Part shown: piece after piece, positions 1-64,000 of the stretch
Numbering within the stretch: the first letter of the stretch is position 1
How the letters are laid out: each line of letters opens with the position of its first letter
Assembly: GCA_029974595.1 (NCBI GenBank)
Contig: JARKRC010000047.1
Span: 1-64,000, forward strand
DNA: 64,000 bases
Reading direction: 5' to 3'
Source: Ereboglobus sp.
Lineage (GTDB): Bacteria; Verrucomicrobiota; Verrucomicrobiia; Opitutales; Opitutaceae
Translations under genes and position numbers: made by a program
Notes under the pieces: model-generated
What the model was told of the DNA's origin: nothing
The model's database searches: none
Seen by the model: the letters and a program-made list of their open reading frames with translations, nothing else

Positions 1-120
1 TTCCTCCGCCACAGTGTTCGCACTGCGGCCACTGCTCTTCCAATGCTCCAGCGCCTCCTCCTTATACTCTTTGGTGAACTTTCTCTTTTCTCTGACGGGT
101 TTGCTTATCTGCGTTTTCAT
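1..120 (-). CDS. IS3-family transposase OrfA, N-terminal part (cut by window edge)
   Basis: The minus strand encodes 40 residues beginning MKTQISKPVREKRKF and continuing with TKEYKEEALEHWKSSG and RSANTVAEE, then running off the window edge. This is the start of the helix-turn-helix OrfA protein of IS3-family elements, which binds the element ends and is normally joined to the DDE catalytic OrfB by programmed frameshifting. Only the N-terminal half of the HTH is inside the window. The frame is open with no damage, so the element could be intact to the left. Confidence 0.7.
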   Translation of the reverse strand, partial: MKTQISKPVREKRKFTKEYKEEALEHWKSSGRSANTVAEE

Positions 121-172
121 TCGCGTTTCCTTCTGTTTTTATCCCTTCCCCCCTGTCCGTCAATTCGGGGCA
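1..172 (-). mobile_element. End of an IS3-family insertion sequence
   Basis: This covers the orfA start (reading off the left edge) plus about 50 bp of non-coding end. Read on the minus strand, the outer end begins near 172 with TGCCCCGAATTGACGGACAG, which has the look of an IS3-family terminal inverted repeat starting with TG. The other end and any target duplication lie outside the window, so the boundary at 172 is an inference. The element abuts the start codon of the first cassette gene by 5 bp. Confidence 0.55.
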
Positions 173-177
173 TCCTC

Positions 178-591
178 ATGAATGATACTTCATCGTTTAC
201 CTCCGATATAAGAAAAATCCGGCTGCGCCGGATAAAAGCTGGCTCGCTTTTCAAACTGGTAATGCTTTCCAGTTCGGCGATTTTCGTTCCGATGATGGTT
301 TTCTCCGGAGTGCTCGCGTTCTTCGGCGCGAAGACTGTTACCTTTTCCGGTGAGCATGTGACCGGAGTGAAAGGTTTGATCTCTGCGCTCATCATGGCTC
401 CGTTATTCACTCTCTTCTTTTCTTTATTCGCATGGGTCGGTGCTTACATCGGCATTCGCACCTTCGGATATTTCTGGCCGCTGGAACTTGAGTATGTGCC
501 AGCGAAAGAAAGAAAAGAGCCGAACCAGCCGCCGGAGCCAACGGCCATGCCTGTCACGCCTCCTGCTGCGCAGGAGCCGCGGCAGCCGTAG
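178..591 (+). CDS. Small two-helix membrane protein, integron cassette gene
   Basis: A 137-residue protein if it starts at the ATG at 178 (MNDTSSFTSD). The frame is open upstream to 43, but that part lies in the IS end. Two hydrophobic segments are visible, at roughly residues 25-47 and 68-98, so it is probably an inner-membrane protein with a soluble C-terminus. I do not recognise a family. The last ~25 residues (EPNQPPEPTAMPVTPP and on) are encoded by the attC site that follows, not by the ancestral gene. An IS3 end sits immediately upstream and has probably removed the original upstream attC and any promoter. Confidence 0.6.
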   Translation: MNDTSSFTSDIRKIRLRRIKAGSLFKLVMLSSSAIFVPMMVFSGVLAFFGAKTVTFSGEHVTGVKGLISALIMAPLFTLFFSLFAWVGAYIGIRTFGYFWPLELEYVPAKERKEPNQPPEPTAMPVTPPAAQEPRQP

Positions 592-616
592 CCGTGGCTC
601 TTCTTGATCGTTGGGC
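519..616 (+). other. attC recombination site (integron cassette 1, plus array)
   Basis: A 98 bp site with left core GCCGAAC (519-525) and right core GTTGGGC (610-616), matching the RYYYAAC...GTTRRRY layout of integron attC sites. Between them lies imperfectly self-complementary sequence able to form the folded bottom strand used by IntI. It follows one small gene and precedes the next start codon by 5 bp, as expected at a cassette junction. Confidence 0.7.
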
Positions 617-621
617 AAAAA

Positions 622-1074
622 ATGAAACTGTTTACGACAATTACGTCGGTCGTTCTTCTCGCCTCCATCGCGTTTGCGAGTTCGGACGAAAAGCCGATAT
701 CCGCCAGCGGGATTGTCAGCTTGGAGGTTTTTGCAGGTCCACCGAATTACGAAAGCATCCAGGACGGCGACGCACGAGAAGAAGCGTGGATTTTGACCGC
801 GTCGAAGAAGGAGCGCTTCCATCTCGTGGTGCTCGACGACCAAGAAAAGAAGTTTGCGACTCTGCGTCGCTGCGTTGGAAAGAGGGTTCATGTCGATGGG
901 ATGGTTTGGGCAGCACACACGGGGCATCACCGGACGCCGTTTTTGATCACCGTGAACTCAATCGAAGGAGAGCCCAATCAGACGCCAGAGCCAACGGCTG
1001 TGCTTGTCACGCCTCGTGCTGACGCACGAGCCGCGCCATCTACCTCCGTGGCTGATCTTAACATTAGCCAATGA
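622..1074 (+). CDS. Secreted DUF4431-like protein, integron cassette gene
   Basis: A 150-residue protein from the ATG at 622, six bases after the attC core. The N-terminus MKLFTTITSVVLLASIAFA is a signal peptide. The mature part contains PPNYESI, a GD...E..WIL stretch and AHTGHHRTPFLI, the combination I associate with DUF4431, a small periplasmic domain of unknown function. The final ~34 residues (GEPNQTPEPTAVLVTPRA and on) come from the attC that ends the cassette. The TGA stop overlaps the next start as ATGA, so the following methyltransferase may be translationally coupled. Function is unknown. Confidence 0.65.
   Translation: MKLFTTITSVVLLASIAFASSDEKPISASGIVSLEVFAGPPNYESIQDGDAREEAWILTASKKERFHLVVLDDQEKKFATLRRCVGKRVHVDGMVWAAHTGHHRTPFLITVNSIEGEPNQTPEPTAVLVTPRADARAAPSTSVADLNISQ
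972..1069 (+). other. attC recombination site (integron cassette 2, plus array)
   Basis: A 98 bp site closely similar in sequence and length to the one at 519-616. The left core is GCCCAAT (972-978) and the right core ATTAGCC (1063-1069). Both carry a change at the position that is normally AAC/GTT, and the two changes keep the cores complementary. The centre repeats the same CCAACGGC...GTCACGCCTC framework as the first site. Confidence 0.6.
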
Positions 1075-1838
1075 AGATCGACTACGACACCGCAGCCAGC
1101 GCATATGCCCGGTTCCGCCAGGCAAATCCAAGGATCCTCGAGCGGCTGATTCAGATTGGTCGGATCGACGAAAGAAGCCGTATCTTGGAGGTTGGCAGCG
1201 GCTCCGGCAATTATGCCATCGCGCTCACTGAACTGACCGGATGCAAGTGCCACGGGCTGGAAAAGTCAGAAGGCATGCTCGCGAAAGCACGGGAGCGAAC
1301 CGACGCGGTGGCCTGGGCTCAGGGGGACGCTCAAGCGCTTCCCTATCCCGACAAGATGTTTGATTTCTTGTTTTGCGTGGACGTTATGCACCATATTCCA
1401 AAGCCAGACCGATTTTTGGACGAGGCGTTTCGGGTATTACAGGCTGATGGCTGTCTTTGCATCGTGACGGATTCAGAGTGGACGATCCGGAATCGAACTC
1501 CCCTGTCTCTCTATTTTCCCGCGACGGTTGAAGAGGAATTGAAGCGGTATCTACCTCTTGACCGATTAAAGGAATTGATCGTGGATTCGGGGTTTTCGTA
1601 TGTGGAGGATGAGCTTGTTGAGTTGCCTTACGACCTTGAGACCGCTGACCCTTTCAGAGAGAAGGCATTTTCATGTCTGCACCTCATTTCGGAATCTGCT
1701 TTTCAAGAGGGACTCGCGGCGCTTTCGAGCGCACTCAGCAATGGTCCGCTACCCTGCATTGCTAGATCCGCACTACTCCGGGCCACCAAGAAGAAGGGTG
1801 GCAAATCGTTACGGCAAACGCGTTTCACGCGTCGCTGA
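1071..1838 (+). CDS. Class I SAM-dependent methyltransferase, integron cassette gene
   Basis: A 255-residue Rossmann-fold methyltransferase. Motif I is ILEVGSGSGNYA at about residues 38-49. It is followed by an acidic ribose-binding position (GLEKSEGM), WAQGDAQALPYPDKMFD (the Methyltransf_11 pattern) and VMHHIPKPDRFLDEAFRVL. These identify a ubiE/COQ5-like small-molecule methyltransferase, but the substrate cannot be told. The start ATG overlaps the stop of the upstream cassette gene (ATGA) and lies one base after the attC core. The Arg-rich C-terminus may again be derived from a recombination site. Confidence 0.75.
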   Translation: MKIDYDTAASAYARFRQANPRILERLIQIGRIDERSRILEVGSGSGNYAIALTELTGCKCHGLEKSEGMLAKARERTDAVAWAQGDAQALPYPDKMFDFLFCVDVMHHIPKPDRFLDEAFRVLQADGCLCIVTDSEWTIRNRTPLSLYFPATVEEELKRYLPLDRLKELIVDSGFSYVEDELVELPYDLETADPFREKAFSCLHLISESAFQEGLAALSSALSNGPLPCIARSALLRATKKKGGKSLRQTRFTRR

Positions 1839-1846
1839 CGTTCAAA
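1812..1846 (+). other. Possible degenerate attC after the methyltransferase
   Basis: CGGCAAAC, a short ACGCGTTTCACGCGT hairpin and CTGACGTTCAAA look like a collapsed attC: a left core ending AAC and a right core starting GTT, with the usual GACGTT context. The variable part is much shorter than in the other sites in this window, so this is tentative. Confidence 0.25.
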
Positions 1847-2229
1847 CGTTGATCTAGCTACGAATATACAAGCTCAAAAAAGCAAAGCCCGTCCTCAATT
1901 TTTCGCTTGGGGGTTATGTTTATATAAACTGACGTCGTTTGGAGGCACGAGACAGGGACCGGGCGATTATAGGATAAACGCGTGCGTGGGTTGGGCGTGA
2001 TCCCGGTTGAACCGTGATCGTGCTGATCTTTGCGGGTTGATTACCGACAGTGCATTGGTGCGTCTTGCCCGCATGCTCTAGGCTCGTGCGTGGCGGGCGG
2101 ATCGCTCCGTGCCCGCTGCACCGTCAACATGCATGGGCTGGCCGCCCGGTCCCTGGCTGGTGCCGCCAAACGGCGGTTCTCAAAAAACATCCTGTCGCCC
2201 GCGCCTGCTCTCAGGCCATCGCCTGGCAA
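1847..2229. other. Gene-poor stretch between cassettes
   Basis: I see no credible gene here. The first ~150 bp are AT-richer than the surroundings (around TATGTTTATATAAACTG). The rest, to about 2229, probably belongs to the decayed IS110-type element that follows on the minus strand, but its translated frames there are too degraded to recognise. Confidence 0.4.
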
Positions 2230-2577
2230 TCCGCCGTCTGCAACATTGCCCAGGCAAAGCCCGCCATTTGTTTGCATTGCCGCCCGCGTTGCGGGCTCCC
2301 GCTCGGCTCACCCCTTCGGGGCTGCGCCCTCGTCATGAGCGCCTCCACCGCCGGATGCAGTCGCCACAACGGCACCTGCAAGCCCAGCAGTTATCCACGG
2401 AGTCCTCGACGGTGCCACCACCACGCAGTCGATGCCCAACTGCCGCAGCCGCCGGTAGAGCACGTAGCCGATCGGCCTCGCCTCGTAGTCCACGTGCAGC
2501 TCCCCGCCGTCGGCCACCGCGATCATGATCGTATCCTTGTGGACATCCAGCCCCACATAGTGTTGCGTCTTTTTCAT
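2230..2577 (-). pseudogene. Decayed IS110-family transposase
   Basis: The minus strand from 2577 starts MKKTQHYVGLDVHKDTIM and continues with VADGG, an N-terminal DEDD transposase of the IS110 family. It then jumps directly to ELHVDYEARPIGYVLYRRL and QLGIDCVVVAPS, so an internal stretch of roughly 35 residues is missing. After that the frame shifts. Traces in another frame (WRLHPAVEAL, then QMAGFAWAM) resemble the middle and C-terminal parts of the same family. The copy cannot make a functional recombinase. The 140 bp between its start and the next gene would correspond to the non-coding end that carries the bridge RNA in intact IS110 elements. Confidence 0.65.
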
Positions 2578-2717
2578 GCGCTTGTCCTCATTTTCAGGTT
2601 GTTACGGTTTGTCCTTCAGCCTTGTGGCTCGGCCCGCTCCTCACAGGCAACCCACGTCCAGGGGACAAGCGCCTTCTTTCACTGCCTGCGCTCATCCGCA
2701 GCTATAATGTCTAGCCA

Positions 2718-3500
2718 ATGAAAAACACCCCTAAATCCTATCACGAACACTTCGCTCGTTTCTTCGAGCAGCCCACACGGGAAAGCCTTCGCGAGCTGCT
2801 TAAGAACAATGTTGGAGAATTTCGCCAGTGCGACTTCAAAGCTCAACTTCCAGAATGGTCATCGTTAGCGAAGCATATTCTAGCCATGGCAAACTCAGGT
2901 GGGGGTGCAATTATTGTGGGTGTCTCAGAACAAGACGATGGGAGTCTAGAACCGAAAGGAGTAGATAAAATCGAAGATAAAGCTGTCATTACAAATGGAA
3001 TCAAGGGTTTTTTGCCTGAATCGCTTTTAGGTAAAATCGATTTGGTCGATTTCAGATATGATTCAAGCGATTTTGCCAAATTGGCAGGTAAAAAATTCCA
3101 GACTATTTTTATTGGTTATGAGGACACCGATCTTCCCTACGTCACTGCCAAAGCCGGAGTGAGCATACGGGCGAATGCCATTTATATCAGGAGGGACGGA
3201 AGTTCAGACGAGGCATCCAATGATGAATTACAAAAATTAATAAATAAAAGATTGGAAACAGGTCAATCCACTACCCAGCAACTCGATTTAAAGGAAGAGA
3301 TAGGTCAGCTTAAAACATTGTTTGAGTTTATCCCCGCCAGCTACTCGTCCCCAACTTTCGCTGTAAATATAGCTAAATTTCTCCAGGGAGCAATTACCAC
3401 AAGTCCCAATCCAAATTATCCAAGCGAAGGTTTCGAAAAATTTATCAGTCGAATGATAGAGAGAAAAAAATTACGAATACAAAAAAAACTTGGGCTATGA
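2718..3500 (+). CDS. AlbA_2/Schlafen-type putative DNA-binding protein
   Basis: A 260-residue protein. Residues ~30-160 carry the AlbA_2 (Schlafen AlbA-like, formerly divergent AAA-4) pattern: E(F/x)...DFKAQLPEW, then LAMANSGGGAIIVGVSE and a YIRRDGSS-type strand. Such domains occur in putative transcriptional regulators and in several phage-defence proteins. The C-terminal ~100 residues are Lys-rich and unrecognised. The gene is clearly more AT-rich than its neighbours, with many AAA/ATT codons, which points to recent transfer. Its ATG follows TCTAGCCA, the same cassette-start context seen at 1063-1073, so it is probably another integron cassette. Confidence 0.6.
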   Translation: MKNTPKSYHEHFARFFEQPTRESLRELLKNNVGEFRQCDFKAQLPEWSSLAKHILAMANSGGGAIIVGVSEQDDGSLEPKGVDKIEDKAVITNGIKGFLPESLLGKIDLVDFRYDSSDFAKLAGKKFQTIFIGYEDTDLPYVTAKAGVSIRANAIYIRRDGSSDEASNDELQKLINKRLETGQSTTQQLDLKEEIGQLKTLFEFIPASYSSPTFAVNIAKFLQGAITTSPNPNYPSEGFEKFISRMIERKKLRIQKKLGL

Positions 3501-3773
3501 GAGAACCTTCTCTGAGTAACGATGTCAAGTGAGGCAGTTGTATAGAGGAGAAAGGCACATTGTATTATTTTGCTTTCTTTGAGTTTGTCGCCACTGGCCG
3601 GGAGCGCGGCGATGAGTGCCCCGCTTTGTTATGTAAACCAAAGCGGGTCCGCATGGCCTGGCGGATGTCGTGCGGGGAGCGGCAGATCCGGCGATCACAC
3701 TTCTCCATCCGGAATTGGGCATCGCGGACGGCAAACCGGCGGGCGTGCCGTTGCCTTGCGATAAGCGACACCG
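3501..3773. other. Spacer at the accessory/core boundary
   Basis: No gene is supported. The first ~70 bp keep the AT-rich composition of the preceding cassette. From about 3590 the GC rises to the level of the rest of the window, marking the edge of the transferred segment. No convincing attC could be drawn here. Confidence 0.35.
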
Positions 3774-3795
3774 GCGGCGGATCGAAATCCGCCGC
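3774..3795 (-). terminator. Hairpin directly after the sialidase-like gene
   Basis: GCGGCGGAT-CGAA-ATCCGCCGC forms a perfect 9 bp stem with a four-base loop, one base beyond the stop codon of the minus-strand gene. There is no T-tract, so it may be a 3'-end stabilising hairpin rather than a true intrinsic terminator. Confidence 0.45.
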
Positions 3796-3796
3796 T

Positions 3797-6700
3797 TCAG
3801 AACGATGGTTTGTGCTCCCGATTGAAAGATCGGCGCCGGCGGCCCGCGAACGCGCGGGAGGCGAGGAGCGCGGCGAGGGCGGCGGCGAACCACAAACTCG
3901 ACGCGCCACCGCCGCCGCTGCTGTTACTCCCACCGTTGCCGGACGAGCCGGAATTGCCTGTGAGGACTTCGACCGGGAGCGTCGTGACTTCGTCGCCAGC
4001 GGTGATACGGCGGATGACGGCGTTGCCAGTGTCAGCCACGTAGAGGCTGCCGTCCTCGGCCACAACGAGGGCGCGCGGGCTGTCGAACCATGCGTTGGTT
4101 CCCGTGCCGTCCTTGAAGCCGGCAATGCCCGGAGTCTGGCCGGCAATCGTGGCCACGGTGCCGGAGTGGATTTCGCGGATGAGCGAGTTGCCGGTGTCGG
4201 CGACAAACACGTCGCCATCGGCGTCAACCGCCACGCCTTCGGGCGATTTGAACCTGGCGGCGGCGACTGTGCCGTTGGCATTCCCGGATGTGGTGCCGCC
4301 GGCAAAGGTCGAGACGCTGCCGGTGGTCATGTTGATGTAGCGGATGACGTGATTGCCGGTGTCGGCGATGTAGAGATTTCCGGCGATGTCCACAGCGATG
4401 CCGGAAGGAGAACGGAATTGCGCGGCGGGGCCGATGCCGTTGGCAAAACCGGCGACGCCCGCGCCGGCGATAATGCTCACCTTGCCGTCGGGGGCGATTT
4501 TTTTGATCAGATGGTTGCCGGTGTCGGCCACATAGATGTCCGCGCTGGCATCGTGCGCCGCGATTGCGCGGGGTTTGCTGAAACCGGTGGCGATGGTGGC
4601 AACGGCGCGGCTGACAATGGCGCGGATGTTGGAGTTGCCGGTGTCGGCGATGATGAGCGCGCCGTCGGCGTTGATGGCAAGGCCGCGGGGCGCGTTGAAG
4701 CGCGCGACCGATGCGGCGCCGTCGGCGGCGCCGGACTCGTCGGGTTGCCCGGCAAACACAACGGCCTTGCCGTCGGTCTGCGTGATTTTGCGGATGGCAT
4801 GGGTTTGGGCGTCGGCGACATAGAGATCGGGCGTGGCGGTGCCGGAGGCGGCGGTGATGCCGGCGGGGACGGGCAGGATGTCGGGGAGGAGTTGGAGCGT
4901 CACGGCGTTGCTGTAAACGTCCTCGGTGTTGTTTGTGGCGGCGTAGCGGTATTGCCAGCCGTTTTTACCGGTGGTGTTGATGAGGGAGAGGTGCGCGGTG
5001 CTCGCGCCCTGGTAATCGGACGAGCCGTCGATGTCGGCCCAGTCGCCGGAGTCGCCGCGGCGGTATTGCCATTTGTAGGCGGGCGCGGGCGCGCCGGTGG
5101 CGGAGGCGATGAGGTCGAGGGGATGATAGCCGGCAACGACAGGCTGCGTGGTGATGAGCGGGGCGAGGTTGTAGGGTTTCACGGCGACGGTGTAGGCGCC
5201 GCTGATGGGAAGCGGCACAGTCGCACCGGCAGCGGTCTGGATGGAGATTTCGCCGTCGATGACGCCTTCGGGCACGGCCACGACGATTTGCGTGGCGCTT
5301 TTTGAGACGAAGGAGGTGACTGCGGTGGCGCCGAAGAAAACCTTGGCCACGCCGTCGAGGTTGACGCCGGTGATAGTGACGGATTTGCCCGGCCAGATGA
5401 CATCGTAAGTGATGGCGCTGACGGAGGGAGGAAGGTTCGAGGCATTTGAGATGCCGGTGGTGATGCCGTGGTCGGTGCGCACGGTGACATCGCTGCCGGT
5501 GGTGGCAGTCACGCCATTGGGAAGCGTGACTTTGATTTCGGTGATGCCGGAGGAAACGATGGCGGCGGACTTGCCGGCGACGAGCACTTCCTTGAGCGTG
5601 GTGAAATTGATGCCGGCAATGGTAGCCGTGCTGCCGGAGACAGTGACGCCGGTGATCGCGGGCTTGGGCAGCGCGGGCAGGCCGCAGGCGGCGCGGAATG
5701 CGTAGGTGTCGAGAGGCCGGCTGATGCGGTAGGTGCTGGCGTATTGTGTATAAATCCCGACATACACAAAGATGTGCTGCTTGCCGGCGGCCTCGTCCAC
5801 GATGGAGCTGCCGGGATGGTAGCCGTCCTTGTTGCCCTTGCTTCCAAAGGTGCCGGCAGCGCCGCCAAGGATGATCCCCTGGCGTTCGACTATATTGCCG
5901 TCGAACCGCCATGTGGCGCCGCCGTTGAGGAGGTCAACGGGGTCAATGCTCCAGATGTTGAGGGAGTTGTTGACCGTATCCACGTCGGTCGGATCGGCAG
6001 GGAGCGGGTTTTCGGCGCCGTTGCCCCAGCGGGAGCTTTGGATGGTCTCGATGCGGCCGGTGACGGGATTGTATATGACATCGGCGGTGTCGTGTGCCTC
6101 ATAGGCGTTTTTGCCTTTTTCGGTGGGAGTTTTGCCATTGCCTGCGATATTTGTTCGCGCGGTGGTGAAGGTGACGCTGGAAAACGCCGCGCCGGGCGTA
6201 TGTTTATAAACGTGCTGCGTGTAATAGTGTTTTCCGGAGGCCGAGTCGTAGCCGTATGCGTTTTCGCGTTCGCGCCCGATCAACACCATGTGTCCGGAGC
6301 CCCATGTGGCGAGGGCGGGCTCGATGCTGCGGGATGCGGCGGAGTTGGTCCAGGTTCTGATCTGCCAGGTCTCGCCGGCGTTTGTGCTGCTGGCGATGTA
6401 GTTCTGCCTGTTGGCGCCGCTGCCGGTTTGCTGGCCGAAGGGCACGACGAGGCCAAACTCGGGGTGGCGCACCATGTTCGGGCCGGAATGAACCGCGCCA
6501 GCCGGCATGGCGGCGAGGGCGCCGGCTTGCTCGCGCCAGGTAACACCCCGGTCATCGGAGAGATAAACGCGGCTGCGGGGGGTCTTGTCATTTTCGTCTT
6601 GCTGGGCGGTGACGGCGACGAGCCGGGGATTGGCGGTGCCGGATGCGTAGGCCCAGGAAATGGCTTGCATGCCTTGGTAATCATACTTGGTCGGGGTGTC

Positions 6701-7132
6701 GTCGAGGTTGCGGCCAAAGGGCGGCGGCGCGGTCAGGACGTCGGCGGGCAGCCATGTGCTCATGTTGTTGTCGGACCAGATGACGCGGCGGGCGTTGTCG
6801 GGATAACTGGCGTAGGCGGAATGGTCCAACAGGTGCCGGATGAGCACGACGGCGCGCCCGTCGGGCAGGCGGGTGGCGACGGGCCAGCCGATGTGGCGGT
6901 AACCGGTCCCGGGCGCGGTGAGCACGCGCTGGAGTTCGAGCGTGCCGTTGTCAATCAGGGCCTGCGTCCGCGTCTGCTGCGCCGTGCTGAAATCGAAATC
7001 CGCGAGCGTGGTGGAATCCATCGGCGCGGCGAAGCAGAGCAGGGCGGATGCGCCGAGGGCCGAGGCCATGACCAACATCCAGAGCATGCTGATGCGGCGC
7101 GGGGAGATGAAGGGATTATATTGGGTGTTCAT
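3797..7132 (-). CDS. Secreted sialidase-like / IPT / Ig-like / NHL-repeat protein with C-terminal sorting tail
   Basis: About 1,111 residues from MNTQYNPFI (an ATG five codons upstream at 7147 is the alternative). After a signal peptide, residues ~65-470 look like a sialidase-type beta-propeller with Asp-box motifs (SDDRGVTW, STNAGETW). Then come two IPT/TIG-like domains (~480-650), an Ig-like domain (~655-765) with a W..R....W pattern, and at least five NHL-type blades (~780-1050) marked by repeated (Y/F)(I/V)ADTGN. The end is a Gly/Ser-rich linker, a hydrophobic helix and an Arg cluster (GRRRRS), resembling GlyGly-CTERM or PEP-CTERM sorting tails. It is probably exported and surface-anchored and acts on glycans. 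Sialidase activity itself is not established. Confidence 0.7.
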   Translation of the reverse strand: MNTQYNPFISPRRISMLWMLVMASALGASALLCFAAPMDSTTLADFDFSTAQQTRTQALIDNGTLELQRVLTAPGTGYRHIGWPVATRLPDGRAVVLIRHLLDHSAYASYPDNARRVIWSDNNMSTWLPADVLTAPPPFGRNLDDTPTKYDYQGMQAISWAYASGTANPRLVAVTAQQDENDKTPRSRVYLSDDRGVTWREQAGALAAMPAGAVHSGPNMVRHPEFGLVVPFGQQTGSGANRQNYIASSTNAGETWQIRTWTNSAASRSIEPALATWGSGHMVLIGRERENAYGYDSASGKHYYTQHVYKHTPGAAFSSVTFTTARTNIAGNGKTPTEKGKNAYEAHDTADVIYNPVTGRIETIQSSRWGNGAENPLPADPTDVDTVNNSLNIWSIDPVDLLNGGATWRFDGNIVERQGIILGGAAGTFGSKGNKDGYHPGSSIVDEAAGKQHIFVYVGIYTQYASTYRISRPLDTYAFRAACGLPALPKPAITGVTVSGSTATIAGINFTTLKEVLVAGKSAAIVSSGITEIKVTLPNGVTATTGSDVTVRTDHGITTGISNASNLPPSVSAITYDVIWPGKSVTITGVNLDGVAKVFFGATAVTSFVSKSATQIVVAVPEGVIDGEISIQTAAGATVPLPISGAYTVAVKPYNLAPLITTQPVVAGYHPLDLIASATGAPAPAYKWQYRRGDSGDWADIDGSSDYQGASTAHLSLINTTGKNGWQYRYAATNNTEDVYSNAVTLQLLPDILPVPAGITAASGTATPDLYVADAQTHAIRKITQTDGKAVVFAGQPDESGAADGAASVARFNAPRGLAINADGALIIADTGNSNIRAIVSRAVATIATGFSKPRAIAAHDASADIYVADTGNHLIKKIAPDGKVSIIAGAGVAGFANGIGPAAQFRSPSGIAVDIAGNLYIADTGNHVIRYINMTTGSVSTFAGGTTSGNANGTVAAARFKSPEGVAVDADGDVFVADTGNSLIREIHSGTVATIAGQTPGIAGFKDGTGTNAWFDSPRALVVAEDGSLYVADTGNAVIRRITAGDEVTTLPVEVLTGNSGSSGNGGSNSSGGGGASSLWFAAALAALLASRAFAGRRRRSFNREHKPSF

Positions 7133-7459
7133 ATGAATAAAAAACAATGATATGGCGTCACCATGTGCGCATGTGAGGGGAGGGAATGAAAGATGCCCGC
7201 AATGGTGGGAGGTGGAGATGACGGGTCAATGGGCGCGAACTGGCTCACAGGGGGAGCCGGATGCAGGGCGGCATGATGGAAAACCGGGGCTGGCTCATCC
7301 GGTGGGCCAGATATTCCAGGTTGTCGTTGCGGGGAGGTTGCGTGTTGTCTGGCATCGATCCGGCCCTCCCTTTCATGGGCATTCGTGCCAGCGATGCCGC
7401 GCGCCGCGTGTTTTTATTCCGCAATAAACATAACCACCAATCCCATTCCCTGCCACGAT
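7133..7459. promoter_or_regulatory. Divergent intergenic region
   Basis: This ~325 bp gap separates two divergently transcribed genes for secreted proteins and must hold both promoters. I see no gene and no strong consensus promoter. The 3' part (around CGCAATAAACATAACCACCAATC) is a leader rich in A and C like those before other genes in this window. Confidence 0.35.
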
Positions 7460-9916
7460 ATGCGAAAATCGATTACTTTTCCGGGCGCCTTCATGCTGCT
7501 TTTTTCCGTCCTGGTCGCCGCCCAGTCGGGAAGCGATCTTGACAACGCCGTCATCCGTTTCGCTCCGGCGCACAAATTCGTTTACGGCGATCCTGACACC
7601 GTTGCCCCGTTGAAGGTCGCGGACACCGCCATTGACTGGAATCGCAAAGGCGAGCGCGGCGCGCGTTGGGGCAGGAATTATTGGGCGCCGTCAGGGCAAA
7701 CCACTGCGGGCCGCGACATCATGATCGCCGACAAGGGCGCGCCGGTCGATGGCGCGATGGGGGATCTCGATGGCGACGGCCGCATGGAGCTGGTGGTGGC
7801 AAAGGACAACCGCTTCTGGTGCCTGAAGGAAGCCTCCGCCACCGGGCGCCGCCGTTTTCCCGAGGCGTCGGGCTCGTATTTGAAATTTGTATACGGAAAG
7901 GATCTGATGCTGCCCGACGTGTTTCCCGGCCACGAGCACCAGCACACGCACTCGGTGCGCATTGCCTTGGGCGACTGGGATGGCGACGGGCTGACCGACT
8001 TGATCGTCGTGTCGGTTTTCCTGGGCATCAATCCTTGGAACGGCGGCCCCGGCGGGATCACGCGTTACATGCCGGCGGAGTTCACCGGCGAGGGGCGCGG
8101 CTGGATCGGCGATCATTGGGTGTTTGGACCAACCCGCCAGACAGTATGGTGGTATAAAAACGTCGGGAAGAAGGGCGAGCCGCTGTTTGCCGACGCCAGC
8201 CTGATTTCGGCGGGAACTCCGAGCCGGCCGCTCCTGTTCACCCGCTATCTGCACGCGGTCGCCACGCCCATCGACTGGAACAACGACGGGCACGCCGACC
8301 TGCTCGTTTCGGCGGACAACCGGGTGATCCTCTATCTCAACACCTCCGCCGAGGGCGAGCCCGTCCTCGACAACGGCCGCGAGCTCACCTTTGACGGCAA
8401 CCCGCGCATCAGCCTCATGAAAAACGCCACGCCCTACCGCGACAAGGACGGTGTGATGCGCATCCGTTTTTCGAGCTGGTCGATCTTGCTGGAAGCGCGG
8501 CAGATCAGCGCGGACCGGCCCTTCGAGTTCACGGCGGCCGAGCCCGTGCTGTTCAAAAATCCGCCGATGTTCCTCGACTCGTTCCCCGTGCCGAACGCCG
8601 CCGATTGGGACGGCGACGGGAAACCCGACCTGCTCGTCGGCTATCAGGACGGCGCCGTGCACTTCTTCCGCAACCTCAGCAAGGACGGCGGCCCCGGGCG
8701 CTGGGCGCCGCCCGTCGATCTGGAGGCCGACGGCAAGCCGCTGCTGAAACACCTGCAAAATCCGCACTCGAAACAAGGTCCGTCCGAGCGGCTCTGGGGT
8801 TATGCCGCGCCCGTCGCGATCGACTTCGACGGCGATGGCGATCTCGACATCGTCTGCGGCAACTCCAGCGAAAACTTTTTCTATTTCGAAAACATCGGCG
8901 CCCGCGCCGAACCGAAGCTCACCGCGCGCGGGCCGCTGATGATGACCAACGGAAAACCCATCGAGACGGCGTGGCGCACGCGCCCGGCCATCGCCGATTT
9001 TAATGATGACGGCGTGCCCGATATCATCGGCCAGGCGCCGAGCGGGCACCTCACGGTCTGGTGGGGCCGGAAAAGCGAAGGCGCGCCGCTCTTCTCCGAA
9101 CCCGAGACGCTTTACGACGCCAAGGGCTTCCCCTTCCTCGTCGCCACCACCTCGCACAGCGGCGGACGGAGCATTTTTTCCGTGGCGCGTTTTGATGCGG
9201 GCAGACCGCCCGACCTGCTCATGAGCCCGTTTTTCTCGGCGCGCACGGAGTTTATCCCCTTCTTTAGAAACCTGGGTTTCCATGATGGGCGCCTGCTGTT
9301 TGAGCTGCGCTGGCGCCAGGTGGCGCGCGAAGGGCATGTGAGCAAATCGCGCTTCTCGCACTACCGCATGCTGGAACCGGCATGCTTCGGGCCGGACAAC
9401 CAGCCCGGCGCGATCGCCGGCGTGGATGACGGCGACATGTATTATTGGGGCGCGCCGACGGTGGAGCCCTTCAACGACAAGCCGCTTCAGTATTATGTGG
9501 ACAACGCCACCGCGAAGTTCGATCCGTCCGCGCCGTGCGCGACCGTCGATGTCCCTCCGCCATTCGGTTCGGTCGAAAAATTGGAGGAAGGCGCGCCGGT
9601 GTTCAACAACCGTCCCTATCGATTCGGCCCGCTGCCGGAGATCATGAAAAATCGCAGCTACGTGCTCAGCCCCGAGGAGGCGCGTTATGTGGTGGGCGCG
9701 TCGGACGGCATGCTCTACGTGCTCGTGCCCTGCGCGGACGGCCCGCGCCGCGAAATCATGGTCTCGAACATGCAGGAGCGCGGCTTTGAGGTGGTGAAAC
9801 ACCCGGCGGTGCGCGTGTATGGCGAAGGCGCCGAGGGCGAGGCCGTCATCATGCAGAAAAAAATAAACAAGGGCGCGCGCATCATCCTCTCCTCATGGGC
9901 GGTGTTTTTTTATTGA
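7460..9916 (+). CDS. Secreted VCBS/FG-GAP repeat protein
   Basis: An 818-residue protein starting at MRKSITFPGAF, which begins a good signal peptide (cleavage near VLVAAQSG). It contains at least six calcium-binding FG-GAP/VCBS motifs of the form D.D.DG..(D/E): DLDGDGRMEL, DWDGDGLTDL, DWNNDGHADL, DWDGDGKPDL, DFDGDGDLDI and DFNDDGVPDI. These predict an extracellular beta-propeller. No catalytic domain is recognisable. It is divergent from the sialidase-like gene and followed by a putative glycoside hydrolase, suggesting a role in sugar binding or polysaccharide breakdown. Confidence 0.75.
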   Translation: MRKSITFPGAFMLLFSVLVAAQSGSDLDNAVIRFAPAHKFVYGDPDTVAPLKVADTAIDWNRKGERGARWGRNYWAPSGQTTAGRDIMIADKGAPVDGAMGDLDGDGRMELVVAKDNRFWCLKEASATGRRRFPEASGSYLKFVYGKDLMLPDVFPGHEHQHTHSVRIALGDWDGDGLTDLIVVSVFLGINPWNGGPGGITRYMPAEFTGEGRGWIGDHWVFGPTRQTVWWYKNVGKKGEPLFADASLISAGTPSRPLLFTRYLHAVATPIDWNNDGHADLLVSADNRVILYLNTSAEGEPVLDNGRELTFDGNPRISLMKNATPYRDKDGVMRIRFSSWSILLEARQISADRPFEFTAAEPVLFKNPPMFLDSFPVPNAADWDGDGKPDLLVGYQDGAVHFFRNLSKDGGPGRWAPPVDLEADGKPLLKHLQNPHSKQGPSERLWGYAAPVAIDFDGDGDLDIVCGNSSENFFYFENIGARAEPKLTARGPLMMTNGKPIETAWRTRPAIADFNDDGVPDIIGQAPSGHLTVWWGRKSEGAPLFSEPETLYDAKGFPFLVATTSHSGGRSIFSVARFDAGRPPDLLMSPFFSARTEFIPFFRNLGFHDGRLLFELRWRQVAREGHVSKSRFSHYRMLEPACFGPDNQPGAIAGVDDGDMYYWGAPTVEPFNDKPLQYYVDNATAKFDPSAPCATVDVPPPFGSVEKLEEGAPVFNNRPYRFGPLPEIMKNRSYVLSPEEARYVVGASDGMLYVLVPCADGPRREIMVSNMQERGFEVVKHPAVRVYGEGAEGEAVIMQKKINKGARIILSSWAVFFY

Positions 9917-9982
9917 GCCGCGGCCCGCATCGCGACTGGCCCGAATGGCGCTTGGCTAAGGGCTTTTGTCGTTAAAGAAGCA

Positions 9983-10080
9983 CGCTTGCGCGTGTCCGTC
10001 ATGTCTCGATAAACCACGCGCAAACGGGCGAGGCTTTCGCCTCGTCCGGCGGCGGGACGCCGCCGCTCCTCGCGCAAGCG
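9983..10080. repeat. Dispersed large hairpin repeat, copy 1
   Basis: The outer arms CGCTTGCGCG and CGCGCAAGCG enclose the conserved core GCGAGGCTTTCGCCTCGTC plus GGCGGCGGGACGCCGCCG. The same core with different outer arms recurs near 35.4, 48.5 and 51.0 kb. The copy lies in a 358 bp gap that otherwise shows nothing coding. Confidence 0.75.
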
Positions 10081-10274
10081 TCGCTCTCTTATCCAAGTGT
10101 CATTCGCGACTGGCCCCTCTTGTGGGCCGCAACAAAAAGATTGGGACGCGCGGGGCATTGGGTGATGGTGTCGCGCACGGCTGGCGTGGCTTGGTTTCAC
10201 GCCTGCCGCCGCTTGGTCGCCCATCATACGGCCCAGGCGCATCCCGTCTCCCATCATACTTTCTTTCTGATTTG

Positions 10275-12413
10275 ATGAATATGAAAACCTGCCTGCCTGC
10301 TCCCACTGTATTTTGTCCCCCGAATTCGCACTCCGCGGTGCGCCGCGCGGCTGCGCTCCTTGCCGGGGCGGACGGCCGGGTGACAACGGAAGGCATGGAG
10401 GGCGCGGACATCGCGGTCGGAATCGCGGGCGCGGTGAAGGGCGCGGCCCTGCCGGAGCGCACCTTCGACATCGCCGGGGAAGGCGGCCGTTTGCACATAA
10501 CCGGAGACCGGCCGCGCACCGTGCTTGCCGGAGCCTTGTATTGGCTGCACCACACCGCGCGCGGCACGGCGCCGGCGTTGCCGTTCAGGAGGACGAGCCC
10601 CTATCGCGAGCGCCTGATCCTGGAGGATTTTCCGTTCCACTGCTACGCCCCGACCGGGTTTGATTTCGATCCGCGCGCTTACGCGGAAAACCTGGTGGCG
10701 CTCGGCTACACGTCGATGGAGTGCAACCGCTTTTCCAAGCGCGAACCGTTGCAGCCGTATTGGGGAAATTATCTGTTCGCCAATCCCTCGATCGCGCCCT
10801 TTGTCTGGACAAAATGGCATGAGGGGGTCTGGCACCGGGACATCGTGGAGGCCAACGCCGCCGAGTTGCGCGCGTGCGTGGAGATTGCCTTGGAATACGA
10901 TCTCGAGCCGTCCGTGACCACCTTCCTGCCCCGCCCGTATCCCGATGCCTTTTTCGAGGCGCATCCCCATCTCAAGGGTTTTTATTCGAGGAATCCCTTT
11001 TTGGAGCGCGGCAATCATCCGGGAAAACATTGCGTGAACACCGATCATCCCGAAGGGCTGGCGTTTTATAATTCGGTTTACACGGAATTATTGAAAGCGA
11101 ATCCCGAGATCCGGCATTTTTTCTTCTGGCATTCCGACCTCGGAACCCGTTTTTGGGGCGACGGCGAGGGGCCGAGCAAGCGCACCCGCGCCGAGCTTAT
11201 CATCGAATTCCATCATGAATTTCAAGGGGTGCTCGACCGTGCGGGAGTGCGGGCGCAGGTATGGATCAATCCGTGGCACATGGACGACGTGTCCATGGAG
11301 ACACTGAGCCGCGGCCTGCCTCCCTCCGTGGGCTACGCTGTGAAGGAGACGGCGGGCATATATCATTATTGCGGCACCACGCGAATGCGGCTGAAAGACC
11401 TCAATGTCATCTGCGCCGACATCGGCGAGGTGCCGCGCGAGATACAAAGACTGGCGAAGGAGAGCGGGCGTCCGGTTTGCATCGGCCAGTATCTGGACTT
11501 CAGTGAAGACCTCGATCCGATCATGGGCGCTCCCCATCCGCTCATGACCTTCAGGAAATTTCTCACGCTCAACGCCTGCGCGCACGAGACCTCCTCGACC
11601 AACTGGGGCATCCTCTCGCCGGATGTCTCGAAGTGCCGGGTGAACCAGGATGTCATCCGCGAGATGTCGTGGGGAGCCGGCGCCGCGTGCATTCCGGAAC
11701 TGCTGCCGGCGCTCATGCCTGCCGGCCTCGGGGCGGAAGCAGGCGGATGGGTGTATGACGCGTGGCGCAAGGTGGATCTCGCGCTCCAGGCCTGGCCCCA
11801 GTTCTGGGGGCTGCGTTTCGAGGATTCCGGCCTGCGCCTGCGCTGGCTGGTGAAGCCGTTTCTGCTCGAATGCACGCCGGTCGCGGAGGAAAGGAAAAAC
11901 TACTATCTCGACCATCAGCTTTACCGCATCGATTCGCCCACGCCGTTCCAGGATTTCATGGAGGTCACGCCCGCGCAGGCGCGCGAAGTTTCGCGCTGTT
12001 ATTCGGACATGATCGAGCTGCTCGCCCGCGCCGAGGAATTGTTCACCCTCGCGGTCGAACGCGCCGGAGCGGAGTGCAAGGAATGGATCGCGGTGCAAAT
12101 TCCTCCGACCCGGTGGATGCGCCTGTTTTTCACCACCTACAAGAACCTGTTTGCCTTCCACTGCCTGCCGGAGCGCGATGTCCTCACCGCCGAGCATCAA
12201 CGGCTTATTCGGGAGGAGATCGAAAACGTGGATGCAATCCTCGCCCACTTGGACGAGGCCGGCGACAGCCTGATCATCGCCCGTTGCGGCAAGTGGGGGC
12301 AGTGCCTCGGCCCGGACGCGAGGGAGGATTTTGAAAAAAAGCGCGAGCTGCTGCTCTGGACGCTCGACACCTGCCCAAGCGGCCGCCTGCAGACGGCCAC
12401 CGGGGCGAGCTGA
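10275..12413 (+). CDS. Putative glycoside hydrolase with GH67/GH20b-like N-terminal domain
   Basis: 712 residues from the ATG at 10275 (MNMKTCLPAPT). Upstream in-frame codons run into a repeat and are discarded. Residues ~20-105 resemble the alpha/beta domain that precedes the barrel in GH67 and GH20 enzymes (ITGDRPRTVLAGALYWL). The middle looks like a TIM barrel with several charged and aromatic strand ends (FFFWHSDLG, QVWINPWHMDD, CIGQYLDF). A helical C-terminal domain follows. No signal peptide is seen, so it is probably cytoplasmic. I cannot assign a CAZy family or catalytic residues. It ends 27 bp from the convergent alpha-2-macroglobulin gene. Confidence 0.5.
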   Translation: MNMKTCLPAPTVFCPPNSHSAVRRAAALLAGADGRVTTEGMEGADIAVGIAGAVKGAALPERTFDIAGEGGRLHITGDRPRTVLAGALYWLHHTARGTAPALPFRRTSPYRERLILEDFPFHCYAPTGFDFDPRAYAENLVALGYTSMECNRFSKREPLQPYWGNYLFANPSIAPFVWTKWHEGVWHRDIVEANAAELRACVEIALEYDLEPSVTTFLPRPYPDAFFEAHPHLKGFYSRNPFLERGNHPGKHCVNTDHPEGLAFYNSVYTELLKANPEIRHFFFWHSDLGTRFWGDGEGPSKRTRAELIIEFHHEFQGVLDRAGVRAQVWINPWHMDDVSMETLSRGLPPSVGYAVKETAGIYHYCGTTRMRLKDLNVICADIGEVPREIQRLAKESGRPVCIGQYLDFSEDLDPIMGAPHPLMTFRKFLTLNACAHETSSTNWGILSPDVSKCRVNQDVIREMSWGAGAACIPELLPALMPAGLGAEAGGWVYDAWRKVDLALQAWPQFWGLRFEDSGLRLRWLVKPFLLECTPVAEERKNYYLDHQLYRIDSPTPFQDFMEVTPAQAREVSRCYSDMIELLARAEELFTLAVERAGAECKEWIAVQIPPTRWMRLFFTTYKNLFAFHCLPERDVLTAEHQRLIREEIENVDAILAHLDEAGDSLIIARCGKWGQCLGPDAREDFEKKRELLLWTLDTCPSGRLQTATGAS

Positions 12414-12440
12414 AAGAGATCACGGCTCACGGTTGGTTTT

Positions 12441-15400
12441 TTATTCGACGAGGAGCGTGGTGCTGGCGCTGTGGCTGTTGTATTCGGGGGCATACATGCA
12501 CTGGATTTCGGCGATGCCGCTTTCGTAGCGGCCGCGCAGCTGCACGCGTATCGGATATTCGAATACGTGCGTGCCCGCGCGCAGCCAGTCGATGAAGAAG
12601 TGCGTGGCGGTGTCGCGCGTGCTTTCGTAATAACCGAGGCCGTTTTTCCAACGGTAGCCGCTGAGCACGTTGACGGGTTCCGTGCCGCTGCCGCGCTGGT
12701 CTTTCAGGTGCACAAACTCCATGTCGCGGTCGGTGCGGAGTTCGATGCGCACGATGAGGGTGTCGCCGGGTTCGAGCTTCGTTTTGTCGAGCGCGACGAG
12801 CGTCGGGCCGCTGGCGGTGTTGATTTGTTTGTAGAGCGTTTTCTTGAGCGTGAGGGGCGTGCCTTCGTGAGCAGTGATCTTGTCGAGGGATTGGAAATAC
12901 TGCCACGTCACGCTGCCCCATGCGGGACCGGCGTCGGTTTTGGTGACGGTGATTTTTTCGCCCATGCTTGGAGTGACGGAGGCGCCAGGAATGCGGCGGC
13001 TGTAGTAACCGGTGCCGGGTTGGGCGGTGGCACGGGCAGCTTGCCCGTGTTCTGAAGACATGGGCAAGCTGCCCATGTTACCCGATCCATCCGATCCCAC
13101 GGGCTGGAAGCCCGTGCCACTCGATCCGTCGCCGAGGGTGACGGTGACGAGGGCGTCGGAGGCGAGTTTGTCAGCGCCGCGCAGGAGGAGCGCGTGGACG
13201 GCGTCTGCGGTGGCCTTGGTGCTGCGCCATGCGCGGGTTTGTTTTTGCTTGAGAAGCCAGAGCTGCAGATCGGCGACGGCGTCGCGGTCGCGCGCGACTT
13301 CGTCGAAAACTTCGATCATGAGGGCCTGCGTTTCGACGGGAGCCTGCCACCAGAACCAGCCGCGGTCGGCGTCCGTCCAATACATGCCGAGTTCGTCGGA
13401 GTTTTTGGCGCGTTCCCTGAGCGAGGTGATGATGCGGCGGGCGTGTTCGAGGAGGCCGGCGCGGTCGAGGACGATGGCGGCGTGGCCCTGCGAGTGACGG
13501 GGGAGCGCGGGCCAGTGTTTTGTTATTTGTTCGAGGAAGTAAGCGTGGGCCGTGCGAGCGTCGGCAGCGAGGGGGATTTCCTTGGCGAAGAAGCTGCGGG
13601 CGTAGAGTTGATGCACGTCGGCGGGGGTGAGGTGGTTGTCGCCGGGCTTGAAGTCTTTTTGCGCGAGGAGTTCGCCGTGGCGTCTGGCGAGGGCGGCGTC
13701 GAGCGCGGGGATGGCGCGTTTGAGCATGGCGTCGGCGCGCGGGTCGAGCGTGATGCCGGAGTGGCGGAGACGGGCGAAGCCGGCGACGAGGTAGCGGGTG
13801 ATGTATTCGCTGCCGTCTCCGCCGGGGAACCATGACCAGAGGCCGTCGGGGCGCTGGCGCTCGGCGAGCGTGCGGAGGATGGCGTCGGCTTCCACCGTGG
13901 CGCGGCTGGGTTCGAAGAGCGTGCCAATGGCGCGGCGTTGTTCGCTTTCGCGGGTGGCGTTGCGCAGCCACGGGGTTTCCTCGATGAGGAGGGATTTGAG
14001 GTCTTCGTTTTGGAGGAGGGGGCTGTCGAGGGGGGATGGAGTGGCGCTTGAATGCGCGGCCGGGCCGGCTGCGCGATCCGATCCCATGGGCGAGTCGCCC
14101 ATGCCACCCGATCCGCCCGAACCACTGCGCCATTGCTCGAAGGTGCGGGCGATTTTTGGGTTGGAATTGGCGATGTGCGCGGCGAGGGCGTTGGCGTAGT
14201 AGCGGTTGAAAAGTTGCTCGCTGCACTCGTGCGGGAACTCCATGAGCGCGGGCAGCGCGAGGACGGCATACCAAGCGGGGTTGCTGGTCATTTGAACGGT
14301 CAAAGACTCGTTGCGGAGTGTGGTGTCGGTGCCGGAGGCGGCGAGTTTATCGAAGGTGAACGTGCGCGTGCCGGCGTCGCGGATGGGGAGCGCGATAGAT
14401 TCGGTGACGAGCTGGCGGCGGCTGAGGACGGGGAGATAACCTTCCTCGCCGTCGCTGGCGGTTTGCGAGGCGGCGACGGCTTTGTAGGTGAGAAAACCCT
14501 GTCCGTCGGGGATGGTGATGCGCCATGAAAGCGTGGTCGAGGCGCGGGCGGGCAGTGTGAAGGGCTGCGTGGTTTGGGGTTGGGTGGCACGGGCATCCTG
14601 CCCGTGTGTTGAAGGCATGGGCTGGAAGCCCATGTCACCCGATCCGGCGGCGAGATCAACGGGTTCGAGGGAGCTGGCGTCGGCGAAGGTGAGCCGGGCT
14701 GTGCCGGTTTGCGGCTGGTCGGTCATGTTCGTGACTTTTACGGTGAACTCGACGGTGTCGCCTTCGCGGAGGAAGCGAGGCGGGTTGGGCTGCACCATGA
14801 GGTCTTTGGCGGTGACGGCGGTGTCGGTGAGGAACCCGGAGCGGAGCTGTTTGTCGTGCGCGAAGCCGAGGAACTTCCAGCGCGTGAGCGCCTCGGGCAC
14901 GGTGAACTCGATGCGCACCGAGCCGTCGGCGTCGGTGAGGAGTTGCGGGAGGAAGAACGCGGTTTCGTTGAGGTTTTTGCGCGCGGTCATGGTGGAGAGG
15001 TCGGGGGTGGGGGGTGGAGGTTCAGATGCGCCTAATATTGTTTGGTCTGGTGTTGGACGTTCAAGTTTGGCGCCGAATGTATCAGTCGAGACTGACGCCG
15101 CATAACCGACATCAGAGGCTGCCATTACGCTGAATCGTTCCAACACAACGACTTCCTCATTTGCATTACCGGCGTTTCTTGAGGCCATCCTCGGTGCGGC
15201 CGCGGGCATTTCCCTGTATCTAATTTCGTCGTTTCTGATTTCCGGAAGCTCCGCCCATTTCCAGTAAGTGAACGGGGTTGTAGTGAGTTTGAGTATATCT
15301 TCTCTAGAATCTTCTATTTCATCAAATCTGGCTGCGGCGTTGGTTGATAATCTGAATCTCGCATAGCTGTAATTTGTGCGGGAATTGCGGTAAAGTTGCG

Positions 15401-18400
15401 GCCATTGGTGATTATAGAATTGGTCGAGTGAAGCGTCGTAAAGCGCGGTGACCAACTCGGCTGCGGCGGGAAGATTGTCTTGGCCGGTGATGCGGATTGT
15501 CCATGTTTCGCGACCGCCGGGGACCAGTTTGGAATTAAAATGTCCCCATGTGATTTTAAGCGATTGGTCTTCCAATGGGATCGAGATGTGTTCCGTGCGT
15601 GAGATGAACCGGTTGTCGCGGACTTGAAACACGCGAAGCGTCACTCCACCGCGCATGGATTCGGTTATGGGTATGGAGATTTTTTGGCGGGTCGCGCCTT
15701 CATCTGTCCAGAAGCTTCCGAGCACTTTATCGTTTTGTTCAATACTGATGTATGCACGTGCAGTGTCGTAACCGGATCCCCATAGAGCGGTGAAGGTTTC
15801 GCCGGGCTTGGCTTTCCAATTTGGCGCTGCGAGAGAGAACGCTTCTTTGATGTTATGGGTGGAGGCTGCTGTATCGAGAACGCGAATTTCAGTGCGGGCT
15901 ATAACAGTTTTTCCAAAACGGTCTTTTGTTGTTAGTATCGCTCGGTAGATGCCTGGCGGAAGATTGAGCGAGATTCTGGCAATACCGGTTTTGAGGTCGG
16001 TGGTGAATCGTTTTTGTTCAATGGCGCTGTCTTCGGACCATCCGCGCACATCTGCAGGCGGTAGAATTTTATTATCGGCATGAATCGCTGCCGTGTAATA
16101 GGGGATTCCGGGAAGGTCTGGCTGGGGAACGGTTTCGGGCTGTTGCAGCGGATGGATGGCGAGGGTGCCTTTGGCGGATTGAGCGGCGCCGTCGAGTGTG
16201 GTTGTTGAAAGAGTAAACGCCACGGGTTTGTCGGCAGTTTGCCATGCATCGGCGGAGATATTTGCAGCGAGCGCGGTGTAACCAACAGAGATGGTGCGGC
16301 TGGCATCGCGTGTTTCGCCTGCTGTGTCAGTGACTTCGACGGTGATGGCGTAGTTGAATATGGGTTCGTTTTTCGGGTCTGCCGATTGATCGGGAATGGC
16401 TGTGAAGGCGATGGTGAATTTGCCTGTTGAGTCGGTTGTGGCGAGGCCGTGTGCGATTTCCTGATTGTTGGTTTTGATGGGAATGAACCACCAGCACCAG
16501 CGGGGCCAGCGAATGACGCGACGCACTCGCCACGAAACTTTTGCGCCGTCAATAGGCGCGTTTGTGTATGAGGTAGCCGTGCCGGTGAGTGTGACGGTTT
16601 CGGAGAGTTTTGGCGCGATTTCGGGAACGGCGAGTGTGACTTCGAACTTTGGGCGCTTGTATTCCTCAATGCGTATGGTCGCATTTCCTAAAGCGACGCC
16701 AATGGATGCTATATTGTATTCGCCTGTGAGCAATCCGGCGGGCACGGTGAATGAGCCGCTGGCCGAACCGAAGGCATTGGTGCGAAGTTTCAGGTCGCCA
16801 GCGGTTTTGCCATTGGGGTCTTTGAGGATGAGCGCGACTTCGTAGTCCGTGAGAAGTGTTTGGTTTTCAGGTGTGCCGTCCGTGCGCAATGCGACAACCT
16901 TGAATTGGATGGTTTGGCCGGGGCGATATATGGAGCGGTCGGTGAAGAAATAAACATAGTCGTTTGTATGAGGCTTCGAAGCGGATGGGGTTGCGTAGAG
17001 ACTGATGCGAAATGGGCTTCTGGTCGCGATTACATGTCCATTGCGAGCGCGGGCGTGCAGGTTGTAACCTGCGTAGCCGGTTTCGTCTTTGGGGAGATCA
17101 ATATGAAAGGCGCCATTTGCATTCGTAGTAGCTGTGAGTTTTATGAAAGGCTCGTTTCCACGTATTGCGGTCACTGTAGCATTGTGGACAGGTTCGCCTG
17201 TGCTTGCTGCAACAACAAATCCAGTGATGTGCCCGTTGCCGGAATTGTTATCTATAATTGCCAAGTCGCCTACCCAGACGGTGGTGGCGGCAAGCAGATT
17301 TTTTTCCATGGAAAATTTTTTATCGAGGCTGGCGGCTATCAGGTAGAATCCTGGTTTAAGTCCGCGAGGCGCCAGAAGTTTTTCATCGCGTAACCGGAAG
17401 TTTGTGGTGGCAGGTAATGAGGCAGCCCAGGCTTTTGCATAGCGACGGCTGTTCAGCTTGAATTCCGGCTCGTCGGGCTCAGGCAGTTTTCCCGTGACCA
17501 TTTTTTCCCAATCCAAAGGTATGGCTCGAAAATAGACTTCTTTGAGGTTGCGATAGTGCACCATGATGTGTGGCCTAGGCTCGCTCCATGTGTGTTCAGT
17601 CAAGATGCGTTCAAGCGCGGGAGCTTCGATTTCGCTGATGATATTGCGGCAGGCGTTGGCGGCGGGAGCGTTTGGATTGAGCTTGATGCCTTCAATGGCG
17701 GCGGCGCGAGCATCAACTGGATTTTTGTCTTCAAGCGAGGTGGCCAAATTGAGGCATGCTTCGGTGGCAATCGGGTTTTTTTGCCAGCGTTTTATAAAGG
17801 CGCGTAGTGCGGCGTGGTGACGTTCGCGGGTGTCGTCGGTGTTGCCCAGGAGGCCGGCGGCCCAGTTGATGCGGGCGAGTTCGGCGTCGGCGAGGGCGAG
17901 TTGCGGGGCCGGGTCGGAGAGGTGGAAGCGGAGGAGTTGCTGGTAGAGCTGGATGGCGCGGAGGATGGGGGATGCGGGTTGGGCGGGTTGCGTGGCACGG
18001 GCGACACGCCCGTGTTCCGAAAGCGCGGTCGGGTCGGCCCCGCCACCCGATACCACGGGCGAGTCGCCCGTGCCACCCGATCCTGTGCCACTCGGTTCGG
18101 AGGGCTGCCAGGCGAGGAAGGCTTCGAGGGGGCCGAGGATGGGGGAATTGGCGTCGGGTTCGAAGGCGTTTTCGGATTTGGCGACGCCTTGCTCGCCGGC
18201 ACTGTAGAAGGCGATGGCCTCGTGGACGAGGAAATCGTAGAGCGTGGGGCGATAGGCGTCGGGGAGCTCGCCTTTGGCGAGGAGCGGTTCGAGCGTGGCA
18301 ATGGGTGTGCGCTGGAGCGCGGCGGGGTCGGCGAGGGCGGCTTCAAAGTGGCGCGCGGTTTCGGCGAGGACGCGGCGGGCGTCCCATGTGAGAAAATCGT

Positions 18401-18860
18401 CGGATGGGGATTCGGCGGTTTGGGTGCGCTGAAGGAGCTGCCAGCGGTTGGTTTGATAGTAGGCCCACCATGTTTTTGCGAGGGCGGTTTCGAGGAGGGG
18501 GCGCATTTGGGGAGGGAGTGCGGGGCGGGGCGCGCCGGAGATGTCGGCGGGCGGCGTGCCGGCGAGCCATGCGTCGAGCTCGCGGATGAAGCGGGCGGAT
18601 TGTTCGTTGTGTTTTTCAACGGAGACGTCGCTTTGGGCTTTTTCGAGAATGGCCTTGACGGCCTCGGCGTGCGCGTCGTCGGCGAGGGCGGAGGTTATGA
18701 TGCGGTCGAGCGCGGCGGAGGCGGTTTTGGGTTGGCGGTGTTCATTCGCGTCCGCGACGGCCTTCCAGTCTGCCGTCCTGTCGGCGGCGAAGAGTGAAGT
18801 GGGAAGGGTGAAGAGTGAAAGGAGACAGAGGGCGGCGAGGGGAAGATGGCGGAGTTTCAT
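12441..18860 (-). CDS. Alpha-2-macroglobulin family protein with thioester motif
   Basis: A 2,139-residue exported protein with signal peptide MKLRHLPLAALCLLSLF. In order there are: a helical N-terminal region (~30-420); a carboxypeptidase-regulatory-like domain (~540-600); an MG2-type macroglobulin domain (YIYRPGQT-like, RSIYRPGQTIQFKV, ~635); a bait-type region (~1,220-1,290); the A2M domain (NETAFFLPQLLTDADG...); and a thioester motif CSEQ with Cys at ~1,546, followed by the alpha/alpha-toroid TED and receptor-binding-like end. Bacterial homologues are thought to trap proteases at the cell envelope. No pbpC neighbour is present. At least four palindromic repeats lie in frame within low-complexity linkers (near residues 255, 1,420, 1,580 and 1,925). 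Codon use between about 15.1 and 17.8 kb is AT-richer than at both ends. Confidence 0.85.
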   Translation of the reverse strand: MKLRHLPLAALCLLSLFTLPTSLFAADRTADWKAVADANEHRQPKTASAALDRIITSALADDAHAEAVKAILEKAQSDVSVEKHNEQSARFIRELDAWLAGTPPADISGAPRPALPPQMRPLLETALAKTWWAYYQTNRWQLLQRTQTAESPSDDFLTWDARRVLAETARHFEAALADPAALQRTPIATLEPLLAKGELPDAYRPTLYDFLVHEAIAFYSAGEQGVAKSENAFEPDANSPILGPLEAFLAWQPSEPSGTGSGGTGDSPVVSGGGADPTALSEHGRVARATQPAQPASPILRAIQLYQQLLRFHLSDPAPQLALADAELARINWAAGLLGNTDDTRERHHAALRAFIKRWQKNPIATEACLNLATSLEDKNPVDARAAAIEGIKLNPNAPAANACRNIISEIEAPALERILTEHTWSEPRPHIMVHYRNLKEVYFRAIPLDWEKMVTGKLPEPDEPEFKLNSRRYAKAWAASLPATTNFRLRDEKLLAPRGLKPGFYLIAASLDKKFSMEKNLLAATTVWVGDLAIIDNNSGNGHITGFVVAASTGEPVHNATVTAIRGNEPFIKLTATTNANGAFHIDLPKDETGYAGYNLHARARNGHVIATRSPFRISLYATPSASKPHTNDYVYFFTDRSIYRPGQTIQFKVVALRTDGTPENQTLLTDYEVALILKDPNGKTAGDLKLRTNAFGSASGSFTVPAGLLTGEYNIASIGVALGNATIRIEEYKRPKFEVTLAVPEIAPKLSETVTLTGTATSYTNAPIDGAKVSWRVRRVIRWPRWCWWFIPIKTNNQEIAHGLATTDSTGKFTIAFTAIPDQSADPKNEPIFNYAITVEVTDTAGETRDASRTISVGYTALAANISADAWQTADKPVAFTLSTTTLDGAAQSAKGTLAIHPLQQPETVPQPDLPGIPYYTAAIHADNKILPPADVRGWSEDSAIEQKRFTTDLKTGIARISLNLPPGIYRAILTTKDRFGKTVIARTEIRVLDTAASTHNIKEAFSLAAPNWKAKPGETFTALWGSGYDTARAYISIEQNDKVLGSFWTDEGATRQKISIPITESMRGGVTLRVFQVRDNRFISRTEHISIPLEDQSLKITWGHFNSKLVPGGRETWTIRITGQDNLPAAAELVTALYDASLDQFYNHQWPQLYRNSRTNYSYARFRLSTNAAARFDEIEDSREDILKLTTTPFTYWKWAELPEIRNDEIRYREMPAAAPRMASRNAGNANEEVVVLERFSVMAASDVGYAASVSTDTFGAKLERPTPDQTILGASEPPPPTPDLSTMTARKNLNETAFFLPQLLTDADGSVRIEFTVPEALTRWKFLGFAHDKQLRSGFLTDTAVTAKDLMVQPNPPRFLREGDTVEFTVKVTNMTDQPQTGTARLTFADASSLEPVDLAAGSGDMGFQPMPSTHGQDARATQPQTTQPFTLPARASTTLSWRITIPDGQGFLTYKAVAASQTASDGEEGYLPVLSRRQLVTESIALPIRDAGTRTFTFDKLAASGTDTTLRNESLTVQMTSNPAWYAVLALPALMEFPHECSEQLFNRYYANALAAHIANSNPKIARTFEQWRSGSGGSGGMGDSPMGSDRAAGPAAHSSATPSPLDSPLLQNEDLKSLLIEETPWLRNATRESEQRRAIGTLFEPSRATVEADAILRTLAERQRPDGLWSWFPGGDGSEYITRYLVAGFARLRHSGITLDPRADAMLKRAIPALDAALARRHGELLAQKDFKPGDNHLTPADVHQLYARSFFAKEIPLAADARTAHAYFLEQITKHWPALPRHSQGHAAIVLDRAGLLEHARRIITSLRERAKNSDELGMYWTDADRGWFWWQAPVETQALMIEVFDEVARDRDAVADLQLWLLKQKQTRAWRSTKATADAVHALLLRGADKLASDALVTVTLGDGSSGTGFQPVGSDGSGNMGSLPMSSEHGQAARATAQPGTGYYSRRIPGASVTPSMGEKITVTKTDAGPAWGSVTWQYFQSLDKITAHEGTPLTLKKTLYKQINTASGPTLVALDKTKLEPGDTLIVRIELRTDRDMEFVHLKDQRGSGTEPVNVLSGYRWKNGLGYYESTRDTATHFFIDWLRAGTHVFEYPIRVQLRGRYESGIAEIQCMYAPEYNSHSASTTLLVE
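13027..13130. repeat. In-frame palindromic repeat inside the A2M gene (C-terminal)
   Basis: Three stacked palindromes: CACGGGCAGCTTGCCCGTG, CATGGGCAAGCTGCCCATG and CACGGGCTGGAAGCCCGTG, joined by CCGATCC spacers. Translated on the minus strand they give GTGFQPVG, GNMGSLPM and HGQAARAT inside the macroglobulin, without breaking the frame. Confidence 0.85.
14083..14120. repeat. In-frame palindromic repeat inside the A2M gene
   Basis: CCATGGGCGAGTCGCCCATG followed by CCACCCGATCCG. It encodes the GGMGDSPMGSD linker in the macroglobulin about 35 residues after the thioester motif. Confidence 0.75.
14581..14645. repeat. In-frame palindromic repeat inside the A2M gene
   Basis: CACGGGCATCCTGCCCGTG and CATGGGCTGGAAGCCCATG, separated by a short spacer and followed by CCGATCCG. 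It encodes GDMGFQPMPSTHGQDARAT within the protein. Confidence 0.85.
17990..18102. repeat. In-frame palindromic repeat inside the A2M gene (N-terminal)
   Basis: CACGGGCGACACGCCCGTG and CACGGGCGAGTCGCCCGTG with CCGATCC/CGGGTCGG spacers. It encodes a Gly/Ser-rich insertion (GTGDSPVVSGGG) in the helical N-terminal region near residue 255. Confidence 0.8.
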
Positions 18861-18939
18861 ATGGATAAAAAAACGTAAACGCTGGGGTTTTATTAATCAC
18901 GAATGACGCGAATATACACGAATAAAGATAAAAACAGCC

Positions 18940-19007
18940 GCAAGCAGGCAGAAGAGGCGCAAAGAGATGAAACCGCGTTCTCTTTGCGCCTCTTGTGCCT
19001 GCTTTGC
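18940..19007 (-). terminator. Long hairpin after the disulfide reductase gene
   Basis: GCAAGCAGGCAGAAGAGGCGC pairs almost perfectly over ~27 bp with the sequence ending TGCCTGCTTTGC at 19007, with a ~13 base loop. It lies 12 bp after the stop of the minus-strand reductase gene and upstream of the A2M gene, so it probably separates their transcripts. Confidence 0.5.
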
Positions 19008-19018
19008 GGACGGTGTTT

Positions 19019-20440
19019 TTATGTGCGGGGGATTTTCTCGGCGATCTCTTCGAGCGGGTAGGTGATGATTTCGGCGATGGTGGGATGATACCACGGCGCG
19101 CGGAGCATGTCGCGGACGGTTGCGCGCATGACGAGCGGCGTGCTGAAAATGTGGATGAGCTCGCCGGCGTCGCGACCGACGATTTCGGCGCCGAGAAGGC
19201 GTCCGGTGCGCGGGTCGGCGAGGACTTTTACGTAGCCGTAATTGGCATCCATGAGGATGGTTTTGCCGTGGTCGTTGAACGGGTAGCTGGCCGCGATGTA
19301 GGGGATTTTTTTCTCGCGCAACTGATTTTCCAGCCAGCCGATGGTGGCGAGCGGCGGGTCGGTGAAGACGATGTTGAGGAGGTGCGCGGGCGAGAGCGCG
19401 GGGACGGGCTTTGGCGCGGCGCGTCCGAAGGCGTGGCGCGCGGCGAGTTCGCCCTGGGCGACGGCGAGATGCACGATGTCGTTCGGGCCGCAGACATCGC
19501 CGCCCGCGTAGATGTGCGGGGCGGTGGTTTGCTGGTAACGATTGGCCTGAATGCGACCGGCGGGAGTGACGCGGACGCCGGCGGCGGCGAGGTCGAGGCC
19601 GGCGGTGTTGGGCGCGCGTCCGAGGGCGTTGAAGAGGTGCGCGGCGGCGCGGGTGACGCGTTTGCTTTTGTTGAGGATAAACTCGACGCGGACACCGGTT
19701 TTTGTCTTCGAGACCTTTTCGATTTTGGTGTCGGTGAAAAGTTCGACGCCTTCGTCGCGCAAGGCTTGCTGGATGACGGCGCTGGCTTCCGGCGAGTGGT
19801 CGCGGAGAATGTTCGGGCTGCGCTGGATGAGGGTGACGCGGGAGCCGAGGCGGCGGAGGTATTGGGTGAGTTCGACGGCCACGATGCCGCCGCCGAGGAC
19901 GATCACGCTTTTCGGGATGCGGTCGAGGTCGAGCACGTCGTCGCTCGTCCAATGCGGGGTTTCGGCGAGGCCGTGTAGTGGCGGTCTGGATACACGCGAG
20001 CCGGTGGCGACGAGGATTTTTTTTGCGGAAAGCCGGGTGCGCTTGGCGTCGTCGAGCTCGACGGTGTGCGCGTCGATGAAGCGGGCGTTTGCGCGGTAGA
20101 GGTCGTATTTGCCGGAGTTCATGGCTCGGGCGCGGTAGTCGGCGAACTCGGCGATGATTTTTTTCTTTCGCGCCTGCATGGCGCGGATGTCGGGACGCGC
20201 GGCGGGGATGCGTAGGCCGAAGGTTTTGCCTTTTTGCGCGAGGTGCAGGACCTCGGTCATCCAGAGAAGGGTTTTCGAGGGCATGCAGCCGCGCAGGATG
20301 CAGAGGCCGCCGAGTTCGCGCGCGCCGTCAACGATGGCGACGCGTTTGTTGAATTCGTGATGCGCGACGCGGGCGGCGTTGAAGCCGGCGGAGCCGCCGC
20401 CGATGATGAGGAAGTCGTAAGAGGTGGTGGGCATGGACAT
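19019..20440 (-). CDS. FAD/NAD(P)-dependent disulfide oxidoreductase (dihydrolipoamide dehydrogenase-like)
   Basis: 473 residues from the ATG at 20440 (MSMPTTSYDF). The frame extends 33 codons further up into a repeat, which is rejected. The FAD site is FLIIGGGSAGFNAAR. The redox-active pair is GGLCILRGCMPSK (CxxxxC). The NAD-binding site is VIVLGGGIVAVE, and the second FAD motif is YAGGDVCG. The dimerisation domain ends in WYHPTIAEII, with the catalytic HPTxxE. All residues for a thiol-disulfide catalytic cycle are present. There is no pyruvate dehydrogenase context, so it may be a Lpd-like, MerA-like or soluble transhydrogenase-type enzyme rather than E3. Confidence 0.8.
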   Translation of the reverse strand: MSMPTTSYDFLIIGGGSAGFNAARVAHHEFNKRVAIVDGARELGGLCILRGCMPSKTLLWMTEVLHLAQKGKTFGLRIPAARPDIRAMQARKKKIIAEFADYRARAMNSGKYDLYRANARFIDAHTVELDDAKRTRLSAKKILVATGSRVSRPPLHGLAETPHWTSDDVLDLDRIPKSVIVLGGGIVAVELTQYLRRLGSRVTLIQRSPNILRDHSPEASAVIQQALRDEGVELFTDTKIEKVSKTKTGVRVEFILNKSKRVTRAAAHLFNALGRAPNTAGLDLAAAGVRVTPAGRIQANRYQQTTAPHIYAGGDVCGPNDIVHLAVAQGELAARHAFGRAAPKPVPALSPAHLLNIVFTDPPLATIGWLENQLREKKIPYIAASYPFNDHGKTILMDANYGYVKVLADPRTGRLLGAEIVGRDAGELIHIFSTPLVMRATVRDMLRAPWYHPTIAEIITYPLEEIAEKIPRT

Positions 20441-20517
20441 GGCGTGGGTGCGGTGGTGGGTGCGAGTGCGGGAGTTGTGTTTGAATGGGTGAGATGAGAG
20501 TATGGCGGAGAGGTTGA

Positions 20518-20775
20518 AATCCCAAATCCCAATTTCCAAATCCCAAAAAAATCACAAAGGACAAATTCCAAATTACAAAAGGGCGAGGCTTTGCCTCGTC
20601 ACACGGGCTGGAAGCCCGTGCCACTCGATCCGGCAGGCTGGAAGCCTGCGCTACGGCGCTTCGCGCTTCGTCGGGTGTTTTTTTGTAGTTTGTATGTTGG
20701 GATTTGGAATTTTTTTGGGATTGGCGGAATCTCGCTTCGCTCGGTAGAAAATTGGGATTTGGGATTTCCATTTGC
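20518..20775. repeat. Inverted pair of heptanucleotide repeats enclosing palindromes
   Basis: The left arm (20518-20580) is nine consecutive degenerate 7-mers: AAATCCC, AAATCCC, AATTTCC, AAATCCC, AAAAAAA, TCACAAA, GGACAAA, TTCCAAA, TTACAAA. The right arm (about 20678-20772) has the complementary pattern (TATGTTG, GGATTTG, GAATTTT...). Between them sit the palindromes CACGGGCTGGAAGCCCGTG and GCAGGCTGGAAGCCTGC. The block fills the 339 bp gap between the reductase and the DJ-1 gene. No gene is seen. Confidence 0.75.
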
Positions 20776-20779
20776 GCGG

Positions 20780-21328
20780 TCACGCGCAAATGGCAGTGTG
20801 TATTTCGCGGGCTTTTTCGGGGGAGTGGAGTTTTTCGACGAGCGTGAGGGCGAAGTCGAGCGCGGTGCCTGCGCCTCGCGATGTGATGATGTTTCCGTCA
20901 ACGACGACGCGCTCGTGCATGAGCGCGCGGGGCAGCTCGGCGAGCACAGAGGTGTGGCAGGTGTGGCGGCGTCCGGCGAGGAGGCCGGCGTCGTTGAGGA
21001 CGGTGGGCGCGGCGCAGATGGCCGCGAGCCAGCGGCCTGCGTCCGAGTAGGCGCGGACAAGCGCGGCGGCGCGGAGATCGGCGCGGAGATGTTTCACGCC
21101 GGGGCCGCCGGGGAGAAACAGCATGTCGGCGGGGGCGTGCGAGGTGGCGAGGTGCGCGGCGAGCGTGGTGTCGGCGTGGATGCTGATGGCGTTGCGTCCG
21201 GTGACGCGCGTGCCTTCGGAGAGCGAGGCGGTGATGACCGTGATGCCGGCGCGGCGGAGCATGTCGATCGGGGCGATGGCTTCGAGTTCCTCGAATCCTT
21301 CTGGCAATAGTGTGAGGACTGTTGGCAT
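20780..21328 (-). CDS. DJ-1/PfpI family protein
   Basis: 182 residues from the ATG at 21328 (MPTVLTLLPEGFEELEA). It has the DJ-1 fold signatures: EGFEELEA with the conserved Glu, FLPGGPG, and the nucleophile elbow AICAAP with the reactive Cys at about residue 105. Close relatives include YajL/ThiJ-type chaperone or deglycase proteins. The exact substrate is open. It is divergent from the SDR gene with only ~16 bp between starts. Confidence 0.85.
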   Translation of the reverse strand: MPTVLTLLPEGFEELEAIAPIDMLRRAGITVITASLSEGTRVTGRNAISIHADTTLAAHLATSHAPADMLFLPGGPGVKHLRADLRAAALVRAYSDAGRWLAAICAAPTVLNDAGLLAGRRHTCHTSVLAELPRALMHERVVVDGNIITSRGAGTALDFALTLVEKLHSPEKAREIHTAICA

Positions 21329-21344
21329 GATGCGGGAAAACATA

Positions 21345-22235
21345 ATGGAAATGGAGAAGGTTGCACTTGGAAAGTTTGAGGGGAAATCGCTCGTGGTTTT
21401 CGGGGCCGGCTATGTGGGCGGCGCGATTGCGTGCGAGGGTGTGGCGCGGGGGATGCACGTGGCGGCATTGACACGGAATGCGGACAAGGCGCGCGAACTG
21501 GAGGCTGCGGGCGTGCGGGTTGTCGTGGCGGAACTGGCGTCGGATGCGTGGTGGCGCGAAATCGGCGGCGCGGATTTTGTCGTGAATTGCGTGAGCGCGG
21601 GAGGGCGCGGGCTGGAGGGGTATCGGCGCAGTTATGTCGACGGGATGCAATCGGTGACGGCGTGGCTGCGCGAACGCGGCGGCGCGGAGGGTTTTGTTTA
21701 TACGAGCAGCACGTCGGTGTATCCGCAGTCGGGCGGCGTGGTGGTGACGGAGGAAATGGGGAATGCAGCTGCGCCGGTGGACGAGCGGACGGGCGCGCTC
21801 GTCGAGGCGGAGCGGCTGGCGCTGACGGGCGGGGCGTGCGTGCTGCGGCTTGCGGGGATTTACGGGCCGGGGCGTCATGCGCTGCTCGACCAGTTGCGCG
21901 CGGGGGCGCGTGTGCTGCCGGGACATGGCGGAGGGAGGCTCAATCTCATCCATCGCGACGATGCGGTGGCGGCGATTTGGGCGGTGCTGGAATGTGGCGG
22001 CGCGGGCGGGGAGGTTTTCAACGTGTGCGACGATGGCGCGGCTTCGCGCGGCCAGGTGGTGCGATGGCTGGCGGAAAAAACCGGCGTGGCGGCGCCGGTG
22101 TTTTCGGGCGAGGGAGCGCGCGGGACGCTCGATCGCGCGATCAGCAATGCAAAAATAAAAACGCGGACGGGATGGCGTCCGCGCTTTGCGAATTTTCGCG
22201 AGGGTTACGAGGCGATGTCCGATGCAGGCGCCTAG
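21345..22235 (+). CDS. NAD-dependent epimerase/SDR family protein (YeeZ-like)
   Basis: About 296 residues from the ATG at 21345 (21351 is an alternative). The nucleotide-binding motif is VVFGAGYVGG, followed by a typical extended/atypical SDR order: VVNCVSAGG, FVYTSSTSVYP, VLRLAGIYGPGRH and LNLIHRDDAVAAI. This matches sugar-nucleotide epimerase-like proteins of the YeeZ group, whose substrate is unknown. The catalytic YxxxK is not clear. The 3' end overlaps the convergent ilvE stop by 4 bp. Confidence 0.75.
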   Translation: MEMEKVALGKFEGKSLVVFGAGYVGGAIACEGVARGMHVAALTRNADKARELEAAGVRVVVAELASDAWWREIGGADFVVNCVSAGGRGLEGYRRSYVDGMQSVTAWLRERGGAEGFVYTSSTSVYPQSGGVVVTEEMGNAAAPVDERTGALVEAERLALTGGACVLRLAGIYGPGRHALLDQLRAGARVLPGHGGGRLNLIHRDDAVAAIWAVLECGGAGGEVFNVCDDGAASRGQVVRWLAEKTGVAAPVFSGEGARGTLDRAISNAKIKTRTGWRPRFANFREGYEAMSDAGA

Positions 22236-23098
22236 ATTTTCGTGCCTTCGGTGACGACGCGGCGGCGGAAATCCTCGAGCACTTTCTGGAAGATCGGGCC
22301 GGGTTTGCCGCTGCCGACTTCGCGGCCGTCGAGCTTCACCACGGGGACGGTCTCGGCGGCGGTGCCGGTGAGGAAGGCTTCGTCGGCGTTCCAAATGTCG
22401 TAGCGGGTGAGGTTTTCCTCGCGGATGGGCACGCCGATGGATTTGGCGACGTCGAAAATCGCGCCGCGGGTGATGCCCTTGAGCGCGCCCTGCGAGGCGG
22501 CGGGCGTGAGGAGGACGCCCTTGTGGACGATGAAGATATTGTCGCCGGTGCACTCGGCCACGTAGCCCTGATCGTTGAGCATGATGGCCTCCTGCACGCC
22601 GGACTGGCGGGCCTCGATCTTGGCGAGGATGTTGTTGAGGTAGTTGAGCGACTTGATCGCGGGGCTGAACGCGGCGGCGTTCACGCGGCGGGTGGGCACG
22701 GTGACGATGTCGAGCCCCTTGGTGTAGTATTCCGGCGGATACAGGTTGATCTTGTCGGCGATGATGAAGATGGACGGCACGGGGCAGAGCCAGGGCGAGA
22801 GGCCGAGGTCACCGACGCCGCGCGTGACGACGAGGCGGATGTAGCCGTCCTTGAGATTGTTTTGGCGGCAGGTTTCGCAGGTGGCGTCGGAGATTTCCTT
22901 GCGGCTCCAGGGCATCTTGAGGAGGAGCGCCTTGGCGGAGTATTCGAGGCGCTCAAGGTGCTCTTCGAGACGGAACACGTTTCCCGAGTAGAGGCGGATG
23001 CCCTCAAAGATGCCGTCGCCATAAAGGAGGCCGTGGTCGAACACGGAGATTTTGGCGTCTGCTTTTTCTACGAATTGTCCGTCGAGATAGATTTTCAT
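22232..23098 (-). CDS. ilvE: Branched-chain amino acid aminotransferase (PLP fold type IV)
   Basis: 288 residues. The class IV transaminase signatures are clear: FDHGLLYGDGIFEGIR near the start, the PLP lysine K149 in FSPAIKSLNYLNNILAK, EAIMLNDQGYVAECTGDN, and phosphate-binding GITRGAI and GTAAE. The SLNYLNNILAKIEA pattern is typical of IlvE enzymes, which do the last step of Leu, Ile and Val synthesis with 2-oxoglutarate/glutamate. A D-amino-acid transaminase is the main alternative. It stands alone between two plus-strand genes. Confidence 0.85.
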   Translation of the reverse strand: MKIYLDGQFVEKADAKISVFDHGLLYGDGIFEGIRLYSGNVFRLEEHLERLEYSAKALLLKMPWSRKEISDATCETCRQNNLKDGYIRLVVTRGVGDLGLSPWLCPVPSIFIIADKINLYPPEYYTKGLDIVTVPTRRVNAAAFSPAIKSLNYLNNILAKIEARQSGVQEAIMLNDQGYVAECTGDNIFIVHKGVLLTPAASQGALKGITRGAIFDVAKSIGVPIREENLTRYDIWNADEAFLTGTAAETVPVVKLDGREVGSGKPGPIFQKVLEDFRRRVVTEGTKI

Positions 23099-23220
23099 GG
23101 TAAAGGCTCAGGGGATGCACGGTAGGGAATGCGGGAGCGGCTTGTCGAGTCTGCGAAATGGCCCGGCGCGCGGCGGAGAACCCTTGACGGTTCCGCGTCC
23201 CACGGCGTGAATGGCGGCGC

Positions 23221-24672
23221 ATGATGCCAAGCGTGCTCATTGTCGATGACGAGAAAAACACTCGCGAAGGTCTCCAGCAGGCGCTGGAGGACAGCTACGA
23301 CGTGTCCATCGCGAGCAATGCCGACGAGGCGTTCAACCTCATGGATGCGCAGGAGTTCGAGGTGGTGCTCACCGACCTGCGGATGCCCGGCGGGAGAAAC
23401 GGCCTGCGCGTGATCGACCGCGCGCTCGCGCTGCCGAACAAGCCGGCGGTCATCATGATGACGGCATACGGGAGCATCGAGACGGCGGTCGAGGCGATGA
23501 AGCGCGGCGCGGTGGATTTCCTTACAAAACCCGTCAACATCGAGCGGCTCGAAATGCTCATCCAGCGCGCGCTGAAAACAAAGACGCTCGAAGTCGAGGT
23601 GCGGCAATTGCACGAGCGGCTGGACGACAAATTCAATTTCGACGGCATCATCGGAAACTCGCAGGCGCTTCGCGACGTGCTGGGCCGCGTGCGGCTCGTC
23701 GCGCCCTCGAAGGCGACTATTTTGATCGAAGGCGAGTCGGGCACGGGCAAGGAGCTCGTGGCGCAGGCGATTCATCAGGCGAGCCCTCGTGTGCGCGGGC
23801 CGTTCGTGGCGGTGCATTGCGCGGCGCTCTCGGAAAACCTGCTCGAAAGCGAAATCTTCGGCCACGAGCGCGGCGCGTTCACCGGCGCGACCGAGCGGCG
23901 CGTGGGACGCTTCGAGGCGGCGGACGGCGGCACGCTTTTCCTCGACGAGATCGGCGAGATTTCGCAAAGCACGCAAGTGAAGCTCCTGCGGTTTCTCGAA
24001 ACAAAAACCATCGAGCGCGTCGGCGGCACGAAACCGATTCCGCTCGACGTGCGCCTCGTCGCCGCGACGAACCGCTCGCTGGAGAAGCTCGTGATCGAGG
24101 GAAAATTCCGCGAGGATTTGTTTTTCCGCCTCAATGTCGTCCGTATCACCATGCCGCCGCTGCGCGCGCGCACGGAGGACATCCCGCAGTTGCTGGCCCA
24201 CTACATCAAACAATTCAGCAAGGAAAACAAGACGCCGCCGCTCACCGTGGAGCCGGGCGCGATGCGGTATTTGCAGGCGTATCCGTGGCCGGGAAACATT
24301 CGCGAGCTGCGCAATTTCTGCGAGAACGCCGTCGTGCTCCGGCGCGGTGGAAAACTCACCGAGTTCGACCTCGAGCCGCGTTTTCGCGGAGAGTTGAAGA
24401 CGGCGCTGCCCGCGCTGCCTTCCGGCGCGCATTCCGAGGCGATGGCAGACGCGGCTTCCCACGATGGCGGCGGCGCGCTCCCGCCGGTCGCGCCGCGAGC
24501 CGCCGCGCCGAGCATGTATTCCGTGGAGGAAAACGAAAAGCGGCTCCTGCGCGAAGCGTTGATAAAGGCGCGCGGAAACCGCACGCGCGCGGCCGAGTTG
24601 ATGGGCATCAGCAGGCGCACGCTCCACCGCAAGCTGCTCCAGTGGCCCGATCTCGACGTGCTCGACAAGTGA
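23221..24672 (+). CDS. NtrC-family sigma-54-dependent response regulator
   Basis: 483 residues. The receiver domain (1-120) has phospho-acceptor D52 in VVLTDLRMPG and K103 in FLTKP. The AAA+ domain (~140-380) has Walker A GESGTGKE at 171-178, the sigma-54 contact loop GAFTGA at 218-223 and Walker B LFLDEIGE. A Fis-type HTH ends the protein (TRAAELMGISRRTLHRKLL). All parts needed to activate a sigma-54 promoter are intact. No histidine kinase is adjacent. The next gene starts 50 bp downstream and may be co-transcribed. Confidence 0.9.
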   Translation: MMPSVLIVDDEKNTREGLQQALEDSYDVSIASNADEAFNLMDAQEFEVVLTDLRMPGGRNGLRVIDRALALPNKPAVIMMTAYGSIETAVEAMKRGAVDFLTKPVNIERLEMLIQRALKTKTLEVEVRQLHERLDDKFNFDGIIGNSQALRDVLGRVRLVAPSKATILIEGESGTGKELVAQAIHQASPRVRGPFVAVHCAALSENLLESEIFGHERGAFTGATERRVGRFEAADGGTLFLDEIGEISQSTQVKLLRFLETKTIERVGGTKPIPLDVRLVAATNRSLEKLVIEGKFREDLFFRLNVVRITMPPLRARTEDIPQLLAHYIKQFSKENKTPPLTVEPGAMRYLQAYPWPGNIRELRNFCENAVVLRRGGKLTEFDLEPRFRGELKTALPALPSGAHSEAMADAASHDGGGALPPVAPRAAAPSMYSVEENEKRLLREALIKARGNRTRAAELMGISRRTLHRKLLQWPDLDVLDK

Positions 24673-24722
24673 GGAGCGGAAAAAACTCGCCCTCCGAACG
24701 CCGAAACTTTCCCGATAAAACA

Positions 24723-26480
24723 ATGAGCACGCATCCAAAACGTTCGCTCCAGGAATGGGTGCATTGGTTCGAGGTTGGCGACGGTTCGCGACGGCTGGGC
24801 GTCGCGGCGCTGGCGGCGGCGGCGCTGCTGGTGTCATGCTTTTTTGGATACAAACTGTTTCGCGGGCCGCTGACGGAGGTGACGATGGCGCAGGCCGTCA
24901 CGGGCCGGCAGGTCGCGGAGGGCGCGGGCTTCACGACGCTCGTGAATTATCCGCAGTCGTTTGCGTGGGCGCAGGAAAGGGCCGCGCGCGGAAAACCCGT
25001 CGATGTGACGCGGCCCCTGCCGGAGCTGCACCAGCCGCCCCTGTATGCGGCGGCGGTCGCGGCGGCGCATTGGGCGCTGCCGGCGCGCAGGCTGGGCGCG
25101 GACAATGTGCTGCTCGCGCTGAATGTCGCGCTGCTGTGGTGCGCGGCGATGCAGGCGTTTTTTCTGGCGCGTGCTTTTTTCGGCGGACTCGGCGGCGTGA
25201 TCGCGCTGGCGGGCGTCTTGCTGTCGGCTCCGATCTGGGCGGCGACCGTGGCGGTGAACGGCGCGGCGCTGACGATGGTGCTGTGGCTGGCGTTGTTTCA
25301 ATGTGTGCTGCGGACCGAGGCGCGGCCCGAAGAAAATGACGGGCCGGCGCGGCGTGTTCCTGGGCGTCGCGTTTTTGCTTGGGCGGCTGCGGCGGGCGGC
25401 GTGTGCGGGCTGTTGTTTTTGAGCGATTACGCGACGTTTGTCGCGCTGCCGCTTTTGTGCGCGGTCATGTGGAGGCGCGTGCGAAACGGAAAAGCGGTGG
25501 TGCTCGCGGCGTCGGCTTTTGTGCTGGTGGCCGGGCCGTGGATGATGCGCAACGTCGCGCTGACGGGCAATCCGGTCGCGTTTGCCTGGCAGGGGCTCGC
25601 ATTGAAGGCGGGAGACCCGACGGCGGAGCCTTCCGTGCAGCGCGCGCTGTTTTCGACGGATGCGCCTGCGTTTGACGCGAGGAAAATCGCGAACAAGGCG
25701 CTGACGAGTTTGCAACGCGGCACCGGCGAATGGCTGTGGTCGGGAGGCGGAATTTTTTTCACGGCGTTTTTTGTCGCGGGCTTCGCATACCGGTTTCGCG
25801 ACGCGCGGGCGAACCGCCTGCGCTGGCTGGCGGCGGGGCTGCTCGCGTGCGTGGCGCTGTCGCAGGCGTTTTTTGATTCGGGCGAGGGCGAGCGCGCGGC
25901 GTGGCTGTGCCTTGCCCCGCTGGTGATTGTTTTTGGCGCGGGATTTTTCCTCGTGCTGGCGAGGAGCAACGCCGCGCTTGAGACGCGCGTGCTCCCGGCG
26001 GCGTTGGCGCTGCTCGCGGCGCAGGCGATTCCGCTGGCGCGCGATGTGATGGAGCCGCGCGGCGCGCGCGCCTACAATTATCCGCCGTATTTGCCGGCGT
26101 TGTTTTCGGGCATCGGGCAAAAACTGTCGGAGGGGCGCGCGGAGCCGGTTTCATGGATGGCCGATGTGCCGGCGGGCGCGGCGTGGTATGCCGGACAGCG
26201 TGTGTGGGCGCGGCCCGCGACGATGGAAGGCTTCAGGCAGGTGTCGCGCTGGCAGCCGGTGCGCGCGTTGGTGCTGACGCCGGAGACGCTGGCGAGGCCG
26301 TTTTTCGGGGAGCTGGCAAAAACGCCGGATGCGAAAGGTGCGGACGATGAGTGGGCCGCCGTTTATCGCGGGCTGGCGGAGGGGCGTTTGCCGCAGGGTT
26401 TTCCATTGAACGTGCCGGTGCGGATCGCGCTGGATTTTTATGTGCTCATCGATTCGGGGACGGCGCGGAGAGGGCCGTGA
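24723..26480 (+). CDS. Multi-pass membrane protein, GT-C glycosyltransferase-like
   Basis: 585 residues from MSTHPKRSLQEW. A first transmembrane helix (~26-46) is followed by a soluble loop with LVNYPQSFAWAQE and LHQPPLYAAAVAAAHWAL, then about eight more hydrophobic helices to residue ~430, and a soluble C-terminal domain. The topology and the HQPPLY loop recall GT-C enzymes of the ArnT/PMT type, which use lipid-linked sugars. A clear catalytic Asp-Glu motif in the first loop is not evident, so the assignment is tentative. It follows the NtrC-type regulator closely. Confidence 0.45.
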   Translation: MSTHPKRSLQEWVHWFEVGDGSRRLGVAALAAAALLVSCFFGYKLFRGPLTEVTMAQAVTGRQVAEGAGFTTLVNYPQSFAWAQERAARGKPVDVTRPLPELHQPPLYAAAVAAAHWALPARRLGADNVLLALNVALLWCAAMQAFFLARAFFGGLGGVIALAGVLLSAPIWAATVAVNGAALTMVLWLALFQCVLRTEARPEENDGPARRVPGRRVFAWAAAAGGVCGLLFLSDYATFVALPLLCAVMWRRVRNGKAVVLAASAFVLVAGPWMMRNVALTGNPVAFAWQGLALKAGDPTAEPSVQRALFSTDAPAFDARKIANKALTSLQRGTGEWLWSGGGIFFTAFFVAGFAYRFRDARANRLRWLAAGLLACVALSQAFFDSGEGERAAWLCLAPLVIVFGAGFFLVLARSNAALETRVLPAALALLAAQAIPLARDVMEPRGARAYNYPPYLPALFSGIGQKLSEGRAEPVSWMADVPAGAAWYAGQRVWARPATMEGFRQVSRWQPVRALVLTPETLARPFFGELAKTPDAKGADDEWAAVYRGLAEGRLPQGFPLNVPVRIALDFYVLIDSGTARRGP

Positions 26481-26554
26481 CGGAGGCCGCGGAAAATTAA
26501 GGCGTTGATTGGAAATGCGGGCCGTCCTTATCTTCGCCGCTCTCTTTTGACCTG

Positions 26555-27748
26555 ATGAAAAAGCTCCCGCTTCCATTCGCATTCTGCGTCTGCGCGCTGG
26601 CCGGCATGAATGCGGCGCGCGCGGTTTACGCGCCGATTCCCGAGGTGGAGCAGGGGAGGCTGCTGACGGTTTACCTGGCAGCGGGCCAGTATTACGACAC
26701 GAACATCTTCGGCGCGGCGCGAGGCGGAATCGAGAGCATGGTGTTCCAGGCGCAGCCGACGATCGTCGCGAATATCTCGGCGGCCGACCAGACGCTCGTG
26801 GCGGCGAGCTACCAGCTCTCGGCGGATTATTTCGACAACAGGCCGGGGGATCATTTTTTGATGAGCCATTCGCTGAGCGCGCGGCTGGCGCACACGTTTT
26901 CGTCGCGGTTCGAAATGGAAATCAGCGATTCCTACCAGATCGTGAAGAATCCCGAGTCGCTGCTGCCGGGCATCGGGGGCGTGGTGAATCCCGACCAGTC
27001 TTACAACTACAACCAGTTTGACGGAAAATTGTTTTACAGCGTGAGCAATCGCGTGGGGTTGCGGGGCAAGGCGCGCGCGATTGATTTCGCCTACGACAAT
27101 CCCTACCTGAGCGACGGACTGGATCGCGCCGAATACATCGCGGGCATCGAGGCGGTGCGCATGTCGCGGGCAAATTTGCAAGTGTCCGCCGAATACCGTT
27201 ATCACACGATTCGCTACGATCACGGCGGGGCGATCAAGGATAAGGACTCGCATTGCCTGTTTGCGGGCGCGGATTACGCGGTCACAAAAAACACGGCCTA
27301 CACGGCGCGGCTGGGCGTGGAGGCGCTGCTGCGGCGCGGCGCGAGCGACTCGGCGCTGCCTTACGTGGAACTAGGCGTGAAGCACGATTACCGCGATCGG
27401 AGTTTTGTATCGGCGGGCTACACGTTTTCGACGGAGGAGACGTCGGATGCGTATGCTTACACGGGCATGTATTCGCACCGGTTTTTTGCGAATGTGCAGC
27501 ATGCGCTGAACCCGCAGTTCATGCTGTCGGGCATCGCGGACTGGACGCCGTCGCGGTTGAACGGACGGAGAGGCGTCGCGCGCGCCATCAACGAATGGAA
27601 TCTCAAGCTCGGAACCGCGCTGACCTGCACAATCGCGGACAAGTGGTCCGTGTCGCTGACGTGCGATTACGATTACGTGAAATCCGACGATCCGGGGCGC
27701 AATCTGGAGCGGGTGCGCACCGGCCTGCGCGCGCGATGGGTGTTTTAG
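26555..27748 (+). CDS. Outer-membrane beta-barrel protein (exopolysaccharide-type porin)
   Basis: 397 residues with signal peptide MKKLPLPFAFCVCALAG. The mature protein is a run of alternating amphipathic strands (SARLAHTFSSRFEMEISDSY, KLFYSVSNRVGLRGKAR, VSAEYRYHTIRY, GVKHDYRDRSFVSAGY) and ends in an aromatic residue (RARWVF), as expected for a barrel inserted by BamA. It resembles the putative outer-membrane barrels found in polysaccharide export loci of this phylum. It follows the GT-C-like gene by 74 bp, which fits a cell-surface glycan role. Specific cargo is unknown. Confidence 0.7.
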   Translation: MKKLPLPFAFCVCALAGMNAARAVYAPIPEVEQGRLLTVYLAAGQYYDTNIFGAARGGIESMVFQAQPTIVANISAADQTLVAASYQLSADYFDNRPGDHFLMSHSLSARLAHTFSSRFEMEISDSYQIVKNPESLLPGIGGVVNPDQSYNYNQFDGKLFYSVSNRVGLRGKARAIDFAYDNPYLSDGLDRAEYIAGIEAVRMSRANLQVSAEYRYHTIRYDHGGAIKDKDSHCLFAGADYAVTKNTAYTARLGVEALLRRGASDSALPYVELGVKHDYRDRSFVSAGYTFSTEETSDAYAYTGMYSHRFFANVQHALNPQFMLSGIADWTPSRLNGRRGVARAINEWNLKLGTALTCTIADKWSVSLTCDYDYVKSDDPGRNLERVRTGLRARWVF

Positions 27749-27765
27749 GAAAAGCAGCGGATAAG

Positions 27766-27878
27766 AAGTAGCGAGTAGCGAGTAGTGAGTAGCGGGTAGC
27801 GAGTAGGAAGGCAGGGTGACGTGATCGGGCATGCGCAGATTTTTCTACTCGCTACTCACTACTCGCTACCCGCTACTC
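27766..27878. repeat. Inverted heptanucleotide repeat (AGTAGCG family)
   Basis: The left arm runs in 7-mers (AGTAGCG, AGTAGCG, AGTAGTG, AGTAGCG, GGTAGCG, AGTAGGA). The right arm (27845-27878) contains the exact reverse complement of the left-arm 20-mer GAGTAGCGGGTAGCGAGTAG. The arms can form a long stem between the barrel protein and ung. Confidence 0.85.
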
Positions 27879-27885
27879 TTGCCCC

Positions 27886-28602
27886 ATGCTTCCTGAAATT
27901 CCAACGAACTGGCGCGGCGCGCTCGGCGATGTTTCGCGGGAGCGGTGGTATCGGGCGCTGGATGCGTTTCTCGACGGCGAGGTCGCCGCGGGACACCGGA
28001 TTTTGCCCGTGCGCGAAAATGTGTTCAACGCGCTGCGCTTCACGCCGCCCGCAGCCGTGAGGGTCGTGCTGCTCGGCCAGGATCCGTATCCGACGCCGGG
28101 CCATGCGCACGGGCTTTGCTTTTCGGTGAGGCCGGACGTGCGCCCGCTGCCGCGCTCGCTGAACAATATCTACAAGGAATTGCGCGCGGACTTGGGCGGG
28201 GCGGCGTTTCCGATGCCCGCGCATGGCTGTCTGGAGAGCTGGGCGCGGCAGGGCGTGCTGATGCTGAACACGGTGATGACGGTGCGCGCGGGCGAGGCAA
28301 ACTCGCACCAGCGGCGCGGCTGGGAGGTTTTCACGGACCGCGTGATTGCGGCGGTTGATGCGCTGCCGGAGACGGTGGTGTTTGTGCTCTGGGGAAACCA
28401 GGCGCGCGCGAAGCGCAAACTCGTCACGGGCGCGCAGCACCGCATCGTGGAAACGGCGCATCCCTCGCCGCTGTCGGCGCGGCTGTTTTTCGGCTGCCGC
28501 TGTTTCTCGGCGGTAAACCGCCATCTCGTGGAGGCGGGGCGCGGCGAAATCGACTGGCGCGTGCCGGACGCGGCAAGCGAGGATTTGCTTCCGGGGTTTT
28601 AA
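27886..28602 (+). CDS. ung: Uracil-DNA glycosylase, family 1
   Basis: 238 residues. The catalytic water-activating loop is VVLLGQDPYPTPGHAHGL (GQDPY with the catalytic Asp). The uracil-binding segment is GVLMLNTVMTV, followed by VFVLWGNQA and the minor-groove loop AHPSPLS. It removes uracil from DNA as the first step of base excision repair. The usual His after GQDPY is Pro here, a change I would expect to be tolerated. The gene begins 7 bp after an inverted heptad repeat. Confidence 0.9.
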   Translation: MLPEIPTNWRGALGDVSRERWYRALDAFLDGEVAAGHRILPVRENVFNALRFTPPAAVRVVLLGQDPYPTPGHAHGLCFSVRPDVRPLPRSLNNIYKELRADLGGAAFPMPAHGCLESWARQGVLMLNTVMTVRAGEANSHQRRGWEVFTDRVIAAVDALPETVVFVLWGNQARAKRKLVTGAQHRIVETAHPSPLSARLFFGCRCFSAVNRHLVEAGRGEIDWRVPDAASEDLLPGF

Positions 28603-28625
28603 TGTGCGTGAAATGACGGTGTCAC

Positions 28626-29012
28626 ATGCCTGATGAGCCGCACCAGTTCAGCCGCATCGCGGAGGAGTTGATCGGGGATTTTAGAAGAATCCCCGACGAG
28701 ACGCCCGCGAAGATGCGCAAGCGTCCGACACGAGGCATGGATGGGCTGGTGCAGGATTTGCTGGTGAAATACAAGATCGGCATCGAGTCGGAGGAGTCGG
28801 TCATCCGAAACCACTGGGTGGAAATTGTGGGCGCGGCGAACGCGCATTATTCGCACGCGCAAAACATCGACCAGCGCGGCTGCCTGACGGTCCTCGCCTC
28901 GCACGCGGTGGTGCGCAACGAGCTTTTTCTGCATCGCAAGCAGTTGCTCGCAAAAATCCAAAAACTCCCCGGCTGCGCAAAGGTGAAGGCGCTGAACATC
29001 CGGGCCGGGTGA
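28626..29012 (+). CDS. dciA: DciA-like protein (DUF721)
   Basis: 128 residues starting MPDEPHQFSRIAEEL. The region ~60-125 matches the DUF721/DciA domain: (V/I)RNHWVEIVGAANAHYSHA, LTVLASHAVVRNELFLHR and a final KVKALNIRAG strand. DciA is the ancestral loader of replicative helicase DnaB in bacteria lacking DnaC/DnaI. It begins 23 bp after ung, so the two are probably co-transcribed. Confidence 0.75.
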   Translation: MPDEPHQFSRIAEELIGDFRRIPDETPAKMRKRPTRGMDGLVQDLLVKYKIGIESEESVIRNHWVEIVGAANAHYSHAQNIDQRGCLTVLASHAVVRNELFLHRKQLLAKIQKLPGCAKVKALNIRAG

Positions 29013-29089
29013 GATGCGGGGGAAATGCCGGCACATCGCGCGTCGCGAAAACACCGGCTGGGCGAAGGGATGATTCAGGGGATGTGACC

Positions 29090-29290
29090 TGAAGATTACC
29101 CGCAAGTTGGCGCGAGACAGCGAATGCCTTTCGTAGCGCAGGCTTCCAGCCTGCATTCCGGAAGCAGGCTGGAAGCCTGCGCTACGGCGCTGTCGCGACA
29201 AACTCGACGGCTGCGACGGTTGCGTCCTTTTCCGTGCTTCCGTGTTTCCGTGATTTATAAAAACACAAGCGGGATTGCGGCATTGCGCGG
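29090..29290. repeat. Copy A of a ~200 bp inverted repeat flanking the integron
   Basis: The sequence TGAAGATTACCCGCAAGTTGG, then GCGAGACAGCGAATGCCTTT, a GCAGGCTTCCAGCCTGC palindrome pair, a TTTCCGTG-type run and CACAAGCGG...CATTGCGCG is repeated in opposite orientation at 33456-33655 with about 90% identity by eye. The two copies bracket the cassette array and the recombinase remnant. Confidence 0.85.
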
Positions 29291-29298
29291 AAAGAGGC

Positions 29299-29375
29299 TC
29301 ACGCAACGAGGCGGCGACGCAACGGGAGCTGCCGCTCCGCTGTGTTTTTCGTTGCGCCGTGGCATCGTTGCGTGA
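29299..29375. repeat. Long hairpin between the repeat and the cassette array
   Basis: TCACGCAACGA at the left pairs exactly with TCGTTGCGTGA at the right. The inner part (GGCGGCGACGCAACG against CGTTGCGCCGTGGC) continues the stem with mismatches. No coding potential is seen in 29013-29541, which holds only this hairpin, repeat copy A and the terminal attC. Confidence 0.65.
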
Positions 29376-29479
29376 ACCCGGTTTGATCGCAATGCGCAAC
29401 ATGACAGTCCGAGCCTACTGCGTTTGCCCGTGGATTGCGACTCTGCTGCTCATGTTACCTCGAGTCGTTGCTGTTTTTT

Positions 29480-29539
29480 AGCTAACGTCAAGGGTCAGGC
29501 ATCGGCGGAACACCGGTTGCCTGCCCCCGCTTGTTCTAT
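29480..29539 (-). other. attC site, distal end of minus-strand cassette array
   Basis: Read on the minus strand: left core ATAGAAC (29533-29539), a stem GGCAGGC...GCCTGAC, and CTTGACGTTAGCT with right core GTTAGCT (29480-29486). At 60 bp it is the shortest of the four minus-strand sites. It lies 2 bp beyond the stop codon of the NADAR gene. Confidence 0.7.
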
Positions 29540-29541
29540 GT

Positions 29542-30102
29542 TTATTGGGATAGGCGATGCCGAACCTCCATCAGAGCGAATCCCAGAAGATTTGATCCGT
29601 TCCATAGATTTGGTTTTGTTGCGCGATCATCATCCAAGGCCATTCCAATACCCCAGATTCTATCGTGAGGGCTGGCCTCTACAAGAACCTTGGAACCTGT
29701 GGCTATGAGAAACCTTTTCATTGGTTCGTGCTGAGAGAACTTGGCCACGTTGCCGCGAACGACAATATCGAACCTCTTGCCGACCCATATGGCTTCGTCA
29801 AAACCGGTCACTTTTCGTCCAAGGGCTTTTGCTGCTCCGGGGCTTCCTGCGGAAAGAATCTGATTATGAATACTTGAATCCCCAAATAAACGGGCCTTTT
29901 CTGCCATCATAAAGTGCTCTGTCGTTGGATACTGGACCCCATCAACGACAAACTTGGAAGAAAACCAATTGCTGAGACAGCTCTGGTCAATTCGATCGGG
30001 AACGCGAGAGCGGTGTCCCCAGAAAAATTGATACTTGGGACGCAATCCGCTCGCCACTAACCGGGCCAACTCTTCAACCGTTCGCGCATCTTGCGGTTTC
30101 AT
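29542..30102 (-). CDS. NADAR-family protein (YbiA-like), integron cassette gene
   Basis: 186 residues from the ATG at 30102 (MKPQDARTVEELARL), 8 bp after the upstream attC core. Hallmarks of the NADAR/YbiA fold are FFWGHRSR, CLSNWFSSKFVVDGVQYPTTEHFMM, KARLFGD, a long AKALGRKV helix and the end IWGIGMALDD with NLWNGSNLLGFALM. Family members cleave N-glycosidic bonds. YbiA acts on riboflavin precursors, while other NADAR proteins remove ADP-ribose from guanine in DNA and act as antitoxins or in phage defence. No DarT-type toxin is adjacent. The stop lies just before its own attC. Confidence 0.85.
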   Translation of the reverse strand: MKPQDARTVEELARLVASGLRPKYQFFWGHRSRVPDRIDQSCLSNWFSSKFVVDGVQYPTTEHFMMAEKARLFGDSSIHNQILSAGSPGAAKALGRKVTGFDEAIWVGKRFDIVVRGNVAKFSQHEPMKRFLIATGSKVLVEASPHDRIWGIGMALDDDRATKPNLWNGSNLLGFALMEVRHRLSQ

Positions 30103-30110
30103 GTTTCGTC

Positions 30111-30221
30111 GTAGAACGTCAAAGATCAGGCACGGAGGTAGCTGGCGCGGCGCGTGCTGGTGCGAATCGCCAAGCACGAGTCGCGCCAGCTACCGGAGTT
30201 GCCTGCATCGCTTGGTTCGGC
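30111..30221 (-). other. attC site of the endonuclease-like cassette
   Basis: On the minus strand: left core GCCGAAC (30215-30221), then CAAGCGATGCAGGC, a long stem of TAGCTGGCGCG and CGCGCCAGCTA, then GCCTGATCTTTGACGTTCTAC with right core GTTCTAC (30111-30117). It is 111 bp long. The upstream gene's reading frame runs through nearly all of it. Confidence 0.8.
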
Positions 30222-31930
30222 TCCTTCTTGGTTTTTCGCTTGGCGTGCTCGGCAATCTCAAGTGCGCGCGTGGGGATGTGTTCATCAAATCGCACGTAAA
30301 CTAGCTCAACGCCGTTACTGCTACAAAGGTGTTGCTTCCGTCGATCTCGGACCTGCACATCATCGAACCCAGCCTTCCCGCCGAAGAAGTCGATTGGACG
30401 ATAATGTTGCTCGCCCATGAACTCAACTGCTATTGAGACGTCGGGGATATAGATGTCCAGATGCTGAGGCTCGATCCAAACTGGTCTGGCGTGCTGTTCG
30501 ACCGTAAACGGCTTCAAATGCCTGCGCAGAAGCTGAAAAAGCTGATTCTCGGAGACCCACTGAGTCCTTCCGATCTCCTTGTCCCAAATTCGACGCAACC
30601 AGTGAGCTGCCTGATCTAAAAGCTCTTTCCACTCGGTCATGTCCCGAGGTGTCTGTGGCCGCTGAGTCGAAGTGCTGCCAAAGGGATGACTAATGCCAAC
30701 TGCGGCTCCATCTCTCCATGTATTCGCTACCTGCTTCGCAGACACGACGGACGCACTCCGAATCCAGTCATCGAGACGGAGTTCAGCCCAATCGCGGAAT
30801 TGGGCGAGCTTCTTGAAATCGAAATCGTCCCGACTGGTGGATGGTCTGAGCACCTCTTTGATCGAAGCCATTTTCTGAAAAAGTCCCGTGACAATATCGC
30901 TGCCGGTCAAATCGAAGCCGTGCTCAAACTTCAGTTGCAAGAGGCGTCCAAAGTGTCGCTTATTCATGATTGGATGGGAACTGTAGAGGCGAATCAGTCG
31001 ATCCGGAGGCGCAGACGCCGGGGAGAAGCTGTCATGGCCCATTGCTGCGAATAGCATTGAATGGCTTACAGAAGTAACGCCTGAACCAGTCACAAGGTCG
31101 ATAAAGTCAATCAAGTTTCGCTCCTCGCCCTTATGCCCAAAGCTCACAAGATGCTCTTGGGCAGCATCCACAACCTCATCACCTCGCTTAAGGTAGTTGA
31201 GCACGTGCTCGGCTCGCGGAGTTGCGCCGCTAGAGCGAGCACGTTCGACCGTTGTGGGTGGTCGCTCGCCAAAGCGCGGCGGGCAGCGCCGCTTGATTCT
31301 CTCGATCATCTTCTTCTGTCCATAGTCGCCATCTGAAACGAAATCTCCCCAATCCTGCGCGGAAAGACCAAACGCTTCTTTCAGATCGCGAAGAACGTTC
31401 GCCGACGGTTCGGTGCCTAAGGCAATCTGAGCTACCGCCAACATCTCCAGAAAGGGCTTTCCGGATACGCAGCTTCGACCACAGCAGACCTGACCATTTG
31501 AAAAACCAGAAGCAAATCCTGTCTCGATGAATCGGTCGATCACGGTGGCCCAGTCCTCCTGAACGAATGCCAGCCGAATCAACCGATCATAGTCGGGCTC
31601 AGTTCGATACGATTGCGTTCCGTTGGCTGTGGTCTTGTAGTGGTTCTCGGCGGCGGCTAAATCCCCCAAAATCCATGCCAAATCTCCAAGTTTTCGATGG
31701 TGACGGTTCGACTCGTAGTATTCTTGAGCCTTCTCGAAGCATCCGCATGCCATGTAAGTATCGGTGAGGTAGCCAGCATGACACTTCTGCTCACTCCCTA
31801 GTGCAATATAAAGTCTCTCAAATGGATTCAATTCGTGGTCTGGCGTCATGGCGATGATGTCGTATACCAAGCTCTCCACAATCGAATAGCTGGGCATCAC
31901 GATTTCATTTTCTCCGTGCCAGATTTTCAT
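30119..31930 (-). CDS. Large cassette protein with C-terminal restriction-endonuclease-like domain
   Basis: 603 residues from the ATG at 31930 (MKIWHGENEIV), 7 bp after the attC core. The N-terminal ~300 residues are helical with TPR-like spacing (CFEKAQEYYES, KLGDLAWILGDLAAAENHY). Near the C-terminus (~500-575) a PD-(D/E)xK/Vsr-like pattern appears: LDIYIPDVSIAVEFMGEQHY followed by DRRKQHLCSSNGVELVYVRFDE. This resembles endonuclease-fold domains that end with a short strand and Lys/Arg-rich helix. Nuclease activity is inferred only. The last ~33 residues (KEPNQAMQATPVAGAT and on) are encoded by the attC. Composition is AT-richer than core genes. A defence role is plausible. Confidence 0.6.
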   Translation of the reverse strand: MKIWHGENEIVMPSYSIVESLVYDIIAMTPDHELNPFERLYIALGSEQKCHAGYLTDTYMACGCFEKAQEYYESNRHHRKLGDLAWILGDLAAAENHYKTTANGTQSYRTEPDYDRLIRLAFVQEDWATVIDRFIETGFASGFSNGQVCCGRSCVSGKPFLEMLAVAQIALGTEPSANVLRDLKEAFGLSAQDWGDFVSDGDYGQKKMIERIKRRCPPRFGERPPTTVERARSSGATPRAEHVLNYLKRGDEVVDAAQEHLVSFGHKGEERNLIDFIDLVTGSGVTSVSHSMLFAAMGHDSFSPASAPPDRLIRLYSSHPIMNKRHFGRLLQLKFEHGFDLTGSDIVTGLFQKMASIKEVLRPSTSRDDFDFKKLAQFRDWAELRLDDWIRSASVVSAKQVANTWRDGAAVGISHPFGSTSTQRPQTPRDMTEWKELLDQAAHWLRRIWDKEIGRTQWVSENQLFQLLRRHLKPFTVEQHARPVWIEPQHLDIYIPDVSIAVEFMGEQHYRPIDFFGGKAGFDDVQVRDRRKQHLCSSNGVELVYVRFDEHIPTRALEIAEHAKRKTKKEPNQAMQATPVAGATRAWRFAPARAAPATSVPDL

Positions 31931-31936
31931 TTTTTT

Positions 31937-32041
31937 GCCGAACGTCAAAGATCAGCCACGCGACCAGCGAGCAACGCCCGTTGGAGCGTTCCCGGAAAAG
32001 GACGGAGCAGCAACCGCGTTGGCTGTAGCGCCTGGTTCGGC
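31937..32041 (-). other. attC site of the membrane-protein cassette
   Basis: On the minus strand: left core GCCGAAC (32035-32041), CAGGCGCTACAGCC, variable centre, GGCTGATCTTTGACGTTCGGC with right core GTTCGGC (31937-31943). The cores are exact reverse complements. Length 105 bp. Confidence 0.85.
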
Positions 32042-32045
32042 TCTT

Positions 32046-32430
32046 TCATGGGTAAACGGCAGTAAATAACGCAACGAACGCTACGGCGAGAGGCACGCCA
32101 GCGGCATTGAAGTAGAGCGATCGCATGCGTCGCAATAATCTTAGCTCGAGCGCGCCAAAGAGAAGTGAGCCGCCAAGGATTAGCGCGGCGATGCCGGGCC
32201 CGTGTAGCTCCGCGGTAAGCATCACGAATGCTGCATAGGCTGCTAGGAGAGCGTAGAGCGCCGCGCAGACCCAAAGCGCTACTTTCTTCTTCCACGCACA
32301 TACCCATGATATACGAATCATCTGAGGTGATCCGCGCGCCGCTCCACAGCATGTAAGCGACTGTCGTAGCCGTTGCGGTAATCCCGAAGGTCGCGACGGA
32401 TCTCAAGAGGTCTTCTCCGATGCGCTTCAT
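32046..32430 (-). CDS. Small membrane protein, cassette gene, probably frameshifted
   Basis: An ATG at 32430 follows the upstream attC core by five bases, the normal cassette start. It reads MKRIGEDLLRSVATF with one transmembrane helix (to AYMLW), then becomes Arg-rich and improbable after ~45 residues. A second frame (32321 to 32046) gives MIRISWVCAWKKK and three more hydrophobic segments, ending LFTAVYP with its stop just before the attC. The simplest reading is one four-helix membrane protein broken by a single-base shift near 32310. Two overlapping small genes are the alternative. If the first frame is not broken, it reads on to 31945 with an attC-encoded EPNQALQPTR tail. Confidence 0.45.
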
Positions 32431-32435
32431 ATTCT

Positions 32436-32505
32436 GCCGAACGTTTGCGGTCAGACACGGAGGGGAGCGCAGCTCCCCGGAGTTGTCTGTGCCGCCTGGT
32501 TGGCC
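32436..32505 (-). other. attC site of the first (attI-proximal) cassette
   Basis: On the minus strand: left core GGCCAAC (32499-32505), CAGGCGGCACAGAC, a GGGGAGC-GCTCCCC stem, GTGTCTGACCGCAAACGTTCGGC with right core GTTCGGC (32436-32442). Length 70 bp. Confidence 0.8.
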
Positions 32506-32981
32506 TCTTTCTTCCAGACGCCCTGTGAATAGTGAAAATACGGCGAGTGCTTCTTGGGATCGCCGGCCTTGATAGCATCTATGGTCTTCGTCACTTCGGC
32601 AGAATGCTTCGAACCGAGAAGACTTTCGAGGAGCGGCAAGACACTGGCATCCTGCCAAAAGGCGAGGCCGAACAAGGCGCAGCCTGCCGTGTCGACGGAA
32701 CGATCCGATGCATACTGGCAATAAATCGGGAACGCTTCGGGTAATCTTCTGCCTTGGCTTAATAGCAGGTTTAGAGCCCGAACCTTTCCATCGCGCGTCG
32801 TGATCTTCTTCTCTTGGAGCGCACGAATCACCAAATCATATCGTCCGTGCCGGCCCAACGCCTCCCAAGCGGTGTCGCCAAGTTTTCTGCTCGATCCGGC
32901 AAGGACATCAACGAGCTCTTCGTCCGATTTGTCGGCGAGCAGCGTGGCCGCCTCCTGATAGCTTAGGGTTCGCAGGTTCAT
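32451..32981 (-). CDS. HEAT-like hypothetical protein, first integron cassette gene
   Basis: 176 residues from the ATG at 32981 (MNLRTLSYQEAATLL). A TTG four codons upstream lies in the recombination core and is discarded. The protein is a string of short helices with HEAT-repeat-like spacing: DEELVDVLAGSSRKLGDTAWEALGRHG, VRALNLLLSQGRRLPEAF, AGCALFGLAFWQDASVLPLLESLLG. No family or function is recognised. The final ~20 residues (KEANQAAQTTPG and on) come from its attC. As the first cassette it would be the one best expressed from an integron promoter. Confidence 0.55.
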   Translation of the reverse strand: MNLRTLSYQEAATLLADKSDEELVDVLAGSSRKLGDTAWEALGRHGRYDLVIRALQEKKITTRDGKVRALNLLLSQGRRLPEAFPIYCQYASDRSVDTAGCALFGLAFWQDASVLPLLESLLGSKHSAEVTKTIDAIKAGDPKKHSPYFHYSQGVWKKEANQAAQTTPGSCAPLRV

Positions 32982-32987
32982 CTTTTC

Positions 32988-33146
32988 GGCCAACAGTATT
33001 ATTGAGAGGAACTGGGAGTTCCGGTTTTGATGGTTGTGATTATTGACTGGGTTCTCAATGGTGAGTTTTTAGAAATGATTGTTTGAAAGAGTATAATGAA
33101 AATTTCAGCTTGAATTTTTCTGGTTTCGTTGCGCCATTTTGACCTT
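32988..33146 (-). promoter_or_regulatory. attI-like core and integron leader/promoter region
   Basis: A core-like GTTGGCC (minus strand, 32988-32994) precedes the first cassette start by 6 bp. Beyond it, 32995-33146 is strikingly AT-rich for this window and separates the cassettes from a divergent recombinase remnant, the place where attI, the cassette promoter and the intI promoter sit in integrons. On the plus strand GTATAAT near 33090 could serve the recombinase. The exact attI limits cannot be set from sequence alone. Confidence 0.5.
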
Positions 33147-33455
33147 ATGAATGCGGACAATAACGGAACTGAAAAAGCGGAACTGGCGGGAGAGGATAGG
33201 CCGATCTTGTTTTTTAGGTGGAGGGAGTAGTTAGCGAAATTGCGGTGGTCGGACGGAGGGAAGGCGATGCACGAGCGGGTGGGTTTCGGGCTTTTGAAAT
33301 ACTGCAAGGAGAGGGGGCGGGCGGTGAGCATCGCGGTGATACGGGGATATCTGGCGGAGTTGCAGGGACAGGGCAAGCCGATTGAAGAGGTGCGGGGGCG
33401 ACGATGTTTTGTTTCTCACCCCGCGCATCGTGATGCATTCCGACCAAACGGGGTT
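33147..33455 (+). pseudogene. Truncated tyrosine recombinase, probable integron integrase remnant
   Basis: From the ATG at 33147 the frame reads MNADNNGTEKAEL, then DRPILFFRWRE, an amber codon (TAG, 33225-33230 region), then LAKLRWSDGGKAMHERVG, FGLLKYCKERGRAVSIAV and IRGYLAELQGQGKPIEEV before losing sense near the inverted repeat. The helical spacing with a YCK-type helix resembles the SAM-like core-binding domain at the N-terminus of phage and integron integrases. No catalytic domain (R...HxxR...Y) follows. Position and divergent orientation relative to the minus-strand cassettes are exactly those of intI. The family call rests on pattern and context, not on a search. Confidence 0.45.
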
Positions 33456-33655
33456 CGCGCAATGCCGCTTGTGTTTCATAAATCACGGAAACACGGAATC
33501 ACGGAAAAGGACGCAAAGGACGCAGCGGTTGAGTTTGTCGCGTCAGCGCCGTAGCGCAGGCTTCCAGCCTGCTTCCGGCAAGCAGGCTGGAAGCCTGCGC
33601 TACGAAAGGCATTCGCTGTCTCGCGCCAACTTGTGGGTAATCTTCAGGATGTGAC
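33456..33655. repeat. Copy B of the ~200 bp inverted repeat flanking the integron
   Basis: The reverse complement of 29090-29290 with scattered differences, including the GCAGGCTTCCAGCCTGC palindrome pair, the CACGGAAA-type 8-mer run and the ATCTTCAGG end. It begins where the recombinase remnant stops making sense, so its insertion or a recombination event at it may have truncated that gene. Confidence 0.85.
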
Positions 33656-33669
33656 GCCGCAGGGCCGGA

Positions 33670-33768
33670 GCACGCCAACGGCGTGCCATTCGTCAGCCCA
33701 AGGTCGAGCGTTGCGCGAGACCTTGGGTTTTCTGTTGTTTTTGCAACGCGCCCTGCAGGGGCGCCACA
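33670..33768. repeat. Half copy of a large palindromic element
   Basis: CACGCCAACGGCGTGCCATT, CGTCAGCCCAAGG, GAGCGTTGCGCGAGACCTTG and GCGCCCTGCAGGGGCGCCA also occur in order in the ~220 bp palindromic element at 62106-62329. Here only one arm plus the central GCCCTGCAGGGGC palindrome is present. Confidence 0.7.
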
Positions 33769-33791
33769 AACGTAATTCGATGGATTGGGAT

Positions 33792-33911
33792 CTCCGGGGA
33801 GCACACGCGTTCCGCGTGTGGGCTTTGGCGTCCCGCCAAAGCCTGGCACGGGCATCGGAAGCGTTGGGCGGGACGCCCAACGCAGCACGCGAGACGCGTG
33901 CGCTCCCCGGA
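33792..33911. repeat. 120 bp nested hairpin element
   Basis: The outer arms TCCGGGGAGC and GCTCCCCGGA enclose smaller palindromes: ACACGCGTTCCGCGTGT, GCTTTGGCGTCCCGCCAAAGC, GCGTTGGGCGGGACGCCCAACGC (positions 33861-33883) and a CACGCG...CGCGTG pair. It fills part of the gap between the integron flank and the LolA-like gene. No coding sequence is supported in 33656-33979. Confidence 0.75.
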
Positions 33912-33979
33912 ACAATCGCTGCCAACTGACTTGCGGGTGTTTTACGCGGGCGGCCGCGATTCGCCGGGGCTTTCACGCC

Positions 33980-34873
33980 TTATCGCGATTTCCAGAGGGA
34001 TTCGAGCGGGGGGGGCTCGGCGGGGATGGCGATTTTTTCGGGCGAAAAAATGTCGCGGGGCAGGGCGAGGTTTACGCCGGTCATGAGGACGTTGAAGTCG
34101 GTGCCGTTGCGCGTGGTTTCGTTGCGGAGCTCGGCTTTGCGCAGGAAAAACATCCCGGAAACAACGTGAAAATCTTTCAGGCGCATCGTTTTTGTGACGG
34201 TATTGCCGGGGCCAAGGATTTCAAAGACGGTGATGGCACGGTAGCCTTCGTCGTAGTAGATGCGCACGCCGGCGAGGCCGGGTTGCACGGCGGCGATTTC
34301 GGGCGGCGGGCGCATGAGGAAGGCGTGAGTGACGCGGGAATTGCCCGATTTCAATCCCTCGTAGGTAAAATCGTTCCAGTAGATGAAGGGCATCTGGAGT
34401 TCGAAGGCGGAGAGATCCATGCCGGCAAGCGGTTCAAACAGCGCGGCGGGATCGAGGCGGGCCGCCGTGTCGTCGCCGCGCGACGATGTCCAGACGGCGC
34501 TGTGGGGGCCGCTTTGGACGATGAGGTCGCGTCCGTCGGTTTTTGAGCCGGGCCAGAGCGTGATGCGTGTGATGGGGCCGCGGTCGTTGCGGCTGCTCCA
34601 GAGGCGTCCAGGGATGGCGGTTCTGGCGCTGGTGCCTTTCGGGCGCAGGACGAGTTGGAAATCGAAATAAAAATCACCGTCCACCGCGCTGGTGCGGATG
34701 GCGTCGAGGAGCGCGCGGCCCTTGGCTTGGTCGGCGGGGGCGGTCTGGTTATGCTGGTGGGGTGATGGCGTGATGCTGCGCGATTGGGCGCGGGCGTTTG
34801 CCGCGCCGAGGACACAGAAAAGGCAGGCAACGGTGATTGCCTGCCGAAGGATGATTTTGCCGCCGCTGGTCAT
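33980..34873 (-). CDS. Outer-membrane lipoprotein-sorting-like protein (LolA-fold, TP_0789-like)
   Basis: 297 residues with a signal peptide (ILRQAITVACLFCVLGA to ARAQ). The mature part has the alternating strand pattern and closing elements of LolA/LolB-fold proteins of the TP_0789 type: DGDFYFDFQLVLRPKG, PGRLWSSRND, MDLSAFELQMPFIYWNDF and an FFLRKAELRNETTRNG strand before a final VLMTGVNLALP. Such periplasmic proteins bind lipids or lipoproteins. It starts 39 bp after secG on the same strand, so both likely share a transcript and a link to export. Confidence 0.6.
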   Translation of the reverse strand: MTSGGKIILRQAITVACLFCVLGAANARAQSRSITPSPHQHNQTAPADQAKGRALLDAIRTSAVDGDFYFDFQLVLRPKGTSARTAIPGRLWSSRNDRGPITRITLWPGSKTDGRDLIVQSGPHSAVWTSSRGDDTAARLDPAALFEPLAGMDLSAFELQMPFIYWNDFTYEGLKSGNSRVTHAFLMRPPPEIAAVQPGLAGVRIYYDEGYRAITVFEILGPGNTVTKTMRLKDFHVVSGMFFLRKAELRNETTRNGTDFNVLMTGVNLALPRDIFSPEKIAIPAEPPPLESLWKSR

Positions 34874-34912
34874 TGTGTCAGAGGGACAATGGCTGGTGGC
34901 GAATGTGCCGCG

Positions 34913-35278
34913 TTACCGCGCGGGTGTGGCGGAGGCAGGAGCCGGGGCGGGCGTGGCCGCCGGAGCGCCGGGGGTTGCCGGAATCGCGGCGGGCGCGGAG
35001 ATTTCCGGGGCGGCGCCGTTGGAAGTGCCGTGGTGGTGGTTATAGATGTAGCCGAGGTAAAGGAGGAAGCCCAGGACGAAGAAGATGATCGAGCCGCGGA
35101 TGGTGGCCTTGCTGAGCACATTGGTGGTTTCGGCGCCGAAGGTGGCCTCGGCCATGCCGCCGCCCATGGCGGCGCCGACGCCTCCGTCGTTCTTGGCGCG
35201 TTGCATGAGGACGAGGAGGACCACGATCGTGGAAACGAAAATCAGGATAAGGACGCCGATGGTGAGGAGAGTGCTCAT
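34913..35278 (-). CDS. secG: Preprotein translocase subunit SecG
   Basis: 121 residues. Two transmembrane helices (about 5-24 and 61-80) flank the conserved loop LVLMQRAKNDGGVGAAMGGG and EATFGAETTNVLSKAT, diagnostic of SecG, the third subunit of the SecYEG channel. A His-rich stretch (NHHHG) and an Ala/Pro-rich C-terminal tail extend it beyond the usual ~75-110 residues. The tail is low-complexity and probably cytoplasmic or periplasmic disorder. Confidence 0.9.
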   Translation of the reverse strand: MSTLLTIGVLILIFVSTIVVLLVLMQRAKNDGGVGAAMGGGMAEATFGAETTNVLSKATIRGSIIFFVLGFLLYLGYIYNHHHGTSNGAAPEISAPAAIPATPGAPAATPAPAPASATPAR

Positions 35279-35353
35279 TGGAAAAAGGTGTGACTAAAGC
35301 GGGTTGGGAGGCGGTTTGTCAACAGGGGAGCAAATTTAAGCATTTTCGAATAA

Positions 35354-35463
35354 CGCGTGCGACAGGGAGGGGCTCCATCATTTGTTTGTTTTGCGGCTTG
35401 TTTTTTTTGGCGAGGCTTGCGCCTCGTCCGGCGGCGGGACGCCGCCGCTCCCTGTCGCACGCG
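35354..35463. repeat. Dispersed large hairpin repeat, copy 2
   Basis: The outer arms CGCGTGCGACAGGGAGG and the matching CTCCCTGTCGCACGCG are perfect complements. Inside are the conserved core GCGAGGCTTGCGCCTCGTC and GGCGGCGGGACGCCGCCG. It lies upstream of secG in the 535 bp gap before the rhamnosidase gene. Confidence 0.85.
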
Positions 35464-35518
35464 CCCTTTGTGAAGCTTTTTGCAATTTTCACGCAGAAAT
35501 CCCCGCTGCAAATTACAA

Positions 35519-35542
35519 CCCCTCCGGTTTGCGCCGGAGGGG
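35519..35542. terminator. GC-rich hairpin in the secG/rhamnosidase gap
   Basis: CCCCTCCGG-TTTGCG-CCGGAGGGG is a perfect 9 bp stem with a 6-base loop. It lacks a T-tract, so termination is only possible, not shown. The rest of 35464-35813 shows nothing coding. Confidence 0.35.
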
Positions 35543-35813
35543 CGGGTTGAAGAGGGCAGTGAATGCGATTTCGCACGTTTTGAATTCGCGAGGCTCGGCT
35601 GCCTATTTCTGTCCCTGCTTCATTATTCCTGTCTGTCCTGGCCGGTTGCGTAACCAACCTTTTTTCCTCCAGCCAGCTTTTGCTTTCCAACCAGCTAACC
35701 TTCCTGCTTCTGACTTTCCATCGGCAATCGGTCGTCGCGCTTTTTGATGCCTTTTGCTTCAACCGGAACATTGGACTCCGGGTTGCGGGGTTGGTTCCTG
35801 CTTCCGGCTTTTT

Positions 35814-38480
35814 TTATTCCAGTTTCAACGGCGTGAGTGTCACCGGCCCGAGGAGACCCGAGGGCTGCAGGGGCCATGTGGAGGCGTCGAGCGGTTTGTA
35901 GTGTATGTTCACGAAATTGATTTCGTGAAAATTCTTCCACTTTTCGCCGCGGATGTCCATGTCGCGGATGCGGTTGGCGGCGAGGTTCGTGACTTCGATG
36001 GCGAGCGTGTTTTCACCGGGTTTCACGTATTTGCCGATGCGCGTGCGGAAGGGCAGGCACCAGAGGTAATCGACTTCGCGGCCATTGACAAAAACGCGGG
36101 CGGCTTCGCGCACGTCGCCGAGGTCGAGCTGCCAGTCGCCGGCTTGCGCGCCGGCGGGGAGCGTGAAGGTTGTTTCATAACGGGCTGTGCCAGCGTAACG
36201 TCCGGCTTCGCCGCCCTGCTCCGTCCAGGATTTGAGTTCGCGCGCGGTGTAAGCGGGCGGGATTTCCGGGGCGCCGTCGGTGAAGGTGACGCGCCATTCG
36301 CCGGCGAGGGGTGTCGGCGCGCCTGCGGGAGTGGCGTATTTCCACGGTGCGGAGCGTTTGCCGTTGCGGGTGGTTTTGACGATGAGGCTCTGGCCGGGTT
36401 CGAGCTGGAGGCGCACCTCGGTGCGCGGATACTGGGAATCGGGCACGCGGTGAAGCTCCGTCATGCCGATGGCGCCGGTGAGCGGGTCATGGATGGCGGC
36501 GGTTTCGGAGTCGGTTTCACCGGGGGCGGGAACGGCGCCGATTTTGAGGGCGACCATGCCGTCGAAGGGTTTGGCGGTGAGATTGGCGATGAAATAGATT
36601 TCGCCGTTGTCGTATTTGCGGCGGACGATGCCGAGGCCTTCGTTGGCGAGCGGGGCGGGCATGGCGGCGAAGGCTTCGTATTTCGCGACGAGAAAGCTAC
36701 CGCGTCCGGTGCTCACGGGCATCATGGAGGGCGCGCGATCGAAGTTGCGGGGGAGGCCGAACTGGAGATTCTGGAGCGCGGCGCGGCGTTCGGCGAGACG
36801 GGAGAAACCGGGCACGTCGCGCGGGAGGTCGTCGATGAAGATGACGGGCACGCCGTGGTCGGCGAAGTTTTTGATGGCGGCGAAGGTTTCGGTCGGCATG
36901 TGTTTCACGGGCGGCACGAGGAGTTGTTTGTAAACCGCGCCGGCCCGGGTGGTGATGGAGCGCGTGGTCTTGTCGGCGGTGGCTTGTTGCAGCAATTCGT
37001 CGGAGACAAAATCGAACTGCCGGCCTTGCGCGACGAGCGTGCGCGCAACTTTGCCCGTGGTGGTGTCGCGCATCCAGTCCTTGCCGTGCATGCTGAAGTT
37101 GCGATTCCAGCCCGTGGCCCGATACCAGAGGTCGTGGACGGGCCAGTAGACGAGCATGTCGTTGTCGGCCCGGCCCATTTGGAGGAAGGATTGCACGCGA
37201 GCGATATAGGTGTTGAAGGCGGTGAAGGCGGGCCAGAGGGGATTGCGGGGATTGTATTGCGTGGAGGCGTAGAAGAGCCAGCCGGGCCACGGGGCGTCCT
37301 CGGGGCTGTAGGCGGTGCCGTGGTAGAAAATGTGGTTGATGCCGGCGAGGTAGAGCTGGTCGAGCTCGGGTTTCAGTTCGGAGGGAGCTTCGTGGAAATG
37401 CTCGCGCGCCCAGGTAAAGGTTTCCGAGGAGACGAGGTTTTTCCCGGTGAGGTGCGCGGCGGAGGAAGCGAGGCGGCTGACGAGCGGCTGCGGGGTTTCG
37501 CCGCGGCTGTCTTCGGCGGTGTTGCGGTAGAGGGGAATGGGAAAATCGGAGGAGCCGAAGATTTCCGTCTCGGGGATGTCGGCGAGGGCATAGAGGTCGA
37601 TGAGATTCGCGGGCGCGCCGTGGGCCTGTTCGCGGGCGATGCCGCCGTTGGCGTGCGTCCATTTTACCCATTCGCGCACGAAATCCATGTGCAGCGCGGC
37701 GAGGGTTTCGCGGTAATCGGATTTTATGCGCGCGAGCTTGTCGGCGTCTTCGGGCGGGAGGTTCGGGATGCCGGAATCGGGCGTGGCGAGGAGCGCGGCG
37801 TGATCGGCGAGATTGTAGCCGTGTCTTTTTTCGAAAGCGGCGGGAAGCTCATTGGTCCAATTGGCCTGATACTCGAAGGAGTCGTGGAAATGGCCGTGGA
37901 CGACGGCGCCGAAAGGGAGTTTCGCGAGCGCGGCGGTGATGGGCGCGAGGTAGCGCTCAAGCGTGGCGGTCGAGTAGGGATTGACCACAAAACCCTCACC
38001 GCCGGGAGCGGAGCGTTTGACCCGGAACTTGGTGGGCACGGGGGCGAATTTGCCCTCGGCGTCGAAGGCGATTTTGAGTTCGACGTCGTCGGGGCCGACC
38101 TGCGGGCCGCCGAAGGGCCAGCCGGTGCCGGTCGCCATGTCAACGGAAAGGCCGAGCTTGGAGGCCTCGTTGATGGTGTGACCGAGCACCTCGATGTAGC
38201 GCGCCGAAAGGAACGGGATGAAACGATCCTCGTAGCCCTTCGCCCCGTAGATCGGCGTGATTTCGACGCCGCCGAGTCCGGCATCGGCAAACAGTTTCAA
38301 TTCGCGGGAGAGGTTTTTCTCATCGACCGCGCTGCCGGGCCACCACCATCGCGTCCACGGCTTGGCTTCGCGGGTGATTTCGGGCCAGGTGGGCTGCGAG
38401 GCGTCGGCGAACGCCGGAGGGGCAATGAAAAAAGCCGTGGTCGCAAATGCAAAGACAAGGGGGACGAATCGGGTGCGCAT
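35814..38480 (-). CDS. GH106-type alpha-L-rhamnosidase
   Basis: 888 residues from the ATG at 38480 (MRTRFVPLVFAF), giving a clean signal peptide ending near PPAFADA. The frame opens 12 codons further up but without an export signal. WTRWWWPGSAVDEKNLSREL, GGVEITPIYG, MATGTGWPFGGP, a barrel segment with ETEIFGSSDFP and SSETFTW, and the C-terminal beta-sandwich (FTLPAGAQAGDWQLDLGDV, ARVFVNGREVDYLWCLPF) are the family's landmarks. GH106 enzymes release L-rhamnose from rhamnogalacturonan or related glycans. It is exported, probably periplasmic. It stands alone between secG and hemC. Confidence 0.85.
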   Translation of the reverse strand: MRTRFVPLVFAFATTAFFIAPPAFADASQPTWPEITREAKPWTRWWWPGSAVDEKNLSRELKLFADAGLGGVEITPIYGAKGYEDRFIPFLSARYIEVLGHTINEASKLGLSVDMATGTGWPFGGPQVGPDDVELKIAFDAEGKFAPVPTKFRVKRSAPGGEGFVVNPYSTATLERYLAPITAALAKLPFGAVVHGHFHDSFEYQANWTNELPAAFEKRHGYNLADHAALLATPDSGIPNLPPEDADKLARIKSDYRETLAALHMDFVREWVKWTHANGGIAREQAHGAPANLIDLYALADIPETEIFGSSDFPIPLYRNTAEDSRGETPQPLVSRLASSAAHLTGKNLVSSETFTWAREHFHEAPSELKPELDQLYLAGINHIFYHGTAYSPEDAPWPGWLFYASTQYNPRNPLWPAFTAFNTYIARVQSFLQMGRADNDMLVYWPVHDLWYRATGWNRNFSMHGKDWMRDTTTGKVARTLVAQGRQFDFVSDELLQQATADKTTRSITTRAGAVYKQLLVPPVKHMPTETFAAIKNFADHGVPVIFIDDLPRDVPGFSRLAERRAALQNLQFGLPRNFDRAPSMMPVSTGRGSFLVAKYEAFAAMPAPLANEGLGIVRRKYDNGEIYFIANLTAKPFDGMVALKIGAVPAPGETDSETAAIHDPLTGAIGMTELHRVPDSQYPRTEVRLQLEPGQSLIVKTTRNGKRSAPWKYATPAGAPTPLAGEWRVTFTDGAPEIPPAYTARELKSWTEQGGEAGRYAGTARYETTFTLPAGAQAGDWQLDLGDVREAARVFVNGREVDYLWCLPFRTRIGKYVKPGENTLAIEVTNLAANRIRDMDIRGEKWKNFHEINFVNIHYKPLDASTWPLQPSGLLGPVTLTPLKLE

Positions 38481-38605
38481 GGTGGCGCAGCATTGCAGAA
38501 AATCCGCCGTTGCCAAGAGGGAGGTGTAGCCTGACAGTTAGAAACGGAAGCACAAGAAACACTCCACGTGTCATGCCAGCTTCCGACGCCGAGACAATGC
38601 CTTGC

Positions 38606-39469
38606 TTATGCCTTGAACCCGAAATGCGCCAGCACGCGGCGGGCGGTTTCGTCGGGGTTTGCAAAATCGTCGGGCGAGAGCGGCAAGCTGCGCAGTCCGG
38701 TTTGCTCGTGGAAAAACCACAGGGTGTTGTCGTTTGCATGGACGCCGAGCGCGGTGTGGCAGCCGCCGCCGAGCGCGGTTTGGAAGGCGCGTTCGAGCGC
38801 GACGTGGCGCGCGGTTTCGGCGTCGAGGTGCGGGGCGTATCTGGTAGCGTCGGCGGCGCGGCATTGGATGGCGATGGCCGCCTGACCGACGGCGGGCACC
38901 ATGCTCTCGAAACCGAGCGCGTGAAACTCGACGCCGGGCCAGTTGCCGATGCGCAGGCGCGCGAGCCCGGCCGCGGCGAGGAGCGAGGAGTCGGCGCCGT
39001 CCGCGGCATTTTCGGCGATTTTGCGGAGGCGCGTCTCCACGTTGCCGCGGATCTGGGTGAAATGCGCGCCGGGGAAAAGCATCGCGATTTGCTGGCGTCG
39101 GCGCGGGCTGCCGGTGGCGATTTTTTCCGGCCTGGCGACGCCGGCGCGGAGCACGAGGACATCGCGCGGATCGGCACGCGGCAGATAGCCCGCGATGGCG
39201 AGGCCCCTGGGCATGTCGCCGGGAAGGTCCTTGGCGCTGTGCACGGCCACGTCGGCCTCGTTGTTGAGGAGCGCGTGTTCGAGTTCCTTCGTGAAAAGAC
39301 CCTTGCCGCCGCGCTCCTCAAGCGACCATTCGGCGCGCTGGTCGCCGGTGGTCACGATTTTGAGCAGGTCGGTTTCCACGCCGAGACGCGAGCGGAGATG
39401 CGCGGCGGCCATTTCCGTTTGCGCGAGCGCGAGCGGGCTTTTGCGGGTGGCGAGGATGAGTTTTTTCAA
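38606..39469 (-). CDS. hemC: Hydroxymethylbilane synthase (porphobilinogen deaminase)
   Basis: 287 residues if translation starts at the TTG at 39469 (reads as MKKLILATRKSPLALAQ). An ATG at 39601 would add 44 unlikely residues. Landmarks are ATRKSPLALAQ, VHSAKDLP, SPRR(R) with the arginines that bind the growing pyrrole chain, RGNVETRL, and the cofactor-attachment loop LGGGCHTALG with its Cys. The enzyme polymerises four porphobilinogens to hydroxymethylbilane in haem and tetrapyrrole synthesis. It is divergent from tig. Confidence 0.85.
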   Translation of the reverse strand: MKKLILATRKSPLALAQTEMAAAHLRSRLGVETDLLKIVTTGDQRAEWSLEERGGKGLFTKELEHALLNNEADVAVHSAKDLPGDMPRGLAIAGYLPRADPRDVLVLRAGVARPEKIATGSPRRRQQIAMLFPGAHFTQIRGNVETRLRKIAENAADGADSSLLAAAGLARLRIGNWPGVEFHALGFESMVPAVGQAAIAIQCRAADATRYAPHLDAETARHVALERAFQTALGGGCHTALGVHANDNTLWFFHEQTGLRSLPLSPDDFANPDETARRVLAHFGFKA

Positions 39470-39691
39470 GATGAAAACAGAATTGGCACAGAAGGAAACG
39501 AAGGCAACAAAGAGGCGCAAAATTCCACAAGCGCAATTCAATGGGCGCGCAACGAAGCCGCGCCATCCTTTTCCGACCTCATGGCTCCCGTAATCAAACA
39601 TTGACCGCGCTTGCGCCCGCCTTCAACGTGCCCGGTTTCAAAATTTAAAACAATCCGGCAAAAAGCCCATCCACAGCATCCACTTTTCAAC

Positions 39692-41014
39692 GTGAAAATC
39701 GAAATCCAAGACGTCTCCGCCACACGCAAAAACATGGTCGTCTCGTTCACCCAGGACGAAGCTGCCGCCGAACACAAAGCCGTGCTCGCCGAATACATGA
39801 AGCACGCCCGTCTCCCCGGCTTTCGCCCCGGCAAAGCTCCCGCCGCCATGGTCCAGCGCCAGTTTGGCAAGCAAATCGACGATGAATTCAAACAACGCCT
39901 CACCTCGAAGGCCTACCGCGACGGCATCAAGGAATCCAAACTCGAAGTCCTCACCGTCACCGACGTCCAGACCGGCGAGATCAAGCCCGCCGCCGCCGCC
40001 GCCATCACCGTGACCGTGGACATCCGCCCCGCCTTCGAACTCCCGGACTACAACGAACTCCCCACCGGCGTCGCCCCCACCGATCCGACCGATGCCGACG
40101 TTGACGCCGCCATCGACGCCCTTCGCTCCGAAAGCGCCAAGTTTGAAGTCAGCCAGGGCCCCGCCAAAAAAGGCGACTACATCAAACTCTCCTACGAAGG
40201 CGCCCTCGACGGCCAGCCGCTCGCAGACATCGTCGGCGACAAACAAATCTACGCCAAGGCCCCCACCACCTGGGAGGAAGTCGAAGGAGAAAACGAAGGC
40301 GTCATCCCCGGCCTCGGCAAACATCTCGCCGACGTCAAACCCGGCGACAAGAAAACCGTCTCCGCCACCTATCCCGAGAAGTTCGACACCGTCCCCGCCC
40401 TGGCCGGCAAGACCGTCTCCTACGCCATCGAAGTGCAGGAAATCCGCACCCGCGAGCTTCCCGCCCTCGACGAAGCCTTTTTCAAGACGCAGAACGTCGA
40501 AAACCTCGACGCCCTCAAGACCCGCGTCCGCGAAGGCCTCAAGAGCCGCAAGGAATACGAAAACCGCCAGTCCCAGCGTCGCCAGATCACCGATGTCCTC
40601 ATCGGCAAGGTCGATTTTGAAATTCCGGCCTCCCTCATCGAGGACGAAACCCAGGGCGTCCTTCGCAGCGTAATCGAGGACAACATGCGCCGGGGCGTTA
40701 CCGAGGAAGACCTCGAGAAAAACAAAAAAGAACTCTACGAAAGCGCGAAAAAAGCCGCGCACGTCCGCGCCAAGACCCGTCTCATCCTCGCCAAAATCGC
40801 CGAGAAGGAAGAAATCAAGGTCGATGAAAAAGACATCGACGCCTTCATCTACCGCGAAGCCATGATGACACGCCAGTCGCCCGACAAACTGGTGAAAGAT
40901 CTCACCAAAAACCAGGACCGTCTCCGCGCCGTCCAGCAGGCGATTATTATGGACAAGGCGCTTGATTTGGTCGTCTCCAAGGCCAAGGTAAGCGTCATCG
41001 CGCCGGGCGCTTGA
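39692..41014 (+). CDS. tig: Trigger factor (ribosome-associated chaperone/PPIase)
   Basis: 441 residues from a GTG at 39692 ([15 protein letters not shown]). ATG-less upstream codons are discarded. The N-terminal ribosome-binding domain carries a [10 protein letters not shown] signature near residues 41-50. An FKBP-like PPIase domain (~155-245; [33 protein letters not shown]) follows, then the long helical C-terminal chaperone arms. It binds nascent chains at the tunnel exit. It lies upstream of clpP, a common arrangement, but a hairpin terminator separates them. The GTG start and A/C-rich leader match the next gene. Confidence 0.9.
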
Positions 41015-41057
41015 CGCCTCTGGCACAATCGCCATCACGAATCACAACTAAAACGAG

Positions 41058-41086
41058 ACGGCCCGCGCCACGAAGCGGGCCGTTTT
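41058..41086 (+). terminator. Intrinsic terminator between tig and clpP
   Basis: ACGGCCCGC-GCCACGA-AGCGGGCCGTTTT: an 8-9 bp GC stem followed by four T residues, 44 bp after the tig stop codon. Confidence 0.7.
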
Positions 41087-41133
41087 CACATCGAAACGCC
41101 AACAAACACACACATAAACAAAGGCAACGCACC

Positions 41134-41745
41134 GTGAGCCAATACATCCTTCCCTACGTAATCGAAAACACCGGACGCGAACGCATCAGTTGGGACATCT
41201 ACAGCCGCCTCCTCAAGGACCGCATCATCTTCATCGGCGTCCCTATCGACGATACCGTTTCCAATCACGTCATCGCGCAACTGCTCTTTCTCCAGATGGA
41301 AGACCCGAAAAAAGACATCCATCTCTACATCAACTCCCCGGGCGGCTACATAACCGGCGGCATGGCGATCTACGACACCATCAACTTCCTTCAGTGCGAC
41401 GTCGTCACCTACTGCATCGGCATGGTCGCCAGTATGTCCACCGTGCTCCTCGCCGCCGGCACCAAAGGCAAACGCTACGCTCTCCCGAACAGCCGCGTGA
41501 TGATTCACCAGCCCTCCGGCGGCGCGGGCGGCCAGGCCGCCGACATCGCCATCGCCGCGCGCGAAATCATCCGCTGGCGCACCGTCATCAACGAAATCAT
41601 CGCCAAGCACACCGGCAAAACGCCTGCGCAAGTCGAAAAAGACTCCGATCGCGATTACTACATGACCGCGCACGAGGCCAAGGCCTACGGCCTCGTTGAC
41701 CACGTCGTGGAATCCACCCGGCAGCTGCAAAAAGCAGAAGTGTGA
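41134..41745 (+). CDS. clpP: ATP-dependent Clp protease proteolytic subunit
   Basis: 203 residues from a GTG at 41134 ([11 protein letters not shown]). The catalytic Ser100 sits in [10 protein letters not shown] and His125 in VMIHQPSGG, with Asp around 174 in [16 protein letters not shown] and [11 protein letters not shown] are further family marks. ClpP forms the tetradecameric chamber fed by ClpX/ClpA. clpX is not in the window. The leader AACAAACACACACATAAAC is purine/cytosine-rich without a Shine-Dalgarno motif. The stop codon lies inside the first unit of a GTGAAAA heptad repeat. Confidence 0.92.
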
Positions 41746-41853
41746 AAAGTGAAATGTGAAGCGTGAAAAACAAGGCAGCGTGCCGGAATCGTGCACGCCG
41801 CTTTTTGTTTTCCGCCCTCCGTTTTTTCACTCTTCACATTTCACCCTTCACAC
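41741..41853. repeat. Inverted heptanucleotide repeat (GTGAAAA / TTCACNN family)
   Basis: The left arm (41741-41769) TGTGAAAAGTGAAATGTGAA then GCGTGAAAA has a 7-base period. The right arm (41826-41853) CACTCTTCACATTTCACCCT then TCACAC is its complement. Together they form a long imperfect stem behind clpP. Single-arm relatives occur near 18790 and 51675. Confidence 0.75.
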
Positions 41854-42025
41854 ATCTCTTTTTTCCCTTGCCACACTCCCGCTCCCCCTATGTTTTCGAC
41901 AGCTTTCCTTCGCACAACGCGGCGGAAAAAATCAACAAACAACACAACAACACCAACACATCCAAAACGATCGCAAGGCGGCCCATTTGGCCGGCCTGTG
42001 TAGTCGCCAAAGATACATAGATCAC

Positions 42026-42922
42026 ATGAACGTCACGCCAAAAGACCTACTCGACGCAGGCGTCCACTTCGGACACCAAACCAAGCGCTGGAACCCGCGC
42101 TCCAAGCCCTACGTTTACGACCACCGCCAGGGCATCACCATCATCGACCTCGGCAAAACCCACGAACTGCTCCAAAAAGCCTATACCGCGGTCGAGGACA
42201 CCGTCGGCAACGGCGGGACCATCCTCTTCGTCGGCACCAAGCGCCAGGCGAAGGAAATCATCAAGGAAGCCGCCGCCGCCACCAACATGCCCTATTGTGT
42301 CGACCGCTGGCTCGGCGGCACCCTCACCAATTTCGCAACCGTCAAGAAATCCATCGCGAAGTACAAGAAATTCCAACAGATGGAAACCAGCGGCGAACTC
42401 GCCAAGCTCGGCGGCAAGGAAAGCGCCTCCATCAAGCGCGAAATGGCCCGCATGCAACGCAACTTCTCGGGCATCGTTGATATGGCCGGCCTCCCCTCGA
42501 TCATGTTCGTCGTTGACGGCAACCACGAAAAAATCGCCGTTGCCGAGGCTTCCCGCTGCGGCATCCCCTGCATCGGGCTTGTTGATACCAACTCCGATCC
42601 CACCGCCCTCTCTCACCCGATCCCCGGCAACGACGACGCCGTGAAATCCATCCGCATCATTGTGGACACCATCGTTGCCGCCGTGCAAAGCGGCATCAGC
42701 CAGCGCGAAAGCCGCCGCACCGCCCGCGGCCAGGCCGATCTTCGCGCCGCCACCGCCGCTGTCGCCGAAGCCTCCGGCGCCACCGCCACCGCCACCGTCG
42801 AAGCCGAAGCCCCTGCCGCCATCCTCCCCGCCGGAGTTGAAGCCGAGGTCGAAGACGAAGCCGCGTCCAAGAAAAAGGCCGCCGCCCGCAAGAAAATCGC
42901 CGCGCCCAAGAACGAGGAGTAA
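42026..42922 (+). CDS. rpsB: 30S ribosomal protein S2
   Basis: 298 residues from the ATG at 42026 (MNVTPKDLLDAGVHFGHQ). The S2 signatures AGVHFGHQTKRWNPR and (G)LVDTNSDPTALSHPIPGNDDA are complete. The last ~55 residues are an Ala/Glu/Lys-rich extension beyond the usual ~240 residues. The ~180 bp leader is A/C-rich (AATCAACAAACAACACAACA) and could hold translational control. It is followed 51 bp later by tsf, the conserved rpsB-tsf pair. Confidence 0.95.
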   Translation: MNVTPKDLLDAGVHFGHQTKRWNPRSKPYVYDHRQGITIIDLGKTHELLQKAYTAVEDTVGNGGTILFVGTKRQAKEIIKEAAAATNMPYCVDRWLGGTLTNFATVKKSIAKYKKFQQMETSGELAKLGGKESASIKREMARMQRNFSGIVDMAGLPSIMFVVDGNHEKIAVAEASRCGIPCIGLVDTNSDPTALSHPIPGNDDAVKSIRIIVDTIVAAVQSGISQRESRRTARGQADLRAATAAVAEASGATATATVEAEAPAAILPAGVEAEVEDEAASKKKAAARKKIAAPKNEE

Positions 42923-42973
42923 GCCTCGCGCGACAAAACCTCCAACATACGCACACATAAACAATACACACAC

Positions 42974-43567
42974 ATGAGTACACCCGTTTCCGCACAAACC
43001 GTTAAGGAACTCCGCGAAAAAACCGGCGCCGGCCTGCTTGACTGCCAGAAAGCCCTCGCCGAAACCGGCGGCAACATCGAGGAAGCCATCACCCTCCTCC
43101 GCAAGAAAGGCGCCGCCACCGCCGACAAAAAAGCCGGCCGCGCCACCAAGGAAGGCCTCATCTGGAGCTACATCCACAGCAATAACAAAGTCGGCGTCCT
43201 GATCGAAGTGAATTGCGAGACCGACTTCGTCGCCCGCAACGACGATTTCAAGGCCTTCTGCAACGACCTCTGCCTCCAGATCGCCGCTTCCAGCCCGCTC
43301 TACGTCAGTCGCGACGAGGTTCCCGAGGCCGCCATTGCCGGCGAACGCGAAATCGCCGTCGCCCAAGTGCAGGGCAAGCCCCCTGCCGCGATCCAGAAAA
43401 TCGTCGAGGGCAAACTCGAAAAATATTATTCGACCGTCTGCCTTCTCGACCAGCCCTTCGTCAAGCTCCCGGAGAAGACCATCAAGGAAATCCTCACCGA
43501 GAAAATCGCGACCATCGGCGAAAACATGAGCATCCGCCGTTTCGTCCGCTACCAGCTCGGCGCCTGA
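42974..43567 (+). CDS. tsf: Elongation factor Ts
   Basis: 197 residues. The UBA-like N-terminus TVKELREKTGAGLLDCQKAL and the core motifs ALAETGGNIEEAI, VEVNCETDFVARN and GENMSIRRFVRYQLG are all present. It catalyses GDP release from EF-Tu. The protein has only one full core subdomain and is short, like that of Thermus rather than E. coli (~283). The leader CACACATAAACAATACACAC lacks a Shine-Dalgarno motif. Confidence 0.93.
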   Translation: MSTPVSAQTVKELREKTGAGLLDCQKALAETGGNIEEAITLLRKKGAATADKKAGRATKEGLIWSYIHSNNKVGVLIEVNCETDFVARNDDFKAFCNDLCLQIAASSPLYVSRDEVPEAAIAGEREIAVAQVQGKPPAAIQKIVEGKLEKYYSTVCLLDQPFVKLPEKTIKEILTEKIATIGENMSIRRFVRYQLGA

Positions 43568-43600
43568 TCCATCGGGCGCAAAAAAAACTTCAAACCGGCA

Positions 43601-43633
43601 AAACGCCCCGCGCCAGACGCGGGGCGTTTTTTT
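43601..43633 (+). terminator. Intrinsic terminator of rpsB-tsf
   Basis: AAACGCCCCGCG-CCAGA-CGCGGGGCG followed by seven T residues, a textbook intrinsic terminator 34 bp after tsf. Confidence 0.9.
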
Positions 43634-43683
43634 GTCCCGCGCCCGGACCGACGGATGATCATTCCGGGTTTCATTCACAAAAA

Positions 43684-43719
43684 AAACGCGCGCCTCCCAT
43701 TGACGAGGGGCGCGCGCGT
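43684..43719 (-). terminator. Intrinsic terminator of the malic enzyme gene
   Basis: On the minus strand a GCGCGCGCCCCTCGTC...GGAGGCGCGCG stem is followed by a run of T residues (plus-strand AAAAAAAACGCGCG). It lies 30 bp beyond the stop codon. Confidence 0.75.
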
Positions 43720-43748
43720 TGCGAAGGAGTTGTTCGGTTATCCGATCC

Positions 43749-45449
<1,701 letters not shown>

Positions 45450-45609
45450 TCAGGCGATAGAAGCACGCATTCCGAGACGTGAGACCGGGGAATGCAAGCG
45501 GTTTTACACCCGTTCGCGAGATTGGGACGCGCAAGGTTTGCGTTGCGCGCCGTCTTTCTGCCTTTCAGTCCGCGTGCGTTTGTGCCTTTTTGGATGGCAC
45601 TTCAGCTCG

Positions 45610-46782
45610 ATGCCAGACACGCCCGAATACCAGCTTATTGATAAAAACGACCAGCTCGCGCCTTTGCTTGAGGCGCTCGACCGCGTGGACGAGGTCTTCC
45701 TCGATACCGAGGCGGACAATCTTTACCACTACCGCACGCGCCTTTGTTTGCTGCAATTCAACGTGGCGGGGAAAATCTTTCTCGTCGATGCGCTGGCCCC
45801 GCTTGATTTTCTCGCGCTCTGGCAGCGGCTCGCCGGCAGCCACCTCGTCATGCACGGCAGCGATTTTGATTTGCGGCTGCTTGCCGACCTGTGCGGCTTT
45901 CGCGCGCGCAGCCTCTTCGACACGATGCTTGCCGCGCAGCTCCTCGGGCGTTCGCGCATCGGCCTCGCGGCGCTTCTTGAGGAACACTACGGCGTCGCGC
46001 TCGACAAGGATTCGCAGACCGCCAACTGGTCGCAGCGTCCGCTCACGCCGCGCCTGCTCGATTACGCCGCGCTCGACGTGCATTACCTGCCCGCCCTGCG
46101 CGACCGGCTTGCGTCGGAGCTGGATGCGCTCGGGCGCCTCGACTGGCTCCGCCAGCAATGCGACCGCCAGATTGAATCCGGCGTGACGGGCTTTCCTCCC
46201 GGGGACGAAAACGACTGGCGCATCGGCCGCTCCGAACGCCTGCGCTCCTGCGGCCTCGCCGTGCTTCACGCGCTCTGGTATTGGCGCGAGGACTGGGCGC
46301 GCAAGCTCGATGTGCCTCCCTTCAAGGTCACCGGCAACGACCTGCTGCTCAAAATCGCCGAGGAAGCCGATCACGGTCTTTCGGCCCGCGCGCTCATGGA
46401 GACGATCAAGCTCGGACGCCGGCACGACCGCCTCGCGCCGAGCCTCCGCAAGGCGCTCGACGCCGGCCTCTCGCGCGACCCGCACACGCTCCCGCGCCGC
46501 CGCGGGCGCGATCCCAACATCGTCCCGCTCACAGCCGCCGAGCTTGCCACGCAGGACACGATGAAGGTCGAGCGCGATTTCATCGCGCAAAAGCTCCAGA
46601 TCGACCCGACGCTCATCGCGAACCGCGCCCAGCTTGCCATGATCGCGCGCGCAGCCGGCAAGCCCGGCGACGTGCTCATGCCCTGGCAGGTCGAGCTTCT
46701 CGCGCGCGGCAAAAAGGAAAAACGCGAGGCGGACAAGCACGCCCGCGAAGCCGCCACCGACACATCCGGCCGGCCGGACTGA
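45610..46782 (+). CDS. rnd: Ribonuclease D-type 3'-5' exonuclease with HRDC domain
   Basis: 390 residues from the ATG at 45610 (MPDTPEYQLIDKND). DEDD exonuclease residues are seen in VFLDTEADNLYHYRT (Exo I), MHGSDFDLRLLADL (Exo II) and LLDYAALDVHYLPAL (Exo III, Y-type). The C-terminal half carries an HRDC-like helical domain (~210-290). RNase D trims tRNA and other small RNA 3' ends. The stop is 18 bp before oleC, so it probably leads that operon. Confidence 0.85.
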   Translation: MPDTPEYQLIDKNDQLAPLLEALDRVDEVFLDTEADNLYHYRTRLCLLQFNVAGKIFLVDALAPLDFLALWQRLAGSHLVMHGSDFDLRLLADLCGFRARSLFDTMLAAQLLGRSRIGLAALLEEHYGVALDKDSQTANWSQRPLTPRLLDYAALDVHYLPALRDRLASELDALGRLDWLRQQCDRQIESGVTGFPPGDENDWRIGRSERLRSCGLAVLHALWYWREDWARKLDVPPFKVTGNDLLLKIAEEADHGLSARALMETIKLGRRHDRLAPSLRKALDAGLSRDPHTLPRRRGRDPNIVPLTAAELATQDTMKVERDFIAQKLQIDPTLIANRAQLAMIARAAGKPGDVLMPWQVELLARGKKEKREADKHAREAATDTSGRPD

Positions 46783-46800
46783 GCCGCCCGCTTCCGACCG

Positions 46801-48408
46801 ATGCCGCAATCGACGAACATCGCGCGCCATCTCAGCATCATGGCCGCAGCGCAGCCGGATGCCGTTGCAATAAAAATCCCGCGCGGCCGTTCCAGCGACG
46901 GCGGGATCGACTATCTCGCGCTCACGTTTGCGGAACTCGACACCGAAGTCCTCGCATGGGAACAAAACCTCGCCGCGCGCGGCGTCCGCCCCGGCGACCG
47001 CGTGCTCGTGATGGTGCGCCAGGGGCTGCCGCTCATCGCGGCGGTGTTTGCGCTTTTCCGAATGGGCGCCGTGCCCGTGATTATCGACCCGGGCATGGGC
47101 ATGAAAAGTTTCCTGCGCTGCGTCGCGCACTCGCGCCCCCGCGCGCTCCTCGGAATTCCGCTCGCGCGTTTTCTCAGCCGCGTTTGCTTTCGCGCGTTTC
47201 GCAGCATCGAAGTGCGCGTGCCCGCCAGCAGTTCGCCGCTTGCGCGGATAGGCAATTCCGCATTTCCCATTCCGCATTCCGAAATTCAGCCAAACGACGG
47301 CCTCGCCGCCATCCTCTTCACCTCCGGCTCCACTGGCGCGCCCAAGGGCGTTTGCTACACGCATGCCATGTTCGAGGCGCAAGTCCGCTCAATCCGCGCC
47401 GCCTACGACATCGCTCCCGGCGAAGTCGATCTCTCCATGCTTCCCGTGTTCGCGCTTTTTGCGCCCGCGCTCGGCATGACGACGGTCGTTCCCGAAATCG
47501 ACCCGAGCCGCCCCGCCACCCTCGACCCGGCAAAAATCGTGCGCGCCATCCGGCAGGAAAACGTCACCAACTCCTTCGGTTCGCCCGCGCTTTGGAACAA
47601 AATCGCCGACTACTGCATCGCGCGCGGCATCACGCTTCCGGGCATGAAGCGCGTGCTCTGCGCCGGCGCGCCCGTGCCCGCCGCGCTTTGGGAAAAGGCG
47701 CGCGCAATTCTCCCCAACGGAAAACTCCACAGCCCCTACGGCGCCACCGAGTGCCTGCCCGTGAGCTCGATCAGCAGCGACGAAATGATTGAAAACAAAG
47801 CCCTAGCTTCCGGCGCCTGCGTGGGGCGCGCGACGAGCGAAATCCAAATCAAAATCATCGCCATCGCCGATATGCCGATTGCCACGCTTGCCGACGCCCG
47901 CGAACTCCCTCCCGGCGAAACAGGCGAAATCATCGTGACCGGCCCCGCCGTCACGCGCGAATACGACAATCTCCCGGAAGCGACCGCCGCCGCCAAAATC
48001 CGCGACGGCTCCACGATCTGGCACCGCATGGGCGACACCGGTTATCTCGACGCCGGCGGGCGCCTTTTTTTCTGCGGTCGCAAAGTCGAGCGAGTCGAAA
48101 CCGCCGCGGGTCCGCTCTACACCGAGCCTTGCGAGCAAGTCTTCCGCCCGCATCCGCAAGTCGCCCGCTGCGCGCTCATCGGGCTCGGCGCGCGCGGTTC
48201 GCAAACGCCCGCGATCGTCATCCAGCCGGTCGATAAAAATTACGACCGCGCCAGGCTCGCCGCCGAACTCCGTGCCCTTGCCGCCGCGCATCCGCGCACG
48301 GCGGGCATCACGCGGTTTTTCTTTCATCCAAACTTTCCCGTGGACGTGCGCCACAACGCCAAAATCCACCGCCTCACGCTCGCCAAATGGGCCGCGCGCC
48401 AAAGATGA
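46801..48408 (+). CDS. oleC: OleC-type AMP-forming ligase / beta-lactone synthetase
   Basis: 535 residues of the ANL superfamily. The phosphate-binding loop is ILFTSGSTGAPKGVCYTH. Further motifs are LPVFALFAPALGMTTV, SFGSPALWNKIADYC, SPYGATECLPVSSI and GDTGYLDAGGRLFFCGRK. Absence of a CoA-ligase-type ending and the downstream oleD support OleC, which turns 2-alkyl-3-hydroxyalkanoic acids into beta-lactones in olefinic hydrocarbon synthesis. A heptad repeat (47255-47289) lies in frame near residues 152-163 in a surface linker. Confidence 0.8.
   Translation: MPQSTNIARHLSIMAAAQPDAVAIKIPRGRSSDGGIDYLALTFAELDTEVLAWEQNLAARGVRPGDRVLVMVRQGLPLIAAVFALFRMGAVPVIIDPGMGMKSFLRCVAHSRPRALLGIPLARFLSRVCFRAFRSIEVRVPASSSPLARIGNSAFPIPHSEIQPNDGLAAILFTSGSTGAPKGVCYTHAMFEAQVRSIRAAYDIAPGEVDLSMLPVFALFAPALGMTTVVPEIDPSRPATLDPAKIVRAIRQENVTNSFGSPALWNKIADYCIARGITLPGMKRVLCAGAPVPAALWEKARAILPNGKLHSPYGATECLPVSSISSDEMIENKALASGACVGRATSEIQIKIIAIADMPIATLADARELPPGETGEIIVTGPAVTREYDNLPEATAAAKIRDGSTIWHRMGDTGYLDAGGRLFFCGRKVERVETAAGPLYTEPCEQVFRPHPQVARCALIGLGARGSQTPAIVIQPVDKNYDRARLAAELRALAAAHPRTAGITRFFFHPNFPVDVRHNAKIHRLTLAKWAARQR
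47255..47289 (+). repeat. Heptanucleotide repeat inside oleC
   Basis: Five consecutive 7-mers: ATTCCGC, ATTTCCC, ATTCCGC, ATTCCGA, AATTCAG. Being 35 bp it encodes the unusual stretch NSAFPIPHSEIQ between the N-terminal domain and the ATP-binding loop of OleC, with the reading frame kept. Confidence 0.75.
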
Positions 48409-48426
48409 TGCGATTCTTGGAATATA

Positions 48427-48600
48427 CGCGTGCGACAAGGAGGGGCGGCGTCCCGCCGCCCGACGCGCACAACGTGCGCGCCCTTCCGGGTAGAAGCGAC
48501 GGGGACCGTCGCTTGTTTGATTTGAAGTTTTCGCGTCTTGTTTTTGGCGAGGCTTGCGCCTCGTCGGGCGGCGGGACGCCGCCCCTCCTTGTCGCACGCG
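48427..48600. repeat. Dispersed large hairpin repeat, copy 3, between oleC and oleD
   Basis: The outer arms CGCGTGCGACAAGGAGGGGC and its complement at 48581-48600 match over ~20 bp. Inner parts include GGCGGCGTCCCGCCGCC and the conserved GCGAGGCTTGCGCCTCGTC core. It occupies nearly all of the 223 bp between the two ole genes. Confidence 0.9.
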
Positions 48601-48631
48601 TTCTTATTGTCCCACGGGGTTCTTGTCAGAC

Positions 48632-49639
48632 ATGACGTCATCTTCATCAGATTCTTTTTCCACGCTCGTCACCGGAGGCACCGGTTTTCTCGGACGCCAC
48701 ATCGTCGGGCGCCTCCTCGCGCAAAACCGCGCCGTCACCGTGCTCGCGCGCCGTGCCGCGCCTGATCTCGTCGCGCGCGGCGTGCGTTTTATCATCGCGC
48801 CGCTCGACGATGCGGATGCGCTCCGCGACGCGTGCGCGGGCGTTCAAACCGTGTTTCACGTCGCCGCAAAAGTCGGTGTGTGGGGCCGCCATGACGATTT
48901 TTTTCGGGCCAATGTGCTCGGCACCCGCGCGCTCCTTGCCAGCGCCCGCGCGCACGGCGTGCGCACTTTCGTCCACACGAGCACGCCGAGCGTCGTTTAC
49001 AACGGGCGCGACCTCGCCGGCGCGGACGAGTTGCTTCCGCTCACCACGCGCTGTCCGAGCCATTACCCGCTCACAAAGGCCATCGCCGAGCGCGAAGTGC
49101 TCGCCGCAAATTCGCCCGGCCTGCGCACGGTCGCGCTGCGTCCGCACCTCGTCTGGGGCAACGACGACCCGCACCTCATCCCGCGCGTGCTCGCGCAGGC
49201 GCGCAGCGGACGCTTGCGCATCGTCGGCGATGGACACAACCGCGTTGACATGGCGCATGTCGAAAACGTCACCGACGCGCACCTGCTTGCGGAGCAAAAC
49301 ATCGCCCGATGCGCGGGCCGCGCCTATTTTATCAGCAACAACGAGCCGGTCGTCCTCTGGGATTGGATCAACAACCTGCTTACCGCGCTCGGAGAGAAGC
49401 CGGTCACGCGCTGCATTTCCCTGCGCGCCGCGTCGGCAATCGGCGCGTGCTGCGAGGCAGCGTGGCGCGTGTTTCCTTTGCGCGGCGAGCCGCCCATGAC
49501 GCGCTTCGTCGCCGCCGAGCTTGCAAAAGACCACTGGTTTAACACCGCTGCGGCGTCGCGCGATCTCGGCTACGCGCCGCGCATCAGCATGGCCGAGGGG
49601 ACGGCGGCGCTTGTTGCACATTTGAGAAAAGCCGGTTGA
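48632..49639 (+). CDS. oleD: OleD-type 2-alkyl-3-oxoalkanoate reductase (3-beta-HSD/SDR family)
   Basis: 335 residues from MTSSSSDSFSTLV. The extended SDR signature is TLVTGGTGFLGRHIV, then FHVAAKVGVWGRHDDF, TFVHTSTPSVVYNGRD and the catalytic YPLTKAIAE (YxxxK). This is the 3-beta-hydroxysteroid dehydrogenase subgroup. Adjacent to oleC, the best match is OleD, which uses NADPH to reduce 2-alkyl-3-ketoacids for OleC. A distant sterol-type dehydrogenase is the alternative. Confidence 0.8.
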   Translation: MTSSSSDSFSTLVTGGTGFLGRHIVGRLLAQNRAVTVLARRAAPDLVARGVRFIIAPLDDADALRDACAGVQTVFHVAAKVGVWGRHDDFFRANVLGTRALLASARAHGVRTFVHTSTPSVVYNGRDLAGADELLPLTTRCPSHYPLTKAIAEREVLAANSPGLRTVALRPHLVWGNDDPHLIPRVLAQARSGRLRIVGDGHNRVDMAHVENVTDAHLLAEQNIARCAGRAYFISNNEPVVLWDWINNLLTALGEKPVTRCISLRAASAIGACCEAAWRVFPLRGEPPMTRFVAAELAKDHWFNTAAASRDLGYAPRISMAEGTAALVAHLRKAG

Positions 49640-49659
49640 TATCCGACATCCAGACACCG

Positions 49660-50538
49660 ATGAATGCCGCCGACCCGTTTCCGAAACTCCAATGGCGCAG
49701 CCCGCACGGGCGCGTTTTGCCGGAGGGCTCGCGCACGCTCATCATGGGCATACTCAACATCACGCCCGATTCGTTTTCCGATGGCGGGGAAATCGCATCG
49801 CCGCAGGCCGCCGTCGCCCGCGCCGGGGAGCTGCTTTCCGGCGGCGCGGACGTGCTCGACATCGGCGGCGAATCGACCCGACCCGGCCACGCGTCCGTGG
49901 GCGAAGCGGAGGAGCTCGCGCGCGTGCTGCCGGTGATCGAGGCGGTGCGCGCGGCGTTTCCCGACGCGCCCATTTCGGTCGATACCTGCAAGGCCGCCGT
50001 CGCGCGCGCCGCTGTCCGCGCCGGGGCCGACATCGTCAACGACATCTGGGGCGTGCGCGGCGGGGCGGGGGAGATGGCGCGCGCCGTGGCGGAATTGCAC
50101 TGTCCGGTCATCCTCATGCACAATCGCGCCGCGCCGGACTACACGGATTTCTGGACGGACGTGCTCGCTGATTTGCGCGCATCCATCGCGGCGGCGCGCG
50201 GGGCGGGTATCGAGGCGGGGCAAATCTGGCTCGACCCGGGTTTCGGCTTTGCAAAGGACGCCGCGCAAAATCTCGAAGTGCTGAAAAATCTTTCGCGCAT
50301 CGCCGCGCTTGGTCATCCGGTGCTGCTCGGCACCTCGCGCAAGTCCACGATCGGCCGTGTATTGAAAAAACAAATACCGGCGGAGCGCGGGGACGGCACC
50401 GCCGCCACCCTCGTGTGGGGCATCCAGCAGGGCGCGCGCATGGCGCGCGTGCATGACGCCGCCGCGATGCGCCCCTTCGTGCAAATGGCCGACGCGATTC
50501 GCGCGGGCGCGGCCTGGAAGGACGACGAACCTCTATGA
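49660..50538 (+). CDS. folP: Dihydropteroate synthase
   Basis: 292 residues from the ATG at 49660 (MNAADPFPKLQW). The two pterin-binding signatures are intact: IMGILNITPDSFSDGG and VLDIGGESTRPGH. Further marks are SVDTCKAAVA, VNDIWGV, WLDPGFGFAK and LLGTSRKSTIG. It joins p-aminobenzoate to dihydropterin pyrophosphate, the step blocked by sulfonamides. It starts 20 bp after oleD and overlaps folB by 4 bp (ATGA), so the fol genes are coupled. Confidence 0.95.
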   Translation: MNAADPFPKLQWRSPHGRVLPEGSRTLIMGILNITPDSFSDGGEIASPQAAVARAGELLSGGADVLDIGGESTRPGHASVGEAEELARVLPVIEAVRAAFPDAPISVDTCKAAVARAAVRAGADIVNDIWGVRGGAGEMARAVAELHCPVILMHNRAAPDYTDFWTDVLADLRASIAAARGAGIEAGQIWLDPGFGFAKDAAQNLEVLKNLSRIAALGHPVLLGTSRKSTIGRVLKKQIPAERGDGTAATLVWGIQQGARMARVHDAAAMRPFVQMADAIRAGAAWKDDEPL

Positions 50539-50903
50539 ATACCACGACCGGCGCCATCACCCTTTCCGGGCTGCGTTTCACGGCCTGCCACGGCGCGCTG
50601 CCCGCGGAAAAAACGCAGCCGCAGCCGTGGGCCGTGACGGTCACGCTTGAGCTGCCGCTCGACAAGCCGGGCCGGTCCGACGATCTCACGCAGACAATCG
50701 ACTACCGCCGGATTTACGAAGCGGTGCGCAGTGTTATGGAAGGGCCGTCGGTGAACCTCGCGGAGGCGCTGGCGTGGCGCATCGCTGACGATTTGCTGCG
50801 CGCGTTTCCCGCGCACGCCGTCGACGTGGAAGTGTGCAAATGCAAGCCGCCGGTGGATTTTGAATTCGACGGCTTGAAAGTGCGCGTGCGGAAGGAAAGG
50901 TAA
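50535..50903 (+). CDS. folB: Dihydroneopterin aldolase
   Basis: 122 residues. The FolB fold is shown by ITLSGLRFTACHGALPAEK, with the catalytic Glu replaced in spacing by EKTQPQPW, then TQTIDYRRIYEAV and VNLAEALAWRIADDLL. It converts dihydroneopterin to 6-hydroxymethyl-dihydropterin, feeding FolK. The start overlaps the folP stop. A hairpin repeat separates it from folK. Confidence 0.85.
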   Translation: MNTTTGAITLSGLRFTACHGALPAEKTQPQPWAVTVTLELPLDKPGRSDDLTQTIDYRRIYEAVRSVMEGPSVNLAEALAWRIADDLLRAFPAHAVDVEVCKCKPPVDFEFDGLKVRVRKER

Positions 50904-50928
50904 ACAAGAGCATGGTTTTCTTAAAAAG

Positions 50929-51090
50929 CACGCTTGCGCAAGGAGGGGCGACGTCTCGTCGCCCGACGCGTGCATCGCACGCGCCCGTTTCGCATGTGCG
51001 TATTCAAATTATTTCGAGTGTTTTTTCGCAAATGGCGAATCGCGTTGCGATTCGTCCGGCGGCGGGACGCCTCCGCTCCTTGCGCAAGCG
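50929..51090. repeat. Dispersed large hairpin repeat, copy 4, between folB and folK
   Basis: The outer arms CGCTTGCGCAAGGAG and CTCCTTGCGCAAGCG pair exactly. The inner GGGCGACGTCTCGTCGCCC and the GGCGGCGGGACGCC core are shared with the other copies. The loop differs. It fills most of the 235 bp folB-folK gap. Confidence 0.85.
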
Positions 51091-51138
51091 CATCTACTTG
51101 CTCGCGCGTATTTTCATGCGCAAGCGTATCTTCACGCC

Positions 51139-51633
51139 ATGAACCCAAACGCTTACATTTGCGCCGGCTCAAATATCGGTGATCGCGCGGGCACATTGCT
51201 CGGAGCGCTTCGCGTGCTCCACGACGTGCCCGGCGTGAGCGTGGAGGCAGTTTCCTCAATCTACGAAACCGATCCGGTTGGCGGCGTGGCTCAGGCGGCC
51301 TATCTAAATCTTGCCGCGCGGCTCGAAGTCGCCACCACGCTTTCGCCGGAGGCATTGCTCACGGAAATGCAGCGCATCGAGCGCGCTTTCGGTCGCGACC
51401 GCGCGCACGAAATCCGCTGGGGACCGCGTACGCTGGATTTGGATTTGCTGTTGTTTGGCGAGGAGACGCGCGCGACCGCGTTTCTCACGTTGCCGCATCC
51501 GCGCATGTGGGAGCGGGCGTTTGTCCTGATTCCGCTGCGCGAGGTGGCGGATTCGCGCGATGCATGGCTCGCGGAAAAACTCGCGGCGTTTCCCGCGAGC
51601 GATCCGTCGGTGCGGCTGGCTGCATCAAGGTAG
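51139..51633 (+). CDS. folK: HPPK: 2-amino-4-hydroxy-6-hydroxymethyldihydropteridine pyrophosphokinase
   Basis: 164 residues with all HPPK marks: GSNIGDRAGTLLGAL at the start, SSIYETDPVGG, and the signature RWGPRTLDLDLLLFG with the two metal-binding Asp residues, then LPHPRMWERAFVL. It transfers pyrophosphate from ATP to 6-hydroxymethyl-dihydropterin for FolP. It is last in the fol run. Confidence 0.93.
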   Translation: MNPNAYICAGSNIGDRAGTLLGALRVLHDVPGVSVEAVSSIYETDPVGGVAQAAYLNLAARLEVATTLSPEALLTEMQRIERAFGRDRAHEIRWGPRTLDLDLLLFGEETRATAFLTLPHPRMWERAFVLIPLREVADSRDAWLAEKLAAFPASDPSVRLAASR

Positions 51634-51709
51634 AGTGTGATGACGGGCGGCACGCCCTTGTGCGTGCTCGGGTTTCACTCTTCACTTTTCACCCTTCACA
51701 CTTCTTCTC

Positions 51710-52789
51710 TCACCATCCGCGTCCGCCCATGCGCATTTGCCTGGCGCTGAGGTTGCGGGCGAGCTCGCGGGCAAAGAAGGGGCCGCGATAAATCATACCG
51801 GTGTAGATTTGCACGAGCGTGGCGCCGGCATCGAGTTTTTCGGCGGCGTCGGACGAGGAGTGGATTCCGCCGACGCCGATGATGGGGAGCTTTCCGTTCG
51901 TGGCGCGGGCGATGTAGCGGATGATGTCGGTCGATTTTTGGCGGATGGGTTTTCCGCTCAGGCCGCCGGCCTGGTCGATGATCGCGAAAGGGCCGGGGCG
52001 GGCGAGGGTGGTGTTGGTGGCGATGATGCCGTCGAAGTGGTTTGCCGTGAGTTGTTCGAGCACGGCGTCGATTTGGGGGAACGTGAGATCGGGCGCGATT
52101 TTCAGGAGCAGCGGGACGCGTGTTTTGCCGGGCTTGGAGGCGCGGTCGCGGTTGGCCGAATCGAGTGCGGCGAGGAGTTCGGAGAGGCGCTGCTCGTCCT
52201 GGAGTTTTCGGAGGTCGGGGGTGTTGGGACTGGAGACGTTGAGGACGAGGTAGTCGGCGTGGTCGGCGAGCAGTCCGAAGCTGATCAGGTAGTCCTCGAC
52301 GGCTTTGTCGAGGGGCGTGACCTTGGATTTGCCGATGTTGATCCCGAGCGGAATGCGGCGTTTGCCGGGCCCGGGCATTCTGGCGAGGCGTCTGGCGATG
52401 GCCTCGGCGCCCTCGTTATTAAAACCCATGCGGTTGATGACGGCTTCCTCGGCGGGGTAGCGGAAGGCGCGGGGCTTGGGGTTGCCGGGCTGGGCGAGCG
52501 CGGTGATGGTGCCGATTTCCACATGGCCGAAGCCGAGCGCGGCGGCGGCGGGCCAGCCGGTGCCGTGTTTGTCGAAGCCGGCGGCGAGGCCGACGGCGTT
52601 GGGAAATTGCAGGCCGAATGCTTCCAGCGGGCGCGCGGCGGCGGGCAGCCGGGCGAGGCGCTCCATGACGCGGCAGACGGGGGACATTTTGCCGAGGACG
52701 GTCATGGCCGTGGCGGCGAGATCGTGCGCGTGTTCGCAATCGAGTTTGAAAAAGAGCGGGCGCAGGAAGCGTTCGTAAGTAATGTCCAT
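51710..52789 (-). CDS. pyrD: Dihydroorotate dehydrogenase, quinone-dependent (class 2)
   Basis: 359 residues from the ATG at 52789 (MDITYERFLRPLFF). The N-terminal helical membrane-association segment (RPLFFKLDCEHAHDLA) is that of class 2 enzymes, which pass electrons to quinones. NAVGLAAGFDKHG, GFGHVEIGTIT, NVSSPNTPDLRKLQ with the catalytic Ser, and GGLSGKPI and IIGVGGIHS for FMN are intact. It is the fourth step of pyrimidine synthesis. Alone on the minus strand. Confidence 0.95.
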   Translation of the reverse strand: MDITYERFLRPLFFKLDCEHAHDLAATAMTVLGKMSPVCRVMERLARLPAAARPLEAFGLQFPNAVGLAAGFDKHGTGWPAAAALGFGHVEIGTITALAQPGNPKPRAFRYPAEEAVINRMGFNNEGAEAIARRLARMPGPGKRRIPLGINIGKSKVTPLDKAVEDYLISFGLLADHADYLVLNVSSPNTPDLRKLQDEQRLSELLAALDSANRDRASKPGKTRVPLLLKIAPDLTFPQIDAVLEQLTANHFDGIIATNTTLARPGPFAIIDQAGGLSGKPIRQKSTDIIRYIARATNGKLPIIGVGGIHSSSDAAEKLDAGATLVQIYTGMIYRGPFFARELARNLSARQMRMGGRGW

Positions 52790-53046
52790 ATTGTTAATGA
52801 CCTTGATTTTTGCGGCGGAGAAATCAAGCACGCGGCTTCTCGGCGCGCGGAAATGCCGTTGTTTTTCATGTGGCGGGAACGGGCGTGAAAATATGTCGAA
52901 TTTTGGGCTTGTTTTTCACTTTCGCCCTTTCATGTTGCGCGTCGATTTGAGTGTCTCGGGCGGCGCAAACCGGGTTTGGTTGATTCCTGTGTTGACTCGT
53001 CCGAACCCCGCTCTTTTTCCTCCCGAAAACTATCACGCAAACTAAC

Positions 53047-53847
53047 ATGGCAAAATCCTCTAAAAGTCTCGATTGGTGCATCGTCCGTCTCGGCGAAGAT
53101 CACAATTGGTGGGTCGATGAAGTGAGCGACCCGATCCGCTGGGATGTGGACGGCTTGAGCATTGTTGATCCGCGCCAGGTCAACCACTTGATCGATCTTG
53201 TGGAAGCGCTGCGCGACTATGGTTTCGACCAGCACATCATGGAGGCGGCGTTCATCCCGTTCCGCATCGAGAAGGACATGGGCAACGGCAGCGTGCGCCT
53301 GCGCCGCGTGAAGGGTTCGCTGTTTGAGTCCGACGAAAAACTCTTCGTGCTCGCCGACACCATCGACGAGGAAAACGGGCCCTACGCGGATCTGCTCGAC
53401 CACATCACGCGCTGCCGCGTGAAGATGCTCAACGATCTGTTCAATTTCGAATCGAAGCTCACCGCCGATGAGGTCGAGGATGAGATTCGCGAAGAGCAAA
53501 ACGCCTCATTCATCGAGGGGCGCGCGATTCATACTTTCGACGAACTCATCGCCATCCTCGAATACGTTCCCGCCGGCTGGGATACGGACGAAGAGCGTTC
53601 CCCCGCCAAGGGCGATGACGAATCCGCCGCCGCCGATGTTCCCGAACTCGAGGAGGAGGAGGAGGAGAAACTCAAGAACGACCAGTCCCTCAAATGGGAT
53701 GAGGATGAAACTGAGGAATCGGAATCCGACGACGAAGATATCGACGAAGACGAAGACGACGATGATCTGGATGACGATGATGATGCCGGCGACGAAGACG
53801 ATGACGGTGAACACAAGCCGAAGCGCGGCAGCCGCGGCAAGCGCTGA
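53047..53847 (+). CDS. Hypothetical protein with very acidic C-terminal tail
   Basis: 266 residues. The N-terminal ~180 residues look globular (SLDWCIVRLGEDHNWWVDEV, HLIDLVEALRDYGFDQHIM) with no family I know. From ~190 it becomes almost entirely Asp/Glu, including a run of D/E over about 40 residues, and ends in a short basic KPKRGSRGKR. The start follows an AAACTATCACGCAAACTAAC leader with no Shine-Dalgarno. The DE-rich tail suggests binding to basic partners such as nucleic-acid-binding or ribosomal proteins, but this is inference. 17 bp before the export lipoprotein gene. Confidence 0.6.
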   Translation: MAKSSKSLDWCIVRLGEDHNWWVDEVSDPIRWDVDGLSIVDPRQVNHLIDLVEALRDYGFDQHIMEAAFIPFRIEKDMGNGSVRLRRVKGSLFESDEKLFVLADTIDEENGPYADLLDHITRCRVKMLNDLFNFESKLTADEVEDEIREEQNASFIEGRAIHTFDELIAILEYVPAGWDTDEERSPAKGDDESAAADVPELEEEEEEKLKNDQSLKWDEDETEESESDDEDIDEDEDDDDLDDDDDAGDEDDDGEHKPKRGSRGKR

Positions 53848-53864
53848 CCAGCCGGCCTCATTCA

Positions 53865-54476
53865 ATGCAAAAAGCCCTCTGTTTTTTTTGCGCGCAACTG
53901 GCGATCATCGCCGCGGCAGCCGTCCTTGCCGGTTGCGGCGCGACGACGGCGGGCATGCCTGCCGGGCAGCGGCACAATCCCGTCCTGCCGGATGAAGGCA
54001 ACGTCGCCGTGTTCCGGCCCGGCGACAATCTCGTGGTGACGCTGCAAGGCATTCCCGATCCGAGCAGCAACCAGTTGCAGATCGACGACCAGGGATTGAT
54101 CTCGCTGCCGTATATCGGCGCGCTGAAGGCGTCGGGCGAAACCGCCGCGGTGCTGGCGCAGCAGATTCGCGAGAAGTATATTTCGAAAAAAATCTACACG
54201 GCGGTCGATGTTTCCGTGACCGCGACCGAGCGCTATGTGTATGTGGGCGGCGAGGTGGCGCGTCCGGGACGCGTCGTGTGGGCGCCGGATCTCACGGTGA
54301 CGAAAGCCGTGCAGGCAGCGGGCGGGTTCGCGATTTACGCGAGGCAGGCTAAGGTCTCGCTCGCGCGCAACGGCCGCTCATACGTGATCGATGCGGCGCT
54401 TGCCGAAAGAAATCCCGCCGAGGATCCGCGTTTGCTGCCCGGCGATTTGCTGAACGTGCCAAAGTCGGCGTTTTGA
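53865..54476 (+). CDS. Polysaccharide export lipoprotein (Wza/Poly_export family)
   Basis: 203 residues. A lipoprotein signal with lipobox VLAGC is seen at ~20-24. The Poly_export domain (FRPGDNLVVTLQGIPDPSS, IDDQGLISLPYIGALKASG) is followed by an SLBB-like domain (YVYVGGEVARPGRVVWAPD). This is a short Wza-type outer-membrane component for exopolysaccharide export. No polymerase or copolymerase neighbours are in the window. The beta-barrel protein at 26.6 kb is a possible functional partner. Confidence 0.85.
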   Translation: MQKALCFFCAQLAIIAAAAVLAGCGATTAGMPAGQRHNPVLPDEGNVAVFRPGDNLVVTLQGIPDPSSNQLQIDDQGLISLPYIGALKASGETAAVLAQQIREKYISKKIYTAVDVSVTATERYVYVGGEVARPGRVVWAPDLTVTKAVQAAGGFAIYARQAKVSLARNGRSYVIDAALAERNPAEDPRLLPGDLLNVPKSAF

Positions 54477-54522
54477 GGCGCGGAGTCAGCCGCCGCGGAT
54501 ATTTTCCGAAGGGCTGTTCGGG

Positions 54523-56124
54523 TTATTTCGAAAGCGCGCGCACCCGTGAGTCGCGCGCCACTTTCAGTTTTTTGGGATAATCAACGATGGCGTGCAGGCC
54601 GCGGCTTTCCTTGCGCTGGCGGGCGCACTTCACGATGAGATCGGCCACCTGGATTAGATTGCGTAATTCGAGCAGGCGCGAATCGACGGAAAAATTCCAG
54701 TAATACTCATGGATCTCGCGCGCGAGATTCGCGATGCGACGGCGGGCGCGTTCCAGTCTCTTGGCCGTGCGCAGGATGCTCACGTAGTCCCACATCGTGT
54801 TACGCAGCTCGTCCCAGTTGTGCGAGATGACCACGCGTTCGTCCTCATCGCCGCCGCCGAGATCGCGCCATGCGGAAATCCGCGCGCGCCTCCACTTTTC
54901 GCGTTTTGCCTTTTTGACATAGGCTGCGACCGAAAGCGCGCCGCGATGCGCGAGCACGACGGCTTCGAGCAGCGAGTTGCTCGCGAGGCGGTTCGCGCCG
55001 TGCAGGCCCGTGCACGCAACCTCGCCGCATGCGTAGAGGCCGGCCAGCGAGGTTTCCGCCGAGAGATTTGTCGCGACGCCGCCGCAGGTGTAGTGCGCCG
55101 CGGGCACGACCGGGATTTGTTCCCTGGCGATATTGATGCCGTTGGCAAGGCAGGTCTCGAAGATTTTCGGGAAATGCCCGCGCAAAAACGCCTCGTCGCG
55201 GTGCGTGATGTCGAGCCACACATGCGGCGCGCCGGATTTTTTCATCTCGGCGTCGATGGCGCGCGCCACGATGTCGCGCGGCGCGAGATCGGCCATTTTG
55301 TGGTAGCGTTTCATGAACGCCTCGCCGTTTGCGTTGCGCAAAATCGCGCCCTCGCCGCGCACTGCCTCGCTGATGAGAAAACGCTCGCCCTTGAGCGAAT
55401 AGAGGGCGGTGGGGTGGAACTGGATGAACTCCATGTCGCGCACTTCGACGCCGGCGCGATACGCCATCGCGATGCCGTCGCCCGTGGCGATGTCGGGGTT
55501 CGTCGTGTAGCGGTAAACCTGGCCCGCGCCGCCGGTCGAGAGCATGACGACGGGCGCGTGAAACGTGTCGACGCGCCGCTTGTGCACATCGAGCGCGTAG
55601 AGCCCCGCGACGCGGTTGGGACCGGGAATGCGGAGCTTGTCTGTGGTGACGACATCGATGGCGAAAAAATGTTCGAGCAGCGTGATGCGTTTCTCCTGCG
55701 CGATGGCGCGCAGGAGGGCTTCCTCGATCGCGGCGCCGGTCATGTCCTTGACGTGCAGGATGCGGCGCGCGCTGTGGCCGCCTTCGCGTCCGAGTTCGAA
55801 ATTGCCGCTTTTGTCGCGTGAAAATTCCAGCCCCAGGTTGATGAGCTCGTTCACGCGCTCCGGTCCGTCGTGCACGATTTCGCGCACGACCTTTTCGTTG
55901 CAGAGCCCGTCGCCGGCCACGAGCGTGTCCTTGACGTGGGCGTCGAAGTTGTCCGTTTGCGCGGTGACGACGGCGATGCCGCCTTGCGCGTGGTTGGTGT
56001 TGGACTCGGCCTTGTTTTTCTTGGTGAGGATCGCCACCGACAAACCGACGCGCGCCGTTTTGAGGGCGAAGCTCAGCCCCGCGATTCCGCTGCCGACGAC
56101 AAGGACATCAAAGTTGTGAGTCAT
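54523..56124 (-). CDS. nadB: L-aspartate oxidase
   Basis: 533 residues from the ATG at 56124 ([16 protein letters not shown]). It is an FAD-binding succinate-dehydrogenase-superfamily protein: [25 protein letters not shown], the catalytic-site stretch [54 protein letters not shown], and a helical C-terminal domain. It oxidises aspartate to iminosuccinate for NAD synthesis. nadA and nadC are not adjacent. The [14 protein letters not shown] motif is typical of NadB rather than SdhA. Confidence 0.93.
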
Positions 56125-56347
56125 GATTGCGTTTGCGGATAGCATGAGCTTATGGCCGGGCAGGGAAGCCAAAAATCAGAAGGCGGCCGTGTTTGCATCC
56201 GTGCGGTTTGCACCTCCTGTGCCAAACCGCCTCAGCCTGTCCGCGCCCGCGGGCACTCCTGACACACCCTGTCCCATCCGCGCCCGCGCTTTCCCAAGCA
56301 AGCACGCCCGGTTGCCGCGGCACGCATCATGCGTTAGCATTCGCATT

Positions 56348-58930
<2,583 letters not shown>

Positions 58931-59016
58931 TTAGCCCGGCGTCGGCCGTCTTCCGATTGCGCGGCTTCGTGCTGTGACGCCACATGCGTTGTCCTTTGAC
59001 CCGGCCGCGGATCCAG

Positions 59017-60051
59017 CTATCGATTCAGGCCAAATCCAAGATGGTCGAACAGTTGGCGGAAGCGATCGCAATGCGCCATGATGGCTTCGTCGCCGCGAGT
59101 CTCGACGGGCAGGGAAAAAAACGCAGGCAGCGTGGAGTTTCCGAGCGACGCATAGTCGAGATGGCGCCGCCACTCGATGGCCTGCAACTCGGGCGATGCA
59201 GCGATGAGTCGCTCGTCGTTGAGCAGGGTGTTCAGTTGCTCCAGCAATCGAAAGATCCCGGCCCAAGGCACCCAGGAGGGAAAGGCTCGCTCCTGAGAAA
59301 TCTTCCAGGTGGCAAGGAAGCGCCATTCGTCATGACGGAGCGAAAAATGTTTTTCCCGGCCCTTGCGGAGGGATCGGACATGGCCGGAGCGTTCCAGTTC
59401 GTTGAGCGTGATTTGAATGGACCGGCGGAAATAGCCGGTCTGGCGCGCGATCTCAGCGGGATGACCGGCCTCGTGCGCCAGCAGCCATGCCATGACCTCG
59501 GCGCGGGATTGCCGGCCAAACAGAGCACGAAGCTTGAGCAGCAGGTTGCCCGGCTGATCCATGCGTGGCGCGACGGACAGGCCGCGGTAGTGAACCGGAC
59601 CGCGCAGCCAGCCTCGCTCAAGAAAATCCTGATCCGCGGCGCCGAAGTGCCCCTCCCCGGGAAAAAACGGTGCGGGCGAGCCGGAGACCCCGGCAGACGA
59701 CTTTCCAATGGTCTTCCATTTTTTGTGCGCGGGCAAGCGGGCCAAACGCGTGGCGATGACGGACAGAATTGAGGCGTCACCGAGCGTATGTTCCTCATGC
59801 AGGCGAGCGAGCCGCTGGAGATTGATCCAATCGGCCTGATCCTGAAGCCAGTCGAGAATCTCGTCGAAAAGACGGGCATCTATCCGGGCGAGCGTGGTGG
59901 ACGCGAGAAGCAACGCCTCGGGGTCCAGAATGGCCTTGTCAGACGCCGAAGCGGCATGGCCGGAAACCCCCAGCGTGATCCACTGGCACCAGAGAAGATC
60001 GAGGATGGCTGAGCGAGCCTCGTTCTTAAAGTTGAGCAGCGAGGTCGGCAT
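59017..60051 (-). CDS. Winged-helix protein paired with a nucleotidyltransferase
   Basis: 344 residues from the ATG at 60051 (MPTSLLNFKNEARSA), overlapping the upstream gene by 26 bp. The middle holds a winged HTH: RAEVMAWLLAHEAGHPAEIARQTGYF, RRSIQITLNELERSGHVRSL and a wing with REKHFSL. The N-terminal ~80 residues are helical. It is probably a DNA-binding partner or repressor for the upstream nucleotidyltransferase gene, by analogy to AbiEi-type antitoxins, although the order (nucleotidyltransferase first) is reversed from AbiE. The longer open frame upstream is an out-of-phase shadow. Confidence 0.6.
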   Translation of the reverse strand: MPTSLLNFKNEARSAILDLLWCQWITLGVSGHAASASDKAILDPEALLLASTTLARIDARLFDEILDWLQDQADWINLQRLARLHEEHTLGDASILSVIATRLARLPAHKKWKTIGKSSAGVSGSPAPFFPGEGHFGAADQDFLERGWLRGPVHYRGLSVAPRMDQPGNLLLKLRALFGRQSRAEVMAWLLAHEAGHPAEIARQTGYFRRSIQITLNELERSGHVRSLRKGREKHFSLRHDEWRFLATWKISQERAFPSWVPWAGIFRLLEQLNTLLNDERLIAASPELQAIEWRRHLDYASLGNSTLPAFFSLPVETRGDEAIMAHCDRFRQLFDHLGFGLNR

Positions 60052-60622
60052 GGCCCAAGTGGCGGAGGAGATCGGAGAGCACGAAGCGAAACCCCTCCGA
60101 CGGGTCCTGCAAGCGGGTCCAACGAGCGGCGGCAAGCAACTCGTCGGCGGTTGGATTGAGGTCGCGCAAGTCCGCGACATGACGTCCCGGCCCTTGATCG
60201 GCCGCGGCGTAGAGTTTGAAATGAATCTGGTCGTAGCGGCCGACAAAACCGATGGTGAGGACCGTACCATAGGAACGGTTCGTGAGGCGATCCTCGATCC
60301 CGGTCGGAAAGCCCAACCGGAAGAAAGAGTCGTCGGCGGGTCCGGTGTTGAACCAGTCGGCAGGCAGATCGAGTTCGGAGCCGACAGCGTTGGCCGCCGC
60401 GATGATCTCAGGCGGCAAGGGCTTCGCTTGTACCAAACGCCGTGCTTCGAGCCGCGCAAGCACGTCTACGTCGCGAGTCGCCGTGCGGCTGATCAGCCCG
60501 AGCGCGAGCAAGGACGAACCGCCACAAACCACAAAGTGGCAGGGCGGATGCCCGCGACTGGCCAAAACTTCGCCGAGGAGGTTAAGCGCGCGTTCCAAGA
60601 TGTCTTTACCAAAACGATTCAC
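60026..60622 (-). CDS. Nucleotidyltransferase-fold protein (DUF6036/AbiEii-like)
   Basis: 198 residues from a GTG at 60622 (reads MNRFGKDILERALNLLGE). It has the minimal nucleotidyltransferase pattern: FVVCGGSSLLALGL followed by RTATRDVDVLARLEA (GGS/xxxDxD), with a later FKLYAAAD and helical end. Such proteins form the toxic half of AbiE-like or DUF6036 toxin-antitoxin and abortive-infection modules. It is translationally coupled to a winged-helix partner. A palindrome overlaps its probable promoter. Toxicity is inferred, not shown. Confidence 0.65.
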   Translation of the reverse strand: MNRFGKDILERALNLLGEVLASRGHPPCHFVVCGGSSLLALGLISRTATRDVDVLARLEARRLVQAKPLPPEIIAAANAVGSELDLPADWFNTGPADDSFFRLGFPTGIEDRLTNRSYGTVLTIGFVGRYDQIHFKLYAAADQGPGRHVADLRDLNPTADELLAAARWTRLQDPSEGFRFVLSDLLRHLGHADLAAQL

Positions 60623-60631
60623 GCGAACATA

Positions 60632-60656
60632 TGAACTACTTGATATGGGTAGTTCA
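60632..60656 (-). promoter_or_regulatory. Palindromic operator with overlapping promoter
   Basis: TGAACTAC-TTGATATGG-GTAGTTCA is a perfect 8 bp inverted repeat with a 9-base centre, 10 bp upstream of the nucleotidyltransferase start. On the minus strand TTGAAC and TCATAT are spaced 17 bp, and both overlap the palindrome arms. This would let the winged-helix partner autoregulate the pair. Confidence 0.5.
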
Positions 60657-60724
60657 AGTGTATTTTAATATGTCCCTTCAAGAGCTCGAAGGCGTGGCCG
60701 ACGATACGATCCGCTTCTGGCGGA

Positions 60725-61888
60725 TCATGCCGCGAGTTTCAAAATCTCCTCGACCTTTGCGGGTGTGATGTCCTCACGCTCTCCAATAGCAGTCTCTCCG
60801 CGCGCTTCCAGCCTCCGGGCAACTTCCGCGGCGGTCTTTCCGGCGTCCACCTGATAATCCTGCAGGCGCGTCTTGATTCCGATGCTCTCGTAAAACGCGC
60901 GCGTTTTCTCAATGGCCGCATCGATGCGCGCGTCCTCGCCGCCACTTTTGATATCCCAAACGCGTTCGGCATACTGGAGCAGTTTCGCACGTTTTCCTTC
61001 TCGCTGCACCTGCATCAAACTCGGCAGCACGATCGCGAGCGTGCGCGCATGATCGATGCCGTGCAGCGCGGTCAATTCGTGCCCGATCGTGTGTGTCGCC
61101 CAATCGCCGGGCACGCCGGCGCTGAGCGAACCGTTCAGAGCCCACGTCGCGGCCCAGACGAGGTTCGCGCGCGCGTCGTAATCGCGCGGGTTTGCCATTG
61201 TGCGCGGCGCGACATCGATGAGCACCCGCATCACCGACTCGGCGAAACGATCCTGAATCTGACCATCCGCAGGGAACGTGAGATATTGCTCGATCACATG
61301 GCAGAACGCGTCGCCGATGCCGTTCGCAACCTGGCGCTCCGGCAGCGAAAATGTCGTCTCGGGATCAAGCACGGAGAATTTCGGGAAAACCTGCGGATGA
61401 TAAAATGCCAGTTTTTCCTTGGTCGCGCGGCGCGAGATTACCGAATTGCCATTGGCCTCGGAGCCGGTGGCGGGCAGCGTGAGCACCGCGCCGATGGGCA
61501 GCACCGGCCCCTTGATGGCCGCGCCATGAGTGACGAGAATCTGCCATGCGTCGCCCTCGTGGTGCACCGCGGCGGCGACGAGTTTCGCGCCGTCGAGCAC
61601 GGAGCCTCCGCCCACGGCGAGCACCCAGTCGCATGTTTCCTTCCGCGCGAGTTCGACGGCGCGCATGAGCGTGTCGAAATCGGGGTTGGCCTCGACGCCC
61701 CAGAACTCATGCGTCACGCGCGCGCCGAGGTTTTTTTTGACCTGCTCATAAACGCCGTTGGCCTTGATGGAGCCGCCGCCGGCGAGCAGGAGCACGCGGG
61801 CGTTGGCGGGAAGCTCGCGGTTGATTTTGGCGATCTGGCCGCGGCCAAAGTGAATGCGGGTTGGATTGTGATAAGTGAAATTTTCCAT
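60725..61888 (-). CDS. yqhD: Iron-containing NAD(P)H-dependent alcohol dehydrogenase (YqhD-like)
   Basis: 387 residues from the ATG at 61888 (MENFTYHNPTRIHFGRG). It follows YqhD along its whole length as I recall it: LLLAGGGSIKANGVYEQV, the GGGS-type nucleotide site VLAVGGGSVLDGAK, LTLPATGSEANGNSVIS, the metal-binding DAFCHVIEQYLTFP and GHELTALHGIDHARTLAIVLP. It reduces short-chain aldehydes with NADPH and helps in aldehyde detoxification. Alone, with no YqhC-like regulator nearby. Confidence 0.9.
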   Translation of the reverse strand: MENFTYHNPTRIHFGRGQIAKINRELPANARVLLLAGGGSIKANGVYEQVKKNLGARVTHEFWGVEANPDFDTLMRAVELARKETCDWVLAVGGGSVLDGAKLVAAAVHHEGDAWQILVTHGAAIKGPVLPIGAVLTLPATGSEANGNSVISRRATKEKLAFYHPQVFPKFSVLDPETTFSLPERQVANGIGDAFCHVIEQYLTFPADGQIQDRFAESVMRVLIDVAPRTMANPRDYDARANLVWAATWALNGSLSAGVPGDWATHTIGHELTALHGIDHARTLAIVLPSLMQVQREGKRAKLLQYAERVWDIKSGGEDARIDAAIEKTRAFYESIGIKTRLQDYQVDAGKTAAEVARRLEARGETAIGEREDITPAKVEEILKLAA

Positions 61889-62011
61889 GACGGGGAAATA
61901 TGCCCGTTTCCACGGGCAACGCAAGCGGAGGCGGAGGGCAGAGGAAGAGGGAGCGGGGAGGGCTCACGGGTTGTAGTGACACGGACCGCGAGCCCGTGTG
62001 ATTGATCGGGT

Positions 62012-62041
62012 CGGGTGGCACGGGCATCTTGCCCGTGTGTT
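62012..62041. repeat. Palindromic repeat (CACGGGCA-TGCCCGTG family)
   Basis: GGGTGGCACGGGCATCTTGC then CCGTGTGTTT, the same module as the in-frame repeats in the macroglobulin gene, here intergenic. Confidence 0.7.
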
Positions 62042-62105
62042 TGGGCTAATTTTAACCGCGAATGAACGTGAAAAACCGAGAATAGAAGACGAGTCTGGGA
62101 CGTCC

Positions 62106-62329
62106 GGGCACGCCAAAGGCGTGTCACTCGTCAGCCCAATGATCGAGCGTTGCGCGAGACCTTGGGTATTGAAGGTTTGAATGCATGCGCCCTGCAGGGG
62201 CGCCATAATTTCTCGAATTGCCTCTGTGGCACCCCTGCAGGGTGCCTTTTCCAAATAACAGAAAACCCAGGGTTGTGCGCTGCGCGCTCACCCTGGGCTG
62301 ACGAATGGCACGCCCATGGCGTGCGTCCG
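62106..62329. repeat. ~220 bp large palindromic element
   Basis: Outer arms CACGCCAAAGGCGTGTCACT / CGTCAGCCCA and their complement TGGGCTGACG / AATGGCACGCCCATGGCGTG, then inner arms around GAGCGTTGCGCGAGACCTTG, and a GCCCTGCAGGGGC centre mirrored by CACCCCTGCAGGGTG. One arm of the same element is at 33670-33768. Confidence 0.75.
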
Positions 62330-62340
62330 AAAATTACGGT

Positions 62341-62435
62341 TTGGGTGGCACGGGCAACCTGCCCGTGGAATCGTGTGGCATGGGCTGCCAGCCCATGTTT
62401 TCAGAACACGGGCAGGATGCCCGTGCCACCCAAAC
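62341..62435. repeat. 95 bp nested palindrome downstream of prfA
   Basis: The outer arms TTTGGGTGGCACGGGCA and TGCCCGTGCCACCCAAA are perfect complements, with CATGGGCTGCCAGCCCATG inside. It lies 20 bp beyond the prfA stop and may end that transcript. 61889-62455 holds no gene. Confidence 0.8.
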
Positions 62436-62455
62436 CTCCCGATCCGGCAGGTGTG

Positions 62456-63586
62456 TTATTCGTCGTCGTCCGTCGCGCGCATGGCGCTCGGGCCGGCATA
62501 TTCTTTGCCGGTGAGGCGGGCGAATTTTTCCTCGAAATCAACGCGCTGGAGGGCGGTGATGATTTCGTCGATGTCGCCCTCCATGACTTGCGGGAGGCTG
62601 TAGAGTGTCAGGCCGATGCGGTGGTCGGTGAGGCGGTTTTGGGGAAAATTGTAGGTGCGGATGCGCTCGCTGCGGCCTCCGGTGCCGATCTGGCTGCGGC
62701 GGTGCTCGGCGTATTTTTCGCGCTCCTCGTCCTCCTTGAGCTTGAGGAGGCGGGAGCGGAGGACGGTCATCGCACGGGCTTTGTTCTTGAGCTGCGAGCG
62801 TTCGTCGGCGCACTGCACAATGAGGCCGGTGGGTTTGTGCAGGATCTGCACGGCGGAGTCGGTGGTGTTCACGCCCTGACCGCCGGGGCCGCTGGCGCGG
62901 GAAACGGTGATTTCGAGCTCCTGCGGGTCGATTTTGATGTCAACCTCGCCGGCTTCGGGCAGGACGGCGACGGTGACGGTGGAGGTGTGGATGCGTCCGT
63001 TGGCCTCGGTGACGGGGACGCGCTGCACGCGGTGCACGCCGCTTTCGAATTTGAACTGGCGGTAAACGTCCTGGCCGGTGATGAGGAAGATGACCTCCTT
63101 GAAGCCGCCGCGCTCGGAGACGCTGCTGCTCATGGGCTGGACTTTCCAGCCACGGTTTTCGGCGTAGCGCGAGTAGAGGCGGAAGAGCTCGGCGGCGAAG
63201 AGGCTGGCTTCGTCGCCGCCGGTGCCGGCGCGGATTTCCATGACGGTGTTGCGCGAGTCCGAGGGCTCGGGCGGAATCATGGCGTGGAGGATGGTATCGC
63301 GGAGTTGGTCGCGTTTGCGTTCGAGGTCGGGGAGTTCGAGGGCGGCGAGTTCCTTGAGGTCGGGATCGGCGGCGGCGTTGTCCTTGAGGAGTGCCTGCGC
63401 CTCGGCGATTTCGCCTTCGGTTTTGAGGAAAAGGGCGTGGTCGTCGAGGAGCGCCTTGAGTTTTTGCTGCTCGCGGGAGATGTCGGCGGCCTTGCGCGGG
63501 TTTTGGTAGAAATCAGGAGCGGACATCTGCGCATCGAGTTCGTCGAGGCGGAGCTTGAAAGGCGCAATGTCGGGCAATTGATCCAT
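62456..63586 (-). CDS. prfA: Peptide chain release factor 1
   Basis: 376 residues. The catalytic GGQ is in SRASGPGGQGVNTTDSAV. The stop-codon recognition loop reads QRVPVTEANGRIHTS, a P-V-T tripeptide, so it is RF1 (UAA/UAG) rather than RF2 (SPF). An N-terminal coiled-coil domain (~1-100) and a full class I release-factor core are present with no frameshift. The C-terminal DDDE is unusual but minor. prmC is not in the window. Confidence 0.95.
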   Translation of the reverse strand: MDQLPDIAPFKLRLDELDAQMSAPDFYQNPRKAADISREQQKLKALLDDHALFLKTEGEIAEAQALLKDNAAADPDLKELAALELPDLERKRDQLRDTILHAMIPPEPSDSRNTVMEIRAGTGGDEASLFAAELFRLYSRYAENRGWKVQPMSSSVSERGGFKEVIFLITGQDVYRQFKFESGVHRVQRVPVTEANGRIHTSTVTVAVLPEAGEVDIKIDPQELEITVSRASGPGGQGVNTTDSAVQILHKPTGLIVQCADERSQLKNKARAMTVLRSRLLKLKEDEEREKYAEHRRSQIGTGGRSERIRTYNFPQNRLTDHRIGLTLYSLPQVMEGDIDEIITALQRVDFEEKFARLTGKEYAGPSAMRATDDDE

Positions 63587-63654
63587 GTGTGGTGTGAAAC
63601 GGGAAATTAAGAGCGAAGATGCCGGAAGAGGGAAGCAATTTGGCGTGCTTGGAT

Positions 63655-63714
63655 GCTTGGACTGCGCGGACGTGTCCGCGCTTTGAAAGCGGCAACATGT
63701 CGCCGCACTCCAAA
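63655..63714. repeat. Palindromic repeat upstream of prfA
   Basis: CTTGGACTGCGCGGACGTGTCCGCG and CTTTGAAAGCGGCAACATGT-CGCCGCACTCCAAAG form two hairpins, GCGCGGACGTGTCCGCGC and GCGGCAACATGTCGCCGC, held by outer CTTGGA/TCCAAAG arms. Intergenic; no gene in 63587-63785. Confidence 0.65.
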
Positions 63715-63785
63715 GGCTGGCGGCTTTCGTTTACGTTACTCTTGAAATTGACAAAAGACGACATCGGGTCGTCCGTTCCTTCTGG

Positions 63786-64000
63786 TTAAGCTACGGTTTT
63801 CTTGATTTCTGTATACTCTTGCATCGTTCCTCGAAGCGCTCTGTCGAGCTCCGGGAAGACTATCACTATCAGCTTATGCCGCCCGTCGTAGAGCGTGAAC
63901 CACTTGTGCCCCTTGTGACCCTTCGAGTAGTCGACACTCATGACGTCATCAAATCGCATTTGGCCGACGATGATACCACGGCGGCGCAAGGTTACTTGGT
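63786..64000 (-). CDS. Hypothetical protein, C-terminal part (runs off window)
   Basis: The last ~71 residues of a minus-strand gene whose frame is open to the right edge (QVTLRRRGIIVGQMRFDD). Strand-rich pattern (VDYSKGHKGHKWFTLYDGRHKLIVIVF) followed by a helix (ELDRALRGTMQEYTEI) is compatible with a small PH-like domain. No family is assigned. The stop codon lies at 63786-63788. Confidence 0.45.
   Translation of the reverse strand, partial: QVTLRRRGIIVGQMRFDDVMSVDYSKGHKGHKWFTLYDGRHKLIVIVFPELDRALRGTMQEYTEIKKTVA

Follow-up and report, generated by a model that had tools for sequence, protein, structure and literature searches.

The left end of the window analysed here (64,000 nucleotides of Ereboglobus DNA, whose base 1 is also base 1 of contig C22) carries a run of gene cassettes between positions 178 and 3500, and the question raised by this locus is how cassettes come to stand in an array when no integron integrase gene (intI) scores over the cut-off anywhere in the genome assembly. 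The reading we favour, with a probability of about 0.78, is that this run (array 1) is an integrase-less cassette array and that most of the other attC clusters in the genome are decapitated integrons: these would have kept their cassettes, their attI site and its upstream leader, whereas intI has disappeared or, in a few cases, survives only as a 5' stub.

Array 1 lies on the plus strand and contains four open genes. Gene 1 (178–591) encodes a small membrane-type protein with no Pfam family over the cut-off, gene 2 (622–1074) a protein with a DUF4431 domain, gene 3 (1071–1838) a methyltransferase (Methyltransf_11) and gene 4 (2718–3500) a protein with a Schlafen AlbA_2 domain. The preliminary description linked the first three by two 98 bp attC sites, and these are indeed present on the plus strand at 519–616 (GCCGAAC...GTTGGGC) and 972–1069 (GCCCAAT...ATTAGCC). 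It also had the array interrupted by two insertion sequences, as is the case (see below). A third, degenerate attC is split by one of them; its left part (1800–1850) ends in CGTT, scores only 3.7 bits with the covariance model R1 and has the same junction as 12 other copies of the element, and comparison of the junctions places the right part of its core, AGCC, at 2713–2716, also on the plus strand. Gene 4 comes after this right half, hence the start context TAGCCAATGAA that it had correctly been said to share. The R1 search found no attC after gene 4, and a plus-strand stretch (3499–3705) with 77% identity to contig C61 (79050–79261) lies directly 3' of the last gene at both loci. Neither the window nor locus L066 gave a tRNA, and there is no Rfam match in the window at gathering thresholds. 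Most repeat families of the 4–9 kb region fall inside long open frames.

Eleven attC sites on five contigs of this genome share a two-helix architecture in which 87.0% of cells are paired (slid controls reach no more than 33.1%), and none of 500 shuffles reached the covariation score of the set. R1, the model built from these eleven, recovers attC 1 and attC 2 with E values of 8e-26 and 6e-24, both being among its training sites, and at E ≤ 1e-3 it gives 22 matches (11 of them training sites) in 10 clusters on 8 contigs. Eight of the ten clusters are headed by an attI-like site, in most cases followed by ORF-attC units; in all, loose scanning of the loci retrieved gave ten attI-like sites, every one inside a contig (the end of C70 is just 478 bases away from the site there). 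The same scan found no attI in the C28 cluster, and none is visible in array 1, whose left side is cut short by the end of the contig; these two clusters, like the degenerate attC of gene 3, count against decapitation. Loose matches at window positions 9431 and 3554 and at C9 32287 (minus strand) were set aside as chance hits, since none has a shared leader, a hairpin or a cassette beside it. Leaders upstream of attI are common to sites within genomes over as much as 571 bp, and that of the C9 sites is shared with an intI-linked attI of the relative G007 over 224–226 bp at 80–81% identity.

The window itself contains one such attI-headed cluster, on the minus strand. The attI family scan places its core, AATAATACTGTTGGCC, at 32988–33003, and folding analysis puts the hairpin GGAACTCCCAGTTCC directly upstream at 33008–33022. 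Four cassette ORFs follow, at 32451–32981, 31945–32430, 30119–31930 (603 amino acids) and 29542–30102; R1 finds attC sites at 32436–32505, 31937–32041 and 30111–30221, and a short one that it missed (29480–29539) was identified by eye. Divergent from attI, on the plus strand at 33147–33437, is an intI 5' stub with one in-frame stop, which matches integron integrases of relatives by tblastn (best E value 6e-11; 1e-8 in another tblastn search). Of the parts of a complete integron, then, attI heads the cassettes and functional intI is absent, represented only by the stop-broken stub. Scanning the leader for promoters gave nothing promoter-like on the strand of the cassettes. Inverted repeats with 93% identity flank this array (29088–29279 and 33458–33648); the mobile unit that they might delimit is unproven, and parts of the repeats also occur on C9.

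The assignment of this 16-base sequence as the putative integron attI of the family comes from its position in relatives, where it is upstream of and divergent from intI at all 18 linked sites. The 30 bases before it fold better than shuffles (mean z of -1.37 and 58% below -1, whereas two controls taken upstream have means of -0.17 and -0.08; n = 50, with related sites counted separately), the remaining 42% not falling below -1. Among 150 family genomes, 76 of 94 exact attI matches have no intI within 2.5 kb, and these include sites on closed chromosomes. Same-strand attC sites lie downstream of 20 of the 34 unlinked sites fetched from relatives; the other 14 have none at E ≤ 1e-3, the contig ending within 0.8 kb in four of these. 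Recognisable divergent intI stubs (E ≤ 1e-5) occur at 4 of 44 unlinked sites, namely the second array of the window, one C9 site (C9a) and one site each in G056 and G062, so loss of intI in place can be claimed only there. At a looser limit of 0.01 there are matches at eight of the 44, as against four in a reversed-sequence control, and for this reason only the four are claimed; a match at locus L152 (4.6e-5) was dropped as a stub, since its orientation is the opposite one and its distance exceeds 1.2 kb.

These findings suggest that integrons once complete lost intI, in part after duplication of a leader-attI segment, which would have produced the scatter of arrays. The cassettes would be expressed from the leader. 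What heads array 1 is concealed by an IS3-family element and by the end of the contig. An empty site was sought by comparing gene order with G001 and G003, and only one flank could be aligned.

A different account, possible though we do not favour it, takes the scattered attI sites to be working docking sites that one or a few integrases encoded elsewhere would serve in trans. It agrees with the finding that 47 of the 76 unlinked attI sites are in genomes that do have an intI, with the coexistence of linked and unlinked sites on the closed or nearly closed chromosomes of G006, G007, G022 and G056, and with the attC sites downstream of so many unlinked ones. Long stretches are also common to unlinked arrays: 475 bp (77%) are shared by two sites of different genera, at different distances from attI, and 597 bp (86%) by two arrays of G007. 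Against it, the Ereboglobus genome has no detected integrase and six of its ten attI cores depart from the exact pattern, which is what decay would produce; the genome G005, a single 5.96-Mb contig, has no intI yet has two attI sites, one with at least a dozen attC matches downstream; and where 6 kb of linked and unlinked arrays of one genome were compared they had no near-identical cassette in common, the part shared at >99% being the IS110/IS1111-family element described below. A broader proposal is that Opitutaceae have distributed integrons: a genome would have several attI heads scattered over its chromosome, every head having a leader and an array to itself, with one or a few integrases acting in trans and a hairpin of variable sequence directly before the nearly invariant AATAACACTGTTRGGC core. 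In our judgement this is doubtful.

It is rather unlikely that this genome has an intI that is simply missing from the assembly. The assembly consists of 77 contigs with 96.4% completeness, so the gene could sit in a gap, and several attI sites of relatives are near contig ends, as if arrays break assemblies. However, none of the ten attI-like sites within contigs adjoins an intact intI, two having stubs, and G001, a genome of the same genus in one contig (99% complete), also lacks intI, though it has no attC match either. Still less probable is placement of the cassettes by an integrase at scattered non-classical chromosomal (attG) sites, an event established elsewhere (cited in PMC12444791), which would scatter cassettes and would suit array 1 and the C28 cluster but is unlikely for the eight clusters that start at a conserved attI, since their leader is common to other clusters and the same attI borders intI in relatives.

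The insertion sequences of array 1 bear on its present shape. On its left, the 5' end of an IS3-family element on the minus strand (1–172) is cut off by the contig end; the preliminary description put this end 5 bp before gene 1, and we place it at about 170–172. A second copy of this end on C9 matches window 61–178 at 97%, and the Pfam support for the family assignment is weak (HTH_Tnp_1, E value 0.0067, from 38 amino acids in the window). There is no sign of attC targeting by this element, as its end is outside any attC and the C9 copy has a different flank.

The IS110-type remnant said to precede gene 4 is present as an IS110/IS1111-family element on the minus strand at 1851–2712, comprising 862 bp of about 1600–1690, with an N-terminal transposase fragment (2308–2577) that has no Pfam match by itself; an intact relative in G007 has the DEDD_Tnp_IS110 and Transposase_20 domains. 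The early suspicion that such an element sits in attC by targeting is supported. When the ends are defined from other copies they fall inside the right core of the window attC, and in each of the 13 copies whose two ends could be placed the left junction splits an attC core after CGTT. The other junction is (A/C/G)G(G/C)C in 22 of 26 copies, the second copy of this genome (C26) being among the four that deviate. A non-coding region of 357–427 bp follows the transposase gene (in copies with a frame of at least 369 codons), as against at most 135 bp before it, and in all 12 located copies outside the window a core-matching stretch, (A/G)ACGTT(A/C)GG, lies after the gene. This stretch is probably a seekRNA guide, and the element appears to be guided to an exact spot in attC. 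Near one end is TAGCTGCG, with its complement near the other; these possible subterminal inverted repeats are only 8 bp long and were read by eye. The window copy, whose transposase is truncated and from which the guide-like stretch is deleted, is dead; it split attC 3 by inserting between GTT and the remaining right core, after which the greater part of the transposase gene disappeared together with that stretch. That it lies in attC by chance is scarcely credible at the sequence level despite the four off-pattern right junctions, given 13 independent-looking left junctions, 22 right junctions at the same position and the core-like stretch in the 12 other copies.

At a distance from the main integron, roughly half of Xanthomonas genomes have attC clusters without an integron integrase, known as CALINs (PMC12444791). 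The Ereboglobus clusters resemble them in having attC arrays and cassettes with no nearby intI, in the case of array 1 as far as the contig reaches, but differ in that most are headed by attI with a shared leader and that about ten are present in one genome. According to PMC9024848, attI is poorly described outside class 1 integrons and is left undetected there by IntegronFinder, so attI heads of such arrays would go unnoticed. The sole printed attI-headed CALIN that we found is a single pair in one prophage (PMC9892861), whereas here attI heads are seen across a family and on many chromosomes. The Delta-attI gene cassettes of mobile integrons, in which a piece of attI acts as recombination site for an individual cassette (PMC12901181), likewise have attI-derived sites apart from intI, but here whole leader-attI heads begin arrays. 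Searches of the open-licence literature brought up no description of attI sites that lack intI throughout a family, which does not prove that there is none. As for the insertion sequence, the IS1111-attC group (ISKpn4, ISPst6; Tetu and Holmes 2008, Post and Hall 2009, cited in PMC11187229) has the same IS1111/IS110-type DEDD transposase, long non-coding region and insertion at one attC end, and in ISKpn4 an RNA of the non-coding region binds the transposase (PMC11187229). The elements described here differ in being new Opitutaceae members with the guide-like stretch given above, the window copy being dead.

The 16-base attI signature provides this bacterial family with a means to tell attI-headed arrays from cassettes inserted elsewhere, and the insertion sequence data add a probable attC-guided group of elements in the Verrucomicrobiota. 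On the favoured reading, a single genome can retain arrays at many loci after the integrase has been lost. Should cassettes still be captured in trans at unlinked attI sites, the usual view of an integron as one platform with a single attI would be too narrow.

The window covers bases 1-64000 of contig C22 (83,506 bp, within a 4.07-Mb genome of 77 contigs) and begins with the contig, so no sequence is readable to the left of array 1, the plus-strand cassette run at 178-3500. The host is very probably an Ereboglobus: a window protein has its closest named relatives in Ereboglobus sp. PH5-10 (75%) and in an Opitutaceae MAG (83% over the best segment). The four genes of array 1, their start contexts and two 98-bp attC sites agree with the preliminary description. 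Eleven attC sites from five contigs of this genome have in common the R''-L'' and L'-R' pairing known from attC sites; in their alignment 87.0% of 154 cells are paired versus at most 33.1% for slid controls, and the covariation score was reached by none of 500 shuffles. With a covariance model (R1) built from 11 sites of this genome, 22 attC sites reach E <= 1e-3, reverse-strand echoes left out; 11 of the 22 served to build the model. The attC clusters number ten: C22 carries three, and C66, C61, C26, C9, C70, C45 and C28 carry one apiece. A short attC at 29480-29539 in array 2, the minus-strand array at ~29480-33003, was found by eye and lies outside the 22. A stretch of ~200 bp common to window 3499-3705 and C61:79050-79261 (locus L020) starts, in both arrays, exactly where the last gene ends.

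An IS110/IS1111-family element is present in 21 of the 150 family genomes that are at least 90% complete, and we surveyed the junctions of 26 copies picked from the matches of that search. Both boundaries are visible from comparison of the four copies in the relative G056, and a second partial copy on C26 has its right end in common with the window up to 2713. The left junction is CGTT/GATCTAGC in all 13 copies with both ends located, with attC L' sequence recognisable ahead of it in most, and (A/C/G)G(G/C)C stands immediately past the element in 22 of 26 copies, the exceptions being the C26 copy, one in G094 and two of the four in G058 (one of them CGGT). These junctions support the earlier suggestion that an IS110-type element may have come to lie in an attC by targeting. 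In the window, junctions defined from the other copies place GTT, the left part of a split attC core, at 1848-1850, the element at 1851-2712 and AGCC, the right part, at 2713-2716, and the start context of gene 4 is therefore the right half of the split core. The window copy has 862 bp versus about 1600-1690 for full copies, and a copy in G007 matches DEDD_Tnp_IS110 (1.1e-21) and Transposase_20 (4.4e-22). Downstream of the transposase frame, in the non-coding region, 12 of 12 other copies contain (A/G)ACGTT(A/C)GG, which is the attC L'-R' junction sequence; a gap of four bases interrupts the window copy at that place. We infer from sequence that the (A/G)ACGTT(A/C)GG stretch is a putative guide of the element. 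The non-coding region also contains a 33-base inverted repeat (88%; window 1933-1965 and 2143-2175), possibly a guide RNA stem. Of the four G056 copies, three have an attI-like site 1.8-3.1 kb upstream of them; in G007 such a site precedes two of four copies by 2.4-3.7 kb and a third by 10.6 kb. We rate the element as a new member of an already known kind.

All-against-all comparison of the clusters revealed stretches in common directly upstream of first cassettes, ending in a hairpin followed by AATAAyACtGTTnGGC. Ten such attI-like sites turn up in this genome when a scan tolerates <=2 substitutions: C22, C26 and C9 have two each, and C70, C45, C66 and C61 a single one. Such a site is present in eight of the ten clusters and absent from array 1, at the contig start, and from the C28 cluster. 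Four of the ten cores fit the exact pattern AATAAYACTGTTNGNC and six deviate. The first ORF starts 5-20 bases past attI in nine cases; at C9b, one of the two C9 sites, no ORF of at least 70 codons starts within 750 bases. A third attI-headed array on C22, with four attC sites, lies just past the window's right edge at 64287-66706 (L066). Two attI-like heads stand within a single cluster at C9:31361 and 33710 (L072), and likewise at C26:84754 (L070) and 85896 (L017), 1.1-2.4 kb apart with a leader of 187-378 bp in common, as if by tandem duplication. The integron integrase model found only partial matches in this genome (best 73.8 bits versus a cut-off of 265). Matches of this sort are present in 14 of 14 control genomes too, and they skip the model's middle, as expected of XerC/XerD-like recombinases.

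Relatives that possess a true intI have the attI 16-mer next to that gene. Among the 150 family genomes the exact pattern has 94 sites in 55 genomes, versus 2 for the backward pattern; 18 are linked (within 2.5 kb of an intI match), all on its upstream side and divergent, and 76, spread over 47 genomes, are unlinked. Twenty-nine of the latter are in 20 genomes without an intI match at E <= 1e-40. Contig-end artefacts will account for some unlinked sites, but such sites are also found in chromosomes of one or two contigs (G005, G006, G007, G022, G056, G076, G108 and G157); G005, a single 5.96-Mb contig, has two attI and no intI. Low-threshold rechecks of nine genomes gave nothing beyond partial matches, none above 79 bits, in seven (G001, G002, G003, G004, G005, G011 and G076), and an intI elsewhere in the genome in G108 and G157. 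A sample of 115 genomes of the phylum includes 104 outside the family, of which four have the pattern (5 sites versus 3 reverse-control sites), so the signature is essentially that of Opitutaceae, f26 being a possible second family that has it. G003, a genome of the same genus, has a single exact match at C9:80377 (L136); the genome lacks intI, and no attC match lies near the site. Forty of the 94 sites were fetched (6 linked, 34 unlinked); all have the core, since the search selected for it, and the hairpin, a separate test, is favoured before attI, not universal. At 20 of the 34 unlinked sites R1 finds attC downstream on the same strand (E <= 1e-3). The other 14, four with less than 0.8 kb of contig left, have no R1 match at that cut-off; misses are expected in relatives because the training sites of R1 all came from this genome.

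Leader sequences recur within genomes. In G007 the two unlinked sites have 571 bp in common (85%), and the linked leader matches them over 247 and 198 bp; leaders have 307 bp in common at 92% within G056 and 407 bp at 88% within G062, and both C9 sites of the window's genome match the G007 linked leader over 224-226 bp (80-81%). The stretch common to linked and unlinked sites extends beyond the first Met of intI in G007, G056 and G062, and divergent intI stubs (E <= 1e-5) are found at 4 of 44 unlinked sites, with 76 codons in G062, 41 in G056 and 24 at C9a, the other C9 site. The fourth stub is at array 2, where a stop-broken frame at 33147-33437 aligns over 65-102 residues to relatives' integrases (best E 6e-11), and array 2 is therefore, as judged by sequence, a decapitated integron, which has kept attI and cassettes and lost intI. 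Array 1 is most simply another, its head hidden. Inverted repeats (93%) at 29088-29279 and 33458-33648 bracket array 2 and its stub, and parts of them recur on C9; they may delimit a mobile unit or belong to a dispersed intergenic repeat. Another, short repeat of ~40-100 bp, at ~35380-35470, has dozens of copies in this genome and is also seen in G001 and G003.

CALINs are an established class and can undergo mobilisation in trans (PMC12444791), and attI detection by IntegronFinder is limited to class 1 (PMC9024848). We rate the attI-headed, multi-locus, family-wide pattern as a novel variant on a kind that is already known.

Sites, junctions, linkage and stubs can be read directly from the DNA. 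In integrons generally, insertion of cassettes by IntI takes place at attI, and arrays therefore grow from the head. That unlinked attI in genomes which still possess intI are served in trans by an integrase elsewhere in the genome seems to us less likely than not: they do carry same-strand arrays, and two arrays from different genera have a 475-bp stretch in common (77%), but G005 carries arrays without any integrase, and linked and unlinked arrays of the same genome have no near-identical cassette in common (6 kb compared), the 99.5-99.8% matches in that comparison being IS copies. In the window's genome cassette capture has presumably ceased, because no integrase appears to be left, and the drift in six of its ten attI cores fits such a halt.

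Follow-up and report, generated by a model that had tools for sequence, protein, structure and literature searches.

Integrons are platforms with which bacteria gather genes one at a time. CALINs are the commonest form in which cassette arrays occur in genomes. Integron mobilisation units have a part of an integron at the centre, a copy of the same short transposable element on either side and a target-site duplication. The term CALIN is used here as in PMC9668308, i.e., for two or more attC less than 4 kb apart with no functional intI; among the origins proposed for such arrays is intI loss (PMC8618304). The array considered below is located in Ereboglobus sp. (Opitutaceae, Verrucomicrobiota), the draft assembly of which comprises 4.07 Mb in 77 contigs and is 96.4% complete; the window, meaning the whole stretch of DNA analysed, covers bases 1-64000 of the 83506-bp contig C22. 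Judging from its sequence, this array is very probably a sedentary chromosomal integron with a dead integrase, that is, a CALIN keeping attI and a stub of intI. With sedentary chromosomal integrons it has in common attI, a divergent intI start, tandem single-gene cassettes of one orientation and homogeneous attC with conserved arms, whereas its intI is cut to 83 codons and carries a stop codon, and the number of cassettes is just four. As in CALINs, two or more attC lie within 4 kb of each other with no functional intI nearby; in contrast to them, attI and the 5′ end of intI are kept, and therefore an origin by intI loss may be read directly. The value of the locus lies in this legibility, attI and the dead intI start being in place and a congener being devoid of the array. 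Since integrons in Verrucomicrobiota are already listed (PMC8618304), the array belongs to a known kind of element and is not a new one.

attC sites and cassettes

The sites were evaluated with two models, both built without the window sequence. R1 is a covariance model derived from 17 attC of other Opitutaceae genera, nearly all taken from stretches around intact intI genes, which were aligned and given a structure; two-sided covariation is observed at 19 pairs of this training alignment, a level attained in 0 of 500 shuffles. The arms profile, trained on relatives, describes the two attC arms only and leaves the length of the central stem free. The following sites were obtained:

32436-32505, minus strand: attC of cassette 1 (R1 E 9.2e-6; arms profile 50.4)
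31937-32041, minus strand: attC of cassette 2 (R1 E 1.9e-12; arms profile 79.0)
30111-30221, minus strand: attC of cassette 3 (R1 E 6.5e-15; arms profile 53.6)
29480-29543, minus strand: attC of cassette 4, its central stem short (arms profile 26.3; missed by R1)

Thus all four minus-strand attC proposed in the first-pass annotation gain support from models that had not included them, the covariance-model search suggested there matching three sites and the arms profile adding the fourth (29480). The latter, with a central stem of only 13 nt, gives no match to R1; its arms score stands against a best value of 18.5 in six shuffles, and the evidence for this site consists of the arms profile and folding. 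Over the 64 kb on both strands the arms profile returned the four sites and one more at 519, with nothing else above threshold. Folding produces the expected stems with the extra base on the bottom strand, and the sites possess R″/R′ boxes with AAC and GTT, complementary L″/L′ arms with one extra base and a foldable single strand, so at the level of sequence their identity as attC is confirmed. No match to the window was given by Rfam at gathering scores, which is uninformative: true attC sites likewise matched no attC family. An explanation of these motifs as REP elements or as palindromes of the ordinary intergenic sort instead of attC, for which the many REP-like palindromes of this genome could be invoked, has a practically negligible probability, given that the sites match models from intI-linked arrays of other genera, that attC asymmetry and cassette-end pairing are both present and that the array begins at a conserved attI.

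Two further attC-like sites, lying right where contig C22 begins, were detected by R1 on the plus strand (519-616 and 972-1069), the second having decayed cores and being absent from the arms-profile matches. The region 519-1069 represents a further piece of cassette, truncated where the contig ends.

The cassettes delimited by the four attC are arranged in tandem with a single gene each:

32442-32993, minus strand: cassette 1, HEAT-repeat-like protein (ATG at 32981; 5′ GTTGGCC versus own R″ GGCCAAC, 7/7)
31943-32441, minus strand: cassette 2, small membrane protein (5′ GTTCGGC versus own R″ GCCGAAC, 7/7)
30117-31942, minus strand: cassette 3, 603-aa protein of no assigned function (ends GTTCGGC/GCCGAAC)
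29486-30116, minus strand: cassette 4, NADAR-domain protein of 186 aa (PF08719 E 9.4e-53; TIGR02464 E 3.6e-50)

The HEAT_2 match of the cassette 1 protein (E 8e-4) falls short of the curated cut-off. Reading frames of cassettes 1 and 3 enter the attC and stop inside it (KEANQAAQTTP and KEPNQAMQATP, respectively), while in cassette 2 a 91-aa ORF (32046-32321) overlaps, in a different frame, a 161-aa ORF starting from 32430. For the cassette 3 protein, Pfam gave no domain over the cut-off and the sole full-length match in 252 Opitutaceae genomes is the protein itself, distant relatives of its C-terminal part being found in three other genomes of the family. A search for defence genes among the cassettes retrieved the NADAR protein only, as a match to the PADLOC candidate model PDC-M42C.

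Because cassettes are circular, the 5′ end of each is expected to pair with the R″ of that same cassette rather than with that of the preceding site. In the window 15 of 16 variable bases are paired in this manner, cassette 4 (5′ GTTCTAC versus own R″ ATAGAAC) reaching 6/7. Over 59 cassettes from this and related genomes, an exact match to the own R″ is found in 44, versus 23 for the same-site comparison (p = 2e-6), and the R″ of the first cassette matches the bases following attI in 8/8 arrays. This bears on the complementarity of GCCGAAC and GTTCGGC cores, previously described as exact in two sites: it is exact within one site only (31937) and does not hold for the second, pairing elsewhere joining the two ends of a cassette. 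Likewise, the context CTGATCTTTGACGTT, thought to be shared by several sites, occurs as an exact copy at 30115 and 31941 only. The spacing of 5-8 bp between cores and start codons proved correct, with distances of 5, 6 and 8 bp after attC cores and 6 bp after the attI core for cassette 1.

attI and the integrase remnant

Two elements absent from the first-pass annotation were recognised in the course of the present analysis:

32992-33022, minus strand: attI, sequence GGAACTCCCAGTTCCTCTCAATAATACTGTT, with the insertion point within GTT at 32994-32992
33147-33395, plus strand: intI remnant, first 83 codons, divergent from attI, with an in-frame TAG at 33228-33230

attI stands upstream of the first cassette, between it and the intI remnant, and exactly matches the motif common to the attI of genomes G075 and G005 and paralogous sites. 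In the intact integrons of these two genomes the motif precedes the first cassette with 1-2 changes outside degenerate positions, attI thus being kept beside intact intI in two other genera; the reversed control pattern had no match in 100 genomes. When a cassette promoter was looked for between intI and attI, no convincing shared match was obtained.

There is no intact integron-integrase gene in cis, its place being taken by the 83-codon remnant. TAG occupies codon 28, similarity ends after codon 83, where the gene is cut off near a dispersed repeat, and no catalytic part follows. The remnant is 51% identical to residues 1-85 of the intact IntI of G075, belonging to another genus, and a profile built from other IntI N-termini detects it at E 9.4e-15; Pfam and NCBIfam leave the stub unrecognised, because this part of IntI lies outside their models. 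The complete counterpart (G075:C1:1294000-1306500) has the same attC arms and an attI core differing in two of 31 bases, whereas its intI is intact and its cassettes number at least 17 against four in the window.

The region to which the remnant corresponds has a peculiarity of its own, as ~100 N-terminal residues of Opitutaceae IntI are absent from the IntI model. AlphaFold2 folds this segment into four confident helices, and in the structural search the first 28 matches were all core-binding domains of tyrosine recombinases (Z 8.6 to 6.5), followed by unrelated chains at Z 5.0; Foldseek alone gave weak matches to those same proteins, and with Pfam one of 15 members matched a SAM-like integrase domain (6.7e-4). 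On the basis of the predicted fold, Opitutaceae IntI probably carry two tandem core-binding-like domains. Of 145 genomes from across the phylum, 12 contain the N-terminal domain. In the literature searched, the one paper naming both integron integrase and N-terminal extension deals with other recombinases.

In the intact state, recognition of the bottom strand of attC in its folded form would have fallen to IntI, read divergently from 33147, and circular cassettes would have been joined at attI with the newest one nearest to it, the four cassettes left being read away from attI. We infer that the integrase gene gained a stop codon and was cut after 83 codons in an event that left the dispersed repeat alongside. 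With intI stopped and truncated, the array would no longer be able to shuffle its own cassettes. Integrase activity carries a cost, and its loss occurs in laboratory evolution (PMC3510236). The cassettes would nevertheless stay recognisable substrates, and IntI given in trans could still move them.

The draft genome yielded neither an IntI over the curated cut-off nor a catalytic domain of the IntI type; TIGR02249 matches below the cut-off belong to Xer-like recombinases. Since the assembly is incomplete and split into contigs, an intact IntI hidden in a gap is possible. Continuing exchange of cassettes through an IntI encoded in trans in such missing DNA would agree with the good preservation of attI and three of four attC, with several attI-bearing arrays in the genome, with units on C22 and C25 that combine the same dead intI with different cassettes, and with the situation in G005, where one intact intI is paired with two attI-bearing arrays of deleted intI. 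We nonetheless regard it as distinctly unlikely, as 96.4% of the genome contains no IntI catalytic domain, the three other genomes of the genus have no IntI over the cut-off, and three intI remnants in addition to that of the window suggest general loss.

Genomic context and the sister locus

The array is flanked by a DUF721 gene and an outer-membrane gene, 4.97 kb apart. In the congener G080 these two genes are separated by ~225 bp with no attC, their products being 90% and 69-83% identical, respectively, to those of the window. Together with the four model-supported sites, the absence of the array from the same place in a related genome substantiates its initial designation as an integron cassette array. 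The search for an empty site in relatives, also suggested earlier, succeeded in part: the same neighbours without the array are there, whereas the exact empty or arrival junction is not visible, intergenic DNA of G080 giving no alignment with the array ends.

The array is bounded by repeated sequences:

29081-29088, plus strand: direct repeat GATGTGAC, left copy (perhaps a target-site duplication)
29089-29394, plus strand: left copy of a dispersed mosaic repeat, forming an inverted pair with the right copy (93-94%)
33467-33648, minus strand: right copy of the dispersed mosaic repeat, adjoining the intI stub (paired part 33474-33648)
33648-33655, plus strand: direct repeat GATGTGAC, right copy (perhaps a target-site duplication)

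Thus, inverted repeats of ~180 bp enclose cassettes, attI and the intI stub, and the 8-bp GATGTGAC is placed directly outside both of them. Matches to the dispersed repeat, complete or partial, number 69 genome-wide. Its interpretation as a simple transposable element was dropped, since individual modules are also found alone and the inner end is not constant. The REP-like palindrome CGTAGCGCAGGCTTCCAGCCTGC is observed in tandem inverted arrangement at 29132-29186 and 33550-33604 and is scattered in the genome.

A sister locus was found on another contig, C25:124445-125116 aligning to 32977-33660 of the window with 88.9% identity over 686 bp. The two loci agree in attI, in the intI stub including its TAG and in the junction with the repeat, but differ in the cassette. 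One dead integrase present at two loci indicates, as far as sequence comparison goes, that the gene was already dead when the unit was copied or converted, and the common stop codon makes such post-death copying of integron platforms in a chromosome testable. Movement as a composite element is possible. For the unit repeat-cassettes-attI-intI stub-repeat to have moved or been copied whole within the genome, in the manner of integron mobilisation units, appears rather unlikely to us, even though it would account for inverted repeats on both sides of a truncated integron, for what may be a short target duplication at their outer ends, for attI, TAG stub and repeat junction recurring on C25 next to another cassette, and for the lack of the entire unit in G080. 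Unlike the short element of integron mobilisation units, the repeat is pieced together from REP-like modules that are scattered singly, with no transposase known to be tied to it; inverted repeats accompanied by the direct repeat are found at one locus only, C25 lacking a matching direct repeat and having a partial left repeat; the direct repeat would arise by chance with a probability of ~0.002; and segmental duplication or gene conversion explains the common stub equally well. A more general scheme would be that in this lineage units of attI, truncated intI start and short variable array multiply intrachromosomally between dispersed repeats, depending now or formerly on in-trans IntI with two tandem core-binding domains, which we consider unlikely. 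The preferred reading remains that of a chromosomal integron the integrase of which has died.

Occurrence in the genome, genus and family

About 20 attC were counted in the genome using R1 and the arms profile, in three places of C22 and on C66, C9, C61, C26, C70 and C45, along with seven attI-like sites; intI remnants outside the window are located at C25:124638 (with the same TAG), C66:28290 and C9:31219. Within the genus attC are found in two of four members, this genome and G080, and IntI over the cut-off in none of the four. Among 100 Opitutaceae genomes 60 contain attC and 35 contain IntI over the curated cut-off, 36 of the 60 attC-bearing ones having no IntI at this level. With integrons this common in the family and already listed for the phylum, the earlier remark that they are little described in Verrucomicrobiota was overstated. 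Their frequency in Opitutaceae opens cassette traffic in insect-gut and soil Verrucomicrobiota to study with a ready attC model.

Some other arrays encountered in the course of this survey can be mentioned. Just past the window, C22:64287-66085 harbours three to four more attC with a GFA-domain gene and small uncharacterised genes, and no attI was found near this group. In G005 two attI-bearing arrays with internally deleted intI (G005:C1:180780 and 7080059) have 2-3 kb of sequence in common, and the same chromosome also holds one intact integron. On C9, a restriction endonuclease domain of DpnII-MboI type (PF18742 E 3.8e-56) is encoded by the cassette at 31342-32275, situated after an attI whose intI stub has 24 codons.
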